Of a stretch of 64,000 nt of DNA, positions 1 through 64,000 are shown piece after piece. The stretch spans positions 1,426,001-1,490,000 of the forward strand of contig NZ_CP132294.1 in assembly GCF_030734285.1 (NCBI RefSeq). The letters are read 5' to 3'. Below the pieces are notes generated by a model. The model had not been told where the DNA came from. It ran no database searches and worked only from the letters and a program-made list of their open reading frames with translations. A program made the translations under genes and the position numbers. Every line of letters begins with the position of its first letter. Position 1 is the stretch's first letter. This DNA is from Natronococcus sp. AD-5 (GTDB lineage Archaea > Halobacteriota > Halobacteria > Halobacteriales > Natrialbaceae).

Positions 1-1
1 C

Positions 2-1039
2 GAGAACGTGACCGACGCCGTCTGGAACGTGATGGTGACCGTCCCCGACGAGCCGCCGCTCGTCCGCGAACTCGCGGGCGACCGCGACGCGACCAGCGAC
101 CTCGTCGACGGCATGCGCGCGACGGACATCATGGCGCCGCCGACGCGGTGTCTCTCGCCGATCTCCGACGACCTCATCGAGGCCGGCCTCGAGAAGGAGT
201 TCGACGCGGACTTCTACGCCGCGGCGACCCGCGACGCGGAGGTTCACTCCGGCGATCCGTTCATCGTCGAGGCCGGCATCGCCTACGGCGGCGACGTCCC
301 GGCGGAGGGGGGCGCCGACGTCCTCCGCTTCGCCAACCGCGTCCCGCTGGTCTACCAGCGCGGCGCCTGTGCGACGACCGACGTCGTCAAATCGATCGGC
401 TGGCGCAACTACGGGCTCGACCAGCCCGGCGGCTCCGGCCTGCCGAACGGCCCCGCCGTGATCATGATCCACGTCGCCTCGACGAACGTCCCGTTCACGA
501 GCGAGTCCAAGGACGCCATCGCCAACGTGCCGGCGATCGAAGACGAGATCGAACTCGCGATCCGCGAGGCCGCGCGCGAACTGAAGAGCTACCTCAACAA
601 GCGCCGCTCGATGCAAAAGCGCCGGAAGAAGCAGAACGTCCTCGGGAAGATCCTCCCGGAGATGGCCGAGAAGGTCGCCGAAGTGACCGACCGGGACGAA
701 CCCGACATCGACGACGCGCTCGCTCGCATCATGAACAACGTGCTCGTCGAGCGCCGGACGGAAGCGAACGGCGACGGCCGGGCCGTCTCGCTCGTCGTCG
801 AGAACCACTCGAGCACGAGCGAGTCGCTCGAGATCACTGACATCGTCTCCGCCGAGCCGCGGAACCTCTCCGACGGCGCGACCGCCGTCGAGATGGACGG
901 CGAGTGGTTCGTCAAGTGGGAACCGGACGTCTCGAGCGAGGACGAGGCCGTCCTCGAGTACGAGGTCGACGACGACGCCGACTTCGATATCGACGTAAAG
1001 GGCGTCGAAAGCGCGAAACTCACCGTAACAGACCAATGA
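2..1039 (+). CDS. top6B: DNA topoisomerase VI subunit B, C-terminal part (cut by window edge)
   Basis: This is the ATPase subunit of archaeal topoisomerase VI (type IIB), which uses ATP to pass one DNA duplex through another. Only about 345 residues are visible and the reading frame is open at base 2, so the N-terminal GHKL ATPase domain lies outside the window. The visible part holds the end of the transducer domain (for example [20 protein letters not shown] and a lysine/arginine-rich helix around [13 protein letters not shown]), followed by an acidic C-terminal extension that looks like an Ig-fold. Its stop overlaps the start codon of the A subunit (ATGA), which indicates translational coupling of the two subunits. 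Family identity is clear. Confidence 0.95.
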
Positions 1040-2127
1040 GTGCAGAAAACGACCAGCAGGCGAAAGCACAGCTGCTCGATCTCGCGGCGCAGTTCTACGA
1101 CCAGTTCGAACTGGGCGAGATCCCTCACATGTCCGTGCCGACGCGGACGAAGAACAACATCGAGTACGACGAGGACAAGGACGTCTGGGTGTACGGCGAC
1201 CGGACGTCGACTCGCTCGGCGAACTCCGTCCGGGGCGCCCGGAAGCTCCTGAAGGCCGTCTACACGATCGAGTTCCTGGCGAACCAGCTCGAGGAGGACC
1301 GCTCCTCGACCCTGCGTGAACTCTACTACCTCTCGGAGAGCTGGGACAACGAGGAGGCCCAGTTCAACGACCAGGACGAGTCGAACGGCTTAATCGAGGA
1401 CCTAGAGATCGTTTCGGAGGTCACGCGCGAGGACTTCCACATGCGCCCGGAGGAATCGGGGGCGACGATCATGGGGCCGCTCCACCTCCGCGAGCAGACC
1501 CGTCGCGGCGAGCGCGAGATCCACTGCCAGAAGGACGTCGGCGAGGGCGGCTACCAGATCCCGAACAACCCGGACACGATCGAGTTCCTCGACAGCGACG
1601 CCGACTTCATCCTCGCGGTGGAGACCGGCGGTATGCGGGATCGACTCGTCGAGAACGGGTTCGACGAGGAGTACAACGCCCTGATCGTCCACCTCAAGGG
1701 ACAGCCGGCCCGGGCGACGCGCCGGATCACGAAGCGACTCCACGACGAACTCGACCTGCCGGTGACCGTCTTCACGGACGGCGATCCGTGGTCGTATCGC
1801 ATCTACGGCTCCGTCGCGTACGGCTCGATCAAGTCCGCGCACCTCTCGGAGTACCTCGCGACGCCCGAGGCGCAGTACATCGGCATCCAGCCGGCCGACA
1901 TCGTCGAGTACGACCTGCCGACCGATCCGCTCAGCGATTCGGACATCAACGCCCTCGAGAGCGAACTCGAGGACCCGCGCTTCCAGACCGACTACTGGGA
2001 GGAACAGATCGAACTCCAACTCGAGATCGAGAAGAAGTCCGAACAGCAGTCGCTCGCCTCTCGCGGCCTGGATTTCGTGACGGATACGTATCTGCCCGAA
2101 CGTCTCAGCGAGATGGGCGTCTTCTAG
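1036..2127 (+). CDS. top6A: DNA topoisomerase VI subunit A
   Basis: This is the DNA-cleaving subunit of topoisomerase VI, a Spo11 homologue of 363 residues and so full length. The N-terminal winged-helix (CAP-like) region contains [12 protein letters not shown]. By homology to Spo11 the second tyrosine (about residue 98) is the nucleophile that attaches to the DNA 5' end. The Toprim domain follows, with the glutamate in ILAVETGGM near residue 205 and the acidic pair in [14 protein letters not shown]. The ATG overlaps the top6B stop by four bases, so I chose it over an upstream in-frame ATG at 904 that lies inside top6B. The two genes form the usual haloarchaeal top6BA pair. Confidence 0.96.
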
Positions 2128-2215
2128 ACGCCTATCGAGCCGAGGTTCCGGCGGATGATTCCGGGGCGCATAGACGAGAGGGGGACCGCCTGCGTCCGGA
2201 ATCCGTTCTTCGACG

Positions 2216-2932
2216 TCAGTCTCGAGAGTCCGACAACTGGTCCGGATCGACCGTGCGACCGCCGAACGGCAGCCGCGACCGCAGTCGCACGACGACCGGC
2301 CGATCGTTGAGCCGTTCCCGGGCGGCCGGCACCAGCACGACGAACCCCACGATCGCCGCGTAGCCGAGCACGTCGCCGATCCAGTGGACGTCCAAGCCGG
2401 CGGTCAGCGTCCGGAGTACCACCAGCGCCGGCAGATAAGCGATCCCGAGCACGAGCAACGACGCCCCAGTGGGGGCCCACCGGCGGTGACCGGCGTACCG
2501 CCAGGCGAGGGTCCCGCCGATCGCGGCGCCGGTCGTCAGCGTCGTGTAGTGAGTCGAACCGAACGCGAAAGAGACGACCGCGATCGCGCCGGCGAGGAGA
2601 AACGGGGGTTCGGGCTCGGGGTCGAAGGAGGAGACGAGGGCGACGATTCCGAAGCCGAGGGCGACGCCGGCGAGGACGTCGCCGAGGTAGTGCGCCCCGA
2701 TGACGACCCGCGAGAGCGCGACGAGCGCGATCGCCAGAACGAGCCCCCGCGTTCGCTGTCGACTCGGCGCACCGAACCGGTACACGAGCGCGACGACGAC
2801 GAGCAGCGTCGCGCTGTCACCGAGATGCGTGGCCAGTTCGAAGAACCGGATCGCGGGATCCGGGAGCGCCGCTCGGACCGCCTCGTTCGTCGCTTCGTCG
2901 AAGAGGACGTTCTCGAGCGTTCCGCTGCCCAT
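2216..2932 (-). CDS. PAP2-like membrane protein lacking motifs 1 and 2
   Basis: This 238-residue multi-pass membrane protein resembles haloarchaeal PAP2/phosphatidic acid phosphatase family members. The N-terminal LPDPAIRFFELATHLGDS segment and the third PAP2 motif (SRVVIGAHYLGD, residues 74-85) are both recognisable. Between them, where family members carry a lysine/arginine-proline motif 1 and the PSGH motif 2 over some 70-80 residues, only a few residues remain near residue 68-71. As written the protein has the motif-3 histidine (81) and arginine (75) but no visible motif-2 acid/base histidine, so I infer that it is not a working phosphatase. The frame is intact. It is convergent with top6A. 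Confidence 0.75.
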   Translation of the reverse strand: MGSGTLENVLFDEATNEAVRAALPDPAIRFFELATHLGDSATLLVVVALVYRFGAPSRQRTRGLVLAIALVALSRVVIGAHYLGDVLAGVALGFGIVALVSSFDPEPEPPFLLAGAIAVVSFAFGSTHYTTLTTGAAIGGTLAWRYAGHRRWAPTGASLLVLGIAYLPALVVLRTLTAGLDVHWIGDVLGYAAIVGFVVLVPAARERLNDRPVVVRLRSRLPFGGRTVDPDQLSDSRD

Positions 2933-3499
2933 ATTACGTCTGGTTCGTCGTCGAGCGAGAAAGAAGTCGCGCCAGGGAGGATTGCGCGAGGTCCTCGAGC
3001 GGAACGAACTCGCGGCCGGACGACCAGTCGGTAACGGTGGTCGAGAGAGGTCCCATTCTGGCTTGTGACCGTTCCGCTCGATGTATTATCCGGCGTTCAC
3101 AGTCGGCGAAGGCGCGGAACTTCGCCCAGCCGTTCGCGAGCGTTCCTCGCGGGGATTTGCTCACCTCATCGACGGACCGATCCTCGGCGAGTCAGTTGCG
3201 GTGGTCCACCTCCCGAAACGGGTCGATCGACGCCTGTCTCGTATCGCGTGCGATCGGACTTTCGTGGCCCTCCTGGAGCTTTTCGCTGTAGCCGTCCGAA
3301 CGAACGAGTCTTCGATGGGCCCGTCGAATACCTCGAGACCGTCGGGAATTCCCTCCCCGTCGTAACCGGTCTCTGTTCTCCGAATCACTCAACTCGGTAG
3401 CTCCCGTAAGTGAGTTGTGAGTTCAGTGTTTAATTTATTATAGTCATGAAACTCTCGATAAACGTTTATGGGCGCCTTTGTGGTCGGTAGTCTATCGTA
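2933..3499. other. Gene-free divergent region
   Basis: This 567-base stretch separates the PAP2-like gene (leftward) from the DUF192 lipoprotein gene (rightward). Short open frames here have arginine-rich or low-complexity translations unlike haloarchaeal proteins. The 3420-3475 portion is AT-rich and holds promoter-like sequence for the rightward gene. Confidence 0.6.
3461..3470 (+). promoter_or_regulatory. TATA-like box for the DUF192 lipoprotein gene
   Basis: The sequence AACGTTTATG sits 30-39 bases upstream of the ATG at 3500. That fits an archaeal TATA box driving a leaderless or nearly leaderless transcript. Confidence 0.45.
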
Positions 3500-4093
3500 A
3501 TGACACCGCTGCGCTCGCCGACCTTGAACCGACGGACCGTTCTCACAGGACTCGCCGCAAGCCTCGGTTCCTTCGGGCTTGCAGGGTGTCTCGACGTCAC
3601 CGACGGAGGCGAGGAGGCGACGAAGAACTCGGACTCGAGCGACGAGTCTTCGACGGAGATTCACGCGGATTCGAGCGACGAGTCTTCGACGGAGATTCAC
3701 GCGGACTACGAGTCGACCGACGTTCGCGTGACGACTCCCGACGGCGACGAACTGGGCGAAGTGACGGCGGCGATCGCCGATACGCCGAACCTTCAGCGAC
3801 TCGGCCTCAGCGACACCGAAGAGCTCCCCGAAGATCGCGCCATGCTGTTCGTCTACGAAGGGATCGAGGACCGGAGGTTCGGCATGCCGGACATGTCGTT
3901 CGGGATCGACATCGTGTTCGCCGATGACGAGGGAGTCATAACGAGTATTTTTCACGCGCCGCAACCCGAACCGGACGATGCCGAAAGCGAACACATCTAT
4001 CCCGGTCGCGGACAGTACGTTCTGGAAGTCGTCTACGAGTGGACCGCTGAACGCGGCGTCGAGGAGGGGGACGTCCTGAACTTCGACCTGTGA
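3500..4093 (+). CDS. DUF192 lipoprotein with Tat-type signal
   Basis: A 197-residue secreted lipoprotein. The N-terminus has a twin arginine (NRRTVLTGL) before a hydrophobic stretch and a lipobox ending LAGC, so it is probably exported by Tat and lipid-anchored outside the cell. An acidic, serine-rich linker follows, containing a 12-residue segment (SSDESSTEIHAD) repeated twice in tandem. The C-terminal ~125 residues match DUF192: a strand pattern beginning VRVTTPDGDELG, then FVYEGIEDRRFGMPDMSFGIDIVF and GQYVLEVVYEW. The biochemical role of DUF192 is not established. The ATG at 3500 is the natural start behind the TATA-like box. Confidence 0.85.
   Translation: MTPLRSPTLNRRTVLTGLAASLGSFGLAGCLDVTDGGEEATKNSDSSDESSTEIHADSSDESSTEIHADYESTDVRVTTPDGDELGEVTAAIADTPNLQRLGLSDTEELPEDRAMLFVYEGIEDRRFGMPDMSFGIDIVFADDEGVITSIFHAPQPEPDDAESEHIYPGRGQYVLEVVYEWTAERGVEEGDVLNFDL
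3632..3703 (+). repeat. 36-bp tandem duplication inside the DUF192 gene
   Basis: Two adjacent 36-base units (3632-3667 and 3668-3703) differ at a single base. The repeat is in frame and doubles a 12-residue linker segment. Confidence 0.95.
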
Positions 4094-4416
4094 ATGCCGA
4101 TCCGCGCGGACGTCACCGCTCGAGACCGGAGGCCGGTCTGCGAAGGCGAACCGGCGTTTTACGATCCGGTTCCGATCGTCACACGACCAGTTTCGGCGAC
4201 GCTTACAGCGACGGTTGTCAACCGGCCGAGAAGTCCCGATCCGTACCGATCGCTCGCCGCTTCTCTTCGCACGAGCGCCGATACCTGCTGCACGCGCGTC
4301 TCTATTCGACACGATTCTGCTAACGCCGATCGTACGTGGTAGCAATTTCGGCGTTACATTTTACAGCGTATCATCTACTCCGATTGCGGGCCGATATCGA
4401 ACGAAAACCGCACGTA
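4094..4416. other. Gene-free tail-to-tail region
   Basis: This is the space between two convergent genes. It becomes AT-rich around 4335-4390 but I see no coding frame with haloarchaeal composition and no clear hairpin. It probably holds termination signals for both sides. Confidence 0.5.
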
Positions 4417-5316
4417 TTACCGGCTGGATTCGACGTCTACCGACTCCGACCGGTCGGCCTCGCGGTTCGCTGCCGCCGACGGCGTCGCCTCGGCGTTCGC
4501 ACACCGCCGACAGTAGTAGTTACGTCCCTCCGAAATCGCTAGCGGAATCCCGAGCACGCAGAACGCCTTCCGGTAGGTGCGCTCGAGGCCGCGGCCGACG
4601 GGATCGGCGCACGCCGCACACGGGCGGTCGTACGCGACGATCGCGCGCTCGTCGACCGAACGCGTGTACCCGTTCGCCGTCACCGACTGGCGCGCGCCGA
4701 GGCGTCGCCGGACCGACGGGAGGACGCCGACGCCGACGGTGGCGAACCCGACCGCGAGCGCGGCGAGGATCGGCGCGACCGCGGCGGCCGAGTAGACGAC
4801 CGCCAGCCCCGCGAGGGCGAGCGCCGTCGTCAGACAGCCCGCGGCGCCGAGCCGGCTCACCGTCTCCCACCGCGATCCCGACGCCTCCACTTCGTCGCCG
4901 ACCCGGTCGTCCCTAAGCACCATCCGCTCGGCGTCGCCGACGTACCGGTAGAGCCCGTACAGCGCGTTGCCGAGGCCCATCGTCCACCAGATCGTCAGCG
5001 CCGCGACGACGAGGTGCTCGTCGGCGCCGCCGACGGACCGCCGAACCATGACGACGCGGTCGCCGAAGTCGTGCTCGAGTTCCCAGCCGTCCGCCATCGC
5101 AGCCGCGATCCGTTGCTCGAGCGCCGGTCGACCCCCCGTCGGATCGGCACCGGGATTCGAGGCGCCGGTGCCGACCGCTCCCGAATTCGACGAGTCGCCG
5201 CTCCGACGACCGCAAGACGGACAGTAGTTCATCGACGGCTCGAGCGACTCGCCGCAGTGCGAGCAGTACGGGGCGCCCCGGCCGCGCTCTCGTCCTCGGC
5301 GACGATCACTGCTCAT
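4417..5316 (-). CDS. Zinc-ribbon membrane protein of unknown function
   Basis: A 299-residue protein. An N-terminal zinc ribbon (YCSHCGESL followed by YCPSCGRR) is joined by a glycine/serine linker to a soluble region (LEQRIAAAMADGWELEHDFGDRV). After that come two or three hydrophobic segments (AALTIWWTMGLGNALYGLY and a long alanine-rich pair), and then a second cysteine set (CAACADP and CRRCANAE) that may bind another zinc. The start chosen is the ATG at 5316, before SSDRRRGRERG; the frame stays open 18 codons further upstream without haloarchaeal-looking sequence. Similar zinc-ribbon/membrane proteins are common in Halobacteria, but I know of no assigned function. Confidence 0.75.
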   Translation of the reverse strand: MSSDRRRGRERGRGAPYCSHCGESLEPSMNYCPSCGRRSGDSSNSGAVGTGASNPGADPTGGRPALEQRIAAAMADGWELEHDFGDRVVMVRRSVGGADEHLVVAALTIWWTMGLGNALYGLYRYVGDAERMVLRDDRVGDEVEASGSRWETVSRLGAAGCLTTALALAGLAVVYSAAAVAPILAALAVGFATVGVGVLPSVRRRLGARQSVTANGYTRSVDERAIVAYDRPCAACADPVGRGLERTYRKAFCVLGIPLAISEGRNYYCRRCANAEATPSAAANREADRSESVDVESSR

Positions 5317-5404
5317 ACCCGAGCACAAGACGGCGGCGACACTAACGCTTTGGAGCTGTCGGAACGCCAACTCTGTCGGCGATCGGGTCCGAAAATCGGG
5401 CCGG

Positions 5405-6756
5405 TCAGATGAACCCGAGACGGACTGCCGCTCCCATCACCCCGAAGATGGCCACGAAGACGAGACTGACCGCGTAGTAGGCGTGCCATCGACGGGAGGG
5501 TCGAAACGGCTCGGGAAGTTCGTTCTCGACGATGTACCAGTTGGCGGGATAGAAGAAGATCTCCGTCACCGCGAGAATCGCGGCGACGAACAGTACGAGG
5601 GTCACCGGGACGTTCCCAAGCGAGAGGACCGTGGCGCTGCTCACGAGGACGACCCCGACCACGACGGCCTTTCGAATCGGCTCGCTGTCCATCGCCTCCT
5701 TCTCGAGCGCCGTCGGCAGGATGTCGGCGGTCGCCCGCGACGCGCCGTCGAGAAGCGTGATCACCGTCGAGTACAGCGCGGCGAAGCCGCCGATCAGCAT
5801 CGCGTAGAAGGACCACTCGCCGAACGAGTCGCCCAGAATGTCGCCGATCGCGAGCGCGAAGTTAGCGTCTTCGGGCGGGTTCGGGTAGAGCACGTTCGAC
5901 GCGAGGACCACCATGGCGGCGATCAGCGCGAAACTGAACGCGTAGCCGATGTTGAAGTCGCGACGCCCGGTCGCGATCCACGCCCGGATGTAGTCGTGGT
6001 AGGCCGGGTCTCGCGGATCGAGCCCCTTCTCGCGGAGTTCGCTCGCCCCGTCGCCCTTGGCCGTACTCCAGCTCCCGACGAGAACCGTGGTGCTGAACCC
6101 GGACGGCGCGAAGCCGGCCGCCGCGGCGAACAGGCCGACGAACGCCGGCCCCGCGAGATTCGGGAGAGTAAACGCCATCGCGGTCGCCGTCCCCGGCTCC
6201 GGCGGGCCGACGACGACGCCGAGGAACAGCAACACGCCGAGCGCGACCGTGAAGCCGATCAATACCTTCTCGAGCAGACTGTACTGGGAAACCATCACGA
6301 GCGCGCCGGCGAATCCGATGAGCAGGACGAACGCGACCGGCGTCTCGAGGCCGGTGAGCGCGGCGACGAGCGCCGCCGTACTCATTCCCGCGGCGGCCGT
6401 GATCGCGGTGTACATGCCCGTAAAGACCAGTACCGACAGCCACAGCGCCCAGTTTTTCGGCCCTGGAAGATCGCGGTAGCCCTAGACCGGATTCTTGCCC
6501 GTGCCGTAGTTGTACCTGATCCCAACTCCCAGGCGCCGTACTTGGCGAGGTAGATCAACCCGAACACCCAGACGGCGAACAGGCCGAACGTCGCACCCAG
6601 CGTCGGGGCGAGCACGATGTGGCTGACGCCGATACCGATGAGCGCCCAGAGCATCGACGGGCCGAAGTGCTCCCGGAAGAAGCCGCGCCAGTCCCTCGAC
6701 GGATACGTTAGTCCCTCCCCGGCCGACTCCTCTTCGAGCATCGTCTTTCCCGACAT
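5405..6756 (-). pseudogene. Nramp-family divalent metal transporter, disrupted
   Basis: The locus would encode a transporter of about 450 residues with around eleven membrane segments, related to the Nramp (Mn2+/Fe2+) family. The first part is read in one frame from the ATG at 6756 (SGKTMLEEES, later LIYLAKYGAWEL). Near 6519-6524 the frame shifts by one base. In the new frame the expected continuation (GIRYNYGTGKNPV) meets an in-frame TAG at 6484-6482, where a glutamate codon would fit, before resuming (GYRDLPGPKNWALW) and running to 5405. Two independent lesions make a sequencing slip a poor explanation. A fragment from the ATG at 6415 could still be translated but would lack the first two membrane helices. 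Confidence 0.88.
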
Positions 6757-6942
6757 CTCATGCACCCGTGAAGGGAGACGCGTCACCGGCCGTCGTCTCG
6801 ACGGTCGGCGCTCCGATCGGATCGGTACTTGTATGATATCGAATGTGTATCACGGTCACTGTCAGAAGATACGTGAGGCGGTATATATACTCGCGGAAAG
6901 ACGGAGGGATACAGTCAGCGCAGAAATGTGTGGTTTCTGGGG

Positions 6943-7644
6943 TTAATTCTCGTCGAGGACGACCGGCACGCCTCGCGTCGCGACATCGACGACGAACGCT
7001 TCCGCGTCGGTCTCGAGCGCCTCGAACGTGTCGTAGTGGATCGGCAACACGAGCCCCGGACGCATCGTCTCGGCGAGTCCGGCCGCGTCGTGGCGATCCA
7101 TCGTGAACGCGCCGCCGATCGGTGGCAGGAAGAGGTCGACGGCCAGCTCCTCGTGGACCGGAAGCACGTCCGTGTCGCCGGGCCAGAACGCGGTGACGCC
7201 GTCGATCGTGACGCCGAACCCGCAGCCCTCGCCCTCGTGGTGGTAGGGCGTCCCGTCCTCGTCCGTGTACGGTCCGCCGGGTTCGTTGTACGCCGGCGTC
7301 GTGTACAGGTCGAGCGGTCCGAGGACGAACGACTCGTCGGCGCCGACGCGTTCGACCTCGTAGGGAAGCTCCTCGGGCCGTTCGTCGACGCGGTCGATCT
7401 CGTCGGCGTCGATCGCCTCGTGGACGACGACGATCGCGTCCTCGCGGGCGACCCGTCGGATGCCCTCCGGGTCGTAGTGGTGGTCGTGACTCACCAGGAT
7501 CAGATCGCCGTCGCGGGCGTCGTAGTCGTCGAGAACCCCGTAGCGGCCGGGATCCGTGTAGACGACCGCTCCCGTCTCGCCCTCGAGGCGAGCGGTCGCG
7601 TAGCCGAGCCAGTCGACGTCGACCGCACCGTATCGAACGGTCAT
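6943..7644 (-). CDS. MBL-fold metallo-hydrolase (UlaG/UPF0173-like)
   Basis: A 233-residue metallo-beta-lactamase-fold protein of the small UlaG/UPF0173-like type. It starts with the typical strand-loop MTVRYGAVDVDWLGYATARL and has a metal-binding loop VSHDHHYDPEG (residues 52-61), later AFWPGDTDV and VLPIHYDTFE with further metal ligands. The loop reads HDHHYD, where the usual pattern is HxHxDH. No substrate can be assigned. It lies just downstream of the FAH gene on the same strand (46 bases), so the two may be co-transcribed. Confidence 0.85.
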   Translation of the reverse strand: MTVRYGAVDVDWLGYATARLEGETGAVVYTDPGRYGVLDDYDARDGDLILVSHDHHYDPEGIRRVAREDAIVVVHEAIDADEIDRVDERPEELPYEVERVGADESFVLGPLDLYTTPAYNEPGGPYTDEDGTPYHHEGEGCGFGVTIDGVTAFWPGDTDVLPVHEELAVDLFLPPIGGAFTMDRHDAAGLAETMRPGLVLPIHYDTFEALETDAEAFVVDVATRGVPVVLDEN

Positions 7645-7690
7645 ACGCGGTGATTGGGACAGGGAAGCGAAAAGCGTTGGCGGTGTTCGT

Positions 7691-8428
7691 TCAGGGGAGT
7701 CTGATCGAGTGCTCGAGCGTCCCGACGCCCTCCACCTCGATCTCGACGGCGGCGCCGTCCTCGAGCGGACCGACGCCCTCCGGCGTCCCGGTCGCGATCA
7801 CGTCGCCCGGCTCGAGCGTGAGGTAGGACGTGATCTCGGCGATCAGTTCCGGGATCGAGAAGATGAGCCGGTCGAGCGAGCCGTCCTGTTTCGTCTCGCC
7901 GTCGACGCGCGACCGGACGGCCGCGTCGTCGGGAACCTCGTCGGGGGTGGCGAGCACCGGCCCGATCGGCGCCGCGCCGTCGAACGCCTTCCCGCGGATC
8001 CAGTTTTGCTCCTGGCCCTGGTCGTCGCGGTTCGAGATGTCGTTGACGCAGGTGAACCCGTCCACGACGTCCATCGCGTCCGCCTCGGGGACGTGCCGGC
8101 ACTGCTCGCCGACGACGACGCCGAGTTCGGCCTCGTAGTCGATTCGCTCCTTGCCGGCGGGGGCGGTGACGGTGTCGCCGTGAGCCGCGAGCGCGTTCGG
8201 CGGCTTCAAGAAGAGCAGCGGTCGATCCGGCACGTCCGAGTCCATCTCGTCCGCGTGAGCCGCGTAGTTGCGTCCGATACAGACGATCTTCGAGGGCTCG
8301 CACGGCGGGAGGACGTCGATCTCGTCGTCGGAGAGCGCGTAGCTCTCGTTCGCGAAGTGGACGCGGCCGCTCTCGAACTCGCCGCGGCGAACGGCGCCGG
8401 CGGGGTCGCGGAATCGAACGTATTTCAT
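7691..8428 (-). CDS. Fumarylacetoacetate hydrolase family protein
   Basis: A 245-residue FAH-family enzyme. Members are Mg2+/Mn2+-dependent hydrolases, decarboxylases or isomerases acting on beta-dicarbonyl compounds in aromatic and sugar-acid catabolism. Diagnostic features are VCIGRNYAAHADEM, LFLKPPNALAAHGD, the metal-binding YEAELGVVVG, GFTCVNDISNRD and the C-terminal PGDVIATGTPEGVG. Start: the ATG at 8428 gives KYVRFRDPAG, the normal N-terminus; nine extra upstream codons are not needed. The precise substrate cannot be read from sequence. Confidence 0.9.
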   Translation of the reverse strand: MKYVRFRDPAGAVRRGEFESGRVHFANESYALSDDEIDVLPPCEPSKIVCIGRNYAAHADEMDSDVPDRPLLFLKPPNALAAHGDTVTAPAGKERIDYEAELGVVVGEQCRHVPEADAMDVVDGFTCVNDISNRDDQGQEQNWIRGKAFDGAAPIGPVLATPDEVPDDAAVRSRVDGETKQDGSLDRLIFSIPELIAEITSYLTLEPGDVIATGTPEGVGPLEDGAAVEIEVEGVGTLEHSIRLP

Positions 8429-8738
8429 GGCCGATAGCTCGTATCGCGCGATCAAAAGGGTTGAGGTGGCGGCGGGACTCGCGCCGCGGGGCCGTCCGGC
8501 GGTCGCGGACCCGTTCGGGCTCGGGACGGGATCGTCGCCGCTCGAGGGTTATCGCGGATTCGGTTCGCGGAGTACCGAGTGCGGGGAACCGGTCGCCGAT
8601 TTGACTGGTTAGTACGTCAGCCTGTGCCACTGCCGGCTCGGAACGGAACGCTTTTTACTAGCCCTCGGCAAGCAGTGAGTGCGTACGTTCCGTTGGCCTA
8701 CGAAGCGACGTAGGGCTCGGAGCGAGAACGCGGTGAAC
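8429..8738. other. Gene-free region upstream of tRNA-Glu
   Basis: No convincing coding frame. A TATA-like CTTTTTACTA at 8651-8660 points toward the tRNA gene, with room for a processed 5' leader of about 50 bases. Confidence 0.5.
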
Positions 8739-8813
8739 GCTCCGTTGGTGTAGTCCGGCCAATCATTTCGGCCTTTCGAGCCGATGACCTGGGTTCAAAT
8801 CCCAGACGGAGCA
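8739..8813 (+). tRNA. tRNA-Glu (anticodon UUC)
   Basis: A complete cloverleaf is visible. The 7-bp acceptor is GCTCCGT/ACGGAGC with discriminator A. The D-arm contains GTGTAGTCCGGCC, and the anticodon stem TCGGC/GCCGA closes a 7-base loop CTTTCGA whose middle three bases read TTC. The T-loop is TTCAAAT. CCA is not encoded. A T-run (TTTT) follows at once and could terminate transcription. Confidence 0.96.
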
Positions 8814-8961
8814 TTTTCCGACGGCTGAACTCGCGAGTCACGGCTACGACCTCGGACCTGAATTGCGGAAATCCGAACGTTCGTATCGGAGTACAGTTGC
8901 GTCCGCGTCGGGGATCGCCTCTCTTCGTCACCGAATATTTCGAAGCGGGCGGCACCGGCCG

Positions 8962-10881
8962 TCACCGATCACGCGCCGCAGGAAGCGTAAGCGAGAACGT
9001 CGATCCTTCGCCCGGTTCGGAGTCGACCCAGATCTCGCCGTCGTGGCGCTCGACGATGCGCTGGCAGAGTGCGAGTCCGATGCCGGTTCCTTGGTGTGCG
9101 TCGTGGGTGTGGAGGCGCTGGAAGACCTCGAACACGCGGTCCTGATCGTCGGGATCGATGCCGATCCCCTCGTCGCGAACCGAAATCGTCCACTTCCGAC
9201 CGTTCCGTTCGGCCGAGACGTGCACGCGAGGCGGCTCGTCGCCGCAGTACGTGATCGCGTTGGAAAGGAGGTTCTGGAAGAGCTGACGCAACTGGCTGGC
9301 GTCACCCCGCACGCGGGGAAGCCGTTCGGTCGTGATCGTGGCGTTCGTCTCCTCGATCTGGAACTGGAGATCCTCGACGACGTGCTCGAGGATCTCCTCG
9401 AGGGCGACCGGTTCGAACGGATCGCCCCGGGTTTCCACGCGCGAGTACTCGAGGAGGCCGTCGATCATCTCGCGCATTCGATCCGCGCCGTCGACGGCGA
9501 ACTCGAGGAACTCCTCGCCGTCCTCGTCGAACTCGTCCTCGTACCGTCGTTCGATGAGTTGCAGGTAGCTCGAGACCATCCGCAGCGGCTCCTGGAGGTC
9601 GTGGGAGGCGGCGTAGGCGAACTGTTCGAGGCGTTTGTTCGACTCCTCGAGTTCGCGTTCGCGCTCTCGCCGCTTCGTAATGTCGCGTGCGATCGCGACC
9701 ATGTACTCCTGATCCAGTTCGACGTGTGCGACGTTGACCTCCGCCGGGTACGTGGAGCCGTCCTTTCGCTCGTGTTCCCCGGTGATCGTCACCGCACCCT
9801 CGTTCTTTACGTCCTCGGCGTGGGATCGCCACGCTTCGACGTCTGCGAACCGCCGCTCCATGTCGTGTACCGATAACTCGAGCAGTTCGTCTCGATCGTA
9901 CCCGAGCCGCCGGCAGGCGGTCTCGTTGACGTCCAGGAACCGTCCCGTATGCGGCTCGATTACCAGTACGCTATCGTGGGAGTGATCGAGGAGGGCCCGA
10001 AACAGCTCGAGTTCCTGTTCTCGAAGCTTGCGGTCGGTGACGTCCTGAAAGTACACCGACAGCCCCGTCTTCGAGGGGTAGGCTCGCACCTCGAACCACC
10101 TGTCGAGCGGATCGGAATAGTACTCCTCGAACGAGAGGGCTTCCTGTTCGTACATCGCCCGCTCGTACTTCGGTCTGAAATCCCGGTTGATCGCTCCGGG
10201 AAACTCGTCCCACACCGTCTTGCCGACCAGTTCCCGGTTCTCGGGGTTGATCAACTCGTGAGCGCGGTCGTTGAGGTAGGTGAACTCCCAGTCTTCGTTG
10301 AGCGCGAAGAACGCGTCCGAGATGCGACCGTAAATCTCCTGGAGGTCGCGCCGCGCTCGGTCGTTCTCGATCGCCGTCGCGAGGATGTTCGCGACGCTCT
10401 GTACGAAGTTCGCGTCGTGCTCCGTGAACTCGCACCGCTCCGCCGTGTACGTTCCCAGCACGCCCCACGGATCTTCGACCGAGCCGACGGTCACGCTGAT
10501 ACCGCTTACGGCCCCGTGCTCGGCGAGCAACTCGCAACCGGAAAATCGCCGTTCGGTCCGGAGATCGTCGACGATAACCGGGCGTTCGGTGAGCAGCGTG
10601 TGGCCCGTCTGGAATTCCCGATCCGCGCTCACCCTCGCCGGTCCGACCAGTTCGTCGTCCCACCCGACGCCCTGTCGAAGAACGCCCTCGTCGCCGTCGG
10701 GAAGCAACTCGAGAACCGCCGCGTACTCGTTGTCTAACGTCTCGGCGACGGCGGCCGAGGCGTCGTACAGAAGCCGATCGAGATCGTCGATCTCGAGCGC
10801 TTGCTTTCCGAGTTCAGCAACGACCTCCTGTTGACGAACGCGCGTCTGGAGTTTGCTGTTAGACTCGGAGGGCGAAGGCAT
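8962..10881 (-). CDS. GAF/PAS sensor histidine kinase
   Basis: A 639-residue cytoplasmic sensor kinase with no membrane segments. Order of domains: GAF at about residues 25-175, PAS at 180-285 (ending YFQDVTDRK), PAS at 290-405 (ending AIARDITKRR), HisKA with the phospho-acceptor histidine at 427 (YAASHDLQEPLRMVSSY), and a HATPase domain from about 530 with the N box (LFQNLLSNAITYCG), DEGIGIDPDDQDRVFEVF and GTGIGLALCQRIVE. This is the usual haloarchaeal multi-PAS kinase plan. No response regulator is adjacent, so the partner and signal are unknown. Confidence 0.93.
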   Translation of the reverse strand: MPSPSESNSKLQTRVRQQEVVAELGKQALEIDDLDRLLYDASAAVAETLDNEYAAVLELLPDGDEGVLRQGVGWDDELVGPARVSADREFQTGHTLLTERPVIVDDLRTERRFSGCELLAEHGAVSGISVTVGSVEDPWGVLGTYTAERCEFTEHDANFVQSVANILATAIENDRARRDLQEIYGRISDAFFALNEDWEFTYLNDRAHELINPENRELVGKTVWDEFPGAINRDFRPKYERAMYEQEALSFEEYYSDPLDRWFEVRAYPSKTGLSVYFQDVTDRKLREQELELFRALLDHSHDSVLVIEPHTGRFLDVNETACRRLGYDRDELLELSVHDMERRFADVEAWRSHAEDVKNEGAVTITGEHERKDGSTYPAEVNVAHVELDQEYMVAIARDITKRRERERELEESNKRLEQFAYAASHDLQEPLRMVSSYLQLIERRYEDEFDEDGEEFLEFAVDGADRMREMIDGLLEYSRVETRGDPFEPVALEEILEHVVEDLQFQIEETNATITTERLPRVRGDASQLRQLFQNLLSNAITYCGDEPPRVHVSAERNGRKWTISVRDEGIGIDPDDQDRVFEVFQRLHTHDAHQGTGIGLALCQRIVERHDGEIWVDSEPGEGSTFSLTLPAARDR

Positions 10882-11116
10882 TCTACGGTAGGTAACAGAA
10901 GACTCCGTGTAAAGCCTTCTATCTATTGCTTTCTTTTGGTATGTCTTACCAGTATACTTACCGCGCCGGTGCTACAGATTCCGAAGTATAGCCTACGCAA
11001 CGGTAGGGGACGGCGGGTAACCGCTATCTCGAGTCCCCGGAGGTCACCGCGGGTGCGGGTTCGGTCCGGTGTTCGCAATCGAGGAACGAGTGAGAACGAG
11101 CGACCTACCCTCGCGT

Positions 11117-11293
11117 TCAGTAGTAGTAGAGTTCGAGTTCGTGGCCGCAGTTCCGACAACAGGCTTCCTTTCCGCGGAGGCGGTTGAGCCCGCGCTCGCT
11201 ATCGATCCCGGGGCCGTGGGGAACGGATGCGTTTACGGTCCCGTTACACTCCGGGCAACCGATATGCACATCTGGATGGTTGGATTGAGACAT
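11117..11293 (-). CDS. 58-residue zinc-finger protein
   Basis: A short gene read leftward from the ATG at 11293 to the TGA at 11117. The protein has two cysteine pairs, GCPEC (13, 16) and CCRNCG (46, 49), separated by a basic and glycine-containing middle, and ends in ELELYYY. It is a one-domain zinc-ribbon microprotein of the kind abundant in Halobacteria. A TATA-like TAGTATAACT lies 28 bases upstream, fitting a leaderless transcript. The function is unknown; such proteins are often regulatory or adaptor-like, which is only an inference here. Confidence 0.82.
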   Translation of the reverse strand: MSQSNHPDVHIGCPECNGTVNASVPHGPGIDSERGLNRLRGKEACCRNCGHELELYYY

Positions 11294-11320
11294 AGTCCGG
11301 AGTACCCGATTCCCCCAGAT

Positions 11321-11330
11321 AGTTATACTA
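11321..11330 (-). promoter_or_regulatory. TATA-like box for the 58-residue zinc-finger gene
   Basis: On the reverse strand the sequence reads TAGTATAACT and ends 28 bases before the ATG at 11293, the normal archaeal spacing for a leaderless mRNA. Confidence 0.5.
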
Positions 11331-11574
11331 GTCGTAAGCGATTCGTCGTGATCGAACGTTCGGCGTTTCCGCTACCAGTCCAGCATTATTTCTCGGAAAC
11401 GGTGAGCGCGGATCCGCCGGTTCGGACGGAGCGATCCGCTGAGGCGTGTGACGCCGTCGCTCGCTCGATGCGTCGCAGCGGACGAAGGTGCGGCGTCGCG
11501 ACCGGTTATGCGCCTGTTAGCGAGCGACCGCCGAATCGACTCCCGGACGGTTTCGGCGCTAACGATCCGTTAGG

Positions 11575-12678
11575 TCACTCGATCGTGAACGTTACGTCTT
11601 CGAAATCGAAGAACGCCGTCTCGTACCCGTCGTGGCGAGAGACCTGCGGCGGAGCGTCGACCGACACCGTCACCTCGTCGCCCGCCTCGAGCGGGTCGAT
11701 CGCGGCCCCGTAGTGGTGGCCGAACTCGTGGTCGAGCGTCTCCGAGAGCGAGTCCTCGAACGCCGTCGAGCCGTCGCGCTCGACCGTCGCGGTCAGGGAC
11801 GTAAACGGCAGGACGACGTCGTTGTACGGCGTCCGCGGGAGGACGGCCAGGTACGAGTCGTCGCCGAATCGCTCGAGGCCCGTTTCCACGGCGGAAATCT
11901 TCGCGTCCGCGCTGCGTTCGGTCCCGAGCGGGTCGCCGGGAAGGTCGTCGACGGGCGGTCCCTGCGAGGAGGGCGGCGGTCCGACGTCGTCGTCATCGTG
12001 GTCGTCGGAGTCGTGCTCGCCGTGATCCATCAACGGCAGCGCGTCGCGCTCCCCGCGTCGATCCTCGTCGACGAACGTGAACTCGAGGTCGTGGATGTCC
12101 GAACGCTCGAACGCGAAGTCGACCTCGAGCGTCGCGGCCTCGTTCAGCCGGCCCTCGAACGCACCGGTTCTGACGGCGTCGACGGGGCCGACGCGGGCAC
12201 CGAGCGTGTACTGGCCTTCGCCGGGCAGCCGGACGTTGTCGCCGTAGTGAAACCCCATCCGCTGGGAGAGCATCGGCCACGGTGCAGCGGGGACGCCGTC
12301 GACCGGCTCGCCGCCCTGGCGGAGCTCGAGGGAGACGTCCACCGGCAGGACGGTCTCGGTGTCGACGTCCCAGACGGTCACCATGAGGTGCATGCTGTCG
12401 TCGGCGTCGACGTCGACCCGACTGCCGCCCTGGCCGGGTATCCAGAACCGGTGGGGGAACGTGTACGACAGCTCGAGGGCGTAATCGCCCTCGCTGGCCG
12501 TCCCGTAGGCGCCCATCTCCTCGGCGCCGGCGGGGAGGTAGACGGCGTCGGGTCGATCCTCCACGAGCGGCGGGTTCGCCCAGGCGGACTCCTCCTCGAA
12601 GCCGAGGCGCTCGAGACAGCCGGCGGCGCCGAGCGTACAGGCGGCGGCCGCGCCGCGGAGGACGGCCCGACGGTTCAT
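11575..12678 (-). CDS. P19/Tp34-like metal-transport lipoprotein
   Basis: A 367-residue secreted lipoprotein. The N-terminus has a twin arginine (NRRAVLRG) and a lipobox GAAGC, so it is probably Tat-exported and lipid-anchored. The central part resembles the P19/Tp34 family of periplasmic iron/copper-handling proteins (SMHLMVTVWDVDTE, MGFHYGDNVRLPGEGQYTL). A histidine/aspartate-rich linker (LMDHGEHDSDDHDDDDVG) could bind metal, and a second beta domain with HEFGHHYGAAID follows. The membrane protein just upstream (63-base gap, same strand) is its likely partner, by analogy with FetM/P19 systems. Transport of a divalent metal is inferred. Confidence 0.75.
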   Translation of the reverse strand: MNRRAVLRGAAAACTLGAAGCLERLGFEEESAWANPPLVEDRPDAVYLPAGAEEMGAYGTASEGDYALELSYTFPHRFWIPGQGGSRVDVDADDSMHLMVTVWDVDTETVLPVDVSLELRQGGEPVDGVPAAPWPMLSQRMGFHYGDNVRLPGEGQYTLGARVGPVDAVRTGAFEGRLNEAATLEVDFAFERSDIHDLEFTFVDEDRRGERDALPLMDHGEHDSDDHDDDDVGPPPSSQGPPVDDLPGDPLGTERSADAKISAVETGLERFGDDSYLAVLPRTPYNDVVLPFTSLTATVERDGSTAFEDSLSETLDHEFGHHYGAAIDPLEAGDEVTVSVDAPPQVSRHDGYETAFFDFEDVTFTIE

Positions 12679-12741
12679 GGCCCGAAATTCGGGGGCGGCG
12701 ACAAAACGGGTGTCGGTTCCGCGGCGAATCGACCTCGAGAC

Positions 12742-14253
12742 TCAGCCGGCGACGTACGGCGGCTGCGTCGTCGGCATGGTCAGCAACCACAGGCTCACGG
12801 CGGTGTAGACGACCATCAGGGCGACGAACGGGTACTGGCTGCGGATCGCCTGCAACCGACCCGGAAAGAGGTCGTAGGCGACCGCGTGGGCGGTCCAGAT
12901 CGCGAGCAGGTGGCCCAGCAGGAGCGTTCCGATCTCGAGCGTTCCCATCCACCCCGGCGCGACCAGCGTCGTCGGGTTGACCGGCGGCGAGAACGGGTTC
13001 GCCGCGGCGTCGAGCGTCGCGGGCGCGAGCGAGATCGAGAACGCGACGTAGTGGGCCAGGTGGTAGCCCGCGGCGATCGCGAGCAGCGGCGGCGCGAACC
13101 GGCGAGCGAGGAGCCGCTCGGCGAGGTACGTCGGCGCGACCCGACGCGACGCGTGGGTCGCGAGGCCGTACAGTCCGAGCGCCAGCGCGTACCCGCCGAC
13201 CAGCACCAGCAGGTACGCCGCGGGCGCGGGCAGTCCGCCGCCGACGAGCCCCTCGATCGTACGGGCGCCGGGCGGCGTGACGACGAACCCGTTGAACGTG
13301 AGCTCCCAGACCACCAGCACGACGAACGCGATCTCGCTCGCGTCCGCGACCACGTCGTCGTCCCGGAGTCGCGACCCGGGGACGACGAGCCGAAACGCGC
13401 CGTCCCGGCGCTGGACCGGCGCGACGGCGCCGTAGAGCCGAAACAGGGTCGAGAGCGGATCCGCGCGCCGAATCCAGGCTGCGGGCGAGAAGAGCACCGA
13501 GCCGACGACGACGTACCCCGCGTACCCGAGCGCGAGCGCCGCGAGCAGGCGCGGGTCCGTCGTCACCGGGAGCGCTACCTCGAGCCAGACGAGCGCGGCC
13601 AGTCCGACCACGGCCGGCCAGGACGCGAGCCGGGACGGGTACGCGAACAGACCGGTAGTGACCGAGGTGCCTCGGGTTTCGGCGGCGGAGCGCGAGCCGC
13701 CGATGCGAGCCAAGAAGGCGCTCGCGCCGTTCGCGAGCGTCCGAAACGGATCGACCGTCGGCCACGGGTCGACGAGGAGAAAGGCGACCATCGGGAGCGC
13801 GGCGCGAACGCCGACGAACGCGAGCAGAACCGCGAGGTTGGCCGTCGCCACCGTCGGCCCCTCGAGTCCGACGAGCACGACGGCGCCGAGCGCCAGCAGA
13901 CCGAGACCCGAGCCGACCGCACCCCCGACGACGAGCCACCGCGAAGGGGATGGTACCGTTTCCGGCTGCGCGGGTTCTCGCCGCGAGCGGGACCGCTCGA
14001 GCGGGAGCTCCCAGTCGTGCAGGGCGTCGACGAACCGCCGGTCGGTGACGAGGGCTGCGAGCAGCGCGGAGGCGCCGACGGCGGCGCCGCCGGTGAGCAG
14101 CGTGAGCCAGGTCGGGACCGTCATGGTGCGATCCTCCCCGAGACCGGCGGCGACGTTCGACGCCGCGACCGTGTCGGTCGCGAAGGCGACGGAGACGGCG
14201 ACCGCTCCGGCGGTGACGACGAGCGCGTGCCGACGCGCGATCGGCGACGTCAT
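12742..14253 (-). CDS. Multi-pass membrane protein paired with the P19-like lipoprotein
   Basis: A 503-residue integral membrane protein with about ten to twelve hydrophobic segments, opening with an alanine-rich signal-anchor (RRHALVVTAGAVAVSVAF). No known transporter motif stands out. Histidines occur inside or near helices (GYHLAHYVAFS, LLLGHLLAIWTAHAVAYD). It is first in a two-gene leftward operon with the metal-binding lipoprotein, and the Sco1/CcdA operon starts divergently 185 bases away, so metal uptake or copper/iron delivery is a reasonable inference but not shown. Start: ATG at 14253 (TSPIARRH); an upstream in-frame ATG at 14280 adds nine residues of no value. Confidence 0.7.
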   Translation of the reverse strand: MTSPIARRHALVVTAGAVAVSVAFATDTVAASNVAAGLGEDRTMTVPTWLTLLTGGAAVGASALLAALVTDRRFVDALHDWELPLERSRSRREPAQPETVPSPSRWLVVGGAVGSGLGLLALGAVVLVGLEGPTVATANLAVLLAFVGVRAALPMVAFLLVDPWPTVDPFRTLANGASAFLARIGGSRSAAETRGTSVTTGLFAYPSRLASWPAVVGLAALVWLEVALPVTTDPRLLAALALGYAGYVVVGSVLFSPAAWIRRADPLSTLFRLYGAVAPVQRRDGAFRLVVPGSRLRDDDVVADASEIAFVVLVVWELTFNGFVVTPPGARTIEGLVGGGLPAPAAYLLVLVGGYALALGLYGLATHASRRVAPTYLAERLLARRFAPPLLAIAAGYHLAHYVAFSISLAPATLDAAANPFSPPVNPTTLVAPGWMGTLEIGTLLLGHLLAIWTAHAVAYDLFPGRLQAIRSQYPFVALMVVYTAVSLWLLTMPTTQPPYVAG

Positions 14254-14438
14254 TGGCGCGAATAACGGCGCGCCATCCACATGTATGTACGTGTCGAGGC
14301 CGGTCGGCGGTCTATTTTCGAAAAGGATAACTCCTCCATCTCGAACGGAAATCGATCGAAGCGCGGACAGCGGTGACGGTTTTCCCTTTCAGAAGTCGAA
14401 CCAACGAGCATTTGCTTGCGCGCTCCCACGCATCGGAC

Positions 14439-15293
14439 ATGGAACGGCGGACGTATCTCCAGGCGCTCGGGGCGGCAGGCCTCGGCGGTATCGCCGGGTG
14501 TCTCGAAGACACGCTAGACATCGGAGGAGACAGTCAAACCGTCCTCGACGACCCCGAAACTCCCGGAGATCCGACGCATCCGGTCCACGGGGAGGAGTTT
14601 CCGTCGTTTTCGCTCCCGGACCCGATCAGCGACGAGACGGTTTCGCTCGAGGACTTCGTCGGCGAACGGGCGTTTTTGATGACGTTTTTCTACACCTCGT
14701 GTCCGGACGGCGCCTGTCCGTCGCTACTCCTGCGGCTTCGGCGCGTCCAGGAAGACGCCATCGAACGCGGCTACGCGGACGACATCGGACTGCTCGCGCT
14801 GACGTTCGACCCCGACCGGGACACGCCCGAGATTCTGGAGGAGTACGGCAAAGAACAGGGCGTCGACCTCGAGGCCGGAAACTGGAACTTCCTCCGTCCC
14901 GAGAACAACGAGGCGGCCGAGAAGGTCGTCGAGGAAGACATCGGGATGCCCATAAAGCGCGTCGAGGATCACGACGCGCTCGGTCACGGCGACGGGGACG
15001 GAAACCAGACGGACGAAGGCACCGGACAGGACGACGGGGACGGAACGAACGGGACTCGCGAGGACGGAAACGAGACGGACCACGATCACGACGAAAATCA
15101 GACGGACGAGGGTCACGACGAGGGGTCCCACGACGGTGGTGACGAGGGGTACGCCTTCGTCCACTACAACCTGATCGTACTCGTCAACGACCGCGGGATC
15201 GTCGAACGCGCGTATCCGCGCGCGATCGATCCGCAAAACGGCGTCAGCGTCGAGACGATCGTCGAGCACAGCAGAACGGTGGTGCAAGGGTAA
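14439..15293 (+). CDS. Sco1/SenC-family copper chaperone-like lipoprotein
   Basis: A 284-residue thioredoxin-fold protein of the Sco1/SenC/PrrC family, which delivers copper to, or reduces, the CuA site of heme-copper oxidases. The N-terminus has ERRTYLQ and a lipobox IAGC (Cys21). The metal/redox motif is TSCPDGACPS with cysteines at 88 and 93, four residues between instead of the usual three. The conserved downstream histidine is at FVHYNLIVLVN. Just before it comes an insert of roughly 55 residues (185-238) that is rich in His, Asp and Gly and carries four N-X-T sequons (N189, N204, N211, N220). It leads an operon with TlpA-like and CcdA genes. Confidence 0.88.
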   Translation: MERRTYLQALGAAGLGGIAGCLEDTLDIGGDSQTVLDDPETPGDPTHPVHGEEFPSFSLPDPISDETVSLEDFVGERAFLMTFFYTSCPDGACPSLLLRLRRVQEDAIERGYADDIGLLALTFDPDRDTPEILEEYGKEQGVDLEAGNWNFLRPENNEAAEKVVEEDIGMPIKRVEDHDALGHGDGDGNQTDEGTGQDDGDGTNGTREDGNETDHDHDENQTDEGHDEGSHDGGDEGYAFVHYNLIVLVNDRGIVERAYPRAIDPQNGVSVETIVEHSRTVVQG

Positions 15294-15295
15294 CC

Positions 15296-15871
15296 ATGCG
15301 CCGACGGGACGTCCTCGCCGGACTCGGAAGTGCGGGCGTGATCGTCGGTGGCGGCGCGATTGCGGTGTCCGGCGTCCCGTCTACCGACGACCTCCTCGAC
15401 CGGGAAGGGAGCCAGCAGGAGCCGGACGAACCCCTCGAGGTCGAGACGGTCGACGCGCCGGGAAGCGAGGCGGGCACCGCGCTCGTCCCCGCGACCGACC
15501 GGCCGACGTTCGTCGACGTCTTCGGGACCTGGTGTCCGCCGTGCGTCGAACAGATGCCGGCGCTCGCCGAAGCCAACGATCGGATCGGCGACGACGTGTT
15601 CTTCATCTCCGTGACGAACGAGTCGGTCGGCGAGAACGGCTCGATCACGGAAGCGGAACTCGTCGACTGGTGGGACGAACACGACGGGAACTGGACGCTG
15701 GGACTCGATTCGACCGCGGAAGTCACCGAGCGGTACCTCGTGAGCGGCTACCCCTCCGCCGCCGCGATCGACGCCTCGGGGCGGGTGCAGTGGTCCGAGT
15801 CGGGCGTCAAGACCGCCGACGAGCTCGTCGCCGGAATCGAACTGGCGCTCGAGTCGGGAACGGGCGAATGA
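15296..15871 (+). CDS. TlpA-like thioredoxin-fold protein, membrane-anchored
   Basis: A 191-residue protein with a short arginine-rich N-terminus and one hydrophobic segment (GLGSAGVIVGGGAIAVSGV), then an extracytoplasmic thioredoxin fold. The active site is FGTWCPPCVEQMP (Cys80, Cys83). The cis-proline region reads VSGYPSAAAID. TlpA/ResA-type proteins reduce disulfides in apocytochromes or copper proteins outside the cell. Its gene begins two bases after the Sco1 stop and overlaps the CcdA start by four bases, so it is most likely the thiol carrier that links CcdA to Sco1 or to cytochrome targets. Confidence 0.9.
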   Translation: MRRRDVLAGLGSAGVIVGGGAIAVSGVPSTDDLLDREGSQQEPDEPLEVETVDAPGSEAGTALVPATDRPTFVDVFGTWCPPCVEQMPALAEANDRIGDDVFFISVTNESVGENGSITEAELVDWWDEHDGNWTLGLDSTAEVTERYLVSGYPSAAAIDASGRVQWSESGVKTADELVAGIELALESGTGE

Positions 15872-16542
15872 GCGACGCGACGTTGCTTTCGACGATAGCG
15901 TTTCCGCTGGTCGCCGGGGTCGCGACGTTTTTCTCGCCGTGTGCGTATCCGCTTCTGCCGGGGTACGTCGGCTTTTACGCCAGTCAAACCGACCGGGAGA
16001 CGGCTTCCCTGTCGGGCTCGCTCGTCAGGGGCGCGACCGCGGGACTGGGCGTTCTCGCGGCGTTCACCGCACTCTTCGGCGCGACGTTCGTGATCGGTCA
16101 CTCGACGCTGTCGAACGTCGTCGTCTTCGAACCGATCGTCGGCGCGATCCTCGTCGCGTTCGGCGTGCTCGTCCTCTTCGATCGCGCTCCGTCGCTGTCG
16201 ATCGCACTCCCGAAGCGGCGCTCGAGCGCGCTGGGGTTCGGCATCTTCGGCGTCGGGTACGCGCTCGCCGCTGCGGGGTGCGTCGCTCCGGTCTTCGTCG
16301 CCGTCACGTCGTACTCGCTCACGCTTTCCCTCTTCGAGGCGGCGCTCGTCGTCGGCACGTACGTCGGAACCGTCACCCTCCTCATGGTCTCTCTGACCGT
16401 CGCGACCGGCGTCGGAGTCGTCGCGAGCGGCGGCTGGCTCGCCTCCCGCACGAAAACCATCGAGCGACTCGCCGGGGCGATCATGATCGTCGCCGGGATC
16501 GGACAGCTGTACCTCGCGATCTTCGTTCTCGACGCGATCTGA
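15868..16542 (+). CDS. ccdA: CcdA-type cytochrome c biogenesis/thiol-reductant transporter
   Basis: A 224-residue protein with six hydrophobic segments, the size of CcdA (the short DsbD core). The two conserved membrane cysteines are present: FFSPCAYPLLPGYVGFY (Cys25) and AAAGCVAPVF around residue 135. CcdA passes electrons from cytoplasmic thioredoxin across the membrane to extracytoplasmic thioredoxin-fold proteins. The ATG overlaps the TGA of the TlpA-like gene (ATGA), so the pair is translationally coupled. With Sco1 upstream the three genes form a redox-maturation operon, probably for a terminal oxidase or cytochrome. Confidence 0.92.
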   Translation: MSDATLLSTIAFPLVAGVATFFSPCAYPLLPGYVGFYASQTDRETASLSGSLVRGATAGLGVLAAFTALFGATFVIGHSTLSNVVVFEPIVGAILVAFGVLVLFDRAPSLSIALPKRRSSALGFGIFGVGYALAAAGCVAPVFVAVTSYSLTLSLFEAALVVGTYVGTVTLLMVSLTVATGVGVVASGGWLASRTKTIERLAGAIMIVAGIGQLYLAIFVLDAI

Positions 16543-16629
16543 GCGACGCCGGCGGCGCGGGGCCCGCGCGATCCCTGGCAACTGCAGGTAGGAGACGTAT
16601 CTGACAGTTCGACGAACTACGGGACGAGG

Positions 16630-17052
16630 ATGTACCAGGAGCTCCTGCTCGCGACGGACGGTAGTGACGGTGCTCGCCAGGCAACCGACCACGCGATCGA
16701 GCTCGCGAACCGACTCGACGCGGCGCTGCACGTCGTCTCGGTCTCCGAGGAAGGACCCCACGCCGAGAAGAAGCGCGACCAGATGCGAGCCGACCTCGAG
16801 GACCAGGCCGCGGAGGCGCTCGAGCGAGCCGAGACGGACGCCGCCGGCCACGGTATCGAGGTCGCGACGACCATCCGCCACGGCGTTCCCCAGGACGAGA
16901 TCATCGACGTCGCGAAGGAACACGGGGCCGACATGATCATCATGGGAACGGTCGGGCGAACGGGGCTCGACCACCTGATCGTCGGCAGCGTCGCCGAGGA
17001 GGTCGTCCGGAACGCCCCGGTGCCCGTCGTCACGGTTCGCGAGGAGACGTGA
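16630..17052 (+). CDS. Universal stress protein (UspA family)
   Basis: A 140-residue single-domain UspA protein, full length. The N-terminal strand LLLATDGSDGARQATDHAIELA and the C-terminal ATP-binding signature GTVGRTGLDHLIVGSVAEEV (residues about 108-127), followed by APVPVVTV, are intact. This is the ATP-binding class. It follows CcdA by 87 bases on the same strand but is probably independent. The physiological role of individual haloarchaeal Usp paralogues is not predictable. Confidence 0.93.
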   Translation: MYQELLLATDGSDGARQATDHAIELANRLDAALHVVSVSEEGPHAEKKRDQMRADLEDQAAEALERAETDAAGHGIEVATTIRHGVPQDEIIDVAKEHGADMIIMGTVGRTGLDHLIVGSVAEEVVRNAPVPVVTVREET

Positions 17053-17278
17053 CGGACAGAATCGCGTCCGCCGGCCGCCCAGGCGGCCGTTCGCGTGAAT
17101 TTGCGCTCGAGCGCGCCGGCCCGTAATAGCGCGCTACCCGCGGATACGGGATCGATAATTAACTCGATCCGTCGGAAACGGAACGCTATCGTGGCTGCTC
17201 GACGGTTCTCGCCCGTCCGAACGCTTCGCCTCTCGGTCATCTGGAGGAGTCCGTCGTCTCTCGATCGGGGGGATCCCG

Positions 17279-20200
17279 GTGGCGGGTGAGGCGACCGCCG
17301 TCGTCGATCCGGTCCTCCGGGTGCTGGTCGTCGGCGATTCGCGACGGATCGACGCTGTGATGGACGCGCTGTCCGCGCAGTTCGACTCGGTTTCGCTGTT
17401 CCGGGAACGAACGCCCTCGAACGCGATCGCCCGCCTCGAGACGATCGACGTCCACTGCGCCGTCTGTGCGTTCGACGAAACCGACGAGCGCTCGACCGTC
17501 GATCGCCTCCGCGAGCGGGCCGAGTCGCTGCCGATCGTCGCCGTCGTTGACGAACGCACGACGGAGCGCGCGCTCGAGTCGGGTGCGACCGACGTCGTCA
17601 CTCCCGACGACCCGGACGCGCTCGTCGCCGCTCGCGTCAGGACCGCCGCCGAACGGGAACGCTACCGATTCGCCGCGGACGAGTCGGCCTCGAGATACCG
17701 GTCGATACTCGAGGGATCGAACGCGTTCGTCTGGGTGCTCGACGCCGGCGGGGAGATCGCGTACGCGAGCCCGGCGGTCGAATCCGAACTGGGCGCGACG
17801 CCCGACGAACTCGAGCGCCGGCAGCCGATGCGGTTCGTCCACCCCGACGACCGCGACGACGCGCGCGACGCGCTCGACGCCGTCTCGAGCGGGCCCGTCG
17901 GCGCGTCGGAACGCGTCACGGTCCGGCTGCGCCGCGCCGACGGAACCCGGCGCGCGGCCGACCTGCACGCGGTCAACCGGCTCGAGGATCCGCTCGTCGA
18001 GGGCGTCGTCGTGACGATCGCGTCGAGCGTCCCCGACGAGCCGCCCGCCGACGACGTCCGCGAGTCGCTCGATCGCTTCGACGAGCCGCTGTTCGCGCTG
18101 GGGCCGCGGTGGGAGCTCCGCTATTCTAACGACGCGGCGACCGCGCTGTTCGAGGGCGAGCCGCGACCGGGGACCGTCGTCTGGGACGTCCTGCCCGAAT
18201 CGGTTCGGGGCACGTTCGCCGAGCGGCTCCGAGAGGCGCGGGCGACCGACGCTCCCGTCACCTTCGAGACGGCACACCCGGGACTGGAAGCGCCGCTCCG
18301 GGTTCGCGCCGTCCCGTCGGAGACCGGCGTTACCGTTCACGCGCGCGACTCGGCGGCGTCGACCGCGGCGACCGACCGCGACCGGCTCGCGCTCCTCGAG
18401 TCGGTCGTCGACGCGCTCGAGGACGGAATCGCCGTGCTCGAGGGATCGACCGTCGCGATGGCGAACGCGACGCTGTTCGAACTGACCGGGGCCGACGCGC
18501 TCGTCGGACGAGGGCTCGAGGAGGTGTTCGACGACGAACTGGCGGCGGCGATCCGCGAACGCGCCCGGTCGTCGATCGTCAGGTGGATGGATCCGATCGC
18601 GGGCGACCTCGCGCTCGCGGAGCGACGGCCGGTCGACGTGTTCGTCGCCCCGATCCCGGGAGACGAACGCGCGCTCTGTATCGTTCGCGATAGACGACGC
18701 TCGCCCGCCGGTGCGCTGTCGACGATCGAAGCGGCGGTTGCGGCGATCGGCGACGCCGACTCGCGATCGGGCGTGCGGCGGGCCGTCGTCGACGCGGCGC
18801 TCGAGTTCACCGGCGCCGACCTCGTCGGATTCTACCTCGTCGACGAGGGGTCGCTCAGACCGGCGGCGGTCGCGACGCGGGAGCCGCCGTCGCCGCCCGA
18901 TCTTCCGTCCGTCGATCGCTCGACCGTCCCCGTCGACCGCATCCGCGAGGAGGACGGCGCGTCGATCCACGATCGGCGGCCGTTCGAGTCGTTCCTGTCC
19001 CGATCCGGCATCGACGCCGAACGGGTCGCGGCCGTCCCCGTCGGGAGCGGCGTGCTGGTGGCGACCAGCGCGGAACCGCTGGCGTTCGACGCGGTCGATC
19101 TCGCGCCGCTCGAGACGCTCGCTGGGATCGCCGCCGTCGCGCTCGCCGAACGCGAGCACGCCTCGCGCGCGAGGGAGTGGCGACGGGAGAGAGACGAGTT
19201 CGAGGCGGCCCTGGAGCGGTTCCGACGGCTCCGGTCGATCGAACGCGAACTGCTCCGGGCGAACACCCGGGAGGCCGTCGACCGCCGGCTCTGCGAGGGG
19301 CTCGCGTCGCTCGACCTCGACGGCGGCTCGATCGGGCTGGCCTGGGTGGGCGACGTCGCGAGCGGCGGCGAGACGATCCGTCCTCGAGAGCGGGCCGGAC
19401 GCGGTGAAGCGTACCCGGAATCGGTCTCGGTTCCGCGGGATCCGTCGGCCGGAGAGCCGGCGGGGCGAACGGCGGCGACGCTTTCGCCGACGATCGTCGG
19501 AGAGCTGGACGACGCGGACGAGCCGTGGCGCGAACGCGCGCTCGAGCGGGGGTTTCGATCGGCGCTGAGCGTTCCGCTCGTCCTCGACGGGTTTCTCTAC
19601 GGAACCCTCACGGTCTACGCGGACGAACCGAACGCGTTCGACGAGCGCACCCGGAGTGCGATCGAACACCTCGCGGCGGTCGGGGCGTCCGTCATCGGCG
19701 CGATCGAGACCAGGCGCGCGCTGCTCTCCGACGACGTCACCGAACTCGAACTCGTGATCCGAGACGAGACCGAGCCGCTGTCGTCGATCGCGACTCGACT
19801 GGATCGCCCCCTCGAGGTTCGATCCGTCGTTCCGCGATCGGCGGGCGGATCGGTCGTCTTCGCGACCGTCGCGGCGGACGATTCGGAGCCGATCGCCGAC
19901 GCGCTCGCCGGCCTCGAGGTCGTCGAGTCGGTTCGACCGGTCGGGGAACGAGGGGGCGACGCGCTCGTCGAGGTCGTCCTCGCCGAGTCGTCGATCGCAG
20001 CGGTCGTCGCCGACCACGGCGGCGTCGCTCGATCCGCGACGCCGACCGACGATCGCGTCCGCCTCGTCGTGGAGCTCTCGAACACGGTCGACGTCCGCTC
20101 GTTCGTCCGGATGCTCGAGCGGCGGCACCCGGGCACCGAACTCGTCGCCCGCCGCGAGCGCGAGCGGTCGCTCGAGACCGGCCACACGTTCGACGCGGTG

Positions 20201-20404
20201 CTCCGGGAGCGACTCTCCGAGCGGCAGTATCGGACGCTCGAGGCCGCCTACTACGGCGGGTTCTTCGAGTGGCCCCGGGAGAGCACCGGCGAGGAGATCG
20301 CCGACTCGCTCGACGTCTCGCAGCCGACCTTCAGCCGCCACGTCCGGATCGCCCAGGGGAAGCTCTTCTCGCTGCTGTTCGAGGAACTCGACGAGTTCGA
20401 GTGA
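17279..20404 (+). CDS. Bacterio-opsin-activator-like regulator (receiver-like/PAS/GAF/HTH-10)
   Basis: A 1041-residue soluble regulator. It begins with a receiver-like fold (VLRVLVVGDSRRIDAV) that lacks the normal phospho-acceptor context, followed by a PAS domain (SRYRSILEGSNAFVWVLD), two further PAS-like segments, two GAF domains (the second with SALSVPLVLDGFLYGTLTVYAD), the Bat-type dimerisation region and a C-terminal HTH-10 domain (LSERQYRTLEAAYYGGFFEWPRE and DVSQPTFSRHVRIAQGKL). This is the architecture of Bat, which senses light or oxygen in Halobacterium; the signal here is unknown. I chose the GTG at 17279 because the first ATG (17360) would cut the receiver strand, and a G-rich ribosome-binding-like stretch precedes the GTG. 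Confidence 0.88.
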   Translation: MAGEATAVVDPVLRVLVVGDSRRIDAVMDALSAQFDSVSLFRERTPSNAIARLETIDVHCAVCAFDETDERSTVDRLRERAESLPIVAVVDERTTERALESGATDVVTPDDPDALVAARVRTAAERERYRFAADESASRYRSILEGSNAFVWVLDAGGEIAYASPAVESELGATPDELERRQPMRFVHPDDRDDARDALDAVSSGPVGASERVTVRLRRADGTRRAADLHAVNRLEDPLVEGVVVTIASSVPDEPPADDVRESLDRFDEPLFALGPRWELRYSNDAATALFEGEPRPGTVVWDVLPESVRGTFAERLREARATDAPVTFETAHPGLEAPLRVRAVPSETGVTVHARDSAASTAATDRDRLALLESVVDALEDGIAVLEGSTVAMANATLFELTGADALVGRGLEEVFDDELAAAIRERARSSIVRWMDPIAGDLALAERRPVDVFVAPIPGDERALCIVRDRRRSPAGALSTIEAAVAAIGDADSRSGVRRAVVDAALEFTGADLVGFYLVDEGSLRPAAVATREPPSPPDLPSVDRSTVPVDRIREEDGASIHDRRPFESFLSRSGIDAERVAAVPVGSGVLVATSAEPLAFDAVDLAPLETLAGIAAVALAEREHASRAREWRRERDEFEAALERFRRLRSIERELLRANTREAVDRRLCEGLASLDLDGGSIGLAWVGDVASGGETIRPRERAGRGEAYPESVSVPRDPSAGEPAGRTAATLSPTIVGELDDADEPWRERALERGFRSALSVPLVLDGFLYGTLTVYADEPNAFDERTRSAIEHLAAVGASVIGAIETRRALLSDDVTELELVIRDETEPLSSIATRLDRPLEVRSVVPRSAGGSVVFATVAADDSEPIADALAGLEVVESVRPVGERGGDALVEVVLAESSIAAVVADHGGVARSATPTDDRVRLVVELSNTVDVRSFVRMLERRHPGTELVARRERERSLETGHTFDAVLRERLSERQYRTLEAAYYGGFFEWPRESTGEEIADSLDVSQPTFSRHVRIAQGKLFSLLFEELDEFE

Positions 20405-20629
20405 GCCCTTTTCGGACCGGTATACAGATATTACCGGCCGGTATCGGTCGACTACGTTCACGCGTCGGTCCGGCGATAACGCTTCGAGCGCGTGATATAT
20501 GAATACGTATAGCGCTCGTCCGAGGGACGGTGTTGGTATCTAGCCGCCACCACCATGCGCCTCCGCTCGAATCAGCCATTCGATGAGCACGGACCCGGTA
20601 ACATCGATTTATCGCTGTCATCTCCCAGG

Positions 20630-21352
20630 ATGGCGGATCGGCTCGTGAGTCTCGACCTGTCCGCCGACGTCGATCGCGACGTCGACGGCGCCGGCGTCCG
20701 ATCGCAGGCGGAGGGTGGCATCGTCGCACAGCTCCGTCTCCGACACCCGGATCTCGTCCTCCGCCCGTCGCTCCGGCGCGCACCCGAGATCACCGTCGAA
20801 CCCGACTACTGGACCGGCGGCGACTCCGGACGGACGTTCCTGTTTTTCACCGCCTACGGCGCCGAGTTCGACGGGTTCGAGCGAGCCCTCGAGATCGATC
20901 CGACCGTCGCCGATCCCGTTCTCACGGACCGCTACCCCGACCGGCGGGTCTACCGCGTCGCGCTCACCGACCGGGCGATCACGCTCGTCGAGGCGACCGC
21001 CGCCGTCGGCGGCCGGTTGCGAACGTGCTCGAGTTCTCGAGAGGGCTGGCAGTTCCAGCTTCGGTTTCCCAGTCGGGACGCGCTCGTCGCGTTCAACGCG
21101 CGCTGTCGCGAACTCGACGTTTCGGTGACCGTCGAACACCTCCGGCTCGCGGACGGGGAGCGCGAGGGCGTCGTCTCGCTGACCGAGAAACAACAGGAGC
21201 TGCTGGCCGTCGCCTACGAGGAGGGCTACTTCGACGTGCCGCGGCGGATCTCCCAGGACGAACTCGCCGACCGGCTCGACGTCTCGAAGTCGGCCGTCTC
21301 CCAGCGGTTGCGCCGCGCGATCGCCGAACTCTGCGCCTCGTCGTTCTCCTGA
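20630..21352 (+). CDS. HTH-10 family transcriptional regulator
   Basis: A regulator of about 240 residues with a Bat-type N-terminal domain (VAQLRLRHPDLVLRPSLRR, later YWTGGDSGRTFLFFTAYG) and a C-terminal HTH-10 domain (LTEKQQELLAVAYEEGYFDV, DRLDVSKSAVSQRLRRAI). It has no PAS or GAF sensor part, so it may sense through the N-terminal domain or simply bind DNA. An in-frame ATG at 20555 would add 25 residues; I prefer 20630 because homology-like sequence begins later, but the start is uncertain. It lies 225 bases downstream of the large Bat-like gene on the same strand. Confidence 0.82.
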   Translation: MADRLVSLDLSADVDRDVDGAGVRSQAEGGIVAQLRLRHPDLVLRPSLRRAPEITVEPDYWTGGDSGRTFLFFTAYGAEFDGFERALEIDPTVADPVLTDRYPDRRVYRVALTDRAITLVEATAAVGGRLRTCSSSREGWQFQLRFPSRDALVAFNARCRELDVSVTVEHLRLADGEREGVVSLTEKQQELLAVAYEEGYFDVPRRISQDELADRLDVSKSAVSQRLRRAIAELCASSFS

Positions 21353-21659
21353 GAGCGTCGGGAGTTCGTCCGGAGCCGGCCGTAAACGACCGTTGCGTAC
21401 GGATCGAGCGGGTAACGGTGAGGCGATCGCTTTTACCGGTCGCTGTCAAGAACGCCGTGCAGAATACGGAGCTCGTATCCATCGCGACTACTCGCTTTAG
21501 TTCGCACTGGTAAATTCGAACTACCCGAAAGAGAAGCCGCGAACCGAGCGCTGGTCGTTTTAGCGGGGCCGAACGGTGTTCGGAGCAACCTACTACACGG
21601 GACAGCGCGTGTTCGCCGCCGCCGTTCGTTCCAAACGTGGCGCTCGAAAAGAGAGACGT
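21353..21659. other. Gene-free tail-to-tail region
   Basis: The space between the HTH-10 gene and the convergent NTF2-fold gene. I see only short frames with non-haloarchaeal composition. Confidence 0.5.
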
Positions 21660-22046
21660 TTACCGCCACAGCGCGGTATCCGTGTGGTTCGCAAACCGAG
21701 CGATTCGACCGTCGGAGAGGTCGAAGACGTGCGCGAACGGGCTCTCGATCTGTTCGCCCGCCTCGGTCGTGGCGCGGAACGTGCCGAGGGCGACGACCGT
21801 ATCACCGCCGTCGACGAACCGGTCGGGTTCGACTTTGAACGCCTTGAATTCACCCCTGGCCGGCTCGAAGACGTTTTCTAGCACAGCAGCGGGGCTTCGG
21901 TAGGTCCCGCCGAACACGAATCCCTCCGGTTCGGACCACTCGATGTCGTCAGCCATCGTCGCCAAGACGGAGTCGATGTTACCCTCGTTGAACTCGTCGT
22001 ACACCCGCTGCACCGTCTCGATGTTAGTCTGCGTCGCTGATGCCAT
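21660..22046 (-). CDS. SnoaL/NTF2-fold protein
   Basis: A 128-residue protein of the SnoaL-like NTF2 superfamily. The opening helix QTNIETVQRVYDEFNEGNID, then LATMADDIEWSEPEG, and the final strands FAHVFDLSDGRIARFANHTD are typical of this cone-shaped fold. Members include ketosteroid-isomerase-like enzymes, polyketide cyclases and non-catalytic binding proteins; no catalytic assignment is possible here. It is a single-gene unit with the start at 22046. Confidence 0.88.
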   Translation of the reverse strand: MASATQTNIETVQRVYDEFNEGNIDSVLATMADDIEWSEPEGFVFGGTYRSPAAVLENVFEPARGEFKAFKVEPDRFVDGGDTVVALGTFRATTEAGEQIESPFAHVFDLSDGRIARFANHTDTALWR

Positions 22047-22516
22047 TGTCTTTCACCATCTATCATAAAGGACGTGCGGGGAGATAGGTCTACCCGCTGC
22101 AAACACCTCGCTATTCGTCGAACGTAACTGCGGAGTAATTTAACTCACCCGTTATTTCACCGGTGATCGCGTAGATAGCAACACCGTCACGTTACATCGA
22201 TCGCCCGTACTGAGCAATCACCGCTCCTCGATAATCGGCCCTCCGCTCGTGCCGCGTTCGCGCTGTGTATTCGGCAGACCGGACCAAACCACCGAGCTGT
22301 CGGTAAGAGGAGTGTGCCGAATAGAGCGGACGAATGCGGCACGACCCTAGTGATTCGCTCAATCGACTCGAGACTACCCGGTGGAGGACCTGCGAATGGC
22401 TCAGCAAAAAGATAGAGAAGTCCGTTGAACGCCCCGGAACGGGGACGAGACGAAACTACTGCTAACCGCATGTTCCTGTCGTGACCCGAACGATCGCTCG
22501 GACGTCGAGCGGCGGC
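22047..22516. other. Gene-free region
   Basis: A 470-base stretch between two leftward genes. It contains an AT-rich part (22130-22160) that could serve the NTF2-fold gene, and a small hairpin CCCCG-GAA-CGGGG near 22434-22447 just beyond the end of the DUF5786 gene that may act in termination. No supported coding frame. Confidence 0.45.
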
Positions 22517-22699
22517 TTACTCCTCGGACTCCTCGTCTTTCATCGCGCCCAGCTGCGAGACCAGCTGGTCGGTCGAGACGTCGGACTCGAAGGAGAGCTT
22601 CCCGTCGTGGTCGTTCTCGTGAACGTTGACGGCGTCGACGTCCTCGTCGTTCGACTGCTGTTGTTGCTGCTCGGACTCGTCGTAGCTACCAAAACCCAT
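22517..22699 (-). CDS. DUF5786 small acidic protein
   Basis: A 60-residue, very acidic protein starting GFGSYDESEQQQQQ and containing LSFESDVSTDQLVSQLGAMK near its C-terminus, which matches the small haloarchaeal DUF5786 family as I remember it. A poly-glutamine run and a His/Asp stretch (HENDHDGK) are visible. The start at 22699 is chosen because GFGSYD is the usual beginning; three extra codons upstream are ignored. The function is unknown. Confidence 0.78.
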   Translation of the reverse strand: MGFGSYDESEQQQQQSNDEDVDAVNVHENDHDGKLSFESDVSTDQLVSQLGAMKDEESEE

Positions 22700-22835
22700 G
22701 ACAACCACTGGGGAGTGTCCGTAAAAAGGCGTGACGTTTCGATTCGCCAGTGGGTGGGTGTCTCACCCAGTTCTCGGTTCGGAAACCTGTTTCTCGGGGA
22801 CACGCGTACGCGAGTGAACCCCGAAGCGAAGGCGG

Positions 22836-24905
22836 TCACTCGAGCCGCAGGTACTGCCGATCGTACTCCGGTTCGCCCTGGCGCGGGTGGATCGTGATGA
22901 ACGACTCCGGGGGCATGTCGGCGAGTCGCGCGGGGAGATCGCCGAGTTCGGGGTGCCAGCCGACGTCACCCTGGCGGGGCGAGATCGCGACGATGAGGTC
23001 GTCGTCCTCGGTTTGCTCCTCGAGCGTCGGCAGGAGGTGTCCCCAGTCGTCGATCGAGTCGAACTCGGCGGTAACGTCCTCCTCGACGAGCCCGAACAGC
23101 TGCTCGAACTGGTGGCTGGATCCCTCGACGACGAGAACGTTCAGTTCGGCGCCGAGGTTCGCGGCGATGCGCTTGACGAAGTGGACGGCCTCGTAGAACC
23201 CCTCGTGGTGGTCGGCGCCGATCGGAACGACGACGAAGATCCGTCGCGTCGTGTTGATCGGGTGGCCCAGCCGGGAGATGAGCACCGGCAGCGTCGTTCG
23301 TTCAAGCACCTGGTCGATGATGCTCCCGAAGATCCGGTGGCTGAAGCTCTGGGCGGCGTCCCACCCCATGATGATCTGGTCGGCCTGGACCTCGACCGCC
23401 CCCTGGACGACGCCGGAGGCGACGTTGTGATTGACGCGGGCCTCGGTCCGGATGGGAACTTCGGCGGCGCTCCCTTCGGCCGCGAGGTCGTCGAGGGCGG
23501 TCTGGACGTTCGCGATCTGTTGCTCGGTCGGCCGGCTCGTCTCCGGCTGGACGACGGTCATCACGTGAACCGGGTTGGTGCCGCCGTCGCCTTTGACCAC
23601 GAACGACAGCTCGAGCAGCCGGCGCTGGAGTTCGGCGTTGTGCGAAAGCGGCAGCAGGATGTTCGGGTCCTTCGCGCGGCCGCCCTCGCCTTCGACTTCG
23701 CGCTCGAGCGCGAGCCGGTTCGCGGCCCGCTCGGTCAGCCACGGGCTCACGAGCGCGGTTACCAGCAACATGAGGACGACGGCGTTGAGCACCGCCGATC
23801 CGAACAGCCCCGCCTCGTACCCGATGAGCGTGATCGCGAGCGCGGCGGCGGCCTGTCCGATCGAGAGCCCGAAGATGACGCCGCGCTCGTGTTCGTCGTA
23901 GTCCTGAACCCGCGCGACGAGCCACGCCGCGGCGCCTTTCGTCGCGATCATGAGTCCGACGATGAACGCGGCGATCTGCAGCGTCTCCGGGCCGTCGAAG
24001 ACGACCCCGAGGTCGACGAGCATGCCGACGTGCAGCAGGAAGAACGGGATGAAGAAGGCGTTCCCGACGAACTCGACGCGGTTCATCAGCGTCCCGCCCT
24101 GGGGGATGAGCTGGTTGAGCGCCAGTCCGGCGACGAACGCCCCGAGAATGGGGGCGAGCTCGAGCACTTCGGCGAGGCTGGCGGCCGCGAAGATCGCGAC
24201 CATCACGAACAGGAACTCGAAGTAGCTCTCCTCGCTGAAGTTCTGGAAGAACCACCGCGACACCGGCGGGAGGAAGAACCAGGCGCCGCCGAACAGGACG
24301 ACGAGCGAGAGGACGATCTGGCCGAACAGCAGGATCGAGAGCCCGTCCTGTACGGCGCCGATAACGACCGCGAGCACGACCAGCGCGAGCGTGTCCGTAA
24401 AGAGGATTCCGCCGAAGACGGCCGTGACGGCGCGGTTTTTCGTAACGCCGAAGCGGTTGACGACGGGATACGCGAGCAGGGTGTGCGACGCGAACACCGA
24501 CGAGAGCAACAGCGCCGCCCACACGTCGAGGCCGAGGGCCGCGTAGGTGGCGACGGTACCGACGGTAAACGGCAGGAAGAAGCTCGTCAGACCGAACAGC
24601 GCGGCGTTTTCGGGGGCTTCCTTGAACCCCCGGAGGTCGAGTTCGAGTCCGACCGTGAACAGCAGGTAGATCAATCCGACCTCGCCGAGCAGTTCGATCG
24701 CGTCGGAGTGTTCGACGATCCCGAGCGCGCCGGGCCCGATGAGCGCCCCGAAGACCACGATCCCGACGATCCCCGGCTGCCCGAGCCGTTTGACGAGCAG
24801 CGGCCCGATCAGGAAGATGAGCATCGCGAGCGTAAAGATCAGCACGGGCTGCTCGAGTGGGAGCCCAACGCCGTCGGCGACGAACGAGCTAACTGGTGAG
24901 ATCAT
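22836..24905 (-). CDS. CPA2-family cation:proton antiporter with UspA-like C-terminus
   Basis: A 689-residue protein. Residues about 15-400 form a Kef/NapA-type antiporter core of some twelve helices (GQPGIVGIVVFGALIGPGAL, LLFTVGLELDLRGF, SHTLLAYPVVNRFG, APILGAFVAGLALNQLIP, LHVGMLVDLG). The C-terminal ~270 residues are cytoplasmic and contain UspA-like modules (PLSHNAELQRRLLELS, SFSHRIFGSIIDQVLERTTLPVLIS, then a second module near RRIFVVVPIGADHHEGF). Such proteins exchange Na+ or K+ for protons; the Usp part probably gates the channel by nucleotide binding. It is a single-gene unit. A TATA-like box lies about 130 bases upstream. Confidence 0.92.
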   Translation of the reverse strand: MISPVSSFVADGVGLPLEQPVLIFTLAMLIFLIGPLLVKRLGQPGIVGIVVFGALIGPGALGIVEHSDAIELLGEVGLIYLLFTVGLELDLRGFKEAPENAALFGLTSFFLPFTVGTVATYAALGLDVWAALLLSSVFASHTLLAYPVVNRFGVTKNRAVTAVFGGILFTDTLALVVLAVVIGAVQDGLSILLFGQIVLSLVVLFGGAWFFLPPVSRWFFQNFSEESYFEFLFVMVAIFAAASLAEVLELAPILGAFVAGLALNQLIPQGGTLMNRVEFVGNAFFIPFFLLHVGMLVDLGVVFDGPETLQIAAFIVGLMIATKGAAAWLVARVQDYDEHERGVIFGLSIGQAAAALAITLIGYEAGLFGSAVLNAVVLMLLVTALVSPWLTERAANRLALEREVEGEGGRAKDPNILLPLSHNAELQRRLLELSFVVKGDGGTNPVHVMTVVQPETSRPTEQQIANVQTALDDLAAEGSAAEVPIRTEARVNHNVASGVVQGAVEVQADQIIMGWDAAQSFSHRIFGSIIDQVLERTTLPVLISRLGHPINTTRRIFVVVPIGADHHEGFYEAVHFVKRIAANLGAELNVLVVEGSSHQFEQLFGLVEEDVTAEFDSIDDWGHLLPTLEEQTEDDDLIVAISPRQGDVGWHPELGDLPARLADMPPESFITIHPRQGEPEYDRQYLRLE

Positions 24906-25704
24906 TACGGGACGACCGGCTGTCGGCGTCTCGATCCGTTCGCGAGCGTCGTAGCATCGATAGTGACAGGCTATACGGATTTCGCGTTCGTTTGACTTTG
25001 CGTAGGGAGGTCGTGAGCGAGAGATAGTGTGGACGGGTTATAAAATGTCGGATATCGGACTTTGGCCGGAAGAGAGGTGACGAGTACGAGTTAAGAGGGG
25101 ATATCGTCGAAAAGGCGTGCACTATTACGGGAAGTCAGTCGACGAACAGCCACTCTTAATCGCGTACCTCGCCGGGTCGCGTGATTTGCCCGCCTCGAGC
25201 GCACGATCCGACGGCGTTTCGCGCGACTGTTCGCCCGGCGTACCCGGCGTTCATCGACCGATACTGACTGTTTTTCGCACCATACTGCCGATCGATCAGT
25301 CCGTTCGATTAACATACTGGCGCTTCCGGAGGATATCGATTGCAGTTTTAGAGCGTTACGGTGGATAACCACACGATCGTACACCCTTTCTCGACCGGAT
25401 AGCCCACCTCACTGGTCGATCTGACGATTAATCCCGAGACGTCACGAACCGAGTATCCTGCTACTACAGGAATCGGTAGCCCGTCTATAGTAATGGGTTC
25501 AGCAGGTTTTAGCGTGTCTCATGTCCGTGTCTCGTTCACTCTCTCGAACACTCGTCACGGGCGACCGACCACCTATGACACGAGCACGACAATCACGGGG
25601 GACCGTTCGACGGACTGCGCGCGCACGCCGATCGAGGACGACGACCGACGCGAGAGCCGGTTCGAACCGCCACACCGGACGGATCGAGGGACGGTGATCC
25701 GCTG
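24906..25704. other. Large gene-free divergent region
   Basis: A 799-base stretch between the antiporter and glmS. It is AT-richer than the genes. A TATA-like box on the reverse strand (25038-25046) fits the antiporter. Near glmS are GTCTATAGTAA (25483-25493), shared exactly with the glmU-proximal region, and GGTGATC at 25692-25698, which complements the archaeal 16S 3' end six bases before the glmS ATG. Small open frames here are not convincing. A leader RNA or small RNA could be present. Confidence 0.5.
25038..25046 (-). promoter_or_regulatory. TATA-like box for the antiporter gene
   Basis: The forward sequence TTATAAAAT (ATTTTATAA on the coding strand) is a strong TATA match. It implies a 5' leader of around 100 bases for the leftward antiporter mRNA. 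Confidence 0.4.
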
Positions 25705-27519
<1,815 letters not shown>

Positions 27520-27857
27520 CGCGCCGCGATCGCGACTCGCAATTTTCACATTTTCACAGGAAGTTCTCGCGCGGAGTCGCTCGTCCGTCGGTCGCACGTC
27601 GACTCGAGAACGGATCGCCGAGACGTCGGAGCGCGAGACCACCCCCATCGCCTCGACCCCGACGACGACTCTCGTACGACCCGTGCCCGAACCCGATCGG
27701 AATCGTCCGTGGAGGGTCCGCGGCATCGAGTATCGGGCTCGATCGCTGCCCTCCAGGAGCGCTAGCAATCCACAAGATCATAAACCCTTCACCCGAGTTA
27801 TAACGGTTGTGTACGATGCAACGGGAGACAACGGAGGGGTAGCGACGGTCGTGAACC
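27520..27857. other. Gene-free tail-to-tail region with T-tracts
   Basis: The space between convergent glmS and the glmU-like gene. AATTTTCACATTTTCAC at 27541-27557, soon after the glmS stop, has two short T-tracts typical of haloarchaeal termination. A TATA-like GTTATAACG near 27797 has no gene behind it that I can support. Confidence 0.5.
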
Positions 27858-29039
27858 CTAGCGGTCGCGTTCGATGACTTCGCCGGGCATCGTCGTCGCA
27901 CCGCTGTCGAGTTTTAGCCCCGGCGTCAGGCTCGTGTTAATTCCGGTCTTGGCGCCGTCGCCGACGACCACGCCGAACTTTCGGCGGTTCGTCGAGACCC
28001 GGTCGCCCTTGACGGTGAACTTCACGTCGCCGTCGTCGTGTCGGAGGTTGGCGACGGTCGTCCCCGCGCCGAAGTTGACGTCCCGCCCGAGGACGCTATC
28101 ACCGACGTACGAGAGGTGACTGACCGACGCGTCGCGCGAGACGACGCTGTTTTTCACTTCGACTGCGTTCCCGACCGTCGCCCCTTCTTCGATCAGCGTC
28201 GCGCCGCGAACGTACGCGTTCGGCCCGACCGTCGCACCCGACCGGATCAGCGCCGGTCCCTCGATCAGGGCGCCGGGCTTGACGGTCGCACCCTCTTCGA
28301 CGACCACGTTCCCCTCCAGGTGAGCCGCGTCGCTCACGTCGCCGTCGACGCGCCCCTCGAGTTCGCCCAGCTTCCACTCGTTCGCCTCGAGCAGCTCCCA
28401 GGGGCGGCCGACGTCCATCCAGCGCTCGAGCGTGACCGGCGAGACGGTGAACTGGTCGATCACTTTCGCGAGCACGTCCGTGATCTCGTGTTCGCCGCGT
28501 TCGCTCGCCGGCACGTCGAGCCACTCCTTTGCCTCCGCCGGGAACGCGTAGGCGCCCGCGTTCGCGAGATTCGTCGGCGGGTCCGCCGGTTTCTCGACGA
28601 TGTCGGTGACCGCGCCGTCGTTCGTGCTGAGCACGCCGTAGCTGCGCGGGTTCTCGACCTCGATCGCACAGACGGCCGGACACTCCGTGAAGAGCCGGTC
28701 GATCGCTTCCTGGTCGTAGAGGTTGTCGCCGTTCAGCACGGCGAAGGGGCCCTCGAGGTGGTCGCTGGCGGCGTTGACGGCGTGTGCCGTCCCGGCCTGT
28801 TCCTCCTGAATCGCGTACGAGACGGGCACGCCGCGGTACTCGGTGCCGAAGTACTCCTCGACCGTCTCGGCTTCGTAGCCGATGACGAGAATGATCTCGT
28901 CCGCGCCGGCGTCGACGGCGGCGTCGACGGTGTGGGCGGCGAGGGGGCGGTCGGCGACGGGCAACATCGGTTTCGGCACTGACGCGGAGAGCGGTCGAAT
29001 CCGCGTCCCTTCTCCTGCTGCGAGAACGACAGCTTTCAT
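27858..29039 (-). CDS. glmU: Bifunctional sugar-1-phosphate nucleotidylyltransferase/acetyltransferase (GlmU-like)
   Basis: A 393-residue two-domain enzyme. The N-terminal nucleotidyltransferase has the signature VVLAAGEGTRIRPLSASVPKP, then LVIGYEAE, VLNGDNLYDQ and a metal-binding region. The C-terminal part (from about residue 240) is a left-handed beta-helix of hexapeptide repeats (AHLEGNVVVEEGATVKPGAL, SYVGDSVLGRDVNFGAGT) ending in the acetyltransferase region. In archaea this fusion acetylates glucosamine-1-phosphate and attaches UMP (or dTMP). With glmS and glmM beside it, UDP-N-acetylglucosamine is the likely product. It is transcribed away from the DUF7563 gene. Confidence 0.92.
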   Translation of the reverse strand: MKAVVLAAGEGTRIRPLSASVPKPMLPVADRPLAAHTVDAAVDAGADEIILVIGYEAETVEEYFGTEYRGVPVSYAIQEEQAGTAHAVNAASDHLEGPFAVLNGDNLYDQEAIDRLFTECPAVCAIEVENPRSYGVLSTNDGAVTDIVEKPADPPTNLANAGAYAFPAEAKEWLDVPASERGEHEITDVLAKVIDQFTVSPVTLERWMDVGRPWELLEANEWKLGELEGRVDGDVSDAAHLEGNVVVEEGATVKPGALIEGPALIRSGATVGPNAYVRGATLIEEGATVGNAVEVKNSVVSRDASVSHLSYVGDSVLGRDVNFGAGTTVANLRHDDGDVKFTVKGDRVSTNRRKFGVVVGDGAKTGINTSLTPGLKLDSGATTMPGEVIERDR

Positions 29040-29420
29040 TGCATCCGCATTGTTCGATAGCCCCGATTAATATACGGACGCTAATCGTCCGCTCGTCTGA
29101 GATGCCGGCCGATCGGCTCGAGACCGCGAGCGCGACGGGACCGGCGCCCGCGTTTCCCGACACGGCACGAGTACGCCCCGGAACCCGAGGGTCCGGTCGG
29201 CCCTCCCTCGACCGATACCGCTGTTTATGCCTCGTTAACGGGTCCATTACTGTTCAGAAATGTAGAATTTCCACGGAACGAACCCGTAACGACGCCGATC
29301 TCGGTGTACCCGATCGTCACCCGCTATTGCGGGCCGAATGGGGGTGAAATATCGGACTAATTTTCAGCGCGTTCGTTATGGCGTCTATAGTAAATACCGT
29401 TCTGTGATTAGCCGCTGGTG
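29040..29420. other. Gene-free divergent promoter region
   Basis: A 381-base stretch between the leftward glmU-like gene and the rightward DUF7563 gene. It becomes AT-rich on both sides and carries the 11-mer GTCTATAGTAA at 29383-29393. No supported coding frame. Confidence 0.5.
29383..29393 (+). promoter_or_regulatory. TATA-like box (GTCTATAGTAA) before the DUF7563 gene
   Basis: It lies 28-38 bases before the ATG at 29421, the right distance for a leaderless archaeal transcript. The identical 11-mer occurs at 25483-25493 upstream of glmS. Confidence 0.45.
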
Positions 29421-29630
29421 ATGTCGACGGAACCAACCGACGTGAAGTGGACTCCGATGTCGTCCGGGCAGCAAACGACTTCCCCGCGCTGCGTCAACTG
29501 CGGCCACCAGGTAACCCGGCAGTTCGCCCGGGTCTTCGGCGACAATCGGGACGTCGTCCACGCGTGTCCCGAGTGTGCGACGTACCGGGAGATGAAGACG
29601 TCCGACTTTATTCCGGAAGAGCGCCGATAG
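29421..29630 (+). CDS. DUF7563-like zinc-ribbon microprotein
   Basis: A 69-residue protein with a two-pair zinc ribbon: RCVNCGHQVTRQFARVFG and HACPECATYREMK. The FARVFG/CPEC pattern matches the small haloarchaeal DUF7563 family. The ATG at 29421 is preferred because it follows the TATA-like box at leaderless distance; an internal ATG at 29457 would give a shorter protein beginning just before the zinc ribbon, and many relatives start there. The function is unknown. Confidence 0.75.
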   Translation: MSTEPTDVKWTPMSSGQQTTSPRCVNCGHQVTRQFARVFGDNRDVVHACPECATYREMKTSDFIPEERR

Positions 29631-29715
29631 GCTACCAGCACCGATCCCGCGCAGTACCGCTCGTGTCTACCGATCGTTTTGTCGCGCCAGACGATTCGTT
29701 CCCGCGTCGGACGGG

Positions 29716-31050
29716 TCACTCGGGGGGGTGACCCGCGTCCGCCACGCTCCGTACGATACCCGTCGCGGTCTCGAACACCGCGTCTGCGTCGGACTCGTCT
29801 CGCGCTTCCGCCGTCACCCGTACCACCGGTTCGGTTCCGCTCGCGCGAATGAGGAACCAGCCGTCGTCCGTTTCGACGCGCACGCCGTCTAAGGTATCGA
29901 CATCGCCGTATCGGTCGCTGACCGCCGTTCCCACCGCGTCCATGACGGCGCCCTTGTCCGCGACCTCGATCGACGTCCGTCGAATCGGATACTGCTCGAT
30001 TTCGCCGGCGAGCGCCGACAGCGGTCTGTCGGCCGAGACCAGTTCGACGAGTTTGCAGGCGGCCAGCGGCCCGTCGGGACAGCGGGTCTCCTCGGGCCAG
30101 ATCCACGCGCCGCTCGGTTCGCCGCCGAAGACGACGCCGTCCTCGGTCGTTCGCTCCGCCACGTAAACGTCCCCGACCTGCGTCCGGGTGAGCGAGGCGC
30201 CGGCCGCCGACAGCGCGTCGTCGACCGCGAGGCTCGTGTCGACGGGCGCCGCAACTCGGTCGCCGTCGCCCGCTGCTTCGCGGGCGAACAGGGCGAGCAG
30301 CGCGTCCTTCGGGACGAAGGTCCCGGTTTCGTCGACGGCCATCATCCGATCCGCGTCGCCGTCGTGAGCGATTCCGAGATCCGCGTCCGTTCCCTCGACG
30401 ACGGTCATGAGCGTCCCGAGCGTCTCCCGGTTCGGCTCGCTCGGCCGGCCCGGGAACGAACCGTCCGGCTGTCCGTTCAGCGTCCGGACCGTACAGCCGA
30501 GCCGGGACAGCACCGCGGCCGTAACGGTCCCGGCTCCGTTTCCGATGTCGACGACGACGCTCGGTTCCCCCTCGAGTTCGACCGCCCCCTCGAGTCGGGC
30601 TGCGTGGTACTCGCGGACGTGTTCGCGGCGCTCTCTGATGCCCTGCCCGTCCCAGTCGGCCAGGTCGTAGTCGGCCTCGCGGACGCGACGGGAGATCGAC
30701 GCCCGTTTCTCGGGACCGAACGCCTTCCCCGAGGGCGTCCAGAGCTTGATTCCGTTGTCGGTCTTCGGGTTGTGCGACGCCGTGATGACGATCCCCGCGT
30801 CCGCCTCGAGGTGGGCGATCGACCGGGCGATCGTCGGCGTCGCCTCGACGCCGACCTCGAGGACGTCGGAGCCGCACTCCTGGAGGCCCGCAGCGAGCGC
30901 GTCGACGAGGGTTCGTCCGCTGTCGCGGACGTCGCGTCCGACGACGACGCGCTCGTAGCCGTCGGACGCGACCGCGCGGCCGACGGACAGCGCGAGTTCG
31001 GCCGTAACGTCCGTTCCGACGGTTCCACGAATACCACTGGTCCCGAACAT
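29716..31050 (-). CDS. glmM: Phosphoglucosamine mutase
   Basis: A 444-residue alpha-D-phosphohexomutase that converts glucosamine-6-phosphate to glucosamine-1-phosphate. The phosphoserine loop is ITASHNPKTDNG (Ser92), the Mg2+ loop is AHDGDADRMM, the sugar-binding loop is FGGEPSGAWIW and the phosphate-binding loop is IRASGTEPVVRV. The order and spacing are normal and the length is typical. It sits beside the GlmU-like and GlmS genes, completing the UDP-GlcNAc route. The assignment as GlmM in preference to phosphomannomutase rests on this context as well as sequence. Confidence 0.9.
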   Translation of the reverse strand: MFGTSGIRGTVGTDVTAELALSVGRAVASDGYERVVVGRDVRDSGRTLVDALAAGLQECGSDVLEVGVEATPTIARSIAHLEADAGIVITASHNPKTDNGIKLWTPSGKAFGPEKRASISRRVREADYDLADWDGQGIRERREHVREYHAARLEGAVELEGEPSVVVDIGNGAGTVTAAVLSRLGCTVRTLNGQPDGSFPGRPSEPNRETLGTLMTVVEGTDADLGIAHDGDADRMMAVDETGTFVPKDALLALFAREAAGDGDRVAAPVDTSLAVDDALSAAGASLTRTQVGDVYVAERTTEDGVVFGGEPSGAWIWPEETRCPDGPLAACKLVELVSADRPLSALAGEIEQYPIRRTSIEVADKGAVMDAVGTAVSDRYGDVDTLDGVRVETDDGWFLIRASGTEPVVRVTAEARDESDADAVFETATGIVRSVADAGHPPE

Positions 31051-31424
31051 ACACGTCCGTGACGATGGCCATCGGGTTAATATGTGTCGACTACAGTCTG
31101 TGCCGTCCGTCGATTACTCGCTCGCGTTGACGTGTCGACGCGCGTCGGTCGCCGTTCCGGCCGCCGGGTCGGTAGCCGTAGATTAGCGCGTAATCGAACT
31201 CGACTGCGCCGTCGGGAGGGCGTTAGTCGCTCCCTATATTTCTGAACCGTCGGTATCGTATATACGTAGTCGGGACGCCACGTCGAAGCAGGAATGTACG
31301 CAGAGCGAGACGCTTCCCGCCCACGCGCGAGGTCCGTGACAGTTCCAACCCGCCGCGTCCGCACCGAGACGTCGAACTCCGCTCCGTCCGAGCGAACCGG
31401 ACCTACCGGTCGTTCCCGCCGCCG
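31051..31424. other. Gene-free divergent promoter region
   Basis: 374 bases between glmM (leftward) and a small winged-helix gene (rightward). AT-rich parts around 31075 and 31236-31270 (including TATATACG) could carry promoters. I see no coding frame of haloarchaeal composition. Confidence 0.5.
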
Positions 31425-31682
31425 ATGAGTGCGACGGAACAGGACGTCAAAGGCGGATCGGAGGCGGACGCCGTCGTATCCGAGCTCCCGCCCAGTTCGA
31501 AGCTCGTCTACAAGGTCCTCGAGTACGAGGGATCGATGACCCAGGAGGAAATCGCGGCCGAATCGCGGCTCTGTCCGCGAACCGTCCGGTACGCGCTCGG
31601 CAAACTCGAGGACCGCGACCTGGTCGCCAGCCGGGTCAGCCTCGCGGACGCGCGCCAGTCGAAGTACTGGATCGAGGAGTAG
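31425..31682 (+). CDS. Small winged-helix DNA-binding protein (MarR/TrmB-like)
   Basis: An 85-residue protein made almost entirely of one winged helix: LPPSSKLVYKVLEYEGSMTQ (helix 1), EEIAAESRLCPRTVRYALGK (the helix-turn-helix) and DLVASRVSLADARQSKYWI (the wing). Such proteins are frequent single-domain regulators in Halobacteria. Its place between glmM and the FemAB/phosphatase pair makes it a candidate regulator of the amino-sugar or surface-glycan genes; that is only inferred from position. Confidence 0.82.
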   Translation: MSATEQDVKGGSEADAVVSELPPSSKLVYKVLEYEGSMTQEEIAAESRLCPRTVRYALGKLEDRDLVASRVSLADARQSKYWIEE

Positions 31683-31743
31683 CCGGCTCGAAGGCCCGAC
31701 ACGGGACGCGGCGACTGTTCTCGGACGAACGAAAGAAGCGACG

Positions 31744-32754
31744 CTAGCGGAGCTTCCGGTACCGGTCGATCAGCAGGTCGAGCCCGAACGAACCGGACGT
31801 GATCGTGTAGTTGGTCTCGAGCCGCGGATTGAACTTCGCCTTGTACCGGTTGATGCTCGGAACGCCCGCGCCGACGAGGTCGTAGTAGTCGAGACCGTCC
31901 CGGAGCCCGTCGCGCATGACGTGCCAGTCGAGCAGGTCGTTGATCGGGAGGTCGATCCCGGTATCCGGCTTGACTCCGCCCTGCCAGCGGTACCGCGTCG
32001 TCTGCGACTCGACGACCAGGATGCCGCCGACGAACTCGCCGTCGACCCGGCAGACGTACGGCCTGATCGCGCCGTCGGGGAGGCGCCTGTGGACCGCACG
32101 AGCGAAGTCGGGGTTCAACTGGAACGACCGACCCTGGTTCTCGTAGCGGTTGGCGACCTGCTCGACGATGCGCTCGACGTCGTCGTTGTCGCCCTCCTCG
32201 ACAACGTAGGCGTCCTCGTCGGCGTTCCGGATGTTGTTCCTGGCGTCGCCGCTGAACCGTTTCAGGAGCGCTTCTTCCGAGCCCTCGAGGTCGACGACGT
32301 AGGTGTACCCCGGCTCGACGTCGTACTCGCTCCAGACGAACGGACGGACGTCGTCGAACTCCGCGGCGACGAACTTCGCGTACTGGGGCGAAATCGCGCC
32401 GTCGATCCACTCGATACAGCCCTCGAGGAACTGCTGGATGCGCCGGTCCGCCTTGCGCTGTTTGAGCTTGTCGACGTTCAGTAGCGACGGGCCGAGGTAA
32501 CAGGACCACGACCGGGGCGCGGGCGAGAACGCGCCGGTGATCGGTCCCTTGGAGTACTCGAAGATCGGAAAGATCCCGACGGCCTCCTGACCCTTGAACC
32601 CGGTGAGCAGGTACGGCGTCGTGCCGGTGTCCTCGGCCTGCAGTCGGACGGCTTCCGCTCGACTGAACGGATTCGTCCCGTCGGATCGCTCGACGTAGCG
32701 GTTCCACTCGTCGGCGTCCGCGTCCGGATCGAGGACGGTGATGTCGACGCTCAT
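31744..32754 (-). CDS. FemAB-like GNAT acyltransferase
   Basis: A 336-residue protein related to the FemAB/peptidoglycan-bridge family (double GNAT fold). Recognisable parts are NPFSRAEAVRLQAEDTGTTP, PAPRSWSCYLGPSLL, SEEALLKRFSGDARNNIRNA, YVCRVDGEFVGGILVVES, RYRWQGGV and the C-terminal YYDLVGAGVPSINRYKAKFN, which is a conserved FemAB-type ending. In bacteria these enzymes add amino acids from aminoacyl-tRNA to lipid II. This archaeon should lack peptidoglycan, so the acceptor is probably another lipid-linked glycan or protein. It begins two bases after the upstream phosphatase stop and must be co-translated with it. Confidence 0.82.
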   Translation of the reverse strand: MSVDITVLDPDADADEWNRYVERSDGTNPFSRAEAVRLQAEDTGTTPYLLTGFKGQEAVGIFPIFEYSKGPITGAFSPAPRSWSCYLGPSLLNVDKLKQRKADRRIQQFLEGCIEWIDGAISPQYAKFVAAEFDDVRPFVWSEYDVEPGYTYVVDLEGSEEALLKRFSGDARNNIRNADEDAYVVEEGDNDDVERIVEQVANRYENQGRSFQLNPDFARAVHRRLPDGAIRPYVCRVDGEFVGGILVVESQTTRYRWQGGVKPDTGIDLPINDLLDWHVMRDGLRDGLDYYDLVGAGVPSINRYKAKFNPRLETNYTITSGSFGLDLLIDRYRKLR

Positions 32755-32756
32755 CG

Positions 32757-34382
32757 TCAGAGGTACCCCAGGTCGGAGAGCCGATCCTCGACGGCCGCAT
32801 CGTCGGTTACGGTGATCGGCTCCGGCTCGTAGGCCGGGTATCTGGTCACGGCGCTCTCCTCGACGACCGGCAGGGTCGTCCCGTCCATCTCGGCGTCGAT
32901 CGGGACGTCGAACAGCGAGCAGATCGTCGGCGCGACGTCGAAGATCGTCGCGCCCTCGAGCGACGCCGTCTCGTCGAACGCCGAACCGGCGGCCGCGACG
33001 ACGCCGGTCCGCTTGTGGTTCCAGGGCTCCATCGGTTCGCCGAACTGCGGCTGGTCGAGATCTGCCACGATCGCGTTGTCGAACCCGGCGGGAACGGTCA
33101 CGATGTCGGGACCGTTGTCGAGGAACGGGCCGCTGAAGTAGTGCTCCCGCGGTTCGACCGAGTCGAACACCGGCTCGCCGTCGGGCGTCCGAACCGCCGA
33201 CAGCTCCTCGACGAGCTCCGCGCGGACGGCCTCGTACTCGGCGTGTGGCACCCGGCCGTTCGGCTCGCGTCCCTCGAGGTTGATCCGGACGCCGAGTTCG
33301 CTCTTCGAGCGGACGTACGCCCGAGAGTTCGGGAAGTCGACCTGCGTACTGGCCGCCCGGATCACGTCGTTCGGCACGCGGCGACCGATCGGTTCTTTCA
33401 GCCCGACCAGGTCGAGCGCGTTGGCAACTCGCTGGGTGGTGATTCCGAATTTCGCGGCGACGTTCATCACCCGCTCGAGCGGAGTCACTTCGTGCTCGCC
33501 CGCGTCCTCGCCCTCGAGGAGGTCGTTCTCCCAGGCTCGCGACCAGTCGGGCATCCCGTCGCCGCCGCTCCGTCCGGTGAGATACCCGTCGTCTCGAAGG
33601 CGTTCGTTGATCCGGAACTCGCGACCGGTGACTCTTCCCATGCCGTGGTCGCTGACGATCAGCACGTTCTCCGGATCGTGGCGCTCGATCGTCTCCGCGA
33701 TCTGGCGATCCACCTCGCGGTAGACGGCCTCGACGACCGCCCTCTCGCCCGGGCGCTCGTGGAAGATCGAGTCGGTCTGCTGGAACTGGAGGAAGCCGAA
33801 CTCGGGTTCGAAGCGCCGACAGAGGTACCGGAACGCCTTCCCGCGAAGTTCGACCGTCCGTTCGTACCCCTCGATCGATCGATCCGGCTCGGGACCGCTC
33901 TGGGGGTAGATTCGGTAGTCGCCGCAGGCCTTTTCGACGTCCTCGAGGATTCCCTCGGGGTGACAGTCCGGGTCCTCGGGTGCGGTCATCCCCGGGATCA
34001 ACGCGCCGTCGAACTCCCGCGCCGGATGCGTGACGGGGAGGTTGACGACGACGCTCGAGATCCCGTGCTCGCTCAGGAGTTCCCAGACGGGGCGTTCGCG
34101 AACGTGCGTCGCGTTGACCACGTTCCAGTCGTAACCGTCGAACGAGAGGAAATCGAAGACGCCGTGTTTGCCGGGGTTCTTCCCGGTGTACATCGAAGGC
34201 CAGGCGCTGGCCGTCCACGGCGGGATCTGCGACTCGAGCGGTCCGCTGGTCCCCGTCTCGAACAGTCGTTGCAACGTCGGAATCTCCCCGGCCTCGAACA
34301 GCGGCTCGAGAACCGGACGACAGCCGGCGTCGAGGCCGATGACGAGGAGACGAAAGTCGCTTCCGTCGTTCGAACCATCCAT
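32757..34382 (-). CDS. Alkaline-phosphatase-superfamily phosphodiesterase/phosphatase (copy 1)
   Basis: A 541-residue protein of the type I phosphodiesterase/nucleotide pyrophosphatase branch. Metal and catalytic positions visible: LLVIGLDAGCRPVLEPL (first Asp), PPWTASAWPSMYTGKNPGKHG (nucleophile Thr region), VLIVSDHGMG and the late histidine in WNHKRTGVV. No signal peptide is seen, so it seems cytoplasmic. The C-terminus ends VEDRLSDLGYL, a tail shared with copy 2 at 55613-57208. It forms a two-gene unit with the FemAB-like gene. The start is the ATG at 34382; the frame runs on two codons further to a TTG. Confidence 0.87.
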   Translation of the reverse strand: MDGSNDGSDFRLLVIGLDAGCRPVLEPLFEAGEIPTLQRLFETGTSGPLESQIPPWTASAWPSMYTGKNPGKHGVFDFLSFDGYDWNVVNATHVRERPVWELLSEHGISSVVVNLPVTHPAREFDGALIPGMTAPEDPDCHPEGILEDVEKACGDYRIYPQSGPEPDRSIEGYERTVELRGKAFRYLCRRFEPEFGFLQFQQTDSIFHERPGERAVVEAVYREVDRQIAETIERHDPENVLIVSDHGMGRVTGREFRINERLRDDGYLTGRSGGDGMPDWSRAWENDLLEGEDAGEHEVTPLERVMNVAAKFGITTQRVANALDLVGLKEPIGRRVPNDVIRAASTQVDFPNSRAYVRSKSELGVRINLEGREPNGRVPHAEYEAVRAELVEELSAVRTPDGEPVFDSVEPREHYFSGPFLDNGPDIVTVPAGFDNAIVADLDQPQFGEPMEPWNHKRTGVVAAAGSAFDETASLEGATIFDVAPTICSLFDVPIDAEMDGTTLPVVEESAVTRYPAYEPEPITVTDDAAVEDRLSDLGYL

Positions 34383-34612
34383 GGACAAATATGCCGTCCG
34401 TTCGTGCTTTGTTATGCAACTGCTGGACGGCTGTAAGCCCGCACTGTACTTTTCGTGGCTAGATCGGTCGAATATCCCGATCAGCTGTAAGCACCGCCTG
34501 TCGCTGACGGCGGTGGTGTATCGTCCGCATCACTAAGACGGTCCTTCAGATAGTAGTTTGCTGTCATGACTGTATCGCTCCTGATGATTATCAAAGCGAC
34601 CACCCGAGGCGT

Positions 34613-35749
34613 ATGATAGAAACGCTCTCCTTGCTCCTCTGCGTTCTCGCGGGACGATCGACCGGTCTCGAGTCGTCCGGTCCGACCGGCATCGAGGCGT
34701 TCGTCGAGCAGCACGCACGCGACGTCACGTACTACGGTTCGGGGAAGGCGGCGCTCCGAGACGGCCTGGCCTCGATCGCCGAACCCGGACAGAACGTCCT
34801 CGTTCCCGCGTACCTTCCCGACGCGGTCGTCGAGCCGTTTTGCGAACTCGGACTCGAGCCGCGACGTTACCGAATCAAGGAAACCCTCGCTCCGGACCTG
34901 GCCGACGTCGAGCGCCGGATCGACGCCGACACGGTCGCCGTCATGTCGGTCAACTACTTCGGCTTTCCCCAGCCCGGGCTCGACGAGCTCACCGCGCTGA
35001 TCGACGAGCACGGGTGTTACCACATCGACGACAACGCTCACGCGCCGCTCAGCGTCGTCGACGGCACCCTGCTCGGCACGCGCGGAGATCTGGGAATAAC
35101 CAGCCTCCGGAAGCTCCTCCCGATCCCGGACGGGGCGCTGCTCTACTGTAACAGCGACGGCGTCCGCGAGCGATTCGAACCGTCGTCGCTCTCGGGCGTC
35201 CACGAGCGGTTCGACGCCAGCGACTGCCAGTTCGTCGCCAAGTCCCTCGCCGTCGACGTGTTCAGCGCGGACGACAGGGTTCGTCGGTCGGTCGACGCGC
35301 TCGTCACCGGCCGTCGGAATTCGCTCGCAGCGGCGAATCCGGCCGACCGGTACGAGGCCGGGAAACGACCCATGTCGAAGCTCTCGGCGCGCGTCGTCGA
35401 TAATTCCGACCCGAAAGCGATCCGGTCCGCTCGACGAGAGAACTACCGGACCTGGCGACGGGTGCTCGCGTCGCGGGACGATCTCGAGGTTCGCTGGGAG
35501 TCGCTACCCGACGGAATCTGCCCGCAGGTCTTTCCCGTTCGAACGCGCGACCCGGAACGATTTCTCGCGGAACTCGAGGGGGTGGGGATGCGCGGCGCCC
35601 ACACCTGGCCGCGACTCGCCGAGTCCGTCCGCACGGACCCGACCTACGAGACGTCGACGGCCCTCGCTCGAGAGACCGTCGTTCTCCCGGTCCAGCAGTG
35701 CGTCGATCCGTCGTCGATCAGGGCCGTCGGAGAAAAACTGCGACGCTGA
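34613..35749 (+). CDS. DegT/DnrJ/EryC1/StrS-like aminotransferase
   Basis: A 378-residue PLP-dependent, fold-type I protein resembling sugar aminotransferases of surface-glycan loci. Recognisable: DVTYYGSGKAALRDGLA, GQNVLVPAYLPDAVVEP, AVMSVNYFGFPQPGLDELTA, the PLP-aspartate region CYHIDDNAHAPLSV and the lysine loop ITSLRKLLPIPDGALLYC. It would transfer an amino group to a nucleotide-activated ketosugar, though some family members act elsewhere. It is divergent from the phosphatase/FemAB pair, and the first 20 residues (ETLSLLLCVLAGR) are hydrophobic, which is unusual and may mean the true start is later. Confidence 0.78.
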   Translation: MIETLSLLLCVLAGRSTGLESSGPTGIEAFVEQHARDVTYYGSGKAALRDGLASIAEPGQNVLVPAYLPDAVVEPFCELGLEPRRYRIKETLAPDLADVERRIDADTVAVMSVNYFGFPQPGLDELTALIDEHGCYHIDDNAHAPLSVVDGTLLGTRGDLGITSLRKLLPIPDGALLYCNSDGVRERFEPSSLSGVHERFDASDCQFVAKSLAVDVFSADDRVRRSVDALVTGRRNSLAAANPADRYEAGKRPMSKLSARVVDNSDPKAIRSARRENYRTWRRVLASRDDLEVRWESLPDGICPQVFPVRTRDPERFLAELEGVGMRGAHTWPRLAESVRTDPTYETSTALARETVVLPVQQCVDPSSIRAVGEKLRR

Positions 35750-35768
35750 GACGCGAGCGAAGGTCGAC

Positions 35769-37439
35769 TCAGTCGCTCTCGACCGTCGACGCGATCTTCG
35801 ACTCGACCTCCCCGTCGAGCCCGTACGTCCGCTCCTCGGTTCGCTCGAGCACCGACTGCGTGCGAAGCTCCGAAACGAGGCTCTGGACGGCGATCGTCGA
35901 CCGGTCGATCCGGGCGGCGATGCGCTCGGTCTCGAGCGGGCCGTCGCGAACGAGTTCGGCGAGCACGCGTCGAGCAGTCTCGGTCGAACACAGCGAGTCG
36001 TCACAGGCGCGCTCGAGGCGGGCGTCGAGCCACGCCGTCTCGAGCAGCCCCTCGAGGTCGCGCTCCTCGTTCGCGACGACGAGGTCGGAGTCGTCGACCG
36101 TTCCGGCGTCCGTGTAGCCGAACTCGTGATCGTCGCCGGAAACCTGCAGGATCTCCGCGCTCTCGCCGACCCCATCGTCGGGGGTTCGCTCGTCCTCGAG
36201 TTCGCCGATCCGATCCCGCAGCCGTTCGTTCGCCGTTCGCAGTCGATCTCGCTCGTCCGTTCGAGACTCGAGTTCCCCCTCCAGGCGGTCGATGCGCTCG
36301 TCGCGTTCCTCGAGCGTTTCCTCGAGTTCGTCGCGTTCGGTCTCGAGGTCGACGATCTCGTCGTGGAGCCGGCGGAGTTCGTCGTCGGTGCCGGGCAACT
36401 GGGACTGCATCGTCTCCGGCCGGGTTAACGCGTCGGCCATCTGCTTGGCCGCGTGGGAGATGTCGCGTGCGGACTCGAGTTCGTCCTCCAAGGTCTCGAT
36501 GCGTTTTTCCTTCTTCTCGAGTTCGTTCTCGAGTTCGAGAATCCGGTTCTCCTCCTGCTGTTTTCGCTCGGAGATATCCTGGAGGTCGCCGACGAGGGTA
36601 TCGGAGACGGACTTGAGTTCGGGGCGCTCGAAGTCGTCGAGGCCGGGCGTCGCGCCGGCGTCGAAGGTGCGTTTCCGCCGGAACTGTACCTTGCGGACGT
36701 CGACCTCGGTCCAGTCGGTCTGGACGAACGCCTGGCCGTCGTCGAGGTCCGAGACGAGTTCGGCGTACTCGGTGTCGATGATCCGTCCGACGACCTTCGT
36801 GTCGTTGTCCCAGGTCAGCCGGTGCCAGACGAGCCAGTTCGCCTGCGTGATGAAGTCCTTCTTGACGTCCGCCGGTCGCTGACTGATGCCGAGAATGCCG
36901 AGACCGTGTTTACGGCCCCGTTTGCCGATCTTGATCAGCAGGTTCCCGGTCTCGCCGACGCCGCCGCCCTCCGGAATGTACTCGTGGACCTCCTCGACTA
37001 CCAGCAGGAACGGCTTCTTGAGTTTCTTCTCCTTGACGAACAGCTGACGGGCGACCTCCCGCAGAAGTTCGTCCGCGACGTCCTCGTCCAGGTAACCGGA
37101 GACGTCGAGGATCACCGGGACGTTCTCTTCCAAGGCGAGCGTCGCCATCTGCTCCGCGTGCTCGGGTCCGATCTGGATGTCGCACTCCTCGTCGGCCCCG
37201 GCGTGGAGCATCTCGTACTCCTCCTTGAGGCCGTAGTACTCGCCGTCCGTGTCGACGATCAGCAGGGGAAAGCCCGCCTCGAGCAGCTCCTCGGCAATGA
37301 CGGACGCGGTGTTCGACTTCCCCGACCCCGACTTGCCGGTGACGAATCCTCGCCCGGTGAGCAGTTCGACGACGGGGAGTTTCAGGTCCGCTCCGCCGTC
37401 GGTTTCGCCGACGAGGACCTCGCGTTGCTGGTCGCTCAC
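35769..37439 (-). CDS. HerA-like ATPase with coiled coil and winged helix
   Basis: A 556-residue protein. Residues 1-280 form a HerA/FtsK-type (DUF87) ATPase: GFVTGKSGSGKSNTASVIAE (Walker A, 35-42), LLIVDTDGEYYGL, PFLLVVEEVHEYIPEGGG (Walker B) and GILGISQRPADVKKDF (sensor). Residues about 295-430 are a long charged coiled coil, and the C-terminal ~100 residues look like a winged helix (ERIAARIDRSTIAVQSLVSE). HerA proteins pump DNA, often with NurA nuclease; no nuclease is adjacent here. The start is a GTG at 37439; an ATG upstream is out of frame and opens a 12-codon frame whose stop overlaps the GTG. Confidence 0.83.
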   Translation of the reverse strand: MSDQQREVLVGETDGGADLKLPVVELLTGRGFVTGKSGSGKSNTASVIAEELLEAGFPLLIVDTDGEYYGLKEEYEMLHAGADEECDIQIGPEHAEQMATLALEENVPVILDVSGYLDEDVADELLREVARQLFVKEKKLKKPFLLVVEEVHEYIPEGGGVGETGNLLIKIGKRGRKHGLGILGISQRPADVKKDFITQANWLVWHRLTWDNDTKVVGRIIDTEYAELVSDLDDGQAFVQTDWTEVDVRKVQFRRKRTFDAGATPGLDDFERPELKSVSDTLVGDLQDISERKQQEENRILELENELEKKEKRIETLEDELESARDISHAAKQMADALTRPETMQSQLPGTDDELRRLHDEIVDLETERDELEETLEERDERIDRLEGELESRTDERDRLRTANERLRDRIGELEDERTPDDGVGESAEILQVSGDDHEFGYTDAGTVDDSDLVVANEERDLEGLLETAWLDARLERACDDSLCSTETARRVLAELVRDGPLETERIAARIDRSTIAVQSLVSELRTQSVLERTEERTYGLDGEVESKIASTVESD

Positions 37440-37917
37440 CGCCCCACCACCGCCGCCGCGCGCGACTCGCTCATGCTATCAGTACAGTCCGAACACGTGA
37501 CCTTGAATATTGGCTTCACGTCGGTCGCGCGACGCCCCGTCCGACTTCGAGCGGGAGCCGAGCGCCTTCACGACGCGCCGTCGGCGCTCGCCCAATGAGG
37601 CGTGTGAACACACCGAGGAAACAGTTATGTCAGTTCCCGCAGACGATACGAACACGCACCGACGATGACCCCGACCCTACCACCGACCGAGCTTCCGTCT
37701 CCCGCACGCGCGGGAACGGGCGTTTGCGGATCCGTCCGCTATCGGAATGGATCCGCGATCGGTGGCTGTGGGCGGGGTAACTGACGGCCGTTTCGGCCGC
37801 CGTCCCGTCCGCGCCGCGCACGTTCGCGCTCGGCCGGACGGCTCACCTTTTTCCGGGACACGACTCGTGTGCCGGTACCGCGTCAGTCGCCGGCCAGCGG
37901 AAACTGCGCGGGGACGA
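37440..37917. other. Gene-free region
   Basis: 478 bases upstream of both the HerA-like gene (leftward) and the tRNA-like element. Frames here are arginine/proline-rich shadows. No hairpin or promoter stands out except the AT-rich part at 37495-37515. Confidence 0.45.
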
Positions 37918-37991
37918 CCCCCCGTGGTGTAGCCGGCCAACACGCGGACCCGAACGGGTCCGAGCGTCGAGTTCGATCCTCGACGGGGGGC
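37918..37991 (+). other. tRNA-like cloverleaf without a usable anticodon
   Basis: The sequence folds as a tRNA: acceptor CCCCCCG/CGGGGGG (37918-37924 with 37984-37990), TG, D-stem GTGT/ACAC, T-stem TCGAG/CTCGA with a canonical T-loop TTCGATC. Box A-like and box B-like sequences are present. The anticodon arm, however, is CGGAC/GTCCG around an eight-base loop CCGAACGG; it can zip further into a 7-bp stem with a GAAC tetraloop, and it has no U33. It therefore cannot decode normally. It ends two bases before the ATG at 37994. It may be a decayed tRNA or an RNA element with another role. Confidence 0.6.
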
Positions 37992-37993
37992 TC

Positions 37994-38332
37994 ATGAACC
38001 GACCGACCACCACCGTCGCGGCGACGCTCACCGTTCGCGTGCCCCTGCGCGCCTCCGGCAGCCTCGTCGACGGCGCAGCGAGCGTCGTCGATCGAATCGA
38101 TACCGTCGACAGCATCGACGACGTGACCGTCCAGAACATCTCGCCCGGTCTCAACGATACGGCCGTCGACTGTCGCGTCCGCCTCGAACTCGCGGGCGGC
38201 GAGCACGACGACGCGATCGCGAGATGCGAGCTCGAGCGCGGCGTGGGCGTCCTCGCGGTCGACGCCGTCCGATCCGTCGAGGGCGATCCGCCCGCCGTCG
38301 AGGTCGAATCCGAACGAGTCCGGACGAGCTAA
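37994..38332 (+). CDS. Conserved-looking small protein of unknown function
   Basis: A 112-residue protein with no recognised motif. It has an alternating strand/helix pattern (VAATLTVRVPLRASGSLVDG, SIDDVTVQNISPGLNDTAVD, LERGVGVLAVDAVRSVEG), suggesting a small alpha/beta fold. Composition is acidic and haloarchaeal, which supports it as real. The ATG is nearly fused to the tRNA-like element. Its stop overlaps the stop of the XPB-like gene by three bases, tail to tail. Confidence 0.68.
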   Translation: MNRPTTTVAATLTVRVPLRASGSLVDGAASVVDRIDTVDSIDDVTVQNISPGLNDTAVDCRVRLELAGGEHDDAIARCELERGVGVLAVDAVRSVEGDPPAVEVESERVRTS

Positions 38333-40230
38333 TCCTCGTCGACCGTCCGTTCGCGAACCGTAATCCCCTTGCGGCCGAGGTGCTGGAGCTGTCGGCGGGC
38401 GAACTCCTCCTCGCGCGTCCCTCGAGTGGCGAGCACGTAGACGAGCGCCCCGCCCGCGGGTCGCATCGTGCGACCGGCCCGCTGGGTCCCCTGTCGGCGA
38501 GAGCCGCCGAGTCCCGAGGCGACGATCGCCAGGTCCGCGGTCGGGAGGTCGATCCCCTCGTCGCCGACCCGGGAGACGATCAGCAGGTCGCGCTCGTCGC
38601 GCCGGAACTCCTCGAGCAGCCGCCGGCGTTCGTGGTGTGGCGTCTCCCCGCTGAGAAACGGGACGTCGAGCGCGGCCGCGACGTCGCGACCCTGCTCGAG
38701 ATAGTCGACGAAGACGAGCGCCTTCGCGTCGGGATGGGACGACAGCAGGTACCGGACCTCGTCCACCTTTCCTCGGTTCCGAGCGGCGATGCGGTACTTC
38801 TCGCGTCCCTCCGCGGAGCCGTAGGCGTTCCGCTGTTCATCGTCGCCCCACGGGACGTACCGGATCTCGAGTTCGGGCTCGGCGACGAAACCGGCCTCGA
38901 ACAGCGCCTCCCAGTCGGTGCCGATCGGCGGACCGACGAGGGTGAAGATCTCGGTCTGGCGGTCGTCCTCCCGAATGGGACTGGCCGAGAGCCCCAGGCG
39001 GTGGCGCGACTGCAGGTGCGTGCTCCGCCGGTAGACGTCCGAGGGGACGTGCTGGCACTCGTCGAAGACCACGAGCCCCCACTCGCGGTCGTCGAACAGC
39101 GAGCGGTGGCGGTCCATCCCCGCGATCTGGTAGGTGGCGATCGTCACCGGTCGGACCTCCTTTCGGCCGCCGTGGTACTGGCCGATCTGGCGGGGCTCGA
39201 GCGTCGTGTATTCGACGATCGTGTCCGCCCACTGGCGAGCCAGGTCCCGGCTCGGCACCAGAATCAGGGTCTCGCCGCCGACGTGGGCCATCGCCCCCAT
39301 CGCGGCGACGGTCTTCCCGCTGCCCGGCGGGCCGACGAAGACGCCCTCGCCGGCCTCGGCGAATCGGTCGACCCAGGTCCGCTGGTAGTCCCGCAGCGAG
39401 ACCTCGAGGTCGACCGGCAGCTCCTCGCCGGACTCGAGTTCGCGGTGGTCCTGGACCGGGTAGCCGGCCTCGTAGAGGATGCGCTTGATCGCGGCCTCCG
39501 CCCCCTCGCGAACCCAGCCTTCGGTCTCGGAGATGGGGGCGTGGACGTGCTCCTCGTCGAGTTTCTGGCGGGCGACGTTGCCCATGATTTCGGCCGTCCG
39601 GGCCTCGAGCACGGTGTAGCCGTCCTCGTGGGTGGCGAGCCGGAACTGGTGGGCCCGATCCCACTGGCTCTCGACCCAGTCCTCGAGCGCCTCGTTCCGC
39701 TGGCCGAGCGCCTGTCGCATCGTCCTGGCGAGCCCGGCGAACGACTCGTGTGGCGCCCCCCAGACGTCTTCCGGCCTGACGACGTACCGGTAGCTCTGCT
39801 CGCCGTTGGCGTCGGCGAGGTGGGCGAACTGCGAAAGCTGGGCGCGAGTGAACTGCTCGGGACGGTCGACCACGATCTCCCGGCGTTTCGGAAAGACGAC
39901 GACTCGCTCTCGGTCGGTCAGATCCTCGAGTTCGCTCGGGTACCAGACGACGGGATCCGTCGACACCGACAGGCGCTCGAGTTTCCCGCGATCCGCGAGC
40001 GTCTCGAGGCGCCCGCTGGCCGCTTCGTGCGGGATCTCGAGGGCGCGGGCGACCGCGGCCGCGGTGAGCACCGGCGTCCCCGCTCGCTGCGAAGCGTCGT
40101 GGAAGTCGGCGAGCGTGAACTCGTCTTCGTCCCCGTCGGTGCTCTCCGTCTCGTCGGGAGACGCGTTCGGGTCGCCTACCCCGCGTTCGGTACCCGCGTC
40201 GGCGTCGCTCGAGGAACGTTCGTCGGTCAC
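38329..40230 (-). CDS. XPB/Rad25-type DNA helicase
   Basis: A 633-residue superfamily 2 helicase. An N-terminal region with a winged-helix segment (LTAAAVARALEIPHEAASGR) and a damage-recognition-like domain precede RecA domain 1: LRDYQRTWVDRFAEAGEG, Walker A VGPPGSGKTVAAM, VPSRDLARQW, the DExH box LVVFDECQH and LGLSASPIRED. RecA domain 2 has KALVFVDYLEQGRDV, VGDEGIDLPTADLAI and the arginine finger region QRAGRTMRPAGG. Archaeal XPB homologues act in DNA repair and perhaps transcription. The start is the GTG at 40230 (VTDERSSSD); no ATG fits, since upstream codons are antisense to the neighbouring gene. Confidence 0.9.
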   Translation of the reverse strand: MTDERSSSDADAGTERGVGDPNASPDETESTDGDEDEFTLADFHDASQRAGTPVLTAAAVARALEIPHEAASGRLETLADRGKLERLSVSTDPVVWYPSELEDLTDRERVVVFPKRREIVVDRPEQFTRAQLSQFAHLADANGEQSYRYVVRPEDVWGAPHESFAGLARTMRQALGQRNEALEDWVESQWDRAHQFRLATHEDGYTVLEARTAEIMGNVARQKLDEEHVHAPISETEGWVREGAEAAIKRILYEAGYPVQDHRELESGEELPVDLEVSLRDYQRTWVDRFAEAGEGVFVGPPGSGKTVAAMGAMAHVGGETLILVPSRDLARQWADTIVEYTTLEPRQIGQYHGGRKEVRPVTIATYQIAGMDRHRSLFDDREWGLVVFDECQHVPSDVYRRSTHLQSRHRLGLSASPIREDDRQTEIFTLVGPPIGTDWEALFEAGFVAEPELEIRYVPWGDDEQRNAYGSAEGREKYRIAARNRGKVDEVRYLLSSHPDAKALVFVDYLEQGRDVAAALDVPFLSGETPHHERRRLLEEFRRDERDLLIVSRVGDEGIDLPTADLAIVASGLGGSRRQGTQRAGRTMRPAGGALVYVLATRGTREEEFARRQLQHLGRKGITVRERTVDED

Positions 40231-40283
40231 TGGCGAGCATAGCAGGAGTGCGGGTAAACCGATTACGTTCGGAGGACGCCAAA

Positions 40284-40291
40284 CACTATAT
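40284..40291 (+). promoter_or_regulatory. TATA-like box for the 58-residue acidic protein
   Basis: CACTATAT lies 28-35 bases before the ATG at 40319, the standard spacing for leaderless haloarchaeal mRNAs. Confidence 0.55.
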
Positions 40292-40318
40292 GCGGATCGG
40301 CAGCGTATACCGTCCCGT

Positions 40319-40495
40319 ATGTTCCGTGCAATTCTCTCCGAAGGCCAGATCAACTGCGAGCAGTACGAACACGACGACGAGGGCGTCGAACTGTACGACG
40401 AGAACGAGGAGTTCATCGCGTTCGTTCCGTACAGCAACCTGCACGTGCTCCTCAACGAGGAGGTCTACAGCGAGGACGAGCGCTCGATCATGTAG
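40319..40495 (+). CDS. Small acidic protein, 58 residues
   Basis: A compact acidic protein: FRAILSEGQINCEQYEHDDE, then GVELYDENEEFIAFVPYSNL and HVLLNEEVYSEDERSIM. It has alternating beta strands and one cysteine, with no recognised domain. The strong TATA-like box and typical composition make it a real gene. It is divergent from XPB and its last eight bases overlap the end of TFB, which is convergent. The function is unknown; the place between an XPB helicase and TFB is worth noting but does not prove a role in transcription. Confidence 0.82.
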   Translation: MFRAILSEGQINCEQYEHDDEGVELYDENEEFIAFVPYSNLHVLLNEEVYSEDERSIM

Positions 40496-41447
40496 CCGGG
40501 CGCTGGTCGATCGCCTCGAGCTGCTCGCGGTACCTGTTTCTGACGGTGACGACGGTCGTCTGTGCGGTGTCGGCGACCGCTCGCTGCGGGATCGTCTCGT
40601 CGCAGAGCAGCCCGGCGGCGTAGATCGCCGCTGCGGCGAACCCGGTCGGTGACTTCCCCGAGTGCAATCCCTGATTGGTCGTCTCGTCGATGATCTCGAT
40701 CGCCTTCGTCTCGACGTTCTTGTCGACGTCGAGCTCCGAGCAGAATCGGGGGACGAACTGGCGAGGGTTCGTCGGCTCCAGGTTGATGTCCAGCTCGTCG
40801 GCGATGTACCGGTAGGTTCGCCCGATCTCGCGCTGGTCGACGCGGGAAACGGCGGTTACCTCCTCCAAGCTCCGCGGAATGCCCTCCTTTCGGCACGCGG
40901 TGTAGAGGGCGCTGGTGGCGACGCCTTCGATCGAGCGGCCGCGGATGAGATCCTGCTCGAGGGCCTGCCGGTAGATGACGCTTGCCGTCTCCTTGACCGG
41001 CTTCGGGACGCCGAGGGCGCTGACCATGCGATCGATCTCCGAGAGGGCGTACTTGAGGTTGCGCTCGCCCGCGTTCTTCGTTCGGATGCGTTCCTGCCAC
41101 ACTCGAAGACGGTGAAGCTGTCCGTGCTTGTCGGCGGACATCGAGTGTCCGTTCGCGTCGCGATTGCGCCAATCGATCGTCGTCGTCAGCCCGCGGTCGT
41201 GCATCGACTGCGTGAGTGGCGCACCGACGCGGGAGAGTTCGTCGTGTTCCTGGGCGTTGAACGCCCGCCACTCGGGGCCGTAGTCGATCGGATCCTCGGT
41301 TAGAACGAGCCCACACTCCTTGCAGACTCGCTCGCCGCGGTCCGGATCGTGAACGATCGTATCGGTCTCACAATCAGGACACAGCCCAGTCTCCCGGTCC
41401 CGCGACTCCGATTCGGCTCTGGCGTGATCGATTATGGACCGCGTCAT
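40488..41447 (-). CDS. tfb: Transcription initiation factor IIB
   Basis: A 319-residue TFB. The zinc ribbon (CPDC at 23-26, CKEC at 42-45) is followed by the B-reader/B-linker (YGPEWRAFNAQEHDELSRVG, GLTTTIDWRNRDANG) and two cyclin repeats (first near ERNLKYALSEIDRMVSALGV, second near DVDKNVETKAIEIIDET with TGFAAAAIYAAGLL). It recruits RNA polymerase to TBP-bound promoters. Haloarchaea encode several TFBs with partly separate regulons, so which one this is cannot be told. The ATG at 41447 gives the usual short N-terminus before the ribbon. An AT-rich AACATAAGTAAG upstream (about 41505-41520) may be its promoter. Confidence 0.95.
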   Translation of the reverse strand: MTRSIIDHARAESESRDRETGLCPDCETDTIVHDPDRGERVCKECGLVLTEDPIDYGPEWRAFNAQEHDELSRVGAPLTQSMHDRGLTTTIDWRNRDANGHSMSADKHGQLHRLRVWQERIRTKNAGERNLKYALSEIDRMVSALGVPKPVKETASVIYRQALEQDLIRGRSIEGVATSALYTACRKEGIPRSLEEVTAVSRVDQREIGRTYRYIADELDINLEPTNPRQFVPRFCSELDVDKNVETKAIEIIDETTNQGLHSGKSPTGFAAAAIYAAGLLCDETIPQRAVADTAQTTVVTVRNRYREQLEAIDQRPAT

Positions 41448-42185
41448 CAGTACCGGTAGGAGCCGTCCTGACACTGTAAGGGGTTCACATGGTTTCGCGG
41501 GAAACCCCGACTTACTTATGTTGGCTTTCAGCGGTGACAAGTAGAAAAAACCGATGACCGGCACTGCTGTCCCACCCGCCTCCTCGGAGGCGGCCAACGT
41601 TCGCACCGAAACCGTGTCCCAACGCTCCGTTCGGGGCGAAGCGATCTGCGTATCACTTCACCTGTCGAGTCAAACGTGAACAAGGGACATGAATTGGTTC
41701 CATCGTTTCAGCGAGAACACAACGTAAATCCGACGTTCATCGCGTAAGCCCCGTTTGCGGGGTCGAACCGTCGGCTGACTTTATACTCCCGCGGTCGAAG
41801 GTGGGGAATCAGTGCCATGTCGCCGACCCGCTCGTCTCCGCCGCTCGTCCGCTCATCACAGGCGTACGCGGTCGCTACACGCGTGCAATCGAACGATACC
41901 GCACGCACTCGAGCGACCCCAGCGACCCTCGCTGAGACGGCCGTCCGTCCGGTCCGGTATCGTGTTCGGAAGTCGATCCATAGCGCCTTTGCAAACGGTG
42001 CGAAACGTGGTTGTGCTTAAGAGAGTCACTGTTGGCGTACAACTTGGTGTGTCAATCGTGATCGCAATATTCGTCTCGAAAGTGCAGCGGTTGCTGTCGA
42101 TGCGGCAATCCGGCCGGCCCCTCGAACACTGCCTCCGATCGAAATCAGCTCGACCCGGGAGCACAGGTGCCGGAGGGGCAGAATA
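41448..42185. other. Large gene-free region with a hairpin and an orphan TATA box
   Basis: 738 bases between divergent TFB and DUF7344 genes. A hairpin CCCCG-TTTG-CGGGG lies at 41749-41762. Shortly after comes a good TATA-like CTTTATACT (about 41779-41787). The 67-codon frame that follows it (from 41817) has an unlikely composition. A non-coding transcript or a long leader for the DUF7344 gene is possible. GGAGG at 42171-42175 is a ribosome-binding site for that gene. Confidence 0.45.
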
Positions 42186-42782
42186 ATGTCATCGATCGAC
42201 AGCTCGCTCCCCGACGAGATCGCGTCAGTCGCGGAGTCCGACGACGGCGATCGTCTCTCGAAAGACGTTATTTTCGAACTCCTAAAGAATCGCCGCCGAC
42301 GAGAAGTCCTCTCATACCTCCTCGAGGCTGACGAAACCGTAACCCTCGGCGAACTCGCCGAACAGATCGCCGCCTGGGAGAACGATACGAACGTCAACGC
42401 CCTCAGCTCCGACCAGCGAAAGCGAGTGTACGTCGCGTTGTACCAGACCCATCTGCCGAAGATGGACGACGCCGGGATCGTCGAGTACGATCAGGACCGC
42501 GGGTTGATCACCCTGTCCGACAACGCCGACCTGCTGATGATGTATCTCGACACGGACGCCCACCGACAGGATCGGTGGGACCGCTGGTACGCGACGCTAA
42601 GCGTCATCGGCGTCGCCGTCGTCACCGCCGCGTTTCTCGGCGTCCCGCCGCTCGACGTCGTTTCGACGCTCGCTCTCGCCGGCGTCGTCGTCGGCGCGTT
42701 CTCCCTGCTGACGCTCGCACACCTCGTGACGAACCGTCGCGAGGAGCGTACCGTCAACGGAAAGCTGTCGCGAATCGAGTAA
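42186..42782 (+). CDS. DUF7344 winged-helix membrane protein
   Basis: A 198-residue protein. The N-terminal ~120 residues form a winged helix of the haloarchaeal DUF7344 type (LSKDVIFELLKNRRRREVLS, TLGELAEQIAAWEN, QRKRVYVALYQTHLPKMDDA, IVEYDQDRGLITLSD). Two membrane helices follow (YATLSVIGVAVVTAAFLGV and STLALAGVVVGAFSLLTLAH). This suggests a membrane-tethered regulator. It is preceded by a clear ribosome-binding site and sits upstream of the flippase gene, so control of the glycan locus is an attractive but unproven idea. Confidence 0.85.
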   Translation: MSSIDSSLPDEIASVAESDDGDRLSKDVIFELLKNRRRREVLSYLLEADETVTLGELAEQIAAWENDTNVNALSSDQRKRVYVALYQTHLPKMDDAGIVEYDQDRGLITLSDNADLLMMYLDTDAHRQDRWDRWYATLSVIGVAVVTAAFLGVPPLDVVSTLALAGVVVGAFSLLTLAHLVTNRREERTVNGKLSRIE

Positions 42783-43399
42783 CTCGACCCGCGGCGACGG
42801 TACGGTGCGTCTGTCGACACGCGTTCGGTCCGCTCGATCTCGGCCGCGACGTGCGGCCACCGATAGCCGCTGGTATCGGCGGTCCGGTACGGGTCGACGA
42901 GTCGCCCGTACGTCGCGACGACCGTCGAGCCGCCGTGAGCGGTCGAGAAGGACTTTTATTCACCCCACTCGTAGCGACGGTTGGCTCCCGGAGACCGTCA
43001 TCCGGCACCGGAACAGTTCGCGTGCCAGCTGCTGTTCCTGATGCGGGAGCCATCTTCTCGGAAGCGTACCGAAAACGCGGGTGTACCGAGCGCCTCGAGC
43101 ACCGGTCCCGCTCTCGCGTCCCGAATCGAAGCCGACGGTGGGCCGACGATACCGGTGACTGTCGTGACGGTACGGTCCGGAAAATCCGCGGTACGGGGAG
43201 GATTACAATGACTGTCCCGAAACTGCCACTTTCCAGTGAAAACGACAGAGTCTCGTCTCGGTCGGTGGCCGGGGTCGGCGCGTCGCTCGTGGAGCACCGT
43301 CCGTGCGTCGTTCGGATCTGACCGCCGCTATCGGTTGCGAAGGCGGAACCGACACGACAATCCGCAGCGACCGACCGACGTGCACGCGACGAGCCACCC
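42783..43399. other. Gene-free region
   Basis: 617 bases between the DUF7344 gene and the flippase. All longer frames are arginine-rich shadows. The part near 43190-43260 is less GC-rich, but I see no clear promoter. Confidence 0.45.
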
Positions 43400-44866
43400 A
43401 TGCCGGTAACGGATCGTATCGTCCAGGGGTTCAAGGCCACGCTCGGGGCGCGGCTCGTCAACAACGTCGCGAACGGGCTGCTGATGCTGTTGCTCGCGCG
43501 GTTCCTGTTGACGCCCGACGAGTACGGGCTGTTGTTTCTCGTCATCTCGATCGTCGCTATCGCCCAGCTCGGCGCGGATCTCGGGCTCTCGCGGTCGGCC
43601 GCGCGGTACGTCTCGGATCAGAAGGAAACCGACCCGTCGACGGTGCCGTACCTCGTACGGACCTCGCTGCAGTATCGGCTGTTGCTGCTCGGTATCGTCG
43701 CCGCGATCATCGTCCTCGCGCGGGACCTCATCGCCGCCGTCCTCGAGACGCCGGCGCTGTCGACGCTGCTCCTCCTGGGGACGGCGTATCTCGTCTTCCA
43801 GTCGCTGACCTCGTACCACCAGACGCTCTTCCAGGGGTTCAACCGGGTCGATCTGAGCGCCGTCGTCGAGGTCACTAACAACGTCATGCGGGTACTGTTC
43901 GTCGTCGGGTTGACCCTGCTCGGACTGGGCGTCGCCGGAGCGCTGTTCGGTTACGTCCTCGGACTCGGGCTCGCGACGGCGGTCGGCGCGGTGCTCCTGT
44001 ACCGGCGATTCTACACCCGGTACGAGGACGGCGGCGGGAGCAAGTCGCTTCGCAACCGGATGCTGCGGTACAGCATTCCGTTGACCGCAACCCACAGCGC
44101 GAACGTCCTCGACAAGCGCGTCGACACGGTGCTCGTCGCGTTCTTCGTCAACCCCGTCGCGGTCGGGTACTACGTCCTCGGGAAGCAGATCTCCGAGTTC
44201 GTCACCGTCCCCTCCGGATCGCTCGGGTACTCCATCTCGCCGACGTTCGGCGAGCAGAAGGCGAACGGCTCGCTCGAGCAGGCAGCCCGGATCTACGAGA
44301 CCTCCCTGCAGTACGTCTTCCTGCTGTACGTCCCCGCCGCGGTCGGCATAATTCTCGTGGCGGAGCCCGCGATCAACCACGTGTTCGGCGCCGAGTACGC
44401 CGGCGCGGCTCCCGTCCTCCAGGTGCTCGGGATCTACGTCTTTTTCCAGTCGATCACGGACGTTACGACGAACGGGCTGGACTACCTCGGGCGCGCGAAA
44501 TCCCGCGCGATCGCGAAGGGGGTGACGTCGGTCGGGAACGCCGTTCTCAACGTCGCCCTGATCCCGGTCTACGGCGCGACCGGGGCGGCGATGGCGACCG
44601 TCGTCACCTTCGGCACCTACACGCTGGTCAACGTCTACGTGATGCACCTCGAGCTCTCCCTGAACTTCGCCCGCCTCGGCCGATCGTTCGCGCTCGCGAC
44701 CGCCATCTCTGTCGGGATGGGTGCTCTGGTATTCCTGCTCGTCCCCTACGCGTCGAACGTGCTGGCACTGGCCGGCATCATCGCGCTCGGCGTGCTCGTT
44801 TGGGGCGTGCTGGCGACGCTGAGCGGGATGATGGATCCGCGCGAGACGATCGCGATGCTCATGTGA
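43400..44866 (+). CDS. Flippase of the oligosaccharide/polysaccharide (MATE-like, Wzx) family
   Basis: A 488-residue membrane protein with about fourteen hydrophobic segments. The opening VQGFKATLGARLVNNVANGLLM and LLARFLLTPDEYGLLFLVIS are typical of Wzx/AglR-like flippases, as is the mid-protein LLRYSIPL-like segment (MLRYSIPLTATHSANVLDKR) that opens the second half. It would move a lipid-linked glycan from the inner to the outer face of the membrane. It stands between the DUF7344 regulator and the secreted beta-helix genes, and is the natural export step for the glycan enzymes around it. Confidence 0.9.
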   Translation: MPVTDRIVQGFKATLGARLVNNVANGLLMLLLARFLLTPDEYGLLFLVISIVAIAQLGADLGLSRSAARYVSDQKETDPSTVPYLVRTSLQYRLLLLGIVAAIIVLARDLIAAVLETPALSTLLLLGTAYLVFQSLTSYHQTLFQGFNRVDLSAVVEVTNNVMRVLFVVGLTLLGLGVAGALFGYVLGLGLATAVGAVLLYRRFYTRYEDGGGSKSLRNRMLRYSIPLTATHSANVLDKRVDTVLVAFFVNPVAVGYYVLGKQISEFVTVPSGSLGYSISPTFGEQKANGSLEQAARIYETSLQYVFLLYVPAAVGIILVAEPAINHVFGAEYAGAAPVLQVLGIYVFFQSITDVTTNGLDYLGRAKSRAIAKGVTSVGNAVLNVALIPVYGATGAAMATVVTFGTYTLVNVYVMHLELSLNFARLGRSFALATAISVGMGALVFLLVPYASNVLALAGIIALGVLVWGVLATLSGMMDPRETIAMLM

Positions 44867-44992
44867 GTTCGGTCGGACTCGAGACGACCCTGAAACGTGA
44901 CGACCTGAAAACGTCGCGTTCGGCGAGTTCGACGAGAATAGTCCCGCTACGGGAGACGTCGCGCTAACGGCGCGCGAATACGGGAGCGACGC

Positions 44993-46780
44993 TCACTGAT
45001 CGCGCGCGTTGTACTGGACGTCGACAGCCGCGCGACCGACGAGGTGGAAATCCTCGATGTCGCCGTCGAACCAGTAGGCGTCGAGCCAGTCGTCGACCGC
45101 GCCGCGGACGACCTGCCCCTCGAGGACGTCCTCGTCGTCGATCGAGGCGTTCCGGTAGTCGGCTTTGACGGCCGAGCCGTCGACCGCGAAGGAGTAGGCG
45201 CTCGGGTCGTCGGCCTCGGTGCCGTCGATGACCAGCGCGTGGGGCAGCAGTTCCTGGTCTCCGTACTCGTCGGGGTCGATTTCCTCGCCGTCGAGGGTGA
45301 CGTCTGCCTCGCCGTCCGTGAACGTGACGTCGGTGAGCGCACCGGAGAACCGGTACACCTGGGTCTCGTCCGTCACGGAACTCTGGACGGTCGATCCCGA
45401 GATCGTCGTCACGTCGGCTTTCGGATCGTCGTCCGTCTCGAGTTCGATCGTGCCGTCGACCGTGACCTCGTAGCTCGTCGGCGTGCCGGTTCCCTCGACC
45501 TCGAGGACGTGGGGGAGTTCCGGCCCGTACTCGTCGGGGTCGACCTCCTCGTCGTTGACGAAGACGGTCGCCGGTCCGTCGACGGTCAGCTGCTCTAAGT
45601 CGCCGCCGAAGCGGAACGCGTCCGTCCAGTCCGCGACGGTCCCGTGCACGACGCCGTCCTCGATCTCGAGGTCGTCGTCGATGGTGGCGCCCTCCGCATT
45701 CGACGGTTCGAGCTCGCCGTCGACGGCGAACTCGTACCGGGTCGCGTCCGAGGCGGCGCCGTCGATACGGATGACGTTCGGGAGTCCGTCGTCGCTTTCC
45801 GTTTCGCCCTCGTCGGGTTTCCGTCTTGATCCCTGGCTTCCGCCGCCGGCCGCGGCCTCCTCGGCGGACGTCGGCACGCCGTCGGGAACCGAGAGATCCA
45901 ACTCCTGTTCGGATGCGATCGAAGCGCTACCCTGTACGTTGCCGTCGACCGCACCGGACTGGAAGTCGACGGAGGCGTCAGCGACGACGGCGTGCGGATA
46001 CGGGCCGGCGGCGAAGTGGGAGTCTTCGATCGTCACCGGCCCTGGCGACCAGACCCACACCGGTCGTCCGTGCTGCTCGGTGTAGCCGCCCCAGCTTCCG
46101 TTCTCGGTGGAGTAGTCGGTATCGTCGTTGTACGCGACGGAGTCGACGATCGCGTCCTCGCTGCTCGCACACCGGAACGTCGACACGCCGTTGTTCTTGC
46201 CGTAACACGATTCGAAGCGGACGCTGCCGCCGGTAGCCGTGTTCGAACAGTAAAACCCGTTGTTGGGCCATCCCTGTACGTTACAGTTCCGGAACGTCAC
46301 GTCCGCGTTACTGCTCTTGTGCATGAAGACGGCGCCGGCGCCGTGAACGAAGCCCTCGCCGTCCTTGTTCGCCCCGTCGCCGAGGTAGACGTTTTCGACG
46401 AGCACGTCGCCGGCGTCGGCGTTGATCGAGATCGCGAAGCCGTCGCCGCGGTAGAGCCCCTGGAACCCGACGTTCCGAATCGTGGCGTCGGATCCGGTGA
46501 CGTTCAGCAGAACTCCGTTTCCGTTGGAGACGTCGATCAGCGTGTTCTCGAACGTTTCTCCCTGTCCGATCTGGATCGTCTGTCCCTCCGCCTCGATGAC
46601 GTCGTAATCGTCGCCGTCCGCGCTCGCGACGCCGGTGAACGCCGCCGCCGCGGTCGTCGCTCCCGCCAGCCGCATGTAGGAACGCCGATCCAGTAATCCC
46701 GTATTACCGTCGTTTTCCGACGATTCGTTGCCGCTACCGACAGATCGCTCCGCATCCAGTACCGTAGGTTCGCGTGCCAT
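44993..46780 (-). CDS. Secreted beta-helix protein with three C-terminal repeats (Tat substrate)
   Basis: A 595-residue secreted protein. A Tat signal (LLDRRSYMRLAGATTAAAAF, twin arginine at 32-33) precedes a right-handed parallel beta-helix domain (about 57-300) with stacked-asparagine/cysteine rungs (RNCNVQGWPNNGFYCSN, ESCYGKNNGVSTFRCA). After a linker come three related modules of about 85 residues (333-420, 422-510, 512-595); the first two end DPDEYG. Each starts with LP(N/H)(V/A)(I/L) and has a YxFAVDG-like strand. The helix domain is closely similar to the protein at 47288-48211. It may bind or modify a surface polysaccharide. No catalytic residues can be named. Confidence 0.85.
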   Translation of the reverse strand: MAREPTVLDAERSVGSGNESSENDGNTGLLDRRSYMRLAGATTAAAAFTGVASADGDDYDVIEAEGQTIQIGQGETFENTLIDVSNGNGVLLNVTGSDATIRNVGFQGLYRGDGFAISINADAGDVLVENVYLGDGANKDGEGFVHGAGAVFMHKSSNADVTFRNCNVQGWPNNGFYCSNTATGGSVRFESCYGKNNGVSTFRCASSEDAIVDSVAYNDDTDYSTENGSWGGYTEQHGRPVWVWSPGPVTIEDSHFAAGPYPHAVVADASVDFQSGAVDGNVQGSASIASEQELDLSVPDGVPTSAEEAAAGGGSQGSRRKPDEGETESDDGLPNVIRIDGAASDATRYEFAVDGELEPSNAEGATIDDDLEIEDGVVHGTVADWTDAFRFGGDLEQLTVDGPATVFVNDEEVDPDEYGPELPHVLEVEGTGTPTSYEVTVDGTIELETDDDPKADVTTISGSTVQSSVTDETQVYRFSGALTDVTFTDGEADVTLDGEEIDPDEYGDQELLPHALVIDGTEADDPSAYSFAVDGSAVKADYRNASIDDEDVLEGQVVRGAVDDWLDAYWFDGDIEDFHLVGRAAVDVQYNARDQ

Positions 46781-47287
46781 GCAATCGGGTAATCCCGTAC
46801 TACCCGCATAAACTTTCCCCTATAGTTTGTCTAAAATTAACGGAGTATCAATAGGAAGTGGCAGTTAGTTACGTAGATTTTCTATTTTGGGTCACGGAAT
46901 ATTATATGCACAGTACGGGAGCGTCGCGGGAGTAATAGGCTATTACCGCCGTTCGAAATTTAGCCGCCGAAGCTCCATCTGTATTTAAGAGTGATTACCC
47001 AACAACTGAGGGTGCCGTCCTCGCCCGGCGTGACTGCCGGGACTTTACTGCAGGAATACCAACCCGTGCCGGATTGAGCGCTGTTTGTGCTGAGCGGATG
47101 GAGCGAAGTATGTCGTCTCGAGAAGCAGTGCAACGGACTCGAGGTACGCGAACGAGCGGGAAAAGTGGTATTCGAACCGCGGAGGGCGTTGCGTCAGCGG
47201 GAGTTCCGAGAGCGCGAATGGAGGGTCGCGTCAGCGGAATGGAGGGGCTACGTCAGCGGGATGGAGGGGGCGCGTCAGCGGAAGTTG
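46781..47287. other. Gene-free region with promoter and tandem repeats
   Basis: 507 bases. The part next to 46780 is AT-rich and resembles the sequence upstream of the paralogue at 48211 (both have CATAAAC followed by T-rich sequence about 30 bases from the start codon). The other end holds 22-bp tandem repeats. No supported coding frame. Confidence 0.55.
47228..47282. repeat. 22-bp imperfect tandem repeats
   Basis: Units begin at 47228, 47250 and 47272 with (G/A)CGTCAGCGG(A/G)ATGGAGGGG; the third is cut after about 11 bases. A more distant copy of the first ten bases occurs at 47191. They lie just beyond the stop codon of the leftward beta-helix gene. There is no spacer/repeat alternation, so this is not a CRISPR. 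Confidence 0.8.
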
Positions 47288-48211
47288 CTAGTCGCCGTTG
47301 GCGGCTTCTTCGGCGCTCTCGGGGACGCCGTCGGGCATCGAGAGCTTCGGATCGTCGGCGACGTCTCCGGTTTGCACCTGGCCTTGCGTGCCGCCGCTGT
47401 AGGCGCCCGATTCGAACTCGATCGACCCACCTTGATGGGTGACGAGTGCGTCGGAGTACGGTCCGGCGGCGAAGTGCGAATCCTCGATCGTCACCGGCCC
47501 TGGCGACCAGACCCACACCGGACGGCCGTGTTCTTCGACGTACCCACCCTGCCCCTGGCCGTAATCGGTGTCGTCGTTGTACGCGACGCAGTTGTGGATC
47601 GAGTCGTCGGAGCCGGCACAGCGGAACGTCGAGACGCCGTTGTTCTTTCCGTAACAGTTCTCGAACGTGACCGAACCGCCGCTCTCGGTATTGGAGCAGT
47701 AGAATCCGTTGTTCGGATACCCCTGAACGTTACAGTACCGGAAGGTGACGTCGCTGCCGGCCTCCTTGTGGAAGAAGACTCCACCGGGACCGTGCTCGTG
47801 GTCGGCGCCTTCCTTCGTTGCTCCGTCGCCGAGGTAGACGTTCTCGATGAGAACCTCGCCGCTGGGCGCCGAAATCGATATCTGGAAGTTGGCACCGCGG
47901 TACAGGCCTTTGAATCCGACGTTCCGGATCGCCGAGTTACCGCCCTCTACCATGAGATCGATCGTGTCGCCCGTCGTGAGATCGATGAGGGTGTTCTCGA
48001 GGGACTCGCCTTCGCCGATCTGGATCGTCTGTCCACTCGCCTCGATCACCTCGTACTCTTCACTGGCGGCAGCGGTGCCGGCTGCACCGACGGAGACTGC
48101 CGCAGTCGCAACCGCTGCGAGCGACTGGACGTAGCTACGGCGGGTTAACGGCGTGTTACGGCCGTTATTACGCGCGTTACTCGCATCGGATGTACGGGGG
48201 TTCTGCGCCAT
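47288..48211 (-). CDS. Secreted beta-helix protein, shorter paralogue (Tat substrate)
   Basis: A 307-residue secreted protein with a Tat signal (PLTRRSYVQSLAAVATAAVS) and a right-handed beta-helix domain that matches the 595-residue neighbour almost rung for rung: VIEASGQTIQIGEGESLENT, RYCNVQGYPNNGFYCSN, ENCYGKNNGVSTFRCAG, GRPVWVWSPGPVTIEDSHFA. It stops after SMPDGVPESAEEAANGD, exactly where the longer paralogue enters its linker and repeats. The two genes probably arose by tandem duplication, followed by gain or loss of the repeat module. It may act on or coat a surface glycan. Confidence 0.87.
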   Translation of the reverse strand: MAQNPRTSDASNARNNGRNTPLTRRSYVQSLAAVATAAVSVGAAGTAAASEEYEVIEASGQTIQIGEGESLENTLIDLTTGDTIDLMVEGGNSAIRNVGFKGLYRGANFQISISAPSGEVLIENVYLGDGATKEGADHEHGPGGVFFHKEAGSDVTFRYCNVQGYPNNGFYCSNTESGGSVTFENCYGKNNGVSTFRCAGSDDSIHNCVAYNDDTDYGQGQGGYVEEHGRPVWVWSPGPVTIEDSHFAAGPYSDALVTHQGGSIEFESGAYSGGTQGQVQTGDVADDPKLSMPDGVPESAEEAANGD

Positions 48212-48827
48212 ACAATGCGTAACCGGGCCTTACGGATCATAAACCTTTCTTTGTCACTTTGGGTTAAATTTACAGAATATATTCCTAACACTGCAGATCC
48301 GGTCACATTGTATGATGGATTCACCACGAAGTTACGAAAGTCGTATACCCGAGTGAGTCCGTCAGCGACGACGGTCTAACCGGAACTTTCCCGAGTAACG
48401 GGTACTTTCTCGGGTACGTAACCGGGGTATCGACGACGAGTAACCACATATATCGTTCCTCCCTCGACGGACGAAACGGTCGAACGAGCGGGCAACCGAT
48501 TGTTATCCGCGGTAATAGATTGCTGACTCGTCCGGAAGCGGTCACGATTCGAAATCCTTCGCCCCGGCGTGGACGAGGTTTCGTCGAGCGTCTCGTTCGA
48601 CCCGATCGGAGATCGGGTACAGCGCGCCGGCCACCGAAGCGAACCGACGATCGAAAACGGTGCCGCCGAACCGATCCGGGCGAGCGAATCGTTGCGTATC
48701 GCGCTCGTCAAGACGATAGGCTCCGAGGAGACCCAAACCGCTCTCGTGAGCGGTCCGTTCGCCGGGAGCATCTCCCGCGATCTGAACCGGTAGGTCGGTA
48801 TCGGGAGGCGGCCTCGATCGAATCAGC
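48212..48827. other. Gene-free region with imperfect direct repeat
   Basis: 616 bases. The first 100 are AT-rich and must carry the promoter of the leftward beta-helix gene. At 48381-48416 two 18-base units (CGG..ACTTTC.CG.GTA) follow each other with a few mismatches, close to another partial unit. Open frames farther on are shadows. Confidence 0.45.
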
Positions 48828-50618
48828 TCACCCGTCGCTCGAGACGTCGTACATCCGGAACTCGTCGTTCGAGATCACCTTGTCCGCGTGCGGATCGTAC
48901 TCGACGCCGCGGAGCGCGGCCTCGCTGTATCGGAGCTCCTGATAGACGTCGAGCTCCCTGCTTTCGTCGAACTCGGTGACGATGAGGTAGTAGCCGACGT
49001 CGTTGTACGCGCCGGTGTAATTGCCCTCGTTGAACTCCTCGCGGTCGATCTCGCCGCTCGAGGCCGTCACGGCGGTGAGCGACTCCTCGCCCTCGAGTCC
49101 GTTGATGCCGTGGTCGAACCGGTACGGGTCGTAGCCGAGTCCCGCGTACGGTACGTCGTCGGCCCCGTGTTCCATCCCCGTTTCGTAGCCGTTGTAGTTC
49201 TCCTCGGTGACGTGCTGTCCCGGACTGTAGATGACGGGCGAAGCGTAGACCGTCATCAGGCCGAGGACGAGACAGACGCCGAGAAACACCGCCGCGACGG
49301 CGTTGGCACCCGGTGGCGAGATGACGCCGGAGAGCCCGCCCACGGCGTGTGCGATCGCGATCCCCGCGAGGATCGTCAACACGACGTAGATGAACCCCAT
49401 CTGTCGGAACGCCATCGTCGGCGTGCCGACGAAGTAGACGAAGAACATGACGCCGAGCGGAACGAGCGCGATTCCGAAGTAGGTGACGAGCGACTTGGAT
49501 TCGCCGTCCAGTCTCGTCCGTCCGAGCCAGGTCAACAGGACGAAGATGCCGACGACGAGACCGATTAGCGCAGCGTCGAGGAACATCGTGACGAACAGCT
49601 CGGACAGGCTTCCGCCGATCTCGGCGAGCGACTCGTCGCGCTGGTCGACTTCGGTACCGGCGCCCACCTCTGACGTGAACATTCCGGTGATGAGCCCCTC
49701 GATGGCGCCGCGGAACCGCTCGTTGCTCACCACCCAGATGGAGAAGATCGATCCGAGCACGAACGTCGGCGTGTACACCGTCGGATGCTCGAGGATCGGG
49801 TGCTCGTCGTAGCGACGGCGGGCGACGTACTGGACGCCGCTGATCGCCGCGGCGAGGATGACGACGTTGACCATCTGCTGGGGGTGTACCAGCAGGAGGG
49901 CGATCGCCGAGACGTACAGCAGGACGCTGAACGGCGACAGACCGAACGGGAGGCGTTCGATCGTCGCGCGGCGGCGGAGATACGCGACGAGCGCAAAGAG
50001 GACGACGGGGACCAGAAACAGCGCGTTCGAGTTTGTGTGAACGCCCATGTGCGTCGCGATGTTGTTGATCGGCAGCACCATCCACGAGACGACCGCTGCG
50101 ATACCGACCGCGAGCGCGTTCCCGCTCAGGTCTCGAACGACGAGCGGGACGAACACCAGAAACGGGACGAACAGGGCGACCATTCCGAACAGGAGGCTGC
50201 GTTCGATCGAGACGCCGCCGAGGTAGTGAAAGATCGTCCCGAGTGCGTGAATTCCCGGATAGAACAGTTCGTGCGCGTCCATCTGTCCGGCGGCGATGTC
50301 CCTCGTCCAGCCGAGGTGCGAGAGCGCGTCCCCCATCCCGGAGAAGTAGTAGTTTCGGATCACGGGGAGGCTCACGATCGACGTCACCGTCGCGGCGCCG
50401 AGGCAGATCCCGATCGCCTGCTGTCGGCCGTAACAGGTGAGCGTCGTGCTGACGGCGATCGCCGTCGCGATCGCGAATCCGACCCACGTCGCCGCCGGCG
50501 TCCCCGTGTAGACCGACACCTCGTAGGCGGTCGCAGGGTCGGCCCTCGCGAGCAGAATCCCGACCGCGAGGGCGACGAATCCGCCGGCGAACGTCCAGTT
50601 GAGCGTCGCTCGGTTCAT
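48828..50618 (-). CDS. Large multi-pass membrane protein of a surface-glycan locus
   Basis: A 596-residue protein with about twelve to thirteen membrane helices in the first 450 residues and an extracytoplasmic C-terminal domain of about 130 residues (from SPGQHVTEENYNGYETGMEH). Near the first loop is YYFSGMGDALSHLGWTRDI, and later IHALGTIFHYLGGVS; acidic residues in the first outer loop resemble GT-C glycosyltransferases or their relatives, but I do not see a certain catalytic pair. It is probably involved in glycan transfer or polymerisation. The ATG at 50618 is chosen before NRATLNWTFAGG, where the first helix begins. Confidence 0.75.
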   Translation of the reverse strand: MNRATLNWTFAGGFVALAVGILLARADPATAYEVSVYTGTPAATWVGFAIATAIAVSTTLTCYGRQQAIGICLGAATVTSIVSLPVIRNYYFSGMGDALSHLGWTRDIAAGQMDAHELFYPGIHALGTIFHYLGGVSIERSLLFGMVALFVPFLVFVPLVVRDLSGNALAVGIAAVVSWMVLPINNIATHMGVHTNSNALFLVPVVLFALVAYLRRRATIERLPFGLSPFSVLLYVSAIALLLVHPQQMVNVVILAAAISGVQYVARRRYDEHPILEHPTVYTPTFVLGSIFSIWVVSNERFRGAIEGLITGMFTSEVGAGTEVDQRDESLAEIGGSLSELFVTMFLDAALIGLVVGIFVLLTWLGRTRLDGESKSLVTYFGIALVPLGVMFFVYFVGTPTMAFRQMGFIYVVLTILAGIAIAHAVGGLSGVISPPGANAVAAVFLGVCLVLGLMTVYASPVIYSPGQHVTEENYNGYETGMEHGADDVPYAGLGYDPYRFDHGINGLEGEESLTAVTASSGEIDREEFNEGNYTGAYNDVGYYLIVTEFDESRELDVYQELRYSEAALRGVEYDPHADKVISNDEFRMYDVSSDG

Positions 50619-51055
50619 GATCGCTCGATACCGTCTCTCTCCGATTCTGTATCGATACGCATGTCTTGGCGAGACTGTCACCGATGGCGGGGTTTGTTAT
50701 AGAGCTCCTACGGCGAACCGGCGTCCGTACCTGTATTCGAAGGGATAGCAGGCGTTTCGCGAACGGAGTTCGATCGACGAATCCCTCACGCGCAACTGTC
50801 CGTGCGCGGTGCTCGACGGAACGGGAACTCGATCGTCACCGCCGACTCTCACGGAACCGAATCTCGGCGTAGCACGGCTTCGACGCCCGGCCTGTACGGT
50901 TCTCAGAGCGCGACGGCGCGCCCTCGGTCCGGGTATGCCGTCCCTGTCGGATCCGGACGGTCGGCTACGGATCGATTTCTTCGCTCTCGAACGATCAACT
51001 ATTCTGATGCTTTTTGTGCTCGTCCGTGATGCCCTACGAGAGACGATCGAGCACT
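50619..51055. other. Gene-free divergent region
   Basis: 437 bases between the leftward membrane protein gene and the rightward PP-loop gene. AT-rich spots near 50690-50705 and 50995-51020 could hold promoters. No coding frame is supported. Confidence 0.45.
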
Positions 51056-52363
51056 ATGACTGCCATCACCATCGACCGACTCGCCGTTGACGAGACGACC
51101 CTCGAGTGCGACGTGCGCGCGTCACCCGAACTCGAGCGCTTCTTCACGAACGAACCGTTCCGGACCGACTACGACGTCTCGATCGAGCGCGTCCCCGACG
51201 GGGTTCTCGCGATACCGGTCCTCGCGCAGGTCTGCCCCGTCGCGTGGGCGAACGGCGCCGACGTCTACGTGGACGAGGTCGACGCGACGTTCGCCCGCGC
51301 CCTCGAGGACGTCCAGGAGACGCTGTGCGGGATGTACGACTTCCTCGAGGGCGGGACGCTCTACGCCCGCCGCACGATCGATCCGGAGCCCCCGGCGCGC
51401 GGCGACAGCGGGTTGCTGTTCACCGGCGGCGTCGACTCAACGTGCTCGTACGTTCGCCACCGCGATGAGTCCCCGACGCTCGTCAGCATCCGCGGCTGGA
51501 CGATCACGCCCGACCCGTCCGACGACGAGAAGTGGCGACACCTCACGGACCGCGTCTCCGAGTTCGCCGCGGAGCGCGGCCTCGAGACGGCGTTCGTCGA
51601 GTCGAACATGCTCTCGTTTCTCGACCATCCCATGCTGTTGGCCCACTACAAGCGCTACGTCGACGGCGCCTGGTACAGCTCGGTCGGCCACGGGCTCGGA
51701 CTGCTCGGGCTCTGCGCCCCCGCGGCCCACGCGCGCGGGATGAACAACCTGTACGTCGCCGCCACTCACTGGGAGGGGATCGACCTCGAGTGGGGTTCGC
51801 GGCCGGACGTCGACGACCGCGTCCGCTGGGCGGGCACGCGGTGTCACCACGACGGTTACGAACTCACCCGCCAGGAACGACTCGACGCCATCGCCGACTA
51901 CGTCGAGAGCGACGCACCCGGGCTCGAGCTCCAGACCTGCAACGCCCGGATGGACGGCAACTGCGGACGCTGCGAGAAGTGCTACCGGACCGCCGTCGGG
52001 CTGCGACTCTCGGGGCTCGAGCCGGCCGACCACGGCTACCCGTTCGACGACCGGGAGTACGATCGGATCCGGGAGGCCCTCGAGAACGGCGAGTGGGTGC
52101 TCGGCCAGGACGAGAAGTACATGTGGGAAGACATCCGAGAGCGCGCCCGCGAGGTCGAACCGGGGTCGCCGGCGGAACGGGCCTTCTTCGAGTGGCTCGA
52201 GGCGGCCGACCTCGAGGAACTCGTCTCGGAGTCGGGACCGCCGTTGACCCACCGACTCCTTCGCGCGGGCGCGAGGAACGCGCCGAACAGCGTCTACAAC
52301 GCGCTCTACCCCGCCTGGACGACGGCGAAAGCGGGACTTCGCATCGCTCGCTCGAACCGGTAA
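51056..52363 (+). CDS. PP-loop ATP-pyrophosphatase-like protein with cysteine-rich site
   Basis: A 435-residue soluble protein. A PP-loop motif GLLFTGGVDSTCSYVRH (residues about 119-135) shows that it binds ATP and probably adenylates a substrate, as in asparagine synthetase, QueC and N-acetyl-sugar amidotransferases. Downstream, LQTCNARMDGNCGRCEKCYRT (about residue 300) has four cysteines suited to a zinc or iron-sulfur site. The N-terminal 115 residues resemble no domain I can name. Context in the glycan locus suggests activation of a carboxylate or keto group on a sugar, or amide formation, but that is inference. Confidence 0.78.
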   Translation: MTAITIDRLAVDETTLECDVRASPELERFFTNEPFRTDYDVSIERVPDGVLAIPVLAQVCPVAWANGADVYVDEVDATFARALEDVQETLCGMYDFLEGGTLYARRTIDPEPPARGDSGLLFTGGVDSTCSYVRHRDESPTLVSIRGWTITPDPSDDEKWRHLTDRVSEFAAERGLETAFVESNMLSFLDHPMLLAHYKRYVDGAWYSSVGHGLGLLGLCAPAAHARGMNNLYVAATHWEGIDLEWGSRPDVDDRVRWAGTRCHHDGYELTRQERLDAIADYVESDAPGLELQTCNARMDGNCGRCEKCYRTAVGLRLSGLEPADHGYPFDDREYDRIREALENGEWVLGQDEKYMWEDIRERAREVEPGSPAERAFFEWLEAADLEELVSESGPPLTHRLLRAGARNAPNSVYNALYPAWTTAKAGLRIARSNR

Positions 52364-52385
52364 GCAGGTGAGCGGGCTCGAGTTC

Positions 52386-52411
52386 TTTTTGCGGCATCGG
52401 GACGCGTTTTT
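52386..52411 (+). terminator. T-tract terminator after the PP-loop gene
   Basis: TTTTT at 52386-52390 and another T-run at 52407-52411 lie 23-48 bases beyond the stop codon, as expected for intrinsic termination in haloarchaea. Confidence 0.45.
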
Positions 52412-52436
52412 ACCGGTCGATTTGTTACGTACTGGT

Positions 52437-52502
52437 GCGAACCTAGCGCCGTTACTTCTATCAGCTACCGGTGATCCTGGCAGAATCGCACTGAAAACAA
52501 AG
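52437..52502. repeat. Dispersed repeat A, copy 1
   Basis: A 66-base segment that aligns without gaps to 61641-61706. My count gives 44 identical positions of 66, and 31 of the first 39, including a shared TTCTATCAG. It lies about 110 bases upstream of the HTH-10 pseudogene. Confidence 0.6.
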
Positions 52503-52612
52503 CGTATATCCAGCGGGTACGAGGTGACGAAAGCGGGCCGTCGGATCAGTTCGAACCTTGGCTGCATTCCCTCGTGATGGGTATTTACGGCCTGAACGCC
52601 ACACTCCGGACA

Positions 52613-52905
52613 ATGGCTACTGAGGCTACCTTTACGGTTCCAACGAATCAGTTCCCCCTGGGTACTGTGTTCGAGCAGTTACCGGACGTGACGGTCACAC
52701 TGGAGCGAATTATTCCGGCTCAGGACGTGGTAGTACGGTCCCCGCCTACGAGCCCGGCTACTTCGAATCCCCACGCGAGGTGACGATGAACGGTCTCGGC
52801 GATGAACTCGGCATTTTCCACCAGGCCGTCGCATCTCGTCTTCGGCGCGGAACCAACCAAATTCTCGGGAATGCGCTGTCCGAAGCAACGGCTCCATCCC
52901 GATAG
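52613..52905 (+). pseudogene. HTH-10 regulator with internal deletion and frameshift
   Basis: The ATG at 52613 opens a typical HTH-10 family N-terminus (ATEATFTVPTNQFPLGTVFE, then VTVTLERIIPAQDVVV). Instead of the usual ~150-residue middle, the sequence jumps near 52735-52745 to the C-terminal DNA-binding part, which is in another frame: YEPGYFESPREVTMNGLGDE, LGIFHQAVASRLRRGTNQIL, ending with TAG at 52903. So the central domain has been lost and the frame broken. Read in one frame it stops at 52783. Clean loss of the middle suggests deletion between short homologies. Confidence 0.85.
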
Positions 52906-52973
52906 CGGACTTAAAAGCATGTTGGATAGTAAAAAGTCAAAGTGAACTCTGCAGGCTACCTGTACTATACAGA

Positions 52974-53333
52974 ATGAACGAGAGTTCCATCGAATTTGAT
53001 GCGGTGCTCGACCTCTGTCGAGACCGGCACCGTCGAATTGCGCTTGCGGTATTCGAAGAAGAGCAGCGCTCGCTAACGGTGAACGATCTCACGAAGACGA
53101 TTCTCAAATATAACCACCAAACGCCGGTTACAGAGGTTTCTGAAGAGGCGCTAACGGAGATTCGAGTCTCGTTGTACCGCGTTCACATCCCGAAGTTAGA
53201 ATCGGTAGGAGTCATCGAATACGATCCGGAGCGGCAACACGCAGAACCGACGGAGCGATTTGACCAGTTGCGGCCGTACCTGTCTGCGATCATTGATCTC
53301 GATCCTACTCTCGAAGAACCCGTGACGTTGTGA
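52974..53333 (+). CDS. DUF7344 winged-helix protein, soluble
   Basis: A 119-residue protein made of a DUF7344-type winged helix: VLDLCRDRHRRIALAVFEEE, LTVNDLTKTILKYNHQTPVT, IRVSLYRVHIPKLESVGVIE and YDPERQHAEPTERFDQL. It is the same fold as the gene at 42186 but lacks the membrane helices. Codon use is less GC-rich than in the flanking glycan genes. It follows the HTH-10 pseudogene, so the two could once have formed a regulatory pair. Targets are unknown. Confidence 0.83.
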   Translation: MNESSIEFDAVLDLCRDRHRRIALAVFEEEQRSLTVNDLTKTILKYNHQTPVTEVSEEALTEIRVSLYRVHIPKLESVGVIEYDPERQHAEPTERFDQLRPYLSAIIDLDPTLEEPVTL

Positions 53334-53422
53334 TTCCGTGCGAATTCATCTTCGTTCACAACGTAATTTTCCAGCCCGTAAACTGCGACACTGACTCGCC
53401 AGACGGCCGCCTCGAGCGTTGA

Positions 53423-54034
53423 TTAGTGATACCGCTGTTCTAACTCTACTGCCCCGGTAACGGCTGCATCGAACTTCTCCCGTAACTCCTCGCTGAACTC
53501 TTGGACGCGGGGATCCTGTTTCACGAGCGTTAACGATCCCCAATCGCCGGATTCAGTTGCAGAGTACAATTGCGTGAACCGTTGACCGTCGTTTCCATAC
53601 GCGGTCACGATCACGTGGGGGCCGAGTTCATCGCCTCGGTCATCGGTACGAGGCCTCCCCAATCCGGTCGTTTCACTCACGCTTACTCGATCGAAGTCGG
53701 TCAGTTCGACGCTGAACCCTCCTGTACCGAGGTGCTGGATTAACCACTCCCGATCCCACTCCTGGGACTCTCCCGTCTTACTGTCTATCCCTGTGACGGT
53801 ATCTGTTGAAATGTCGTCAATACGCCACTTCGAGAGCGTTTGAGAGTCCATCTTTTGGCTCGTTTGCGTGCGCGCGTCTCCCTCCTGTAGTCGATCTCCT
53901 TCTCGAACGCGGATATAGCGCGGCGTATTCGCCGGGAGATCCAGGAAGAGTTCATCAGGGTCGAGGTTGACGAGCGCCTCAACTCCATCGATAATTTGAA
54001 ACGTGTGTTTTCGAGTCCGGTTGCGATCGTTCAT
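53423..54034 (-). CDS. Hypothetical protein, 203 residues
   Basis: I do not recognise this protein. It starts at the ATG at 54034 (NDRNRTRKHTFQIIDGVEAL) and shows a mixed alpha/beta pattern with a YIRVREGDRLQEGDARTQTS segment, a TGIDSKTGESQEWDREWL segment, and a C-terminal helix EELREKFDAAVTGAVELEQR. There are no membrane helices, no signal peptide and no cysteines. GC content is visibly lower than in the core genes, consistent with the surrounding accessory patch. An upstream in-frame ATG at 54073 is less likely because the added residues look untranslated. Confidence 0.65.
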   Translation of the reverse strand: MNDRNRTRKHTFQIIDGVEALVNLDPDELFLDLPANTPRYIRVREGDRLQEGDARTQTSQKMDSQTLSKWRIDDISTDTVTGIDSKTGESQEWDREWLIQHLGTGGFSVELTDFDRVSVSETTGLGRPRTDDRGDELGPHVIVTAYGNDGQRFTQLYSATESGDWGSLTLVKQDPRVQEFSEELREKFDAAVTGAVELEQRYH

Positions 54035-54317
54035 AGAAGCTAGTAGGAGAGCGGGACGGGTTATTCTTTTCACGGTTTTTGGTGATATTCTGCCCGCTTG
54101 GCCGGGTTAATAGTTGTTCTACGTCGGATGTTGGGGGATAGAAGCCATATTCCCCGAGTGTTCTCCATATCGGACGGTGTGTTTGTGTACTTATGAAATA
54201 TTTTTATTTCGAGTAGCGGCGTCTGCTGGCACTTGAGAGATCGTGTACGACGACCACAATCGTGGTACCACGGCCCTCGCAAGTGTTATCCGTGTTCTGA
54301 CGCTACGTTTGTTTGTA

Positions 54318-54512
54318 ATGGCGAAAGGTAACGTTGATTTCTTCAACGACACAGGCGGCTACGGTTTCATTTCGACGGACGACGCGGACGAGGACGTTTT
54401 CTTCCACATGGAGGACGTCGGCGGCCCGGACCTCGAAGAAGGCACCGAGATCGAATTCGACATCGAACAGGCCCCCAAGGGCCCCCGCGCGACGAACGTC
54501 GTCCGCAACTAA
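54318..54512 (+). CDS. cspA: Cold-shock domain protein
   Basis: A 64-residue single cold-shock domain, full length. RNP1-like GGYGFISTDD and RNP2-like VFFHMEDV motifs are present, and the opening AKGNVDFFNDTG and closing PKGPRATNV are typical of haloarchaeal CspA. It binds single-stranded RNA or DNA and probably acts as an RNA chaperone. The start is the ATG at 54318. Sequence upstream is AT-rich (about 54190-54215), and a T-run (CTTTTAG near 54567) lies downstream. Confidence 0.95.
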   Translation: MAKGNVDFFNDTGGYGFISTDDADEDVFFHMEDVGGPDLEEGTEIEFDIEQAPKGPRATNVVRN

Positions 54513-55074
54513 TACCGGTTCAGACCGTCGCCGCGAGGTGACGCTGACCGACGATGACGATTCCACTTTTAGAGAGTAGCTGACGGACGCGAAGAGGCTT
54601 ATCTACGTTGATCGGTGCTCGGTTCGGAACCGGTGAGTATAGTACCTACCAATGGATTCGCCTCGTCGGTGACATTGTTTGTGAATGCTGCCACGTTTCG
54701 TTTTCCCGGGAGAGGGCAAGTCAGTTAATCGTTACAACGAGCGTCACGACGGTGATGAACGTCCGACCGCGGACGGATACAAGAGTGGCGGGTAACTGTG
54801 CCAGAGCCCCTTCGCCCCCACATTACAGCCATCACTATTCGAATGCTCTCCTGTGAGTAACGTGTACTCTACCGAAAGGCTGATACCGGCTTTGAGAGTG
54901 AACAGAACCGCCTCCCGTGCTGGGCTTACCCTCTCTATTCAGCACACCGTTTCTGACGGCTATCGGAAACATCGACTGTCGTTCGGTTACCTTACCTGTT
55001 TAAGTCGTACGTAACAGCCGTTTCACGATCCGGTCTAAAAGCCTGCTACCGACCACCGCCGCGCTCGTCGCGAC
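54513..55074. other. Gene-free tail-to-tail region
   Basis: 562 bases between cspA and a convergent small gene. The 82-codon frame at 54608-54856 has an unlikely composition. The only structured piece I see is repeat B (54928-54957). Confidence 0.5.
54928..54957. repeat. Dispersed repeat B, copy 1
   Basis: 30 bases that align without gaps to 62093-62122 with 23 identities by my count (shared ACCC, TCAG and CCGTT cores). It also resembles part of repeat A (TCTAT, CAG, ACC), so A and B may be related. Confidence 0.4.
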
Positions 55075-55467
55075 CTATCGGCTCGGGTCCTCGTCTTCCG
55101 ACTCGTCGATGTCGAGGTTGATCGGCTGGACGGCCTCGTCCTCGCGTCGCCCCTCGTCGCCGCTCCCGCCCACCGGAATCTTCGTCCGGAGATCCGACGC
55201 GAACGACTGGACCTGGTCGACCAGCGTCTGGACTTCCTCTTCGAACTCCTCGACGGATCGCTCGACGTAGTGCACCCGCTTGGACGGGATTCGGCGGACG
55301 ATGTCGTGACCCTGTTCGTCCTCGTTGGTCTTGATGATCCAGTGGTCCTGGAAGTAGGCGATGTGCTCGTTGGGAACCGTCTTCCTGACGGTGCCCTCGT
55401 CCGGTTCGTCGTAGACGATCGTCGCTTCACCGACGTCGCGTTCGAGTTCGAGATCCTCTTCGACCAT
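55075..55467 (-). CDS. Acidic protein of unknown function, 130 residues
   Basis: A small acidic protein, probably conserved in haloarchaea. The N-terminal half is beta-rich (GEATIVYDEPDEGTVRKTVP, AYFQDHWIIKTNEDEQGHDI, RRIPSKRVHYVERSVEEFEE), followed by a helix (EEVQTLVDQVQSFASDLRT) and an acidic, disordered tail. No known motif. The start at 55467 is chosen because upstream residues look untranslated. It lies downstream of phosphatase copy 2 on the same strand with a 145-base gap. Confidence 0.72.
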   Translation of the reverse strand: MVEEDLELERDVGEATIVYDEPDEGTVRKTVPNEHIAYFQDHWIIKTNEDEQGHDIVRRIPSKRVHYVERSVEEFEEEVQTLVDQVQSFASDLRTKIPVGGSGDEGRREDEAVQPINLDIDESEDEDPSR

Positions 55468-55612
55468 ACGAACCGATCCGACCCGACGGCTGGTAGTCGC
55501 TGTGCTTGCAGGGATCGGCGGTTCCCGTAGACCGACGGCGAAGCGGTGCACCGGCGGACTGACGGCAGAAGTAGCGTGATCTCGCGCGCGCTCGGTTCGT
55601 CGACGGACCGGG

Positions 55613-57208
55613 CTATTCCATGTATCCGAGGCCCTTCAGCCGATCCTCGACGTCGGTGAAGTCCTCGTCGACCTCGTCTCCGTCGCTTCCAGTCGTCGAC
55701 ACCGCGGTGCGCCGGACCTTCGTGGTCGAGGGTATCGAAGTCTCGTCGAAGGCGTCGAAGAGGACGCGACCGTCGGCGTTGTCCGGGATCGGTTCGCCGA
55801 TTCCGTGGAGGAGCGTCGGTGCGACGTCGACGACGCGGGCGCCGCGCAGGGTCGCCCCCTCGTCTATCGAGGGGCCTCGACAGAGCATGATCCCTTTGCT
55901 GCGGTGGCTCGCCGCCGTCGCGCCGGTGTCGCCGAACGGTTTGTCCGTGATGGAATTTCGCGAGTCGTAGCCGTCCCGGCCGTTGACGACCAGATCCGGT
56001 GACCCCTCGTCGGTCGGGAACAGCTCGTCGCCGTCGAACACCTGCAGGATCGGGGTTCCGCTCTCGTCGGTCACCGACTCGAAGATGTCGACCAGGTCGG
56101 CCTTGATCCCGGGGACGTCGCTCCGATCGACGACGCCGTTCTCGAAGCGCTCGGCGTCGTTGATGTAACAGTTTCCGGCGCCGTGGACGAACGCGACGGT
56201 TCGCTCGTAGTCGACGTCGTAGAGGGCGTGGTCGCCCGGGATCTGTTCGGCGACCGAGTCGACCAGCCGCCGCGGCAGCGTCGAGACGAGCATCTCCTCG
56301 GAGATGCCGACGCGGTTGAGCGTGTTCGTGATCGTGTCCCGGGAGATGCCGAGGCTCGCGAGGGCGCCGCGGGTTCCCTCGTCTTCCTGTTGGAACAGGT
56401 ACCCCTCTCGCTCGAGGAAGTGGTTGACGTACACCAGCGTCTCGATGGGGCCGAAGCCGTGGTCGGAGACGACGTAGAGGTCGGCCTCGTGCTCGTCGGT
56501 GTACTCGATCACCTCGCCGAGAATCTCGTCGAGTCGCTTGTAGTGCTCGAGCAGGAGGTCCATCTCCCAGACGAGGTGCTGGAACCGGTCCGGCGCGGTG
56601 TAGACGAAGAAAAACAGCTGCCAGTCGTCGCCCGCCTCCTCCATCTGGAGGCGCATCAGTTCGCGTCGCTTCGAGAGGATGTCGTCGACGGCGTCCGGAA
56701 ATTCGTCGATGCGATCGGCGTAGTCGGGATAGTCGAGGCTGATCTCGTAGTCGGGAATGCGTCGCCCGATCTTCGACTGAAACTCGGACGGGTGGGTGAA
56801 CTCCCGCTCGGTCGAGGGAGTCATCATCCCCGACACCATCGTCCCGTCGACGTCGCGGGCCGGATACGTCATCGGCACGTTGCCGACGTGAGCCGGCGAC
56901 AGCTGCTCCCAGAGCGCCGGCTGTCTGCGATCGTGGCTCGTGTACATCTCCTGGGTGTACTCCGGCGAGAGCTTCTGGAACCCGTAGATCCCGTGTTTGT
57001 CCGGCCAGACGCCCGTCGCGATCGACGGCCACGCGAGTGGCGTCGTCGGCGGACGGGTGCTCTCGAGGATACCGGAGGCGCCCTCCGCACGCATTCGGGC
57101 GAAGTTGGGGAGTTCACCCTCGTCACTCCATTGCTCGATGAGTCTCCACGGCACGCCGTCGAGTCCGAGCACGAACGCACGCTCGGACGGTGGGGAAGAT
57201 CCGCTCAT
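55613..57208 (-). CDS. Alkaline-phosphatase-superfamily phosphodiesterase/phosphatase (copy 2)
   Basis: A 531-residue relative of the enzyme at 32757-34382. The metal and catalytic positions are intact: FVLGLDGVPWRLIEQW (Asp), PPTTPLAWPSIATGVWPDKHG (nucleophile Thr region), LYVVSDHGFGPIE and AASHRSKGIMLC (His). There is no signal peptide. The C-terminus ends VEDRLKGLGYME, the same tail as copy 1. It is divergent from the polysaccharide deacetylase gene. It probably cleaves a phosphodiester or phosphomonoester in a nucleotide-sugar, lipid-phosphate or glycan intermediate; the substrate is unknown. Confidence 0.88.
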   Translation of the reverse strand: MSGSSPPSERAFVLGLDGVPWRLIEQWSDEGELPNFARMRAEGASGILESTRPPTTPLAWPSIATGVWPDKHGIYGFQKLSPEYTQEMYTSHDRRQPALWEQLSPAHVGNVPMTYPARDVDGTMVSGMMTPSTEREFTHPSEFQSKIGRRIPDYEISLDYPDYADRIDEFPDAVDDILSKRRELMRLQMEEAGDDWQLFFFVYTAPDRFQHLVWEMDLLLEHYKRLDEILGEVIEYTDEHEADLYVVSDHGFGPIETLVYVNHFLEREGYLFQQEDEGTRGALASLGISRDTITNTLNRVGISEEMLVSTLPRRLVDSVAEQIPGDHALYDVDYERTVAFVHGAGNCYINDAERFENGVVDRSDVPGIKADLVDIFESVTDESGTPILQVFDGDELFPTDEGSPDLVVNGRDGYDSRNSITDKPFGDTGATAASHRSKGIMLCRGPSIDEGATLRGARVVDVAPTLLHGIGEPIPDNADGRVLFDAFDETSIPSTTKVRRTAVSTTGSDGDEVDEDFTDVEDRLKGLGYME

Positions 57209-57455
57209 AGTTGATTAACGAGACGTCGGAGACGTCTGCTGTGCGTTCGGTGGCCGGACGACCGCTTTGTTATAGAGAGACTTCAGCGCCGCTGCGGACC
57301 GGCCGCCGTTTCGTTCGCTCCGCCTAACGGCATCGCCGTCCCGCAGTTCTCACCCGTGCGGTATCTCTGGGCCTACCGGGGGGGCCCGCTTCGAGACACC
57401 CCCGGAATGTGACCCATAACAAAACCGTCTAATCGATTACCGATCCGCACATGAG

Positions 57456-58433
57456 ATGGATCCAACGGTGGTGGACGCTGTGGGCAGCATTGTGATTTCG
57501 CTGGACGCCGAACTCGGTTGGGGATTTCACGATCTCGAGTCGCCGCCCACCGATCGCGTCGAATCCGGTCGTCGCGGCTGGTCGGTCATGCTCGAACTGT
57601 GTGACGAATACGACGTGCCGGCGACGTGGGCCGTCGTCGGCCACCTCATGCTCGAGTCCTGCGACGGAACGCACGCCGACCACCCGGCGCCGGAGGGCTG
57701 GTTCGTCCGCGAACGTACCGACTGGCGGGACCGCGAGGACCTCCGATTCGGCTCCGACCTCGTGCGCGGGATCCTCGACTCCGACGTCGACCACGAGTTC
57801 GCCAGTCACTCGTTCTCTCACGTCCTCTTCGGTCGCCCCGGGACGGACCGGGAGCTCGCCGTCGCCGAACTCGAGCGCAGCATCGAACTGGCCAGGGAGT
57901 GGGACCAGACGATCGAGTCGTTCGTCTATCCGCGAAACGACATCGGTCACCGCGACGTCCTCGCCAAATCCGGACTCAGCGCCTACCGGGGGCGGTCGCC
58001 GACTCGCGACGGCATCCGCGGCGTCTTCGATTCGGCGCTCCGCGATCGATCGATGCTCGTCGAGCCGTCGGTCGACGAGCACGGCCTGGTGAACGTGCCG
58101 GCGTCGCTGTTTCTCTTCGGATTCGAGGGGCCCGCCCGAACGGTCGCCGAGTCGATCTGGGACGATCCGATGGTCGTGCTGGCACGTCGCGGGATCGACG
58201 AGGCCGCCGACTCGGACGGCGTCTTCCACATGTGGCTCCATCCGAACAATCTCACCCACGAGCGTGACGACCGCCGGATGGAGGCGATTCTCGCGTACAT
58301 CGACCAACGACGGGCCGAGACCGACCTCACCGTCGAGACGATGGCCGACGTCGCTCGTCGAATCGACACCACCGGCGGGGTCGACGGCACCTCGAAGGGC
58401 GTCGACGGACAGGCGACGGCGAGACAGTACTGA
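57456..58433 (+). CDS. Polysaccharide deacetylase (NodB-like) family protein
   Basis: A 325-residue carbohydrate-esterase-4-like protein. The first motif SIVISLDAELGWGFHD supplies the catalytic/metal aspartate, and the second motif HEFASHSFSHVLFG the metal histidines. YPRNDIGHRDVLAKSGLSAY and HMWLHPNNLTHERD complete the active site. This variant (LDAELGW where many have TFDDG) is the cytoplasmic type common in archaeal surface-glycan loci. It would remove N-acetyl groups from an amino-sugar intermediate, fitting the nearby UDP-GlcNAc genes. It heads the rightward gene group that ends with the epimerase. Confidence 0.88.
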   Translation: MDPTVVDAVGSIVISLDAELGWGFHDLESPPTDRVESGRRGWSVMLELCDEYDVPATWAVVGHLMLESCDGTHADHPAPEGWFVRERTDWRDREDLRFGSDLVRGILDSDVDHEFASHSFSHVLFGRPGTDRELAVAELERSIELAREWDQTIESFVYPRNDIGHRDVLAKSGLSAYRGRSPTRDGIRGVFDSALRDRSMLVEPSVDEHGLVNVPASLFLFGFEGPARTVAESIWDDPMVVLARRGIDEAADSDGVFHMWLHPNNLTHERDDRRMEAILAYIDQRRAETDLTVETMADVARRIDTTGGVDGTSKGVDGQATARQY

Positions 58434-58571
58434 GCGCGATCGCCGATCGTCACCGAGTTCTTCGTCCGACTCCGTTATTCCGCGAATTCGCGCAGAATGG
58501 GCGGGCTACTCGCTACTGTACGCCGGTACGGCGATGATAACAAAGCCCGCAGCCACCCCGTTCTCGGGCAG

Positions 58572-59675
58572 ATGCTCTCACAGCTTCGCAGCCGGTGGGT
58601 CGGCTCGAGCGCGCTGTCGGTCGGCGTGCTCGGCGTCGGTAACATCGGCATGGTACACCTGAAATCGGCGCTCGCGATGCCCGGCGTCGAGGTCCTCGCG
58701 GCCGCCGACGCGGTCCCCGAGAACCGCGACCGGGCCGAACGCGCGGGCGTTCCCCGAACGTACGACGACTACGCCGAGCTGCTCGCGTCCGAGACTATCG
58801 ACGTCGCGATCGTTGCCCTGCCGCCGTTTCTCCACGCGGAGGCCGTCGAGCGGGCCGCCGAGTACGGGATCGACGTCTTCGTCGAGAAACCGCTGGCCCG
58901 CTCGACCGAGGAGGCCGATCGAATGCTCGAGACCGCAGAGCGGGCGGGAATCGCCGTCGGCGTCGATCACACGCTCCGCTACCAGCCCGACATGGTCGGC
59001 GTCAAAGCGGCGTACGACGAGGGCGGCGTCGGCCACGTCCCCTACGCCTCGATCACGCGGCTCAACGACGGCCCGCTCGGACGGCCGCCCGCCGACGCCG
59101 CCCCGCCGTCGTGGCCGCTCGATCCGGACGCGGTCGGCGGCGGCTCGCTGCTCGAACTCGGCGTCCACTGTTTCGACGTCCTCGAGTGGCTGTTCGGCGA
59201 CCTCGAGGTTCGCGACGCGGCGATGGGCCGAACGCTCGACATTCCCGTCGAGGACGCTGCGACGGTCCTCCTCCGGGCGCCGGAGACGGAGACGACGATC
59301 ACGCTCCACTGCGGCTCCTACCAGTGGGAGGAGCTCCCCGAGGTGAACACGCGGCTGCGCCTCGAGGGGATCACGGGTACGATCAGCAACCGGGATCACC
59401 TCCCCGAGAACTTCTACGCGAGCGCGGCCCGCGAAGCGCTCTCGAACGTCGCCAGCCGCTTCCGGGACGGCGAACCGACCGTCTTCGGGCCGACGTTCTA
59501 CCTGCAGGCCCACTACGATGCGCTGGCGGACTTTTGCGACGCGATCCGCGAAAACGAGACGCCGCCGGTCAGCGGTCTCGACGGTCGACGCTCGCTCGCG
59601 CTCGCCGAAGCCGCCTACGACCTGGCCGGCGAGACCGACGTCGGCGAGCTCGAGGTGCCGGAGGTGGTCTCGTGA
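58572..59675 (+). CDS. Gfo/Idh/MocA-family oxidoreductase
   Basis: A 367-residue NAD(P)-dependent dehydrogenase. The Rossmann fold begins SVGVLGVGNIGMVHLKSALA, followed by the catalytic EKPLARSTEEADRML (Lys of EKP), GVDHTLRYQPDM and LLELGVHCFDVLEWLFG in the C-terminal domain. Family members oxidise or reduce sugars and nucleotide sugars at a ring hydroxyl. I chose the ATG at 58572; residues upstream (from 58497) look untranslated. Its stop overlaps the GTG of the DUF362 gene, so the oxidoreductase, DUF362 and epimerase are translationally coupled and probably act on the same sugar. Confidence 0.92.
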   Translation: MLSQLRSRWVGSSALSVGVLGVGNIGMVHLKSALAMPGVEVLAAADAVPENRDRAERAGVPRTYDDYAELLASETIDVAIVALPPFLHAEAVERAAEYGIDVFVEKPLARSTEEADRMLETAERAGIAVGVDHTLRYQPDMVGVKAAYDEGGVGHVPYASITRLNDGPLGRPPADAAPPSWPLDPDAVGGGSLLELGVHCFDVLEWLFGDLEVRDAAMGRTLDIPVEDAATVLLRAPETETTITLHCGSYQWEELPEVNTRLRLEGITGTISNRDHLPENFYASAAREALSNVASRFRDGEPTVFGPTFYLQAHYDALADFCDAIRENETPPVSGLDGRRSLALAEAAYDLAGETDVGELEVPEVVS

Positions 59676-60607
59676 ACGCCGTTCGCCTCGCAGCGATCGA
59701 CGGCGCGGATCGGCGCGGCGGCTGGCGGCCGGAGATCGACACCCGAATGGCGACGCTCGAGTCGCCCGTCGCGTCCGTCCTCGAGCCACGCCGGGAGTCG
59801 CTCGCGGCTGCCGATCGCGTAACGCTCGCTCCCGACGTCCACTATCCGTTCCACCCGTCGACCGGGATAGTGACCGACCCCGCCGTGATCGGCGCGATCG
59901 CCGCCTGGTTCGACCGGGAAACCGACGCCGACCTCACCGTCGTCGGCCGAACCGACGAGCGGATCGCGTTCGGCCGGACGGCGTCGTACCTCGGCTACGG
60001 GAGCGTCCTCGAGCGGTTCGACGCCGATCTCGTCGACGTGGCCGACGGGGCGGTCCCGCGACGGAACGAGTACCGGGCGGCCGACGGCCGTTCGGTCGCC
60101 CTGTCGGTGCCGGACCCGCTGCTCGATCGACCCGTGATCGCCGTCCCGACGCTTCGACCGAGCGCAGACGGCCCCGTCGCGGGGTCGATGCGCGCGCTCG
60201 CGTCCCTCGTGAACTGTACGTCCGACCCGACGCGTGCGGCGATCGCCGCGACGCGGGCGATCGATCCCGAGCTCGCCGTCCTCGACGCGACGATCGCGTA
60301 CGGAAGCGACCCCGTCGCGGCGAACCTTCTCGCTTCTGGCCCGGCGCCGGCCGTCGACGCGGTCAGCACGTCGCTGCTCGGCCGCGAGGCGGGCGAGGAC
60401 GACGCGCTCTCGGCGCTTCTCGACGCACACGAGACGTCGATTACCGTCGAGAATCCGGGCGAGGCGGACCTCTCGTCGATCCGGGAACGCCTCTCCGGCG
60501 GACAGCTTCCTCCCTCGGACGACACCCACCCGGCCGTTTCGACCGCCTACCGGCTCTACGCGGCCGCGAGCGGCGACGCGGTGCCGCCGCAGCTCGAGGG
60601 ACGATGA
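59672..60607 (+). CDS. DUF362 domain protein
   Basis: A 311-residue protein that starts with GTG overlapping the TGA of the oxidoreductase gene (GTGA). DUF362 proteins usually have a ligand- or cofactor-binding core and often iron-sulfur clusters; here only one cysteine (in LVNCTSDP) is seen, so no cluster is expected. Visible elements are VTLAPDVHYPFHPSTGIVTD, LTVVGRTDERIAFGRTASYL, VIAVPTLRPSADGPVAGSMR and a C-terminal VSTAYRLYAAASGDAV. The role in the operon is unknown, but the tight coupling on both sides indicates a shared pathway. Confidence 0.8.
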   Translation: MNAVRLAAIDGADRRGGWRPEIDTRMATLESPVASVLEPRRESLAAADRVTLAPDVHYPFHPSTGIVTDPAVIGAIAAWFDRETDADLTVVGRTDERIAFGRTASYLGYGSVLERFDADLVDVADGAVPRRNEYRAADGRSVALSVPDPLLDRPVIAVPTLRPSADGPVAGSMRALASLVNCTSDPTRAAIAATRAIDPELAVLDATIAYGSDPVAANLLASGPAPAVDAVSTSLLGREAGEDDALSALLDAHETSITVENPGEADLSSIRERLSGGQLPPSDDTHPAVSTAYRLYAAASGDAVPPQLEGR

Positions 60608-61575
60608 CGGGGGGCCGGACGGCCGCAGTCACCGGCGCGACCGGCTTCCTGGGATCGCACCTCTGCGAGCGCCTGCTCGACGAGGGCTGGGACGTGCGCG
60701 GACTCAGCCGACCCACCTCGAACCGAAACGGGCTCGAGGGCGTCGAGTGGTACGTCGGCGACCTCTTCGACGGCGAAACGCTCGCAGCGCTCGTCGACGG
60801 CGCCGACGTCGTCTTCCACCTCGCCGGAATCGGCCTCTGGAGCGCGGGACCCGAGACCGTCCGCCGGGTCAACCGCGACGGGACTCGGAACGTGCTCGAG
60901 GCCTGCGAGGAGCGCGACGTCGGCCGTCTGCTCTTCACGAGCACGTCGGGGACGCGACGGCCCGACGGAGCCGAGCCGGTCGCCGACGAGACGGACGTCG
61001 CCGAGCCGATCGGCGCCTACCAGGCCTCGAAGGCGCAGGCGGAGCGGCTCGTCGATCGGTACGCCGAGTCGGGTGACGATGCTCTGACGGTCCACCCGAC
61101 ATCGATCTTCGGCCCCGGCGACGAGAACTTCACCGCCCAGCTGATCGCGATGGGAGTCGAGCCGACGATGCCCGCCTACCTTCCGGGTGGACTGAGCATC
61201 GTCGGCGTCGACGACGTCGTCGACGGCCTGCTGGCGGCCTACGAGCGCGGCGACCGCGGCGAGCACTACATCCTCGGCGGGGAGAACCTCACCTACGACC
61301 GGGCGGTCTCGCGGATCGCCGACCACGTCGACGGCTCGCCGGCCCGGATCCGCGTGCCGGCGACCGCGATCCGCGCCGCCGGCCCCGTCGCGGAGGCCGT
61401 CGGAACCGTCGCCGACCGACGGATGTTCCCCTTCGACCGTCGGATGGCTCGGCTCGCGACCCAGCGGCTGTTCTACAGCTCGCGAAAGGCTTACGAAGAG
61501 CTGGGGTATACGTACCGGCCGCTCGAGGCGCACCTCCCCGAGGCGATGGCTTGGTACCTAGAGGAAATTCAGTAG
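60604..61575 (+). CDS. NAD-dependent epimerase/dehydratase
   Basis: A 323-residue extended short-chain dehydrogenase/reductase. The NAD-binding motif AVTGATGFLGSHLCERLL, the VVFHLAGIGLW segment, the catalytic Ser/Thr region LLFTSTSGTRRP and the YQASK catalytic pair (Tyr and Lys near residues 139-143) are all present, followed by HPTSIFGPGDEN. It epimerises, dehydrates or reduces a nucleotide-activated sugar. The start overlaps the DUF362 stop (ATGA). It is last in the coupled three-gene set. Confidence 0.92.
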   Translation: MTGGRTAAVTGATGFLGSHLCERLLDEGWDVRGLSRPTSNRNGLEGVEWYVGDLFDGETLAALVDGADVVFHLAGIGLWSAGPETVRRVNRDGTRNVLEACEERDVGRLLFTSTSGTRRPDGAEPVADETDVAEPIGAYQASKAQAERLVDRYAESGDDALTVHPTSIFGPGDENFTAQLIAMGVEPTMPAYLPGGLSIVGVDDVVDGLLAAYERGDRGEHYILGGENLTYDRAVSRIADHVDGSPARIRVPATAIRAAGPVAEAVGTVADRRMFPFDRRMARLATQRLFYSSRKAYEELGYTYRPLEAHLPEAMAWYLEEIQ

Positions 61576-61640
61576 CCCGACTTCGGTTGAAACCCACTAT
61601 TCGATGGAGACCCGTCTGAAACGGCTATCGCGTACAGCGT

Positions 61641-61706
61641 GCGAACGTAACGCAGTCGTTTCTATCAGTTACCAGTGATGTTGATGGAGCCGTGCTGAGT
61701 TTAAGG
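61641..61706. repeat. Dispersed repeat A, copy 2
   Basis: Matches 52437-52502 (44 of 66 positions, no gaps, by my count). It lies 65 bases after the epimerase stop codon. Confidence 0.6.
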
Positions 61707-62092
61707 CACGAATACAGCACGGACGATTTTCCAACGCTCGGCAAGTGGGTCGCTCAGTAGCAGGCGCGCAGGTATGACTCGTCTCCGCGAGGGATTGATC
61801 GATTCTCTGCACCGGCATCGACGACGTCAGATGAACCGCGCCAAGTATGGACTCTTGTGAATTACTGCGACTTCGATCGCCGATTTCGGCGGCACCGTAT
61901 CAGCGAAACGGCGTGCTGATGCACCGCTCGATGTTCCTCGTGAACGAGACGGGCGGCGTCCCGGGTAGACTGGGAGATCAATACTCAGTATCGGATAACT
62001 CGCGAACGGTATCGAGAGCCGTCAAACGCTAGTTGTCTACCGACTGGTTCAGGGATATTCCGGGGAATAACTCGGAGTAGCACACCAAACCC

Positions 62093-62122
62093 ACCCGCTG
62101 TACTCAGTACGCCGTTCGTGAC
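62093..62122. repeat. Dispersed repeat B, copy 2
   Basis: Matches 54928-54957 at 23 of 30 positions with no gaps. It is weaker than repeat A and could be coincidental alone; the conserved order A then B at both places raises its weight. Confidence 0.4.
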
Positions 62123-62203
62123 AGTACTTAGTCAGAGCCCTCAGCTATTGCCGAATAGATGGCGCGTTTCTCGCGAGGCCGTAATCGGATCTGAAAGTGG
62201 TAT

Positions 62204-62404
62204 TCACCGGAGACTCTTATACAGAATATATGCGATAAAAAATCCGATATATAGAACGGCGATTCCAACGGTTATCAAAGACCTTCCGGTGACAGCGATG
62301 AGAAGGACGAGAAGCGGACCGATCGCTAGAAGTAAATCGAATACCCGATCGTCGGGCCCTGCCTCGGAGAGCCATCGGACAATCGAACTCTGCGGAAGGC
62401 TCAT
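62204..62404 (-). CDS. Small membrane protein coupled to TrkH
   Basis: A 66-residue protein with two membrane helices (LLLAIGPLLVLLIAVTG and LITVGIAVLYIGFFIAYIL) and a short charged N-terminus (SLPQSSIVRWLSEAGPDD). Its ATG overlaps the TrkH stop codon by four bases on the same strand, so translation is coupled. Small partners of this sort may stabilise or regulate the transporter, but I know of no demonstrated role. GC content is low for the organism, as in TrkH. Confidence 0.78.
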   Translation of the reverse strand: MSLPQSSIVRWLSEAGPDDRVFDLLLAIGPLLVLLIAVTGRSLITVGIAVLYIGFFIAYILYKSLR

Positions 62405-63951
62405 TCGTAGAGTCCCCCGCGGCGGAACAATACCCGCAACGTGACCAAAACGGGGATGATTTCGAGCCGACCAATCCACATATTGAATAGAAACATGATT
62501 TTCCCAAGGGCCGGTAGCGAGTCGGGGCCGGTAATCCCTGTCGAAAGACCCACATTCCCTTGTGCACTCGCCACCTCGAAAACGACATTTTCCAGCGTGT
62601 ATTCCCCTGAGGGAAGCACGGTGAGCAGAACAAACACGCCAAGCACGAGGAAAATACCCCAAAGGAACGTGATGATCGCAGCCTCTTCGACCTCGCGGCT
62701 CGCCTCCTCTTCATCAAGGCGGCGTCCATCAATCTTCAACCGACGGACGGCGGTCGTCGGGTAGAACACCTCCGTGACCCGGTATCGGATACCTTTGAGG
62801 AGGGTGAGAGCCCGAATCAGCTTGATCCCTCCGACCGTTGATCCGGCAGCTGCACCGATCACCATTCCGAACGTGACCGTGAGCTGCGCCTGGGTCGGCC
62901 ACCGCCCGAGTGCAACGTTGGTTTCATCGACGGCGGTCTGAAAGCCGGTGCACGTCGCTGCGGAGACGAACTGAAAGAGGCCGTATCGAAACGCTGCGAA
63001 CGGTGAATCGTACGTGCCAGTACTGTAGACGATCGCCCAGAGGACGAGCGATCCCAGCGACATATAGATGAATATCCACCGCGTCTGGAGGTCGGTGTAG
63101 AGATTTTTTAGGTCTCCTTGAAGGATGAGATAGTGGACCGGGAACGCGATACTCCCCAGGAGCATCACCGGGAGTAACACAAAGTCGATGATGACGCTAT
63201 CGTAGGTGGCGATCGAATCGTCCGTAATCGAGAAGCCGCCGGTGGACAGCCCCGTCATTCCGTGATTGATCGCATCCCAGAGCGGCATTCCGGCGATCCA
63301 CAGAAGAAGAATGGACAGAAACGTAAAAAGTATGAAGATCCACCAGATCGTCTGAACGGTTGAGACGATACTCGGATGAATCTTTTCTGATCGTGCTTCG
63401 CTCTTGTAGAGCGTCAACGACCCGCTTCCGGGGCGCGCGAGGATGGCTGTTGTGAGGACGATAACTCCCACTCCGCCCACCCATTCGGTAAACGATCGCC
63501 ACCACTGAAGGGTGCGTGGAAGCACTTCTTCGTTGTCGGTCATCGTCAATCCGGTCCCGGTGAACCCGCTCATACTCTCAAAAAGCGCGTTGAGGGGGCT
63601 GGTAAAGGCTGCAAGAGTTGCGGTCTGCGGAGGGGTGGTGAGTACTGACGGTGCGAGTTCGACCGTCCACGCGATCAAGAAGAACGGGAGCGATCCGAAG
63701 GTGGCGACGAAAAACCAACCGAGGGCGGCGATGAGCATCCCGTGCAGTTTTCCGGGATCAGTGGCTTTTCGGAACGTAGTCGTGAGCACTCGCCCCGCAG
63801 TGAACGGAATCAAGCTAGACACAACCATCGCTGGCACGGCATAATATTCGCCCCAGACGAGCGAAAGAAGAATTGAGACGAATAGCAGACCAGCCAAGGC
63901 CTGAAGAATCCGGCCGACGTCTCGCGCGATCGTTTTCCTTGTCTCTTTCAT
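62401..63951 (-). CDS. trkH: TrkH-type potassium uptake protein
   Basis: A 516-residue K+ transporter subunit of the Trk/Ktr/HKT superfamily with four M1-P-M2 units. The four selectivity-filter loops are visible: MSGFTGTGLTM, MTGLSTGGFSI, AATCTGFQTAV and AQGNVGLSTG. The WWRSFTEWVGGVGVIVLTTA segment and GSTVGGIKLIRALTLL region with the conserved basic residues are also normal. It works with a TrkA-type nucleotide-binding regulator, which is not in this window. It is followed by the coupled 66-residue membrane protein. Codon usage is less GC-rich than that of the glycan genes, consistent with transfer or weaker selection. Confidence 0.94.
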   Translation of the reverse strand: MKETRKTIARDVGRILQALAGLLFVSILLSLVWGEYYAVPAMVVSSLIPFTAGRVLTTTFRKATDPGKLHGMLIAALGWFFVATFGSLPFFLIAWTVELAPSVLTTPPQTATLAAFTSPLNALFESMSGFTGTGLTMTDNEEVLPRTLQWWRSFTEWVGGVGVIVLTTAILARPGSGSLTLYKSEARSEKIHPSIVSTVQTIWWIFILFTFLSILLLWIAGMPLWDAINHGMTGLSTGGFSITDDSIATYDSVIIDFVLLPVMLLGSIAFPVHYLILQGDLKNLYTDLQTRWIFIYMSLGSLVLWAIVYSTGTYDSPFAAFRYGLFQFVSAATCTGFQTAVDETNVALGRWPTQAQLTVTFGMVIGAAAGSTVGGIKLIRALTLLKGIRYRVTEVFYPTTAVRRLKIDGRRLDEEEASREVEEAAIITFLWGIFLVLGVFVLLTVLPSGEYTLENVVFEVASAQGNVGLSTGITGPDSLPALGKIMFLFNMWIGRLEIIPVLVTLRVLFRRGGLYE

Positions 63952-64000
63952 GTGTCTGTGCGGTGGTCTGGCGCTATATCCACGCCGGAATACAAGTGTG

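Follow-up and report, generated by a model that had tools for sequence, protein, structure and literature searches.

The window analyzed here, i.e., the whole 64-kb stretch of Natronococcus DNA, contains a gene for a 112-aa protein that is preceded by a long leader and, directly before its ATG, by a tRNA-like element. The features of the locus are as follows:

37610..37633, plus strand: putative promoter with the BRE/TATA-like sequence ACACCGAGGAAACAGTTATGTCAG, conserved in Natrialbaceae alignments
37665..37784, plus strand: upstream ORF (uORF) of 39 codons encoding MTPTLPPTELPSPARAGTGVCGSVRYRNGSAIGGCGRGN, followed by a stop; a uORF is common in loci of the family
37799..37842, plus strand: leader hairpin GCCGTCC...GGACGGC with the conserved motif CGTCCGCGCCGCG (37806-37818), a conserved block
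37848..37852, plus strand: attenuator-like U-tract TTTTT after the hairpin, within a conserved pyrimidine/U-rich block
37890..37913, plus strand: flank CCGGCCAGCGGAAACTGCGCGGGG, conserved in the alignment
37918..37924, plus strand: 5' acceptor strand CCCCCCG, from sequence and comparison
37927..37943, plus strand: D-arm GTGT-AGCCGGCCA-ACAC; the GG of the D-loop is kept in 16/16 cloverleaf members
37945..37962, plus strand: hairpin CGGACCC-GAAC-GGGTCCG at the anticodon position, without an anticodon; loop size and sequence differ among species
37967..37983, plus strand: T-arm TCGAG-TTCGATC-CTCGA, which covaries and is conserved in every family except f17
37984..37991, plus strand: 3' acceptor strand CGGGGGG and discriminator C, from sequence and comparison
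after 37991, plus strand: predicted tRNase Z cut, by analogy with a known t-element
37994..38332, plus strand: 112-aa gene of an uncurated haloarchaeal family with a predicted ferredoxin-like fold (homologue search and AlphaFold2)

ARAGORN reports 37918-37991 (plus strand) as 'tRNA-???', i.e., an undetermined tRNA, and this call, together with the stems read from the sequence, coincides exactly with the cloverleaf proposed in the first-pass annotation. The structural details given there hold as well. All seven acceptor pairs are Watson-Crick, and the D-stem and T-stem are paired; the eight-base loop at the anticodon position (CCGAACGG, closed by the CGGAC/GTCCG stem in the window element) carries C in place of U33; the same region can zip into seven base pairs around a GAAC loop; and the discriminator C is followed by TC and then by the ATG at 37994, two bases after the element. 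The element lacks the 7-nt anticodon loop, U33 and readable anticodon of a functional tRNA, and the gathering score of the Rfam tRNA model (RF00005) is not reached at 37918. Across the window and 20 further loci, no Rfam family other than tRNA was matched. ARAGORN made only two calls when 40 order-2 Markov copies were scanned in place of the 64-kb window (approximately one false call per 1.3 Mb), so the call in the window is more than chance. The isolated 74 nt are mildly stable in RNAfold (z = -2.0), and their minimum-energy fold is not the cloverleaf; since the folding energy alone is indecisive, the case for the element is built on comparative evidence.

Comparison of the upstream DNA of 105 loci of the 112-aa gene family revealed, in 102 of them, a T-loop (TTC[GA]A) lying 14-30 nt ahead of the ATG, at a distance of 21-24 nt in nearly all. 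The distinct sequences number 92, and in these a complete or almost complete T-stem is closed by G53-C61; its types are interchangeable (TCGAG/CTCGA, CCGCG/CGCGG, CCGAG/CTCGG, and GCGCG/CGCGC), with 4.85 Watson-Crick pairs between own strands vs. 3.35 after swapping with a different T3 strand (n = 92). An acceptor partner with all seven Watson-Crick pairs occurs in 44/92 sequences, compared with 3.7 expected from strand swaps between species, while in approximately half of the sequences the acceptor contains a mismatch or its 5' strand is less certain. The spacer between the acceptor and the ATG measures 2-3 nt in 79 of the 92. In an alignment of 16 cloverleaf members, 96.1% of the cells are paired, and cells with double changes number 21 vs. 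6.8 in shuffled alignments, compensatory changes being present in the acceptor, anticodon-position and T stems. The lack of stems upstream of orthologous genes had been named beforehand as the result that would refute a cis-acting element; in this comparison, the stems are conserved and covary in many haloarchaeal families. Derivation from a decayed tRNA gene, or a chance palindrome, has practically no probability left: the lost anticodon and the resemblance of the D-arm to that of tRNA-Glu would fit decay, yet such an origin is refuted by the compensatory changes, the class-wide conservation of position and ATG spacing, and the rarity of false ARAGORN calls. As judged from sequence comparison, the tRNA mimic at 37918-37991 is genuine and conserved; it cannot decode, and it adjoins a start codon.

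Only the T-arm, the acceptor, and the distance to the ATG are universal. The D- and anticodon-like arms are kept only in Natrialbaceae; outside this family, the element is an acceptor/T-arm minihelix with a variable middle part. Among the Natrialbaceae relatives, the hairpin at the anticodon position is free to vary in both its length and its loop, so the anticodons assigned to relatives by ARAGORN (Glu, Asn, Gly, Asp, Arg, and Ala) are meaningless. In family f17 (L026, L079, and L100), the T-arm is lost and a related stem is kept, and genome G002 (L153:1500-1700) contains a decayed copy in which the T-arm of the element is deleted and the gene truncated, i.e., the gene and the element have, on the evidence of this remnant, decayed together. 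In two genomes of genus g9, a near-canonical tRNA-Glu(UUC) occupies the position of the element (the g9 copy scanned, L095, scores 59.1 bits with the Rfam tRNA model), and sister species have the minihelix there; tRNA-likeness itself thus appears interchangeable.

In these two g9 genomes (L154:1360-3175 and L155, minus strand, 3497-1973), the gene with its near-canonical tRNA-Glu lies next to clustered tRNAs and tRNA-like elements (Asp, Val, Ala, Asn or two Lys), together with several T-arm elements that carry long insertions. Extra gene copies were also seen (L197, L196, L199, and L200): in one, a tRNA-Glu-like element precedes the ATG and a tRNA-Gln-like element lies farther upstream, and in the rest a unit resembling tRNA-Gly(GCC) is located upstream, not directly before the ATG. 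A motif, AGAGRCATCGCT, occurs a little upstream of the element in several families (L067, L074, L081, L083, L084, and L088).

The retained D-loop GG in all 16 Natrialbaceae cloverleaf members and the near-canonical tRNA-Glu of two genomes could indicate that the tRNA-like RNA, once excised, is what the locus is there to make, in the form of a stable small RNA, and that the gene stands behind it only secondarily. This explanation is highly improbable: most families possess the minihelix alone, the T-loop being its sole conserved loop sequence, what is kept is the ATG spacing, and the element and the gene are lost together.

A second carrier was found in the Natronococcus genome by a pattern search for a T-loop located 13-16 nt before an ATG. 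Of the 39 matches, 30 were examined, and only two of these had a T-stem with five of five pairs, namely the window element and an element before the gene of a 116-aa DUF5658 membrane protein, with the same minihelix in front of the ATG:

L168 / G000:C1:432424-432815, minus strand: DUF5658 gene with minihelix, from the pattern search; homologous loci L203-L232

In 30/30 homologous DUF5658 loci (that of Natronococcus included), the T-arm directly precedes the ATG, with a spacer of 2-3 nt, and the spacer sequences CT, CTC, and GT are common to these loci and those of the 112-aa gene. The DUF5658 loci contain a conserved AT-rich block, CATAACAATA, approximately 85-90 nt upstream of the ATG and outside the element. 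A genome search with model R1 gave a single match in each of two genomes and no match in another; as 150 of more than 10,000 candidates were scored, absence elsewhere means little. On the strength of these alignments, at least two protein genes of haloarchaea, unrelated to each other, have a non-decoding tRNA mimic in front of the start codon.

The closest known counterpart precedes an rRNA. In Haloferax volcanii, a tRNA-like t-element lies directly upstream of 5S rRNA and is cut by tRNase Z, which generates the 5' end of 5S (PMC4326828, PMC3296008), and t-elements have been used in vivo to release RNAs via RNase P and tRNase Z (PMC4326828, PMC4946936). The 5S genes of Natronococcus are also preceded by a minihelix (CCGAT...CACGG-TTCGATT-CCGTG..ATCGG). 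Both kinds of element consist of an acceptor-like stem stacked on a T-arm with a canonical T-loop, the D/anticodon part of the 5S t-element being a short variable loop; an alignment of minihelices from the two protein genes and two 5S t-elements has a covariation score of 0.538 vs. 0.161 +/- 0.029 after shuffling. The RNA downstream of the 5S t-element begins right after the acceptor, and the geometry of the mRNA elements would fit such a start, with the ATG 2-3 nt past the acceptor. Unlike the 5S t-element, the mRNA element stands before the start codons of protein genes, is conserved class-wide, and ranges from a minihelix to a near-complete tRNA; in the window, it is located in a long leader with a uORF, and the cut there is predicted. 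In H. volcanii, several further elements predicted to be tRNA-like reportedly stayed uncut in vitro (work of Holzle et al. from 2012, in Biochimie), which calls for caution in assuming that the mRNA element is cut.

Relatives of the 112-aa gene are encoded in 226 of 391 Halobacteria genomes, with essentially none found outside Halobacteria. The AlphaFold2 model of the product (pLDDT 86) has a beta-alpha-beta-beta-alpha-beta order and matches many ferredoxin-like chains with Z of about 6-7, a generic similarity; according to the model, the protein has a ferredoxin-like fold. No fitting family was found in Pfam, NCBIfam or PHROGs, and a PDB sequence search returned nothing. NCBIfam EF-1beta matches occur in 6/81 family members, but the product is not an EF-1beta paralogue: the profile matches are half-length and permuted, no match is co-linear, and the hhalign value is 20%. 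The neighboring genes (HerA-like, XPB-like helicase, and TFB) are conserved only in Natrialbaceae; a functional partnership with the XPB-like helicase was rejected, as the two genes adjoin only in this family and the neighbors in Halorubrum differ. A phage origin was also discarded, a phage match not being found.

The product could be considered as a ligand of its own leader. Autoregulation through tRNA mimicry is known for bacterial thrS, and by this precedent the element might be an uncut translational operator, in which the AUG is masked or uncovered by a protein that binds tRNA, be it the gene product, a modification enzyme or a synthetase. The position of the stem, abutting the AUG in both gene families, and the small ferredoxin-like fold, compatible with RNA binding, fit such a role. 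We regard it as unlikely. The ferredoxin-like protein and the DUF5658 membrane protein are unrelated and nevertheless share the element, which argues against autoregulation by the product; recognition by a synthetase is disfavored by D and anticodon-position regions that vary freely; and the 5S counterpart is a processing signal.

A TATA-like site at positions -45..-19 of the gene is present in none of the 102 loci, so the gene does not look like one transcribed from a start at its own AUG as a leaderless mRNA. Promoter-like sequences occur approximately 280-410 nt upstream of the gene, analogues of the window sequence being CGACAAAACTTATTGT in family f12 and ATAGATTTAATA in Halorubrum. A uORF of 30-95 codons follows in 89/102 loci, often starting with MT or MI and ending with RAA, PTA or LAA; among uORFs ending in A, the stops TAA, TAG, and TGA are used about equally. 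In Natrialbaceae, the last codons are almost invariant at the nucleotide level (TCCGTCCGCGCCGCG plus any stop). The position of the stop is kept, and the peptide is without clear purifying selection; the uORF as a conserved protein was rejected, since the codon-position pattern in Halorubrum is not coding-like. As the interior of the peptide is not conserved in a coding-like manner, translation itself, rather than the peptide, may matter.

The uORF stop is located in the conserved leader hairpin, which is followed by the U-tract. Of 30 motif copies, 22 are followed by a stop and six more lie in uORFs that stop earlier; in some Natrialbaceae, the stop at the motif is lost and the uORF stops earlier. 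The hairpin strands pair better with their own partner than after swapping (a test that ignores relatedness), the leader has a minimum free energy z of -3.1, and its strands can pair alternatively: the flank at 37890..37913 could pair with the motif at 37806-37818 or with the 5' acceptor strand (CGGGG/CCCCG), and the swap tests favor such alternative pairing. A uORF and a hairpin with a U-tract make regulation likely, and the leader switch is treated as a possibility, given swap tests without correction for relatedness.

One such switch would be a ribosome-controlled attenuator, in which translation of the uORF covers the CGTCCGCGCCGCG strand, otherwise paired with the hairpin arm or the flank of the element, and thereby sets the outcome: termination at the U-tract, a sequestered acceptor strand or a formed tRNA-like element. 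The frequency of the uORF, the near-equal use of the three stops, the coupling of motif and stop, and the pairing and stability of the leader are all consistent with it, and the reading is compatible with, and additional to, cleavage of the element. Its probability is nevertheless low: the swap tests ignore relatedness, the peptide is not conserved in a coding-like manner, and the DUF5658 gene has a t-element but a short leader, which indicates that the core device does without the uORF.

Other systems resemble the element in part. It shares the cloverleaf, the D-loop GG, and the T-loop with tRNA genes, tRNA-Glu especially; unlike these, it lacks a usable anticodon in the window copy and most relatives, and the window copy is missed by the Rfam tRNA model. 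In the dicistronic transcripts of plants, a tRNA-like unit is joined to an mRNA as well; these are functional tRNA genes co-transcribed with mRNAs and linked to mobility (PMC8166872), whereas the haloarchaeal mimic is non-decoding, stands 2 nt before the AUG, and covaries class-wide. Mimicry of the acceptor and T-arm without decoding is common to plant viral tRNA-like structures and the tmRNA domain. The viral structures are located at 3' ends and serve replication and charging, while the haloarchaeal element continues into the mRNA; tmRNA needs SmpB, a charged acceptor that ends in CCA, and a tag ORF inside it, and these requirements do not apply here. A tmRNA-like reading, considered in view of the uORFs ending in AA, was rejected because the order of the parts is wrong: the uORF comes before the 5' acceptor strand, and at its 3' side the element continues into the gene.

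The first-pass annotation had suggested a cis-acting tRNA mimic recognized by tRNA enzymes and controlling the mRNA. This gains support from the stems at orthologous genes and the second gene family, as far as sequences go, and, by analogy, from Haloferax, where tRNA-processing enzymes cut such elements (PMC4326828, PMC3296008). We consider it rather probable that the element is an mRNA t-element whose predicted cleavage by tRNase Z yields a leaderless mRNA of the downstream gene; the reading is based on the conserved position, the covarying stems, the absence of a promoter at the gene, the second gene, and the architecture of the 5S t-element. Transcription would start at the promoter approximately 370 nt upstream of the gene, before the small uORF. 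The acceptor/T-arm part would be the processing signal for tRNase Z, and probably also for RNase P at the 5' side. Leaderless mRNA is the main translatable form in haloarchaea. In an uncut transcript, a 12-bp coaxial stem would end 2-3 nt before the AUG and leave no space for a Shine-Dalgarno site, and cleavage after the discriminator, in most species potentially 1-2 nt before the AUG, may affect translation accordingly. Leaderless mRNAs are defined by a leader of 0-5 nt and represent the main class (72%) in H. volcanii (PMC4983044); with 1-2 nt left, the product of the cut would fall within this definition. From the missing TATA-like site at the gene, the lack of room for a ribosome-binding site, and the t-element architecture, we infer release by tRNase Z. 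Either uORF translation or the leader hairpin might decide whether the tRNA-like fold forms. That the whole constitutes a class-wide device is conceivable and rather doubtful: the mimic would be cut by tRNase Z to produce leaderless mRNA on demand, its fold would be gated by uORF translation and competing hairpins, and the activation of the mRNA would report the capacity of tRNA processing or of translation.

If cleavage takes place as proposed, archaea would have a second route to leaderless mRNAs besides transcription that starts at the AUG, namely the cut of a tRNA-maturation enzyme, and the expression of particular genes would be tied to the tRNA-processing machinery. The t-element, known from a single rRNA, would extend to protein genes with class-wide conservation, with two gene families open to testing in haloarchaea, and mRNA t-elements may explain 'undetermined' tRNA calls in front of haloarchaeal genes.
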